Shown: piece by piece, positions 1 through 20,732 of the stretch | Position numbering within the stretch: the first letter of the stretch is position 1 | How the letters are laid out: every line of letters starts with the position of its first letter | Source of the DNA: a virus | Reading direction: 5' to 3' (one strand) | IMG/VR virus record: IMGVR_UViG_3300045999_005356 | Coordinates: 1-20,732 of that record | DNA length: 20,732 bases | The notes under the pieces: model-generated | Database searches by the model: none | What the model saw: the letters and a program-made list of their open reading frames with translations, nothing else | Told to the model about the DNA's origin: nothing | Program-made: the position numbers and the translations under genes

Positions 1-9
1 TGTTACAAC

Positions 10-38
10 ATTATATAGCAAAAAGAAAGGGGTGTCAA
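10..38 (-). promoter_or_regulatory. Consensus sigma70 promoter nested in the porin terminator
   Basis: On the minus strand TTGACA (33-38) is followed after exactly 17 bp by TATAAT (10-15), a perfect match to the sigma70 consensus. The -35 hexamer lies in the loop and 3' arm of the porin terminator, and the terminator T-tract forms most of the spacer. Transcription would start near base 1-4, so it would serve a gene left of the window that cannot be seen. Confidence 0.75.
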
Positions 39-46
39 GCACCCCT
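19..46 (-). terminator. Rho-independent terminator of the porin gene
   Basis: A perfect 7-bp stem, AGGGGTG (46-40 on the minus strand) with CACCCCT (34-28) and a 5-nt loop, is followed by TTCTTTTT. It lies 33 bp beyond the porin stop codon. The stem is G/C-rich with a U-rich tail, as expected of an intrinsic terminator. Confidence 0.85.
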
Positions 47-79
47 CAGTAGTAATTTATACCTAATTATGTTAGGAAA

Positions 80-1579
80 TCAGAACCTAAAGGTTGTCTG
101 GACTACCCCACCATAGTTGTCTGAAGCATTCTTCAGACCTTGATTGTTGGAAACATAGAACACAGCAGGAGTGATGCTGATGTTATCGCTAACTTTGTAA
201 CGATAGAATGCTTCCCACATGATAGCCTTCTGATCATCTTTCAGAGAGGCAGCATTACCAGGAGCACCAATGGCAAACCCAGCAGCATTACCCTTAGCAA
301 ACACATCTGCCCACTGAAGACCAGCAAACCAAGTTTGTGAATCTGTAGCACCAGTAGGAGTCTGACGATTGTTAGACAGACTTACAGTGTTCCAACCATA
401 AGCACCACTCACAGATGGAATGATACCAGACTTCTTGGGTTGCCAATAAGCATTCAGAGCATATCCATTGGAGGTTTGGTTAGTACCAAGAGCACCAGAA
501 CCACCACCCAGAGCATTGAAGGTGCGAACACGAGTGCCCTCAGTGCCATATCTGTAACCAAAGGCAACTCCATATTGAGGAGCACGATATCCAATTTGAG
601 CAAGAGTGTTCAGAGAACCATCTTCATCAAACTGACCTTTAGTAGAATCTGAACCATTCTGAGCAACATAATTTACTCCAGCAACAAATCCACCCTTACC
701 CTTCTTAGTAGGTTGTGCCCACTGAGCACCAAAACCAGAACCAGTTGCCTTATTATAAACTCCAGGAGCACCAGCAACTTGGAAGAAGTCAAGAATGTCT
801 GACTTGTAAGCAGAAGGAACCCATGCCATCTCTGTGTTACGAACAATAGCACCAGCAGTCAGAGTCATGCCTTTGGTAAGACCAGGGAAACTGTAGTAGA
901 GACGATCAAGATTGACTTGGTTTGCATAGGTTTCTGCCTTGTCCAGTTTGAACAAAGAGGAAGAAGAACCAAAGGGTTGACTGGAGAAGTTACCAGAACG
1001 CAGACGAGTCTTGAGCAGATCCTTACCAGTGAAGGAGGTATCAAAACTCAAGCGAACATCATAGTTGAATGCAGTGTTACCAACATTAGTGCTGTTAGCA
1101 AGACGAGCACCTTCTACACCACCAAGAACAAAAGTTGCTTCACCCTTGAGTTTGGTTGTAGTGGAGAATTGAGTTGCCTGAAGAGTTCCAACTTGCTTTT
1201 CCAGTTTGGCAACACGACCACGAATAACTTGAAGTTCATTGGAGAACTCATTAGCAAGGCGCTGGAGTTCATCAGTAACTTCAGTCACACGATCAAGACA
1301 AGCATTAAGAAGTGCTGCTGCTTCAAAACGAGTCATAGACTTACCACCAAGATAAGTGCCATTCTCATAACCAGCAACACAACCATAACGCTCAACAAGA
1401 TTGTTGAGTGCCTGATATGCCCAATCAGTAGGCTTTACATCAGACAGTTGTGTGATACTTGTAACCTGCTCAGAAGAATATTGATTGACTGCTGCAATGT
1501 TAAGGTCTGCTGCATTTGCAACAGCAGGAGCAACCATACCAAAAGCAACAGGTGCAAGCATCAGTTGTTTAAATTTCAT
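80..1579 (-). CDS. Cyanobacterial SLH/OprB-type outer-membrane porin carried by phage
   Basis: This 499-aa protein has the full layout of a cyanobacterial Som-type porin. Residues 1-23 form a Sec signal peptide ending in ANA. An SLH domain spans about 46-98 (SDVKPTDWAYQAL at its start, MTRFEAAALLNACLDR at its end), and in this family it anchors to peptidoglycan-linked polymer. A heptad-rich coiled coil covers about 99-135, followed by an OprB-like beta-barrel to residue 499. The last residue is Phe (TTFRF), the usual BAM insertion signal. Expected role: passive channel in the outer membrane. It is its own transcription unit, with a promoter at 1672-1700 and terminator at 19-46. GC is near 50% in hand-counted blocks, against about 30% in the adjacent glycan genes, which suggests host origin or selection for high expression. 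No Shine-Dalgarno is visible. Family call is strong; substrate and role in infection are unknown. Confidence 0.93.
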   Translation of the reverse strand: MKFKQLMLAPVAFGMVAPAVANAADLNIAAVNQYSSEQVTSITQLSDVKPTDWAYQALNNLVERYGCVAGYENGTYLGGKSMTRFEAAALLNACLDRVTEVTDELQRLANEFSNELQVIRGRVAKLEKQVGTLQATQFSTTTKLKGEATFVLGGVEGARLANSTNVGNTAFNYDVRLSFDTSFTGKDLLKTRLRSGNFSSQPFGSSSSLFKLDKAETYANQVNLDRLYYSFPGLTKGMTLTAGAIVRNTEMAWVPSAYKSDILDFFQVAGAPGVYNKATGSGFGAQWAQPTKKGKGGFVAGVNYVAQNGSDSTKGQFDEDGSLNTLAQIGYRAPQYGVAFGYRYGTEGTRVRTFNALGGGSGALGTNQTSNGYALNAYWQPKKSGIIPSVSGAYGWNTVSLSNNRQTPTGATDSQTWFAGLQWADVFAKGNAAGFAIGAPGNAASLKDDQKAIMWEAFYRYKVSDNISITPAVFYVSNNQGLKNASDNYGGVVQTTFRF

Positions 1580-1610
1580 AAAAAATTTTTGTATGTACTA
1601 AACGACAATT

Positions 1611-1667
1611 GAGGGTTTTAGATAAAACCTCACTATTTAGAGATCCTTAAGAAAAACTTAAGGATCT
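1611..1667 (-). promoter_or_regulatory. Two stem-loops in the porin mRNA leader
   Basis: The first is a perfect 11-bp inverted repeat (1641-1651 with 1657-1667, 5-nt loop). The promoter at 1672-1700 predicts a start near 1664-1666, so this hairpin would sit at the extreme 5' end of the transcript. The second (1611-1631) pairs GAGGTTTT with AAAACCCTC with one bulged C. In the minus direction the first hairpin has no U-tract, so it is a poor terminator for the glycan operon. A near-match to the late promoter, TCTAAATA (1634-1641), lies between the two. A 5'-terminal stem-loop that protects mRNA, as in E. coli ompA, is the inference. Confidence 0.6.
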
Positions 1668-1671
1668 TTTA

Positions 1672-1700
1672 ATTATAACACAATTTTTAAATCCTGTCAA
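1672..1700 (-). promoter_or_regulatory. Perfect sigma70 promoter of the porin gene
   Basis: TTGACA (1695-1700), exactly 17 bp, then TATAAT (1672-1677) on the minus strand. The TGA stop codon of the upstream GT25 gene (1697-1699) lies inside the -35 hexamer. The porin leader would be about 85 nt. Confidence 0.8.
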
Positions 1701-2479
1701 CCAATCAATGGTTCCCAGAATCCATAGAACTCATAGTCTAACAATTCTTTTGTACCAAGTTCTGGTGGTCTATTCTTCCAGAAATTCATGACACCTTCCA
1801 CATTCTGTTTATGGAACACTTCGATATGATCCTGATGAATTCCAGAATCAAAATCATATCTGTAAGTAAATAGAGGCATTGAATAAGTTACTCCAGAATT
1901 ATAAATGATTTCTTCTGAAGTTGCTCTTGGTTTAATTCTTTGATCAAGCCTAAACTTATCTCCTCTAACATGATGCTTGATTAATTTTTCTGCATGGTGC
2001 CTGGTGATAATATAGAAAGCTGCACAGAAATCATTAATCAATCTTGGATGAAGGTTTGCCCTAAGATTTTTTGTGCTGGTAATTGCACATTGTAGTACAT
2101 CCCAGTCATATGGAACAGAAGAAAGATATCCACCCCAAGTAAAAGGCCAATAAGGGACTGTATCAAATACAATGTCATCTTCACAAATAATAATGGAGTC
2201 TAAATCTGTTTCATAATAGAAGTGCTTAATTGCCTTCAGATGAGACATAGTACACCCAAGTTCTCCCTGTGTCAATAGTTCAGGAAACTTACCTACAAGA
2301 AGATCGCTTACATCATTATTTCCCCTAGCATCAATAGCAGAAATTCTTGTATGCTCAATATTATATGAATCTAACAAAGAATTCATATGGTCTTGTCTTT
2401 CAATTTCACTGTCAAGATTGATCCAAAGAATAGGACCAATCCCTTTTAATTTTTTTCTTACTGTTGCAGTATCTGTCAT
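1697..2479 (-). CDS. GT25-family glycosyltransferase (LPS biosynthesis type)
   Basis: The 260-aa product has the glycosyltransferase 25 marks in order: INLDSEIERQDHM (20-32), RISAIDARG (45-53), GELGCTMSH (72-80) and CEDDIVFD (99-106), where EDD is the probable metal and sugar-nucleotide site. GT25 enzymes typically add galactose or glucose to lipooligosaccharide. No signal peptide or membrane segment is seen, so it should act at the cytoplasmic face. The start overlaps the previous stop as ATGA. It is the last gene of the glycan operon; its stop codon forms part of the porin -35 box. It is longer than its neighbour GT25 gene and keeps the SH motif that the neighbour lacks. Donor and acceptor cannot be told. 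Confidence 0.85.
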   Translation of the reverse strand: MTDTATVRKKLKGIGPILWINLDSEIERQDHMNSLLDSYNIEHTRISAIDARGNNDVSDLLVGKFPELLTQGELGCTMSHLKAIKHFYYETDLDSIIICEDDIVFDTVPYWPFTWGGYLSSVPYDWDVLQCAITSTKNLRANLHPRLINDFCAAFYIITRHHAEKLIKHHVRGDKFRLDQRIKPRATSEEIIYNSGVTYSMPLFTYRYDFDSGIHQDHIEVFHKQNVEGVMNFWKNRPPELGTKELLDYEFYGFWEPLIG

Positions 2480-3123
2480 GGCTTACCCCACTGTGGATAT
2501 CTATGTTGTTTCAAGAAAGTATAATCCACATTTGCCTTTTCAATATCAGAATAAGTATTCCTTTGCCAAGTTAAATGGGGAATGATTACATAAGCATTAA
2601 TTTCTTTATGTGATTCTGCATAATGCACATCACATGGTTTTGTAATATTAATTAGTTTATCAATAAATCTATCATAAACTGTACTCTTAAATGCAACTGA
2701 ATGTGCAGCTAAAGTATATTCACATCTATAAACATGTTCAGATACCTGCTGAATATTCATTCCATGGAAGTGTTGCCCACCAAGGTATAGCATATCCCAA
2801 TCAGATGGAACCTCTTCAATATACTGGAAAAATAATTTATTTACATTTTCATCAAACTGAATGTCATCTTCTAGTAAGAGGAAATCAGAAAGTCCAAGTT
2901 GTTTGGCATACTTAATACAAAAGAGCTGTGATAATGCACAACCTACTGCACCTTCTTTAATTTCTGGTGGGAAGTCAAGGTTCATTTTAGAACCTTCAAT
3001 ACCAGAAACTCTTTCTACCTTAAAAGCATATTTTGCAAATTCTTTTTGAGCTTCTTCCCATCTATCTGGTCTTGAATCAAGATTGATACACAAAGTTTTG
3101 TGGAAGTAATCAGTTAAAATCAT
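2476..3123 (-). CDS. Second GT25-family glycosyltransferase
   Basis: From the ATG at 3123 this is 215 aa. That start is preferred over the in-frame ATG at 3135 because it gives the ATGA overlap used throughout this operon and has GGAG five bases upstream. GT25 motifs are CINLDSRPDRW (12-22), VERVSGIEG (36-44), GAVGCALSQ (58-66) and LLEDDIQF (83-90). The usual SH of the third motif is SQ here, a change also seen in divergent GT25 proteins; whether it alters activity is unknown. It is one of two adjacent GT25 genes, similar in layout but clearly diverged, so an old duplication or two separate acquisitions. It probably adds a hexose to the same glycan. Confidence 0.82.
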   Translation of the reverse strand: MILTDYFHKTLCINLDSRPDRWEEAQKEFAKYAFKVERVSGIEGSKMNLDFPPEIKEGAVGCALSQLFCIKYAKQLGLSDFLLLEDDIQFDENVNKLFFQYIEEVPSDWDMLYLGGQHFHGMNIQQVSEHVYRCEYTLAAHSVAFKSTVYDRFIDKLINITKPCDVHYAESHKEINAYVIIPHLTWQRNTYSDIEKANVDYTFLKQHRYPQWGKP

Positions 3124-3917
3124 AGTGTCTCCCATCCTTCACAATAAAGATCTGATGTATCATGATCCAATGAAGGACCAAACCAAATCTTAGGAGCAAT
3201 AACCTTCTCACTCTTTGCCAACCATGCCCCCCACCAAGAGAATGAAGAGTTAGCAATAATATGATACTTACACATAGACATAAAGCACATGTCATGTTCA
3301 GCAGAGTTTGCTTGAGATACAAAGAATCTATCTGGATCAAATACACTTTGCATCAAACACCAATCAATATCATCTGAGAAAATCAACACTGGAACATCTG
3401 GAAGTTTCTTCAAGGATTCAATGTAATATTCAATTGGAGGAACTGGATGGAATGATTGTAGATGTAGGTAATCACTTCTTCTAATATGTAAAGAAATTAA
3501 TTCATTAGATCCAATTTCATTATTAATAATTTCCTTACAAGATTTTACAACCTCTGGTTTAAATTTAAAGTCTTGTCTGATTTGATCTTCAATATGTTTA
3601 AAGTATTTCTCGGATTGAAAATACCCATAGAGATCTACATTATCATCACAATTATTGAACATGTATTCATCAAAATGGAATCCAGATTCCTTAACCATTT
3701 TATTTGGTTCAAGAAATTTATTGCACTTACTTAAATCAAATGCAGTATGAATGTTTGTATCTGAGTTTTTTACATTTGAATCACTAACACCAAAAGAGTA
3801 TTCTGGTGGAATGCAAAAATCAAATCCTCTATTCGCAGCAATACCTCTTAAAGAGGCATACTGAAACATTTGATTCCCCAACCTTCCAAGGTTTCCTAAT
3901 TGATTAAATGAGATCAT
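3120..3917 (-). CDS. GT11-family fucosyltransferase (alpha-1,2 type)
   Basis: The 265-aa product matches glycosyltransferase 11. The N-terminus has GRLGNQMFQYASLRG (11-25), residues 144-150 are HIRRSDY (the HxRRxD motif for GDP-fucose binding), 178-183 read LIFSDD, and 222-234 hold ANSSFSWWGAWLA. Length fits bacterial alpha-1,2-fucosyltransferases such as FutC/WbsJ types (about 270-300 aa). It should transfer L-fucose from GDP-fucose to a sugar of the growing oligosaccharide in the cytoplasm. gmd and fcl, the two enzymes that make GDP-fucose from GDP-mannose, lie in the same operon, which strongly supports the donor. The start overlaps the upstream stop as ATGA. It is very AT-rich in places (11 GC in the 60 bases 3481-3540). 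Linkage is inferred from family only. Confidence 0.88.
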   Translation of the reverse strand: MISFNQLGNLGRLGNQMFQYASLRGIAANRGFDFCIPPEYSFGVSDSNVKNSDTNIHTAFDLSKCNKFLEPNKMVKESGFHFDEYMFNNCDDNVDLYGYFQSEKYFKHIEDQIRQDFKFKPEVVKSCKEIINNEIGSNELISLHIRRSDYLHLQSFHPVPPIEYYIESLKKLPDVPVLIFSDDIDWCLMQSVFDPDRFFVSQANSAEHDMCFMSMCKYHIIANSSFSWWGAWLAKSEKVIAPKIWFGPSLDHDTSDLYCEGWETL

Positions 3918-4717
3918 TGTAGATAATTGATGTAAATAAAATCTTCAAGAACTTCTATTTGCTTGACTCTTTCTAAGTTGTCTTTGATGGCATCCATTTT
4001 ACTAAAGTAAAGTTCATCAGAGACATCAAACTCATCTGTCAATTCAATAATTCCATCTTTGTTGAAATGGTCTCCAATGTCAGGAGATCCCAGATAAACA
4101 GGGATAGTACCAGTAGCAAAACAATCAAGAATCTTCTCTGTGTAGTATGATTCATAAACTCCATTTTCAATTACTACAGAGAACATGTAATCACAAAGAC
4201 CTTCTTCTTTGGTATCAATAGGATTAATTCCTCTACCATAAAGATCTACTTGATCCCCAAGTCTTTCCACCCACTTGAGTCTGTTTTGTTGTCCCTCTGT
4301 AAATGCTTTATTAGATGAGATCATAGAAATCATCTTGGTCTTGTCATAGATCTTGGGTTCTTTGATCCAAAATCCTTGAGCAGGACACCACTTAAATCTT
4401 GGATCCAGTTCAAGAAGTTCTTTATCATGAGTAAAGATATACTTGAACACAGAGAAATAGTCTTCAAGGTTTGCTTTTACTTCTTCATTGATTCCAGGAA
4501 CTACAAATTTAGATTCAAGTAACCATCCATACTTAGTTCCTTCTACTTTATCAGTAAAAGCTTGATTAATATTTTGATCTACATAGACAGTTTCATCTGC
4601 AGATAAATCAAATACCCATTCAATGTATTGAGACTCTTTTCCATGAACAGAGTATCCTTTGTTTCCCCCAGTAAGGTGGGTAAAGGAATTCCCAACTAAG
4701 TTAATTTTATGTTTCAT
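3914..4717 (-). CDS. GT10-like (alpha-1,3/4 type) fucosyltransferase
   Basis: The 267-aa protein carries the C-terminal GT10 signature at about 177-218: YMFSVVIENG, then YYTEKILDCFATGTIPVYLG, then SPDIGDHF. This is the region binding GDP-fucose in alpha-1,3/4-fucosyltransferases such as H. pylori FucT. The N-terminal acceptor part is shorter and divergent, with no heptad repeats and no membrane segment. With GT11 next door and gmd/fcl upstream it makes a second candidate user of GDP-fucose. GT10-like folds also occur in enzymes with other donors, so fucose is likely but not proven. Its start lies 11 bp inside the end of the previous gene. Confidence 0.75.
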   Translation of the reverse strand: MKHKINLVGNSFTHLTGGNKGYSVHGKESQYIEWVFDLSADETVYVDQNINQAFTDKVEGTKYGWLLESKFVVPGINEEVKANLEDYFSVFKYIFTHDKELLELDPRFKWCPAQGFWIKEPKIYDKTKMISMISSNKAFTEGQQNRLKWVERLGDQVDLYGRGINPIDTKEEGLCDYMFSVVIENGVYESYYTEKILDCFATGTIPVYLGSPDIGDHFNKDGIIELTDEFDVSDELYFSKMDAIKDNLERVKQIEVLEDFIYINYLQ

Positions 4718-5558
4718 AATTGATGTAATTCTTATCTTTTAAATTTGGTATCTTACTTTCAAAGAAAGGATACATAATCCACTGAGGTGATTTTACCACA
4801 ATGTCAGGGGTAATATCAAGTGCTCTTTTATAAGTTTCTGGTCCCTCATACTCATTCATAGGTCCTTCCCAATGAATTCCAGGAACCCCTCTCCCCCACT
4901 TCTTAATAAAAACATTCATAGAAGTCTCATGAAACTTCATTGACTTCATGTGATGGGTATCATTTCTTACAAATCCAGAATGCTTTTCTATTTCCACAAA
5001 GTCATAATCAATTTTATTATGAACTCTAAAGTGAAGAGGATCATTCACTGAACTATGTTCTTTATTATAGATCATTTGTCTGAGGAAATAATCACAATCC
5101 TGCCAACCAATGTTGCAGAATCTTTCATCCCAAAGACCAACAGATCTAATAGCATCTACAGTATAACTATGAAAAGCATCACCACAACCAGAAGAAATAA
5201 AACTATAAGTTTTATGCTGTTCAATTAAAGTATCAATTACATCTTCATTATATTGAACATCATTTTGAGAAAGGATAACTATGTCTGCATCTGGATTATC
5301 AATATCTCTAAACCCATCAACCAAACACTCATTCCAGTTTCTTGCCAAATGCCCTGTAGAAAAACTTGGTCTAGTTTCATTTGCCAGAACATTTACTGGA
5401 AGTTTAACTCCCTCTAAAATTACAGGAACATCTTTAAAATTATTGATGACTGTAATCTCATAATCATATTTTTTGATTCCACTTTTTTCAAATGTTTTTA
5501 GAGTTTTGTTTAACTCTAAATCATTATCATAAGTGACAAAGTAAACTTTAATTCTCAT
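4707..5558 (-). CDS. GT-A fold (GT2-like) glycosyltransferase
   Basis: Read from the ATG at 5558, 283 aa; a longer frame would need a TTG start, while 5558 gives the ATGA overlap. The N-terminus VYFVTYDNDLELNKTLKTF (5-23) is a GT2-like first strand and helix. SQNDVQY (97-103) takes the DxD place, and GLWDERFCNIGWQDCDYFLR (141-160) matches the GT2 catalytic region with its late acidic pair and Arg. No membrane helix is present, so it is not a processive synthase. It should add one sugar at the cytoplasmic face. The canonical DxD appears as QND, so metal binding may differ. Sugar specificity cannot be told. Confidence 0.72.
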   Translation of the reverse strand: MRIKVYFVTYDNDLELNKTLKTFEKSGIKKYDYEITVINNFKDVPVILEGVKLPVNVLANETRPSFSTGHLARNWNECLVDGFRDIDNPDADIVILSQNDVQYNEDVIDTLIEQHKTYSFISSGCGDAFHSYTVDAIRSVGLWDERFCNIGWQDCDYFLRQMIYNKEHSSVNDPLHFRVHNKIDYDFVEIEKHSGFVRNDTHHMKSMKFHETSMNVFIKKWGRGVPGIHWEGPMNEYEGPETYKRALDITPDIVVKSPQWIMYPFFESKIPNLKDKNYINYET

Positions 5559-6289
5559 AGGATACAAACAGCAGTGTCCTGAACCATATTGTCATGATAA
5601 TATTCATCATTCCATTCTTCAAAGTCCCACTTAATTAAGTCCAACTCATCATAGAACTGTCTAACATCTTTCAATCTAATGTCCCAAACATTATCAATTA
5701 CAATGAGAGTATCTTTATCTGCTACTGCCTGAGCAACTTCAAAGTCTCTTTTGACTCCTTCATAAGAATGATCTCCATCAACAAAGATAAGATCATATCT
5801 ACAACCAAAGTCTTTAGATGCTTCTTTCAGAATAGCAATATTCTTTTCTGAAATTTCATCATTAGTATAGTTTACAAAATCACTAAAAGGAAGGTCTACT
5901 TTATATTTCCAATCATCATAGTCTGAATGATGTGGATACCAATATCTTGCATTAACTCTGGTAGAATGTGGTACATATGAAATTTGTCCATCATATCCAC
6001 CCTTTCTAATATCAAAAGAATCTATGATTCCATACCCAGACTCACCATAAAGTTCATCCATAGCATAACCCATAGCATTAGAACTTTCATAATGCCAGGA
6101 TCCAATCTCTAAAACTGTCTTTGCCTCAATCATTTTTACAAGAGTTGCAAGACAATTTCTGCAATGAGTTGATGCCCCCTCATACTTAAAACCCTGAAGG
6201 ATGCCATTCTCAGGTCCTTTATCTACATAATAATTCTTGAATTCATTTTTAATAAATTCAACTTTATTAGCATACCCTTTATAACTCAT
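5555..6289 (-). CDS. SAM-dependent methyltransferase, Methyltransf_24-like
   Basis: The 244-aa protein has a class I methyltransferase layout: motif I VLEIGSWHYESS (59-70), an acidic strand end IIDSFD (88-93), and the family-24 hallmark LIFVDGDHSYEGV (167-179) followed by DTLIVIDNVWD. The DGDHSYEGV block is typical of the O-methyltransferases and cephalosporin-hydroxylase-like proteins frequent in polysaccharide loci. Probable role: O-methylation of a sugar hydroxyl, or modification of a nucleotide-sugar. Its ATG shares one base with the upstream stop (TAATG). A catalytic metal site around the DGDH residues is plausible from the family. Confidence 0.8.
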   Translation of the reverse strand: MSYKGYANKVEFIKNEFKNYYVDKGPENGILQGFKYEGASTHCRNCLATLVKMIEAKTVLEIGSWHYESSNAMGYAMDELYGESGYGIIDSFDIRKGGYDGQISYVPHSTRVNARYWYPHHSDYDDWKYKVDLPFSDFVNYTNDEISEKNIAILKEASKDFGCRYDLIFVDGDHSYEGVKRDFEVAQAVADKDTLIVIDNVWDIRLKDVRQFYDELDLIKWDFEEWNDEYYHDNMVQDTAVCIL

Positions 6290-6933
6290 TAAATTAATCC
6301 TCTAGTTTCAAAAGCTTTTAAAATAGTTGGCATTGCTCTTTGAGAAAGATGCATATGAGAACCTTCCCAATCATCTAAGAAATCTGGTTTGGTTGTCATA
6401 TCTTCATTAATCATATCATAGAAAATAGTAACAAACTTAAAATCTTCTTTAGTACATGCAATTTGAAGGCATACATTAAATGCACAAGTTACCCAGTTTC
6501 TTTCTTGGTTAGTTCCAAAAGATGGTCCCCCAGTATATTCTTTTTGATCACACCAGGATGCAATAGGTCCCCAGATGACTATCTCTTTTCCATATTTTGT
6601 GTAATTTTTTACAGCATCAATGTACCTATCAGTGCATTCTAACACAAGATCAATAACAGGTCTATTTTGAAGTTTGGATTGTTTAATAAGATGTGCCCTA
6701 ATGTCAACTTCACCAAAGCAAAACATTAGTTTATCATCTGGAGCAAGTTCTAAAGACTGAATCAATGCCTCAATAATAGGTCTTTTATTCTCCAACTGAT
6801 ATGCTGTAGCAGGACCTATCCTATAACTTTTAAAATAAGGAAGAGTATTTGCTGCTGGATCTGGCCAGCAAGGTTGCATTGCTTCCTCACCACTGAATAC
6901 TGCTGAGTGACTATCTCCAATACAATGAATCAT
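6289..6933 (-). CDS. SGNH/GDSL-like hydrolase or acyltransferase
   Basis: This 214-aa protein begins MIHCIGDSHS, so the GDSH of SGNH block I is at 6-9 with Ser8 as likely nucleophile. A block III-like CFGEVDIRAH lies at 72-81, and the C-terminus has WEGSHMHLS, which should supply the catalytic His. The strict DxxH is not present; the acidic residue in register is Glu. Such short SGNH proteins with FGExDxR are common in glycan clusters, where they may add or remove O-acyl groups. No signal peptide, so action is cytoplasmic. It is ATGA-coupled to the upstream gene. Fold call fairly good, reaction open. Confidence 0.65.
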   Translation of the reverse strand: MIHCIGDSHSAVFSGEEAMQPCWPDPAANTLPYFKSYRIGPATAYQLENKRPIIEALIQSLELAPDDKLMFCFGEVDIRAHLIKQSKLQNRPVIDLVLECTDRYIDAVKNYTKYGKEIVIWGPIASWCDQKEYTGGPSFGTNQERNWVTCAFNVCLQIACTKEDFKFVTIFYDMINEDMTTKPDFLDDWEGSHMHLSQRAMPTILKAFETRGLI

Positions 6934-7892
6934 TTTAACTTACCAAGAATGCTGTCTACAAATTCTACCTCATAGGTGTACCCATCTTCCATACCTATGT
7001 TCCAAATATTTTTGTTCCCATAGATTGTATTATAGATGGTATGGATGCCAAACCCATTCTCAATATAGAGAAATTTTTTATTATACTTCTCTCTATAAAG
7101 ATTCAGTTGAATCTCATCAAATGAATCATGAGCACCAATATCTAGTAACCTTCTCCAATCTTCAGTTTTAATTATGAAAGTGCTAGTTGTATAATAAGGT
7201 TCTGTAAATTCTTTAATACTGTAGTCATGCTTAGATATTAACCTATCAAAGTTTTCTACAATATAATTGTTTAATAATAACTGAGCCTTAGCACAAATTC
7301 TAATAGGGTGAATTCCCTTTAAGTATGTATTCAGGTTAGAAACTCCTTCAAAAAATGCCTCTGAATCCCAAGTATTAGCATTGATTGTGTATTCATTAAG
7401 AGGAGCATAATTTGCACCCCATAATCCATTGGGCATTTCCTGATGTAGATAATTTCTATAGATTGCTCCTACAGTCCAAGGATCCTTAATAAAAGATTCT
7501 ACAAACCTATCAGTGTGGGGAATCCCATTAGACAACATTGGAGTGAGAATAAAATTTTCCTCATCATCCAACACATCTATATTCTCAATAATATAATCCC
7601 ATACATGATTGCTAATGAAACAATCTTCATCAAGTTTAACTGAGTACTTATTTGTCTCATCCAATGCAACACTGATCTTCTGCATGTAGTTAAGTTCTAC
7701 ATCAGGAAACACCATGACCTGAGCATCAAATCCTTCAAGATATGATCCCCAATCAAAAGACTTTGTTGCTAATACATTTATTTTTACTTTCTCTTTATTC
7801 TCTGGTTTAATCTTATTTAAAAAGTGTGTGGTTATCTGCCAATACTTTTCATAGTCTCGTCTTTGATGAGACAAATAGTTAATAGTGATCAT
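6930..7892 (-). CDS. Putative glycosyltransferase, family not recognised
   Basis: I do not recognise the family of this 320-aa protein with certainty. MITINYLSHQRRDYEKYW at the start looks like the first strand and helix of a GT-A domain, and YSVKLDEDCFI (83-93) fits the strand ending in a DxD-type metal site (LDED, 87-90). The rest is rich in aromatic residues and has two large middle loops. No signal peptide and no membrane segment. It is embedded in the glycan operon with ATGA overlaps on both sides. A sugar transferase acting on the same oligosaccharide is the best inference. Confidence 0.5.
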   Translation of the reverse strand: MITINYLSHQRRDYEKYWQITTHFLNKIKPENKEKVKINVLATKSFDWGSYLEGFDAQVMVFPDVELNYMQKISVALDETNKYSVKLDEDCFISNHVWDYIIENIDVLDDEENFILTPMLSNGIPHTDRFVESFIKDPWTVGAIYRNYLHQEMPNGLWGANYAPLNEYTINANTWDSEAFFEGVSNLNTYLKGIHPIRICAKAQLLLNNYIVENFDRLISKHDYSIKEFTEPYYTTSTFIIKTEDWRRLLDIGAHDSFDEIQLNLYREKYNKKFLYIENGFGIHTIYNTIYGNKNIWNIGMEDGYTYEVEFVDSILGKLK

Positions 7893-8569
7893 GGAATCTT
7901 AGATAGATTTACAATGTTCAGTTCATCTTGCTTGAAGGATAAGATCTTCTTAAATCCACAATAAGCAAAAAGTTCTTCTACTAATTCTATATCAAAAGTA
8001 TGATGATGTACAACCCTAGTTAAATGATTGATTTCACATAGATCATAGAATTCAGGATGCCCACCATAACTCCAATCATGAAGTTCTTTTTGTTCTTGTA
8101 TGTGGGTCGTATCATCTTCTCCTACTCCCTCAACATAATCACAAATCAAATGATCAATGCTGGTTAGAGGTCTATTCCTATCAAAGCAATATTGATAATC
8201 TGGCACAATGGTTAAAATATAACTACCTGACTTTAGAATATATTTTTCCCACAACTTCAAAGTACTAATTGGGTTTGCAAAGTGTTCTATTGCATGAGAG
8301 GTCACAACAAAATCATACTTCCTCAACTTTTTTAGTTGGTCCTCATTGGTACAATCTATATCATATTGCTTACCAAGTTTCTGTCCATACAAAAAATTAG
8401 ATCCAAGATTAGATTGAAAATAATTATTCTTTATAATATTACCACCATCCAAATGTACATGTGGATACAAATTCATACTGTATTTGGGATCACTAAAGAG
8501 TTCAGTTGGTCCACCAAACTCAATTCCAGATGTATCTCTTAAAGAGTTTATAACTAATTCAAAGGACAT
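7889..8569 (-). CDS. SAM-dependent methyltransferase, Methyltransf_11-like
   Basis: The 226-aa protein has a class I methyltransferase core. GIEFGGPTELF (15-25) is the SAM-binding loop of the GGPT variety, YDFVVTSHAIEHFANP (85-100) is the typical motif IV with IEH, and SGSYILTIVPD follows as the next strand. Many proteins of this sort occur beside glycosyltransferases. It is the second methyltransferase of the operon and of a different subtype from the one starting at 6289. Its ATG lies 16 bp inside the upstream gene. Substrate unknown; a sugar or sugar-nucleotide is likely from context. Confidence 0.75.
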   Translation of the reverse strand: MSFELVINSLRDTSGIEFGGPTELFSDPKYSMNLYPHVHLDGGNIIKNNYFQSNLGSNFLYGQKLGKQYDIDCTNEDQLKKLRKYDFVVTSHAIEHFANPISTLKLWEKYILKSGSYILTIVPDYQYCFDRNRPLTSIDHLICDYVEGVGEDDTTHIQEQKELHDWSYGGHPEFYDLCEINHLTRVVHHHTFDIELVEELFAYCGFKKILSFKQDELNIVNLSKIP

Positions 8570-9423
8570 AATACATTTATATTGTAAGGTAATTCTTTAA
8601 CTAAAAAGTGTTTCTTTGCTATGCTTAGAGAAGGATAATAAATCAAATTATGAAATGGTTCAATATCTATAAACACATTTTGTTCACCAATATGAGGATA
8701 AGGAGAAACTATAACTTCTTCTAAAATTCTTTCTTTAGAGAGTCTAGTAAGATAATAATAAAAAATATCTGGACTTTCACAATGATATTTACCATAAGGA
8801 TGCATTTCTGGATAGAACTGCTGCTCTAATAATTGAGTGATATGATAAGGTTCTGTGGCATCATATCCAAGATCAATCTTATTACCAACCTGAACACCAA
8901 CATACCCAGCAGCAGTACATTGATCTCCAATTTTCATTTCCCCATCATGATCATCATTAAATTCCCACTCTATTTGCTTTAAGACTTCTGCCTTAGCAAA
9001 CCAAAGTGGTGCTCTGATATGACTTTCATGAGGATATCTTTTATGTCCATTAAAGATTTGACTGGAACCAAACCCAATTTTTTCATGAGTATCAAGAGTC
9101 TTTACAATTTCCCTTAACCAATACTCTCTTTTTAAAATAACATCATCAGATATAAAAACAAAATACTCATAGTCATCCTGATACTTATAGAAGTAATGTC
9201 TATAAGCACCAAATGCTCTATGAGGTATGTCTCTTCCATTCACAATCTTGTTATGGATAATCATCCTACCATGATTGTTTTTTAAATTTGTAGGAACTCC
9301 AAGATAATCCCTATGAACAATAATTAGATCATGAGGATATCCAGCATCACATTTAAAATAAGATGGCCAAAACAATTCTTTTTGCTTTGCACCACCCAAC
9401 ATTATGACAGCAACTTTTTTCAT
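8554..9423 (-). CDS. Putative GT-A glycosyltransferase
   Basis: The 289-aa protein starts with VAVIMLGGAKQK and has PHDLIIVHRDY, a second strand as in GT2-like enzymes. RAFGAYRHYFYKYQDD leads into YFVFISDDVILKREYW (87-102), where SDD (92-94) is the likely metal-binding DxD equivalent. The C-terminal half contains conserved-looking His and Tyr residues (YHITQLLEQQFYPEMHPYG) of unknown role. No membrane helix. ATGA overlap with the previous gene. GT-A fold is likely, but neither family number nor donor can be given. Confidence 0.6.
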   Translation of the reverse strand: MKKVAVIMLGGAKQKELFWPSYFKCDAGYPHDLIIVHRDYLGVPTNLKNNHGRMIIHNKIVNGRDIPHRAFGAYRHYFYKYQDDYEYFVFISDDVILKREYWLREIVKTLDTHEKIGFGSSQIFNGHKRYPHESHIRAPLWFAKAEVLKQIEWEFNDDHDGEMKIGDQCTAAGYVGVQVGNKIDLGYDATEPYHITQLLEQQFYPEMHPYGKYHCESPDIFYYYLTRLSKERILEEVIVSPYPHIGEQNVFIDIEPFHNLIYYPSLSIAKKHFLVKELPYNINVLCPLN

Positions 9424-10106
9424 TGCACCATCCTAAGTTTTTGAATTGTTTCTTCACCAGCAACATTAAAAGCAGGATCCTTAAACTTCAAAGATCTAAC
9501 AGTAGAGTATGGATTCATAGAGAAACCATATCTAATTCTAGATTTCTTAGACCACTCTACATCTTCACCTTGACCCCAACAAAGAGAATCATCTAAAGGA
9601 CACTCTTCCATGACTTGCTTCTTAGCAACCCAATAAGTGCCAGAGATATACTGATACTTTGATAAGTGTGTCATGTCATATGGGATCAAGCACTCTCTAT
9701 TTGGAAGAACAATGTCGTCCATAAAGTTACCATTGTGAGGCCAAATAACCCAATCCCTAAATCTAGAATAGTCTGGGTTTACAAACTTATTCATACAAAT
9801 ATTAAAGTCTTCTCCAAACTGGAGAAACCCTTTATACCAATCATCTTCAAATACAACATAATCATGAGAATAAACTATGTTATCATATCTAGAATTGATT
9901 GTAATTAAATTTTTTTTCCTAGTGATCCATGCTTGTTTAACACTTTCATTAAAAGGAATAATGAAAGTGTTTGTTCTAGAGACATTGCTATTGCCTACAA
10001 TTAAAATTTGATACTCTGGAATATTTTGCTTCTCAATACTATCAATAACTTGATTTAAAGTATCATCAGAATTACCAGAGGTAATGATTCCAAAAGTAAA
10101 CTTCAT
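9420..10106 (-). CDS. GT2-like glycosyltransferase
   Basis: The 228-aa product opens with FTFGIITSGNSDDTLNQVI (3-21) and YQILIVGNSN, the standard first two strands of GT2. AWITRKKNLITINSRYDNIV is the conserved K/R region before the DxD strand, VVFEDDW (84-90) is the DxD equivalent, and WGQGEDVEWSKK (177-188) is the catalytic-base region (ED). These match small GT2 enzymes closely. No C-terminal membrane segments. ATGA-coupled on both sides. It should add a single sugar to the lipid-linked or LPS-core acceptor; specificity unknown. Confidence 0.75.
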   Translation of the reverse strand: MKFTFGIITSGNSDDTLNQVIDSIEKQNIPEYQILIVGNSNVSRTNTFIIPFNESVKQAWITRKKNLITINSRYDNIVYSHDYVVFEDDWYKGFLQFGEDFNICMNKFVNPDYSRFRDWVIWPHNGNFMDDIVLPNRECLIPYDMTHLSKYQYISGTYWVAKKQVMEECPLDDSLCWGQGEDVEWSKKSRIRYGFSMNPYSTVRSLKFKDPAFNVAGEETIQKLRMVQ

Positions 10107-10567
10107 TGCAAGAACCCAACATAATCACTACAAATACCAAAGCAATCAAATGCCCTCAGATCAACAAATTCATCTATGTTTTTATTCCACTCTGGCATGA
10201 CAATAACTGATTTGGGAGTATAAGGTTTGCCTGGATAAGTCCAAATATAATTTCTACTTGTTAAAGTATAGTCATCATCTTGGTGCCAGAAGTAATTGAA
10301 TCCACTTGTTCCATAAGAAAACTCATAGAGTGCCTCAATATTTTTACAATGAATCCAGAGATAATCTTTATACTTACCCAACCAAAACCAATCAATTTTA
10401 TAAGTTGGTTCATCATGACCAAGATACAATTTACTATCTAAAGGACTGTATCTTACATCAATTTCAACATGAAATCCCTGAGAGATTGCTTGTTCAATAT
10501 ACTCAGGGTTATTTTCTTTTGAAGGGTCAGGTCCATTAATATTGCCCCTATGTGCAATTAGTTTCAT
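10103..10567 (-). CDS. Short GDPD/PI-PLC-like phosphodiesterase-fold protein
   Basis: The 154-aa protein begins KLIAHRGN (2-9) and has KENNPEYIEQAI (17-28), VEIDVR (34-39) and LYLGHDEPTY (48-57). These align with the HRG, EN, ExD and GHD catalytic and metal residues of glycerophosphodiester phosphodiesterases (His6, Arg7, Glu18, Glu35, Asp37, His51). GDPDs are usually 240 aa or more, so this is a minimal version, though the active-site residues of the first half are all present. It directly follows the HAD-nucleotidyltransferase fusion with an ATGA overlap. That pairing suggests handling of a phosphodiester-linked glycan substituent. No signal peptide, so not a secreted phospholipase. Confidence 0.65.
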   Translation of the reverse strand: MKLIAHRGNINGPDPSKENNPEYIEQAISQGFHVEIDVRYSPLDSKLYLGHDEPTYKIDWFWLGKYKDYLWIHCKNIEALYEFSYGTSGFNYFWHQDDDYTLTSRNYIWTYPGKPYTPKSVIVMPEWNKNIDEFVDLRAFDCFGICSDYVGFLQ

Positions 10568-11931
10568 TCCTTATAATGCTCCAAAAAATAATTTAAGTCT
10601 TCTGGAGTACCAATACCCCACATACCATCCTTTTCAATTTCCTTAATGCGAATTTTCTTTCCATCTTGGATTGCTTCATTAAATACTGGGCAAACATAGA
10701 ATTCATTATTGACTCTAACATTTTTATCAATCATCTGTTCTGCATACTTAACATAGTCAGAACCTTTCTTCCAGTAATAGATACCAACAGTTGCATGTTC
10801 AGAAATAGGTTTCTTCTCAGCAACCTCCTCAACATAACCATCTTTGCCCAACTTAGCATAGGACCACTTAGGGTGAGTTGCAGGGAATGTTAGGATACCA
10901 CCATCACATTCACCATTCTGGAATGCATAAAGAGTTTCATTTGAATCCCACACAACAAACTGGTCAGAGTTTGCCATTACCAGTGGTTCATCATTATCGA
11001 TAAACTCCTTAGCAAGAAGAGTTGTACAAGCAGCACCTTCAGTAATACCATCTACCTGGACAATATTACAATTAGGAGCAATGAGTGGAAGCAAATAATT
11101 CAGATTATACTTTTCATAATGCTCTTTCTGAACAATGAAAGTATAGTTTGCTTTGATGTTTAGGTTTTCAACCACAACTTGAATCATGGGTTTGCCTCTG
11201 ACTTCAATCAAAGGTTTGGGGAAGGTGTAACCCTGACTAGCAAATCTGCTACCAGCACCTGCCATAGGAATCAATACATTCATGGTCTTGCTCTCCCATG
11301 CAACTTTTTGTTTTGTGCCATTCAGAATTTTTTTGATTCTATTAATCTTCTCTTGATTAAGATCCTTCCTATCTTCTACTGGAACAAGGTGTGCTTTGCT
11401 ATCAAGAGCACCCTGCCTACCAATATGACTGTCCTCAACAATCACAGTGTCAGCAGGAAGAGCACCAAGAGCAGTCATGCACTTCCAGTACATTGCTGGG
11501 AATGGTTTGTTCCTGACTACATCTTCATTAGACACATACATGTCTACAAACTCTAATACTCCTAATCTTAATAAAATAATTTTAACAGTATTCCTAATAG
11601 AATTAGATGCAACTGCAATCTTGTAACCAGCATCTACAAGTTGCTGGAAGTATCCCATCAACTCATAATCCTTTGCTACACAGTCATTGAAGATCTTAAG
11701 AGTTGCCTCTTGCTTATCTTGCCAGATCTGATCATAGAGTTCTACAGGCAATCCCTTATTCTTAGTAAGAAGTTCCAGTTTTGCTCTGGTAGGAAGACCA
11801 TCATAAATGCTGACATGATCTTCTCTACTGATAGCATACTTGTCCCCAAGTGCCTGGTTCAGTGCTTCATAATGATAGTCTTTACTATCAATAAGAACAC
11901 CATCTAAATCAAAGATTACTAGTTTGCTCAT
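10564..11931 (-). CDS. HAD phosphatase - sugar-phosphate nucleotidyltransferase fusion
   Basis: From the ATG at 11931 the protein is 455 aa; earlier in-frame starts up to 11994 would overlap fcl by up to 86 bp. Residues 1-205 form a HAD domain of the beta-phosphoglucomutase-like kind: [10 protein letters not shown] (Asp8, Asp10), VASNS (about 107-111), KPFPAMY (Lys142) and VEDSHIG (about 165-171). Residues 217-455 form a nucleotidyltransferase: MNVLIPMAGAGSRF (217-230), FPKPLIEV (237-244) and the metal-site strand LVMANSD (317-323). One chain thus can dephosphorylate or mutate a phosphorylated precursor and activate a product as an NDP derivative. Hand-counted GC near 11400 is 48%, well above the GT genes downstream. 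Nucleotide and sugar are not determined. I recall similar fused pairs in bacterial capsule loci. Confidence 0.85.
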   Translation of the reverse strand: MSKLVIFDLDGVLIDSKDYHYEALNQALGDKYAISREDHVSIYDGLPTRAKLELLTKNKGLPVELYDQIWQDKQEATLKIFNDCVAKDYELMGYFQQLVDAGYKIAVASNSIRNTVKIILLRLGVLEFVDMYVSNEDVVRNKPFPAMYWKCMTALGALPADTVIVEDSHIGRQGALDSKAHLVPVEDRKDLNQEKINRIKKILNGTKQKVAWESKTMNVLIPMAGAGSRFASQGYTFPKPLIEVRGKPMIQVVVENLNIKANYTFIVQKEHYEKYNLNYLLPLIAPNCNIVQVDGITEGAACTTLLAKEFIDNDEPLVMANSDQFVVWDSNETLYAFQNGECDGGILTFPATHPKWSYAKLGKDGYVEEVAEKKPISEHATVGIYYWKKGSDYVKYAEQMIDKNVRVNNEFYVCPVFNEAIQDGKKIRIKEIEKDGMWGIGTPEDLNYFLEHYKE

Positions 11932-12847
11932 TTTTGTACCACTCATATGTTTCATAGATTCCTTGTCTAAGTCCAATCTTAGGACTCCACCCAAGTGATT
12001 TAATTTTATCTACATTTAATACTTTTCTAGGAGTTCCATTAGGTTTGGATTCATCCCACATTGTTATACCACCATAACCAACAATAATAGAAATAAGTCT
12101 TGTTAGTTCTTTGATAGATACATCTTCTCCAGTCCCAATATTAATAATTTCAGAATTATTATATGAAATCATACATCTAAAACATGCTTCTGCCAAATCA
12201 TCTACATGAAGAAATTCTCTCATTGGAGAACCATCTCCCCAACATTCAACAAAATGTGAATTAGATTCTTTTGCTTCATGAAACTTTCTAATTAATGCAG
12301 GAAGAACATGAGAACTATTCAGATCAAAATTATCATTAGGACCATAAAGATTGGTAGGCATTAGAGAGATGGCATTAAATCCATACTGCTCTCTGTATGA
12401 TTGGCACATTTTAATGCCAGCAATCTTTGCAATTGCATAAGCATCATTTGTTGGTTCTAGAGGACCAGTCATCAACTGATCTTCTGTGATCGGTTGAGTT
12501 GCAAACTTAGGATAGATGCAAGAAGAACCAAGGAATAAAAGTTTCTTCACACCAAAGTTATAAGATTGCTGAATGATGTTAGTTTGAATTTGCAAATTCT
12601 CAGTTAGAAAATCTGCCTTATAGTTGCTATTTGCCATAATGCCACCAACTTTGGCAGCAGAAATAAAAACATATTCAGGTTCTTCTGAGCAGAAGTATCT
12701 TTCTGTCTCATCTTGATTTGTAAAGTCTACATCATCTCTAGTACCTTTGATGATATTAGTATACCCTTTACCCTCAAGGTTCCTCACAATTGCTGATCCA
12801 ACCATTCCATTGGCACCAGCAACTAATACTCTAGATTCACTGTCCAT
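11909..12847 (-). CDS. fcl: GDP-L-fucose synthase
   Basis: The ATG at 12847 (312 aa) is chosen because the longer frame needs a TTG start. It is an extended [18 protein letters not shown] (8-21) binds NADPH, GSSCIYP (107-113) holds the catalytic Ser, and YAIAK (137-141) holds Tyr137 and Lys141. [19 protein letters not shown] and [10 protein letters not shown] are hallmarks of GDP-fucose synthase. It should convert GDP-4-keto-6-deoxymannose to GDP-L-fucose by epimerisation and reduction in the cytoplasm. The substrate comes from gmd immediately upstream, which it overlaps by 11 bp. All catalytic residues are intact and the length is normal. Confidence 0.93.
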
Positions 12848-13838
12848 AAATGCACATATCCTCAATTAATTGATCAAATGAAATCTTAGGTTCCCAACCT
12901 AATTCAACTTTTGCCTTAGTGGCATCACCTAACAAAGTCTCTACTTCAGCAGGTCTAAAATATTTAGGATCAATTCTAACAACTACAATTCCAGTATTTT
13001 TATCTACTGCCATTTCATTAAGTCCTTCTCCTTGCCATTCAAGATTAAATCCAAAATATGGTGCTGCTTTTTCTACAAATTGTTTAACTGAGTATTGTTT
13101 TCCAGTAGCAATAACATAATCTTCAGGTTTATCTTGTTGAAGCATTAACCACATTGCTTCAACATAATCTTTTGCATGTCCCCAATCTCTTTTGGCATAT
13201 AGATTTCCTAGTGCTAAAGAATTTTGAAGACCACAAGAGATTTTAGATAATGCCCTGACAATTTTTCTAGTTACAAAGGTCTCCCCTCTTCTAGGGGACT
13301 CATGATTAAAAAGAATACCAGTGCAAGCATACATGTCATATGCTTCTCTATAGTTTTTAGTAATCCAATATGAATATAATTTTGCTACACCATAAGGAGA
13401 TCTTGGGTAGAAGGGTGTTGTTTCTTTCTGAGGAATCTCTTGAACAAGACCATACAGTTCACTAGTAGATGCTTGGTAGATTCTAACTTTCTCCTCCATA
13501 CCAAGAAGTCTGACTGCCTCTAGAATCCTCAGTGTACCAACACCATCAACATCAGCAGTGTATTCAGGCATCTCAAAGGATACCTTTACATGACTTTGTG
13601 CAGCAAGGTTATAGATTTCATCTGGTTGAACTTGTTGAATAACTCTAACTAAGTTCGTAGAATCAGTAAGGTCGCCATAATGCAGATTAATTCTATCATA
13701 TACATGATCAATACGATGCGTATTGATAAGGGAAGACCTTCTAATAATACCATGAACTTTGTAACCTTTTTCAAGAAGAAGTTCTGTGAGATAGGATCCA
13801 TCCTGTCCTGTAATACCAGTGATAAGTGCTGTCTTCAT
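12837..13838 (-). CDS. gmd: GDP-mannose 4,6-dehydratase
   Basis: The 333-aa protein is a clear GDP-mannose 4,6-dehydratase. [11 protein letters not shown] (7-17) binds [14 protein letters not shown] (79-88) lies in the active-site region, QASTSELYG (122-130) supplies Thr125 and Glu127, and SPYGVAK (147-153) has Tyr149 and Lys153. [17 protein letters not shown] and [20 protein letters not shown] are family signatures. It is shorter than E. coli Gmd (about 373 aa), in line with shorter bacterial and phage forms. It turns host GDP-mannose into GDP-4-keto-6-deoxymannose, first committed step to GDP-fucose. It is the first gene of the glycan operon, with promoter and terminator directly upstream. 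Confidence 0.95.
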
Positions 13839-13857
13839 ATATTAGATACTTTTACCC

Positions 13858-13886
13858 ATTATACAAAAAAAGAGGGGTCTTGTAAA
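13858..13886 (-). promoter_or_regulatory. Sigma70 promoter of the glycan operon, nested in a terminator
   Basis: TTTACA (13881-13886), 17 bp, TATAAT (13858-13863) on the minus strand. The -35 box begins at the top of the 5' arm of the terminator and runs through its loop; the 3' arm and T-tract are the spacer. Start predicted near 13851, giving a leader of about 13 nt before gmd. Confidence 0.72.
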
Positions 13887-13893
13887 CCCCTCT
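13864..13893 (-). terminator. Rho-independent terminator before gmd
   Basis: Stem AGAGGGGT (13893-13886) with ACCCCTCT (13878-13871), 7-nt loop, then seven T on the minus strand. It would end transcripts from the antitoxin/tRNA unit, or act as an attenuator ahead of gmd, whose ATG is 26 bp further on. Confidence 0.85.
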
Positions 13894-14097
13894 TAATTCC
13901 GTATTTGCAGGCTCGCCACCAATTCTTTTACTGGAAATTGGAAACCAGGCGGGAGTAAGATCCCATCCGCACCACTTGCTCTTGAAGGAAGCAAGAAACC
14001 TAAGGGGGTCATATGACTCCACCAGGATTTTTAAAGTCTCTCCATGACTGAGGGGGTTCATCCCGACCAGGGTGCTTTTAAAGTCATCCCAAGACTA
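13894..14097 (-). other. GC-rich structured stretch, possible RNA element
   Basis: These 204 bp have no convincing gene. GC is about 47% (85 of 180 bases in 13921-14100), against about 30% in most glycan genes. Visible structure: nested pairing CGCC/GGCG (13914-13917, 13948-13951) enclosing CCAATT/AATTGG (13919-13924, 13936-13941); a 6-bp hairpin 13975-13980 with 13990-13995; the palindrome GTCATATGAC (14008-14017). It is followed at once by a strong terminator. An open frame of 69 codons (14061-13852) crosses it but runs into the terminator and looks spurious. Candidates are a small RNA, a leader RNA of the gmd operon, or decayed tRNA-type sequence. Confidence 0.5.
13999..14088. repeat. Two imperfect direct repeats, 47-bp spacing
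   Basis: On the plus strand both copies have the order C(C/T)(T/G)AGGGGGT..CA, then CCAGG, then TTTTAAAGTC. The two TTTTAAAGTC blocks lie at 14029-14038 and 14076-14085, 47 bp apart. Because 47 is not a multiple of three, the duplication is not of coding type. Confidence 0.6.
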
Positions 14098-14169
14098 TGG
14101 GAATACTGGGAGTTGAACCCAGACTAAGCCCTTATAAGGAGCCCGCTCTAACCATTAAGCTATACTCCC
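14098..14169 (-). tRNA. tRNA with anticodon UAU (Ile, AUA codon)
   Basis: A full cloverleaf is visible on the minus strand. The acceptor GGGAGTA (14169-14163) pairs with TATTCCC (14105-14099) with one G-U, discriminator A at 14098, CCA not encoded. The D stem is GCTT/GAGC, the anticodon stem GGCTC/GGGCT (two G-U pairs) around CTTATAA, and the T arm CTGGG-TTCAACT-CCCAG. With U33 fixed, positions 34-36 read UAU, decoding AUA. Bacteria normally read AUA with a lysidine-modified CAU tRNA, so UAU is uncommon. The AT-rich genes nearby plausibly use AUA often. It lies 7 bp after the antitoxin gene, probably in its transcript. Confidence 0.85.
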
Positions 14170-14176
14170 ATCAAAT

Positions 14177-14353
14177 TCAACAAGCTTCATCATGTTCAAA
14201 GTAACCATCATAATAATCAGAATAATCATCATATGGCATGAGAACACAATCTCTATTGTCTGTGGTTCGTATGAGGAAGTGTTCCCCATTTTCAACTCTT
14301 TCCATTACTTGTTCAAAGTTTTCCTCTAAGTCTTCCAAAGTAATCTCAGTCAT
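14177..14353 (-). CDS. Orphan Phd/YefM-type antitoxin-like protein
   Basis: From the ATG at 14353 it has 58 aa. This start has AGGAG just upstream; the longer frame begins with GTG upstream of the predicted transcription start. The sequence MTEITLEDLEENFEQVMERV, then ENGEHFLIRTTDNRDCVLMPYDDY, follows the Phd/YefM fold: an N-terminal strand and helix, a turn, then a strand of the RxGxxVAVLV type ending in a D-Y pair. The tail is short and very acidic, so the usual toxin-wrapping C-terminal segment is reduced. Antitoxins of this family bind DNA and neutralise Doc- or RelE/YoeB-type toxins. No toxin gene lies next to it. It has its own perfect promoter (14375-14403) and is followed by a tRNA. 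It may counter host toxins or act only as a regulator. Confidence 0.72.
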   Translation of the reverse strand: MTEITLEDLEENFEQVMERVENGEHFLIRTTDNRDCVLMPYDDYSDYYDGYFEHDEAC

Positions 14354-14374
14354 TTCTCCTGGTTGTGTATGATC

Positions 14375-14403
14375 ATTATACCTATGATGGGAACCATTGT
14401 CAA
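14375..14403 (-). promoter_or_regulatory. Perfect sigma70 promoter of the antitoxin/tRNA unit
   Basis: TTGACA (14398-14403), 17 bp, TATAAT (14375-14380) on the minus strand, with start near 14368 and a leader of about 15 nt. Short symmetries lie over it: ATGG..CCAT in the spacer and ATGATCAT just after the -10, possible sites for antitoxin autoregulation. The rest of the gap up to 14532 shows only a weak inverted repeat (14437-14453). Confidence 0.82.
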
Positions 14404-14532
14404 CAGATAACACAGTGTTGCAAGGGTTATGTTATTATTTAATATACTTGATATTAGGTGTGTCATTGTGGATATGCGTGTGTGAGTCCCCAATAGACAA
14501 ATAAACTTATAGATGCAAACATCAATGCTGCT

Positions 14533-14658
14533 TTAGTGCCTAGGTGGTTCATCTTTCATTTCCTCAGATGCTAAACGTAGGATGTAGTAAATGCAGTATA
14601 GAGTAAAAGTTAATCCACATGAAAGAATTATAATAACTCCCCAAGGTAAATTGCTCAT
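14533..14658 (-). CDS. Small single-pass membrane protein, 41 aa
   Basis: The ATG at 14658 overlaps the stop of the preceding gene as ATGA. The 41-aa product starts MSNLPW, then has about 22 uninterrupted hydrophobic or polar-neutral residues (GVIIILSCGLTFTLYCIYYI), then LRLASEEMKDEPPRH. The positive residue after the helix and the acidic tail suggest one membrane pass. I do not recognise it. It is the third of three ATGA-linked small genes; its partner directly upstream also has one membrane helix, so the two may work together. A membrane-acting accessory role is only a guess. Confidence 0.65.
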   Translation of the reverse strand: MSNLPWGVIIILSCGLTFTLYCIYYILRLASEEMKDEPPRH

Positions 14659-14876
14659 GAGTTTAAGGTAATTTTAAGCCATGGAAGTAAAGGAGGAATT
14701 GCCCCCACTAATCTTAAAAGTCCTTCTGCAAATAATGCTAGGACTACCCACCCAACACACATACTAATAATAGAAGCATTTCTATTATGTTTTCGTATAG
14801 CAGCATCAATCATTTCTTGACACTGGTTTTTTGTCACATAATGTTCTGGAGAAAGTTGATTCATTCTATGACTCAT
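14655..14876 (-). CDS. Small membrane protein, 73 aa
   Basis: The ATG at 14876 (73 aa) is used; a longer frame would need TTG. A soluble part of about 32 residues (MSHRMNQLSPEHYVTKNQ, then QEMIDAAIRKHNRN) looks like an amphipathic helix. A hydrophobic segment (ASIISMCVGWVVLALFAEGLL) follows, then RLVGAIPPLLPWLKITLNS, which may form a second, shorter helix. ATGA overlaps link it both to the 49-aa gene before it and the 41-aa membrane protein after it. I do not recognise a named family; similar small proteins occur in cyanomyoviruses as hypothetical genes. Confidence 0.75.
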   Translation of the reverse strand: MSHRMNQLSPEHYVTKNQCQEMIDAAIRKHNRNASIISMCVGWVVLALFAEGLLRLVGAIPPLLPWLKITLNS

Positions 14877-15022
14877 TTCATATTTTCCCAAAACTTATCC
14901 ATAGGATCAACACCAGTTTTTAAAATTTGACATGCTCTTTTGTAGAACATATTGTTGGTGTTACCAGATTGTTCAAAAGTTTCTTTTATTTTCACCCAAT
15001 TTTCATAGGTGTGCTTGTCCAT
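14873..15022 (-). CDS. Small soluble protein, 49 aa
   Basis: An ATG at 15022 opens 49 codons ending in TGA at 14873, which overlaps the next ATG as ATGA. The product starts MDKHTYENWVKIKETFEQSG and ends DKFWENMK; it is charged, rich in Lys and Asn, with helical parts, no signal and no membrane segment. Support comes from the exact coupling to the next gene. No clear Shine-Dalgarno. Function unknown. Confidence 0.6.
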   Translation of the reverse strand: MDKHTYENWVKIKETFEQSGNTNNMFYKRACQILKTGVDPMDKFWENMK

Positions 15023-15088
15023 TTGAGTTAGACATAGTACTACTATATACTAGTCAGTAATTTTCAGTTGTCAGGTTTTGTGTTTATT

Positions 15089-15244
15089 TCAAAACTTTTT
15101 TAGATGATCTTCAAGTCTATGCAACAGTTTTTCCATCTTGGGCATATCAGGCACTTCAAGATTTGAGACATACAAATACTCATCTAATGCAATGGTAAGT
15201 AGTTCAATATCTCCTTTGGAAAGAGTTGGGGATTCCCAGGTCAT
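15089..15244 (-). CDS. Small acidic helical protein, 51 aa
   Basis: The ATG at 15244 overlaps the stop of the zinc-ribbon gene as ATGA, and 51 codons follow to TGA at 15089. The product, beginning MTWESPTLSKGDIELLTIAL and ending LLHRLEDHLKKF, looks like two amphipathic helices joined by a Pro-containing turn. No motif is recognised. The coupling suggests it is made together with the zinc-ribbon protein. The gap that follows (15023-15088) holds no clear site; a weak CTGACA without a well-placed -10 was seen. Confidence 0.65.
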   Translation of the reverse strand: MTWESPTLSKGDIELLTIALDEYLYVSNLEVPDMPKMEKLLHRLEDHLKKF

Positions 15245-15492
15245 CTAATTTCAAACTCCAGTTTTCTAACTTTACGATTTTTTCTTGATTCTTGAAAAGC
15301 AAGATCCTCTCTTGATAAGACAGAGTTGCTTTCCTTCTTTAGTATATTACTCACTATTTCAACTTTTGTCAAATCAATAGCAGTAATAGTTTCTCCTCTT
15401 ATAGTCGTTAAATTATCACACCCACAACATTTAGTGTGAGAAGAATGTGATTCTAAAATTGTATTGCAATTTTTGCATCTTATTTTTAACAT
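15241..15492 (-). CDS. Zinc-ribbon small protein (DUF7695-like)
   Basis: The 83-aa protein begins MLKIRCKNCNTIL and has TKCCGCDNLTTIRG, so a CxxC and a CxC/CCxC pair (Cys6, Cys9, then Cys22, 23, 25) form a probable zinc ribbon. A beta-rich middle (ETITAIDLTKVEIV) and a Lys/Arg/Glu-rich tail follow. This layout matches the small phage and bacterial family I recall as DUF7695, whose role is unknown. It is the first protein gene of the unit headed by tRNA-Gly and the promoter at 15592-15620. No nuclease or polymerase motif is seen. Nucleic-acid binding is plausible but not shown. Confidence 0.75.
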   Translation of the reverse strand: MLKIRCKNCNTILESHSSHTKCCGCDNLTTIRGETITAIDLTKVEIVSNILKKESNSVLSREDLAFQESRKNRKVRKLEFEIR

Positions 15493-15510
15493 TGTCTTAT
15501 ATAAGTAGCA

Positions 15511-15581
15511 AGCGGGTAAGGGGATTCGAACCCCTGACTACAACTTGGAAGGATGGTATGTTACCACTACACCATACCCGC
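15511..15581 (-). tRNA. tRNA-Gly (anticodon UCC)
   Basis: On the minus strand the acceptor GCGGGTA (15581-15575) pairs fully with TACCCGC (15518-15512), discriminator U at 15511, CCA not encoded. D stem GTGT/ACAT, anticodon loop CTTCCAA giving UCC for GGA codons, T arm AGGGG-TTCGAAT-CCCCT. The anticodon stem CCATC/GTTGT has two mismatches (27-43 and 30-40), so it is weaker than usual. The gene starts 11 bp after the -10 of the promoter at 15592-15620. Confidence 0.9.
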
Positions 15582-15591
15582 ATTTAAAATA

Positions 15592-15620
15592 ACTATAAAC
15601 TCTTTAATTCTTAATGTCAA
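15592..15620 (-). promoter_or_regulatory. Sigma70 promoter of tRNA-Gly and small-gene unit
   Basis: TTGACA (15615-15620), 17 bp, TATAGT (15592-15597) on the minus strand. The -35 lies inside the last codons of the upstream membrane-protein gene (stop at 15604), so the promoter overlaps its 3' end. The predicted start is a few bases before tRNA-Gly. Confidence 0.7.
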
Positions 15621-15999
15621 CCCATGGAGCAACAATTCTCATAGGTGGGGAAAGTGCTTTACACTCTTTAGTGTAACATAAACTTTCATCATTTTTTTCA
15701 TCAATATATTTTGGTTTATCTACTTGTGCTGGGGATAAACCTGTCTGTTTCCAGTAATCATCTATTGCTTTATCTACATCTCTAGTGATTCTTCTGTTTA
15801 ATTTCTCAGGATCTTTAAGTATAAACTCATTAAGAATAGTTTGTGGGAAATATTTTTTTTGAATCTCATCCAGTAAGTCCCAAAGTCCATTTTCTGATAC
15901 CCCTGTACATTGTGAGAGTGCTGCAATAATAGAAGATAATACAATTCCTATTATAGCATATTGTTTTATATCAGGTTTTTGTTTGCCAAATTTAAACAT
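15604..15999 (-). CDS. Single-TM protein after endolysin, holin-like topology
   Basis: Taken from the ATG at 15999 (131 aa). The in-frame ATG at 16023 lies at the predicted late promoter and its hairpin, so it is unlikely. A basic N-terminus (MFKFGKQKPDIKQ) is followed by one membrane helix (about 14-30, YAIIGIVLSSIIAALSQC) and a soluble region with many charges, two Cys (CYTKEC) and a PPMRIVAPWVD end. SQC is not a good lipobox because Gln is at -1. Proteins like this are kept in cyanomyoviruses as hypothetical genes. N-in topology with one TM and an external domain is also that of T4 holin T, and the upstream neighbour is an endolysin. Holin or spanin function is inference only. Confidence 0.8.
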   Translation of the reverse strand: MFKFGKQKPDIKQYAIIGIVLSSIIAALSQCTGVSENGLWDLLDEIQKKYFPQTILNEFILKDPEKLNRRITRDVDKAIDDYWKQTGLSPAQVDKPKYIDEKNDESLCYTKECKALSPPMRIVAPWVDIKN

Positions 16000-16001
16000 A
16001 A

Positions 16002-16020
16002 GGGGAGTATATAACTCCCC
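16002..16020 (-). promoter_or_regulatory. Hairpin in leader of the single-TM gene
   Basis: Perfect 7-bp stem GGGGAGT/ACTCCCC with a 5-nt loop, immediately before the ATG at 15999 and just after the AATAAATA motif. Only one T follows before TATG, so it is a weak terminator. It could hinder ribosome access or end endolysin transcripts poorly. Confidence 0.5.
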
Positions 16021-16022
16021 CA

Positions 16023-16030
16023 TATTTATT
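16023..16030 (-). promoter_or_regulatory. T4-type late promoter (AATAAATA)
   Basis: AATAAATA on the minus strand matches the NATAAATA late consensus of T4-like cyanophages. It lies between the endolysin stop (16039) and the start at 15999, as expected for a late lysis or structural gene. Confidence 0.55.
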
Positions 16031-16038
16031 CTATTGGA

Positions 16039-16701
16039 TCAAACCTCCACTGTAACTAAACGATTGACATATTCATAGGCATAATTGGTTCTAGCACCAT
16101 GAATGCCCCAACCAATCCAACTATAAGCATAATCCATATATCTATCAATGGATTTACCAGGGGATTTCATCCTATCTTCTATTCTCTTCCATTGAACTTC
16201 ATTTGTCAAGTATTTGAGTTGGGTACTCATATCAGATGGATTGCCACCATATTTTCTGGCAAAGTCACCCAGTCCATAATACCTGTTGGCAGATGTCCAT
16301 TGAATCAGTCCATAACCACGACCGCAGTGATGGTACTGAGTCCTACTACCCCCTTCACAAATATTAGGCACGAACATAGATTCCTGCTTAATATTGCCCA
16401 GGATAGTAGCAAGGGCGTTTCTGTCTTTAATTCCTTGCCCTTGGAAATAATCCAATGCAAGTGATTCATGTTCTGAACACCCTTTACAAATTAGCCTTTT
16501 CTCTTTTGGCTTTGGTAGTGCAACCTCTCGGATTGCTGTCTTCTTTTCATCTACAAGATTGAATTCTTTAATAATAGAATAAGGTTTTGTTTCCACTGGA
16601 GGTGGTGGTCCTTGTAACTTGTAGTTGACGAATGGCAGTGATGCCGTACTGGTTGTAACCGTTGCCAGGAGAGGCAGGGCTACTGTAAAGATTGATTGCA
16701 T
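16039..16701 (-). CDS. Sec-exported endolysin, phage tail lysozyme-like
   Basis: The 220-aa protein has a signal peptide (1-20, hydrophobic with TSTA before SLPF) and a Pro/Lys-rich linker (about 30-70). The catalytic domain from about 77 reads ALDYFQGQGIKDRNALATIL, then GNIKQESMFVPN (102-113), GYGLIQWTSANR (129-140) and DMSTQLKYLTNEV (157-169). This pattern, with Glu107 as probable catalytic acid, is that of the phage tail lysozyme (Phage_lysozyme2) family, which cuts peptidoglycan glycan chains. Four Cys (72, 75, 115, 126) may form disulfides in the periplasm. A signal peptide on a soluble lysozyme suggests holin-independent export. It has a promoter at 16808-16836 and a structured leader of about 100 nt. 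A virion-linked role is an alternative. Confidence 0.85.
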   Translation of the reverse strand: MQSIFTVALPLLATVTTSTASLPFVNYKLQGPPPPVETKPYSIIKEFNLVDEKKTAIREVALPKPKEKRLICKGCSEHESLALDYFQGQGIKDRNALATILGNIKQESMFVPNICEGGSRTQYHHCGRGYGLIQWTSANRYYGLGDFARKYGGNPSDMSTQLKYLTNEVQWKRIEDRMKSPGKSIDRYMDYAYSWIGWGIHGARTNYAYEYVNRLVTVEV

Positions 16702-16807
16702 TTAAAATAATTGAACTCTACATCCTAATAGAGAAAGCGCACTTCCCCTTTTTCAAGGGGCAATCTCCTAGGCTCTAATGTCATTGTCAAAGACTAATAA
16801 CAGATTA
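16702..16807 (-). promoter_or_regulatory. Structured 5' leader of the endolysin gene
   Basis: About 100 nt between the predicted start near 16801 and the ATG at 16701. It contains the hairpin CCCCTT-GAAA-AAGGGG (16745-16760 on the minus strand; GAAA is a GNRA tetraloop). Outer segments CCTAGGAGA and TCTCTATTAGG could extend it to a longer interrupted stem. No U-tract follows, so it is not a terminator. Confidence 0.45.
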
Positions 16808-16836
16808 ATAATATCAGTCTATTTAGGATTTGTCAA
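16808..16836 (-). promoter_or_regulatory. Sigma70 promoter of the endolysin gene
   Basis: TTGACA (16831-16836), 17 bp, TATTAT (16808-16813) on the minus strand. The TGA stop of the 61-aa gene (16835-16833) lies within the -35 hexamer, as at the porin promoter. CTAAATA, a near late-promoter sequence, lies in the spacer. Confidence 0.72.
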
Positions 16837-17018
16837 TATTGGTCCAAATAATCTAAAGACAAGACTTGGATATCCTCCTTTTGGACTACCCAATCTCTAA
16901 TCTCATCATAGAGTGCTTGTGCGTCTTTTGTTCTGCCTTGGGCACACAGTTCATGCATCCTATCAATAATGCTATCAACTCTATTCTGACAGAGCATCTG
17001 CATTTGAGTTGGGTTCAT
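16833..17018 (-). CDS. Helical protein of 61 aa, unknown
   Basis: The ATG at 17018 (61 aa) has AGGA nine bases upstream; the longer open frame lacks such support. The start overlaps the nuclease gene by 38 bp. The product MNPTQMQMLCQNRVDSIIDR, with MHELCAQGRTKDAQALYDEIRDW next, is almost all helix and resembles a short helix-turn-helix hairpin of the TPR type, but one repeat only. No membrane segment. A perfect sigma70 promoter inside the nuclease gene (17056-17084) would drive it on its own. No family recognised. Confidence 0.7.
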   Translation of the reverse strand: MNPTQMQMLCQNRVDSIIDRMHELCAQGRTKDAQALYDEIRDWVVQKEDIQVLSLDYLDQY

Positions 17019-17433
17019 AATAATCTTTCCTAAAGTACCTAGACAGGATGTTGCTATTATAGTACTTGGGGATACCACTGTCAAGGGATTCAGTCAAAAC
17101 ATTATTCAGGAACAGTTGTCTTGTTTCTTCAAAGTTGCACTTTCCTTTTGTTTTATGGAGGCTAAGTATAGTTCTGTCCACTGACTCTTTTCCCCAAAGT
17201 TCAATGTCAACTTTGAGTTCTGGACAGGATCCATAATACTTTTTCCAATCAGACTCTGATTTAACTTTTCTAGATTTTCCCTTCGGTGTGCGGAAAGACC
17301 AGAAATATTTTCTGCCAATGTAACTACGACCAGTTTCCCTACAGTAAAGATGATAAACAAAACCAAAATGATCTTGAATATGATCTGAATCAAAAATCTC
17401 GCCATCATAGGTCCAAGGATTTTCGTAACTCAT
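16981..17433 (-). CDS. GIY-YIG-like phage endonuclease
   Basis: The 150-aa protein shows the two short strands of the GIY-YIG fold: GFVYHLYCRETGR (24-36), then SYIGRKYF (37-44), where Tyr and Arg41 are the expected catalytic residues. A basic stretch (TPKGKSRKVK) and SDWKKYYGSC follow, and an acidic helix with FEETRQLFLNNVL supplies a possible metal-binding Glu and Asn. Cyanomyovirus genomes carry a similar putative endonuclease near nrdB. It may be a free-standing homing or recombination-type nuclease, or a host-DNA degradation enzyme; no separate DNA-binding domain is visible. It has two putative promoters (17486-17514 and late 17460-17467), and another one inside its 3' end for the next gene. 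Confidence 0.72.
   Translation of the reverse strand: MSYENPWTYDGEIFDSDHIQDHFGFVYHLYCRETGRSYIGRKYFWSFRTPKGKSRKVKSESDWKKYYGSCPELKVDIELWGKESVDRTILSLHKTKGKCNFEETRQLFLNNVLTESLDSGIPKYYNSNILSRYFRKDYYEPNSNADALSE
17056..17084 (-). promoter_or_regulatory. Perfect sigma70 promoter inside the nuclease gene
   Basis: TTGACA (17079-17084), 17 bp, TATAAT (17056-17061) on the minus strand, wholly inside the nuclease coding region. Start near 17049 would leave a leader of about 30 nt with AGGA before the 61-aa gene. Confidence 0.72.
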
Positions 17434-17459
17434 TTAATACATTGTATATTTTGAGCTAT

Positions 17460-17467
17460 TATTTATC
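17460..17467 (-). promoter_or_regulatory. T4-type late promoter (GATAAATA)
   Basis: GATAAATA on the minus strand fits NATAAATA and lies 27 bp before the nuclease ATG at 17433, within the gap between the 47-aa gene and the nuclease. Confidence 0.6.
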
Positions 17468-17485
17468 TTGAACCCTTACAGAGTT

Positions 17486-17514
17486 ATTCTATTTACTTTC
17501 TGAATTCTTGTCAA
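17486..17514 (-). promoter_or_regulatory. Sigma70 promoter before the nuclease gene
   Basis: TTGACA (17509-17514), 17 bp, TAGAAT (17486-17491) on the minus strand. The -35 is in the last codons of the 47-aa gene and its TAG stop (17491-17489) lies in the -10. Together with the late site at 17460-17467 this suggests early and late transcription of the same gene. Confidence 0.6.
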
Positions 17515-17632
17515 CCCCTGCTTTCCTCTCTCTGATCTTGGAGATCAGGGCATTAAGCTTCTCCCTCTTGGCAACATCAGAGGGTTTCCTGCCCCTCCTA
17601 GGACCCTCTGGTGGGGTTAACTCCTCATTCAT
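17489..17632 (-). CDS. Basic 47-aa protein with AT-hook-like motif
   Basis: The ATG at 17632 overlaps the stop of the 431-aa gene as ATGA and opens 47 codons to TAG at 17489. The product begins MNEELTPPEGPRRGRKPSDV and continues AKREKLNALISKIRERKAG. PRRGRKP resembles an AT-hook (Arg-Gly-Arg core flanked by Pro), a minor-groove AT binder, followed by a strongly basic helix. DNA or RNA binding is the natural inference. Translation is coupled to the virion-type gene upstream, so it may be a late product. Confidence 0.68.
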   Translation of the reverse strand: MNEELTPPEGPRRGRKPSDVAKREKLNALISKIRERKAGVDKNSESK

Positions 17633-18924
17633 CTCTCTACCCCATATCTTCTGTCAGACTTGGAGGTATCCATTCTTTCCTTTGCTTGCTTAGTAGCAGT
17701 AGCATACATCACTTCTTTTGCTCTCTTACCATATCTCTCTTTGAATCCAGCAGCAGACTTCTTCATTCCTGTTACAAGTCTTTCCTTCTCTGCCTTTTCA
17801 GTAGGATCAAGTGCCCTTTCACCTAGGTGATCTGCAGCCTTATATCCTTTGTGACCTGCTTTGTAATTCTGATATGCTTTTGTATTTCCAGTTTTATCTG
17901 CTTTTGTTACTACCATTCTCTTATCTTCTGGTTCTTTCTTTTCACCACCATACACTGCCTCATCAACACAGTTAGGTACTTCCTTACCACCCTTCATTTT
18001 GGTTGAAGGACTGCCAAGTTTCTTACCAGTCCAGCACTTTGAAGCACCAACATTCTTTCTTGCTTGTCTGATACCTTCAATGATTTGATCCAGTTCTTCT
18101 ACATTGAGAGTCTTAGGATATCCCTTTTCTCCTGGTTTAGCAGGACTTTCACCACGTTTTCTCTTAGCATGAATGTTATCCCAAAGACCTTTCTTCTCTT
18201 CCAAGTCAGTTTCTTCAAAATGCTTTCTTGCTGCTTTGACCATATCAGCATGTGCCTTGGTCTTCTTCATGTCAGCAATTGCCTTCTCATTATTCTTCTG
18301 ACGCTTATTCATATCAGTTTCCAGATATGAATCATCCTTTTTCTCATCAACAAACTCTTCTTTTACTCTGGCTCTGGTTTTTCCACCATACTTTGCAGCA
18401 ACTGAACGCATTTTATCTGCTCTGTCATAATCTCTTTTTTCTTTTGCAGCATCACCAGAATCACCTGCAGTTTCTCCAGAATCCATAGCATCATAAACTT
18501 GTCTATCAACTTTCTTATGAGGGAATGCTTGTTTTGCTTCACCAAGTCCAAGTGCCTTTCTTGCCTTTGCTCTTTCTTCTGGAGATGGTTTTTTTGAAGG
18601 AGCAAGATCTTTGATTGAATGAGTTGCCTTACCAACTTTAGCAGGTGCTGAAGGCATCTTTTCCATACGGGAAGCCATTCTATTCTCATCAACAACTTCA
18701 CCTTCTGGATTATAAGAATCTGCCATTCCATGAATGTGCTTGCCCTTTGACTTCTTATCTTCTCTCTCAGCAGACTTTGATTCTGAATCTGAATACTTTT
18801 TAGCAACCTTAGAATCCATTCTGCTTGCTTTTTTATCAGCAATCTCTGCTCTTCTTAATGCTCTTTCTTCTGGATCTAATGCTTCTTGATAGATTGCTAA
18901 GTATGCTTCTTGTAAATTATTCAT
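17629..18924 (-). CDS. Highly charged 431-aa protein, probable virion-associated
   Basis: The ATG at 18924 is used; the frame extends only to a TTG upstream. The product is rich in Lys, Glu, Asp, Ala and Arg, with no signal, membrane segment or enzyme motif, and is probably largely disordered or helical. It begins MNNLQEAYLAIYQEALDPEE, a start I associate with several cyanomyovirus structural or scaffold-like genes. Inner parts look patchy and repeated: ALDPEERALRRAE near the N-terminus and RALDPTEKAEKER near the C-terminus, WDNIHAKRKRGESPAKPGEK in the middle, and GASKCWTGKKLG. A T4-type late promoter lies 22 bp upstream, so late expression is likely. Roles may include scaffold, internal head or DNA-condensing protein; none is proven. 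Confidence 0.8.
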   Translation of the reverse strand: MNNLQEAYLAIYQEALDPEERALRRAEIADKKASRMDSKVAKKYSDSESKSAEREDKKSKGKHIHGMADSYNPEGEVVDENRMASRMEKMPSAPAKVGKATHSIKDLAPSKKPSPEERAKARKALGLGEAKQAFPHKKVDRQVYDAMDSGETAGDSGDAAKEKRDYDRADKMRSVAAKYGGKTRARVKEEFVDEKKDDSYLETDMNKRQKNNEKAIADMKKTKAHADMVKAARKHFEETDLEEKKGLWDNIHAKRKRGESPAKPGEKGYPKTLNVEELDQIIEGIRQARKNVGASKCWTGKKLGSPSTKMKGGKEVPNCVDEAVYGGEKKEPEDKRMVVTKADKTGNTKAYQNYKAGHKGYKAADHLGERALDPTEKAEKERLVTGMKKSAAGFKERYGKRAKEVMYATATKQAKERMDTSKSDRRYGVER

Positions 18925-18945
18925 GACGCACAAAGACTTTTCAAT

Positions 18946-18953
18946 TATTTATA
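18946..18953 (-). promoter_or_regulatory. T4-type late promoter (TATAAATA)
   Basis: TATAAATA on the minus strand is identical to the T4 late -10 sequence. It begins directly in the T-tract of the nrdB terminator and lies 22 bp before the ATG at 18924. Confidence 0.82.
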
Positions 18954-18979
18954 AAAAAAAGAGGGGCAAATGCCCCTCT
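18953..18979 (-). terminator. Rho-independent terminator of nrdA-nrdB
   Basis: Stem AGAGGGGC/GCCCCTCT with loop ATTT (18979-18960 on the minus strand), then eight T, two bases after the nrdB stop codon (18982-18984). The tail merges with the late promoter. Confidence 0.9.
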
Positions 18980-18981
18980 GA

Positions 18982-20112
18982 TCAAAGTTGAAACCCTGCA
19001 AAGGTATCTTTCTTTACGTCTTGTTTAATACCACCAACCACATATGACTCTACTTCTGTTTCCTGTGGAGCAACTTGTAGTCCTTTAGAACTGATCCAAT
19101 GCTCAGTCCAAGGTAGTGGATTGTTCTTTGCTGGTACATCATAGATTGGTTTCAATCCAATAGCACGCATTCTTCTATTGGCAATCCACTCAACATAATT
19201 GTTGAGAAGTTTGTCATTCAAACCAATCATAGATCCATCTTTGAACAAATACTCTGCCCATGATTTCTCTTGATCTACACAAGTTTTAAATGCATTGATT
19301 ACCCAATCTTGCTCTTCTTTAGCAATCTGTTGCATCTCTGGATCATCCCCTTCATTCCACTTATTGAGGATGTTTTGAGTAATGACAAGGTGCTGATTTT
19401 CGTCTCTGGCGATGAGAGAGATAATTTTAGCGGATCCTTCCATAAGTTTGAGTTCACCAAACGCAAACGAGCAAGCGAAAGAGACATAGAATCTGATACC
19501 TTCGAGAATATTGACATTTGCTATTGCCCTGTAAAGTTTCCTCTTTAATTCAATTCTTCCTTCTCTTGCATATCCTGCACCCTCTTGTGCAAAAATCCAC
19601 TCATTAGAAGTTCCATATTGTTGAGCAGAATTAATGAAATCATCATATGCTCCTGTGACAGAAGATGCTCTCTCCAGGATCCTTTCATTATTTAAGATAG
19701 TATCAAACACCTCTGTTGGATCAGAGTAAACATTCTTAATAATGTATGTGTAAGATCTGGAGTGGATCATTTCCATAAATTCCCACACAGTCATACATGC
19801 TTCCAATTCAGGAAGAGAACAATATGGAATGAATGCCATACCAGGACCTCTTCCCTGAACAGAATCTAGAAGAATCTGATACTTCAAGTTAGAAGTAAAG
19901 ATGTGTTTCTGCTCTGGTCTAAGAGTTTGATAGTCAGCACGATCTTTCTGGAGAGATACCTCTTCAGGTCTCCAGAAATATCCCAGTTGCTGTTGAGTCA
20001 ACTTATCAAAAACAGGATACTTGTATTGATCATATCTTTGAACCCCAAGAGGGTTTCCAAAAAACATTGGTTGCTTTTTGGAATCCACTGGAGTTGTATT
20101 GAATACTGTCAT
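18982..20112 (-). CDS. nrdB: Class Ia ribonucleotide reductase beta subunit
   Basis: From the ATG at 20112 the protein has 376 aa, the same as E. coli NrdB; an upstream ATG at 20166 would overlap nrdA by 26 bp, although AGGAG lies before it. The diiron and radical residues are all present: Asp83 (LLDSVQ), Glu114, His117 and Tyr121 in EMIHSRSY, Glu204 (NILEGIRF), and Glu238 and His241 in RDENQH. NrdB makes the tyrosyl radical that NrdA uses to reduce ribonucleotides, supplying dNTPs for phage replication. It follows nrdA after a short gap and ends at the strong terminator at 18953-18979. T4-like cyanophages keep this pair in early or middle expression. Confidence 0.96.
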   Translation of the reverse strand: MTVFNTTPVDSKKQPMFFGNPLGVQRYDQYKYPVFDKLTQQQLGYFWRPEEVSLQKDRADYQTLRPEQKHIFTSNLKYQILLDSVQGRGPGMAFIPYCSLPELEACMTVWEFMEMIHSRSYTYIIKNVYSDPTEVFDTILNNERILERASSVTGAYDDFINSAQQYGTSNEWIFAQEGAGYAREGRIELKRKLYRAIANVNILEGIRFYVSFACSFAFGELKLMEGSAKIISLIARDENQHLVITQNILNKWNEGDDPEMQQIAKEEQDWVINAFKTCVDQEKSWAEYLFKDGSMIGLNDKLLNNYVEWIANRRMRAIGLKPIYDVPAKNNPLPWTEHWISSKGLQVAPQETEVESYVVGGIKQDVKKDTFAGFQL

Positions 20113-20140
20113 TCCTTTAATATTCTCTTCTGAATTGACT

Positions 20141-20732
20141 CTAAATTTTGCAACTGTCACAATCATCCTCTCCTTTTGAACTTAAAATTTCTTCAATTAA
20201 ATCATTAATGTTTTGGGTTGGTTCTTTAATTTCATCAGTCTTATTATCATATGTATTCTGATAATAAGATGTCTTCCAACCATACTTATAAGTTGTTAGA
20301 AAATCCTGTGCCATTACTGAAGTAGGAACTTCATTATCCTCATAATTCTCTGGGTTATAGGACCAGTTTCCAGAAATTGCTTGATCAAAGAACTTCTGCA
20401 TAATTGCAACAATATTAATATACCCACGATTGCTAGGCATATCCCAAAGAAGCGTATAATTGTTTTTAAGTGTTTGGTACTGTGGAACAATTTGCTTAAG
20501 GGGTCCCTTCTTGCTCTTTTTAACAGACAAGAATCCTCTAGGCGGTTCGATTCCATTGGTTGCATTTGACACAACGGAACTGCTCTCTGAAGGCATCTGT
20601 GCCGACAATGTGCTATGTCTAAGTCCATGTGCCTGAATTTCGGCACGTAAAGTCTCCCAATCATGCTGGTATAGAATTGAAGTAATTTCGTCTACATCTT
20701 TTTTGTAAGTATCAATTGGAAGAATGCCAATC
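20141..20732 (-). CDS. nrdA: Ribonucleotide reductase alpha subunit, C-terminal part
   Basis: Only the last 196 codons are in the window; the frame stays open to the right edge (IGILPIDTYKKDVDEI is the first visible part). HGLRHSTLSAQMPSESS, then NATNGIEPPRG, GIY-free and typical of class Ia NrdA, lie in the barrel. YYQNT carries the tyrosine pair of the radical-transfer path (Tyr730/731 in E. coli). The final DDCDSCKI holds the two redox cysteines reduced by thioredoxin or glutaredoxin; spacing is CxxC rather than the E. coli CxxxxC. The product reduces NDPs to dNDPs with NrdB, directly downstream. Allosteric domains and the gene start are outside the window. Confidence 0.95.
   Translation of the reverse strand, partial: IGILPIDTYKKDVDEITSILYQHDWETLRAEIQAHGLRHSTLSAQMPSESSSVVSNATNGIEPPRGFLSVKKSKKGPLKQIVPQYQTLKNNYTLLWDMPSNRGYINIVAIMQKFFDQAISGNWSYNPENYEDNEVPTSVMAQDFLTTYKYGWKTSYYQNTYDNKTDEIKEPTQNINDLIEEILSSKGEDDCDSCKI

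Follow-up and report, generated by a model that had tools for sequence, protein, structure and literature searches.

A predicted porin terminator that overlaps a consensus sigma70 promoter belongs to a class of fused gene borders in cyanophages

In the 20,732-bp stretch of DNA analysed here, an entire viral contig (hereafter the window) whose closest named relatives are the cyanomyoviruses S-SRM01 and DSL-LC03, an earlier note had proposed that the terminator of a porin gene and the next promoter are the same DNA. This locus raises the question of whether such an overlap is a coincidence or a recurrent kind of gene border, and how it might work. All three sites described in that note were located, each on the minus strand, as are the relevant predicted genes (Table 1).

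The first site (47-10, minus strand; GAGGGGTGCTTGACACCCCTTTCTTTTTGCTATATAAT) bore out the proposed overlap. Its hairpin, with the core GGGGTG-CTTGA-CACCCC, is GC-rich and is followed directly by a T-tract, as in intrinsic terminators, and the porin stop codon lies 33 nt upstream. The -35 box TTGACA falls within this hairpin, with four bases (TTGA) in the loop and CA in the 3' arm, and the promoter matches the sigma70 consensus at 12/12 positions with a 17-bp spacer. The predicted RNA fold has a z-score of -3.6 versus shuffles, and the hairpins of sites 1, 2 and 3 each fold far better than shuffled sequence. For the second site, the claim of the same geometry at 13858-13893 held in part: a terminator hairpin with an embedded promoter is present (13894-13858), but its geometry is similar rather than identical, as the -35, TTTACA, runs from the end of the 5' arm into the loop, and the promoter match is 11/12. 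At the third site, where the nrdB terminator was said to run straight into a late promoter (18946-18979), the hairpin, a run of seven T and the motif TATAAATA were all found, the last T of the run being the first T of the motif.

Promoter-like sites in the window number 87 versus 78 ± 9 in shuffles, a total near chance, although they include four perfect 12/12 sites that do stand out, all of them on the coding strand. A perfect sigma70 promoter match (14403-14375) also lies near the called start of an open reading frame for a Phd-like antitoxin (phrog_375; 14177-14413). Enrichment of the composite element is not demonstrable from the window by itself and needed a comparison of nine genomes.

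Table 1. Coordinates in the window of the three composite sites and adjoining features.
Feature	Position	Strand	Remarks
-10 box TATAAT	10..15	-	sequence
17-bp spacer, formed by terminator 3' arm and T-tract	16..32	-	sequence
Predicted terminator hairpin GAGGGGTG-CTTGA-CACCCCTT, 8 pairs	27..47	-	-12.6 kcal/mol; homologous stems covary
-35 box TTGACA	33..38	-	TTGA in loop, CA in 3' arm
GTAN8TAC palindrome (NtcA-type box)	49..62	.	ends 10 nt upstream of -35
Porin gene (OprB family, SLH domain), the unit ending at the element	80..1579	-	PF04966 E=2e-14, PF00395 E=7e-8
GDP-mannose 4,6-dehydratase gene (gmd)	12837..13838	-	in DSL-LC03 also preceded by a composite, with a different stem
Second composite, promoter TTTACA-17-TATAAT	13858..13886	-	11/12; about 20 nt before the GDP-mannose dehydratase gene
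Second composite, predicted terminator hairpin with embedded TTTACA	13870..13894	-	-15.2 kcal/mol
Late-promoter motif TATAAATA adjoining T-tract	18946..18953	-	sequence
Predicted terminator hairpin after nrdB	18960..18979	-	-15.4 kcal/mol

Terminators and promoters were called independently in nine cyanophage genomes, with T4 and RB49 for contrast. A promoter matching at least 10/12 positions was embedded in 17 of the 495 cyanophage terminators, compared with 4.8 (maximum 12) when the downstream flanks were re-paired and 1.6 when the consensus was permuted (0/187 permutations reached 17). At a threshold of at least 11/12, eight were found versus 0.81 and 0.15 in the respective controls. The terminators of T4 plus RB49 yielded no embedded promoters (0/144), and Syn9 and S-CRM01 had zero composites at 10/12 or better. 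When promoters were binned by the distance between the end of the stem and the start of the -35, the main peak was the -20 to -11 bin, with 17 promoters versus 0-4 in most other bins. A second, smaller excess, in the bin at -60, comprises 10 strong promoters that precede the hairpin, lying 51-60 bp ahead of the end of a terminator-like stem. This would place a hairpin right at the transcript start, and positions 1700-1640 of the window resemble this arrangement.

These controls bear on the possibility that the overlap arises by chance in short, AT-rich intergenic spaces in which terminators and promoters are both common. Re-paired flanks still yield about 5 composites per 495 terminators, which implies that -35-like loops and -10-like downstream sequences are each fairly common near these terminators. 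Against chance stand the 3.5-fold to 10-fold excess, the single main distance and, as set out below, stem covariation and exact recurrence. The re-pairing and permuted-consensus controls rule out chance overlap for the class, leaving it with a negligible probability as a general account, although individual weak sites may still be chance.

Terminators joined to the late promoter TATAAATA form a parallel class. The motif starts 2-8 nt past the terminator stem in 17/495 cases in the nine cyanophage genomes, nine of them in S-SRM01, while 55 permuted 8-mers gave a mean of 0.58 and a maximum of 5. Site 3 and these 17 similar sites share their motif with T4-type late promoters (TATAAATA/NATAAATA); unlike in the T4-type arrangement, the cyanophage motif directly adjoins the terminator T-tract, a configuration found in 2/144 cases in T4 plus RB49. 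A scan with a rigid late-class pattern returned 11 contigs only, the pattern being too narrow to inform. The enrichment check that the earlier note had proposed was thereby run in the nine cyanophage genomes for both forms, the -35 within a hairpin and the terminator followed by TATAAATA, and both exceed their controls.

If the same bases served in RNA folding and in promoter recognition, both demands should be visible in natural variants. In a scan that specified the promoter only (CTTGACN15CTATATAAT), a T-tract was present at 18/18 sites with a hairpin versus 9/92 without one (Fisher 2e-14). The stem occurs as GGGGTG/CACCCC, GAGGGG/CCCCTC, GGGGAG/CTCCCC, GGGGC/GCCCC and GGAGGTCT/AGACCTCC, with TTGAC constant throughout. 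Among 12 aligned variants, a set picked from sequences already seen to pair, six of the eight pairs change on both sides, in 17 cells versus 4.7 when shuffled, and the covariation score is 0.57 versus 0.21 (0/500 shuffles). In a set that was not selected for pairing, a stem formed in 51/75 cases versus 23 (maximum 31) after re-pairing of the arms. Compensatory stem changes around a fixed TTGAC indicate selection on both the predicted terminator and the predicted promoter function, which would fix the loop at CTTGAC, as the -35, and let the stem drift as long as its changes compensate each other.

At least 119 viral contigs contain the exact 19-mer GGGGTGCTTGACACCCCTT; as there is partial homology among these loci, their number describes a pattern and not 119 independent events. 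Nearly all lead into a T-tract and a TATAAT at 17 bp, locus L052 being an exception. When the stem and T-tract were fixed and any 5-nt loop was allowed, a correctly spaced -10 matching at least 5/6 positions accompanied all 103 loci whose loops give at least 5/6 of TTGACA, versus 0/16 with other loops. A host origin of the element was rejected: in 257 Gb of bacterial and archaeal genomes the 17-mer occurs at 24 places, each on a genome contig, which is about the number expected by chance, and none is cyanobacterial by title.

The genes downstream of the exact hairpin are dominated by hli, encoding the high-light-inducible protein and identified by phrog_178 (87 loci), followed by a T4-GC524-like small gene (16), two more recurring families (6 and 4) and two single loci. 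Among named isolates, the element precedes annotated hli in S-RIM32, S-SKS1, S-H9-2, S-SSM4, S-PM2 and Sf-CH3; in P-HM1 it follows gp23. The window ends short of the next gene. Locus L051 matches the window at all 69 nt compared and then leads into hli, from which we infer that the gene after the window's first site is also hli. The candidate psbA was rejected as the downstream gene, as translations and PHROGs give hli. When hli genes were chosen by protein without reference to the motif, the composite was present in 32 of 49 distinct upstream regions. The remaining 17 have no hairpin and mostly keep the promoter, so an hli promoter can do without the hairpin.

Upstream genes vary across about a dozen families, including porin, phosphate-binding-protein-like and glycosyltransferase genes. 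Particular borders nevertheless recur with differing stems: gmd is preceded by the element in the window and DSL-LC03, an AAA ATPase gene is preceded by it in S-SRM01 and DSL-LC03, and the porin is followed by it in the window and S-SRM01. The compact terminator-promoter boundary element proposed in the earlier note is thus strongly supported by its enrichment and recurrence, the covariation of its stem and its presence at shared gene borders in different phages; the link to hli, the NtcA-type box and the precedent of PeSLs (promoter-early stem-loops), the latter two discussed below, are absent from that note and are added here. Two other genes are recorded in their own right. The gene at 16981-17433 of the window matches phrog_447 ('NAD synthetase') and, more weakly, homing-endonuclease families, and its relatives in S-PRM1 and S-SCSM2R have composite elements upstream. 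Upstream of position 138591, S-SCSM2R carries an ndhD-like gene with the membrane domain of NADH:quinone oxidoreductases and Mrp antiporters (PF00361), in a cyanophage.

PeSLs of T4-like phages reportedly (Arbiol et al. 2010, 10.1093/gbe/evq006; Comeau et al. 2014, 10.1093/gbe/evu129) combine a strong sigma70-like early promoter with a stem-loop terminator at gene borders. They are also reported to be present as many near-identical recombining copies per genome, with packaged mini-circles arising from exchange between copies. The cyanophage element likewise has a strong sigma70-like early promoter (12/12, 17-bp spacer), and its hairpin and T-tract, predicted to be stable and covarying, make it a candidate terminator. 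In RB49, by contrast, the stem-loop fills the spacer between -35 and -10 (TTGACAGGGGATCGGTGATCCCCTATAAT) without a T-tract, its centre lying at +10 to +29 from the -35 start, whereas the cyanophage hairpin encloses the -35 and places the T-tract in the spacer. About 10 of 44 strong RB49 promoters have a stem-loop filling the 17-bp spacer in this way. The cyanophage form is thus a geometric variant of the PeSL, set apart by the RB49 scan, and may have been described before; a cassette that combines terminator and early promoter is already known from PeSLs, which are cited in PMC4503421 and PMC3950731. Like the morons of lambdoid phages, the cyanophage element equips a small gene (hli in this case) with a promoter of its own beside a terminator, at a place that follows unrelated genes; unlike in morons, terminator and promoter share bases and the terminator serves the upstream gene.

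The PeSL parallel suggests another reading, in which the element is mainly shared homology for shuffling small gene modules and the regulatory fusion is a by-product. One exact hairpin is common to many gene neighbourhoods across phages, with at least four recurring gene families following it and about a dozen preceding it, and the hli cassette follows porin, phosphate-binding-protein-like, glycosyltransferase and other genes, as shuffling would predict. However, each genome carries only 0-5 copies with different stems, offering little homology for within-genome exchange, and the compensatory stem changes point to an RNA function. We regard this reading as unlikely.

The reading that we consider very probable is a fused unit border, in which the hairpin and T-tract of the porin's intrinsic terminator double as the -35 and spacer of a strong early promoter, recognised by host sigma70, that serves the putative hli gene. 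Composite anatomy, enrichment, covariation and recurrence at the same borders are read from the sequence, and from them we infer termination and initiation in the cell; the literature searched contained no mapped transcript ends for these elements. As RNA made from upstream, the element would fold and polymerase would halt at the T-tract; as double-stranded DNA, it would act as a consensus promoter, with hli transcription starting some 7 nt past TATAAT. The reason for the fusion would be economy of space in a packed genome. Host sigma70 is thought to serve the early genes of cyanomyoviruses, which lack the T4 genes for polymerase modification (PMC2984593), and a consensus promoter fits that use.

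Many hli copies add an NtcA-type box to this border, upstream of the -35 and at either of two distances from it. Of 31 distinct composite hli promoters, 22 have GTAN8TAC upstream, versus 0.8 in shuffles, and when spacer lengths of 4 to 13 were compared only 8 stood out. Nearly all of these boxes are separated from the -35 by 9-11 or 30-34 nt. Across 142 distinct hli promoters the box is present in 70, in nearly all of which the gap to the -35 is 8-13 nt or 27-34 nt (17 and 7 distinct sequences, respectively), two preferred distances that differ by about two helical turns. A late promoter was also considered for GTATAAAT upstream of the hairpin and rejected in favour of an NtcA-type box, as most variants are without TATAAAT yet keep GTA-N8-TAC; some GTATAAAT boxes could be late-promoter remnants rather than NtcA sites. 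Canonical class II NtcA boxes take the place of the -35, at about -41.5. The cyanophage element has the same GTAN8TAC box as NtcA-dependent cyanobacterial promoters, with the 8-nt spacing standing out, but unlike them keeps a full -35, with the candidate box near -52 or -74. Between 1 and 16 NtcA sites per cyanophage genome were reported by Sullivan et al. 2010 (PMC3037559). If NtcA binds, the candidate box would couple hli to the host nitrogen/2-oxoglutarate signal.

Two further readings concern what the overlap would do to polymerase. One is a terminate-and-restart hand-off, in which polymerase terminated in the T-tract stays and re-initiates with sigma on the same promoter, making hli output depend on upstream flow. 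The fixed geometry puts the termination point inside the promoter, and after intrinsic termination the E. coli RNA polymerase mostly remains bound to DNA and can reinitiate nearby, in 37-55% of cases in vitro, which makes a hand-off physically plausible (PMC6978380, PMC6978322). That plausibility comes from the E. coli rather than a cyanobacterial polymerase, however, and restart in those experiments was by sliding, which needs no overlap (PMC6978380, PMC6978322). Moreover, 17/49 hli promoters are without a hairpin, and the overlap could equally cause occlusion. A hand-off is possible, with occlusion as likely, and as an account of the element we consider it quite improbable. A more specific version, in which NtcA beside the hairpin recruits or retains the just-terminated polymerase and restarts it on the embedded promoter, strikes us as very improbable; if true, it would tie phage hli expression to both upstream flow and host nitrogen state.

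The other is mutual exclusion, a switch rather than a relay, in which transcription arriving from the upstream unit would occlude the promoter, and a polymerase or NtcA bound at the promoter would in turn block that transcription. The geometry forces the footprints of terminating and initiating polymerase to overlap, and the NtcA-type box often adjoins the hairpin, 9-11 nt from the -35, but efficient termination would itself limit occlusion, and we hold this reading to be doubtful.

In the fused border, RNA folding and sigma70 recognition independently constrain the same stretch of about 40 bp, and natural variants separate the two, the stem varying while TTGAC stays fixed. The element offers a ready test bed for a question from single-molecule work, namely whether terminated polymerase is re-used at the next promoter, and gives cyanophage annotation a searchable border signal. 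The design recurs in many related viruses, often before the light-stress gene hli, and would link this near-universal cyanophage photosynthesis gene to a candidate NtcA input.
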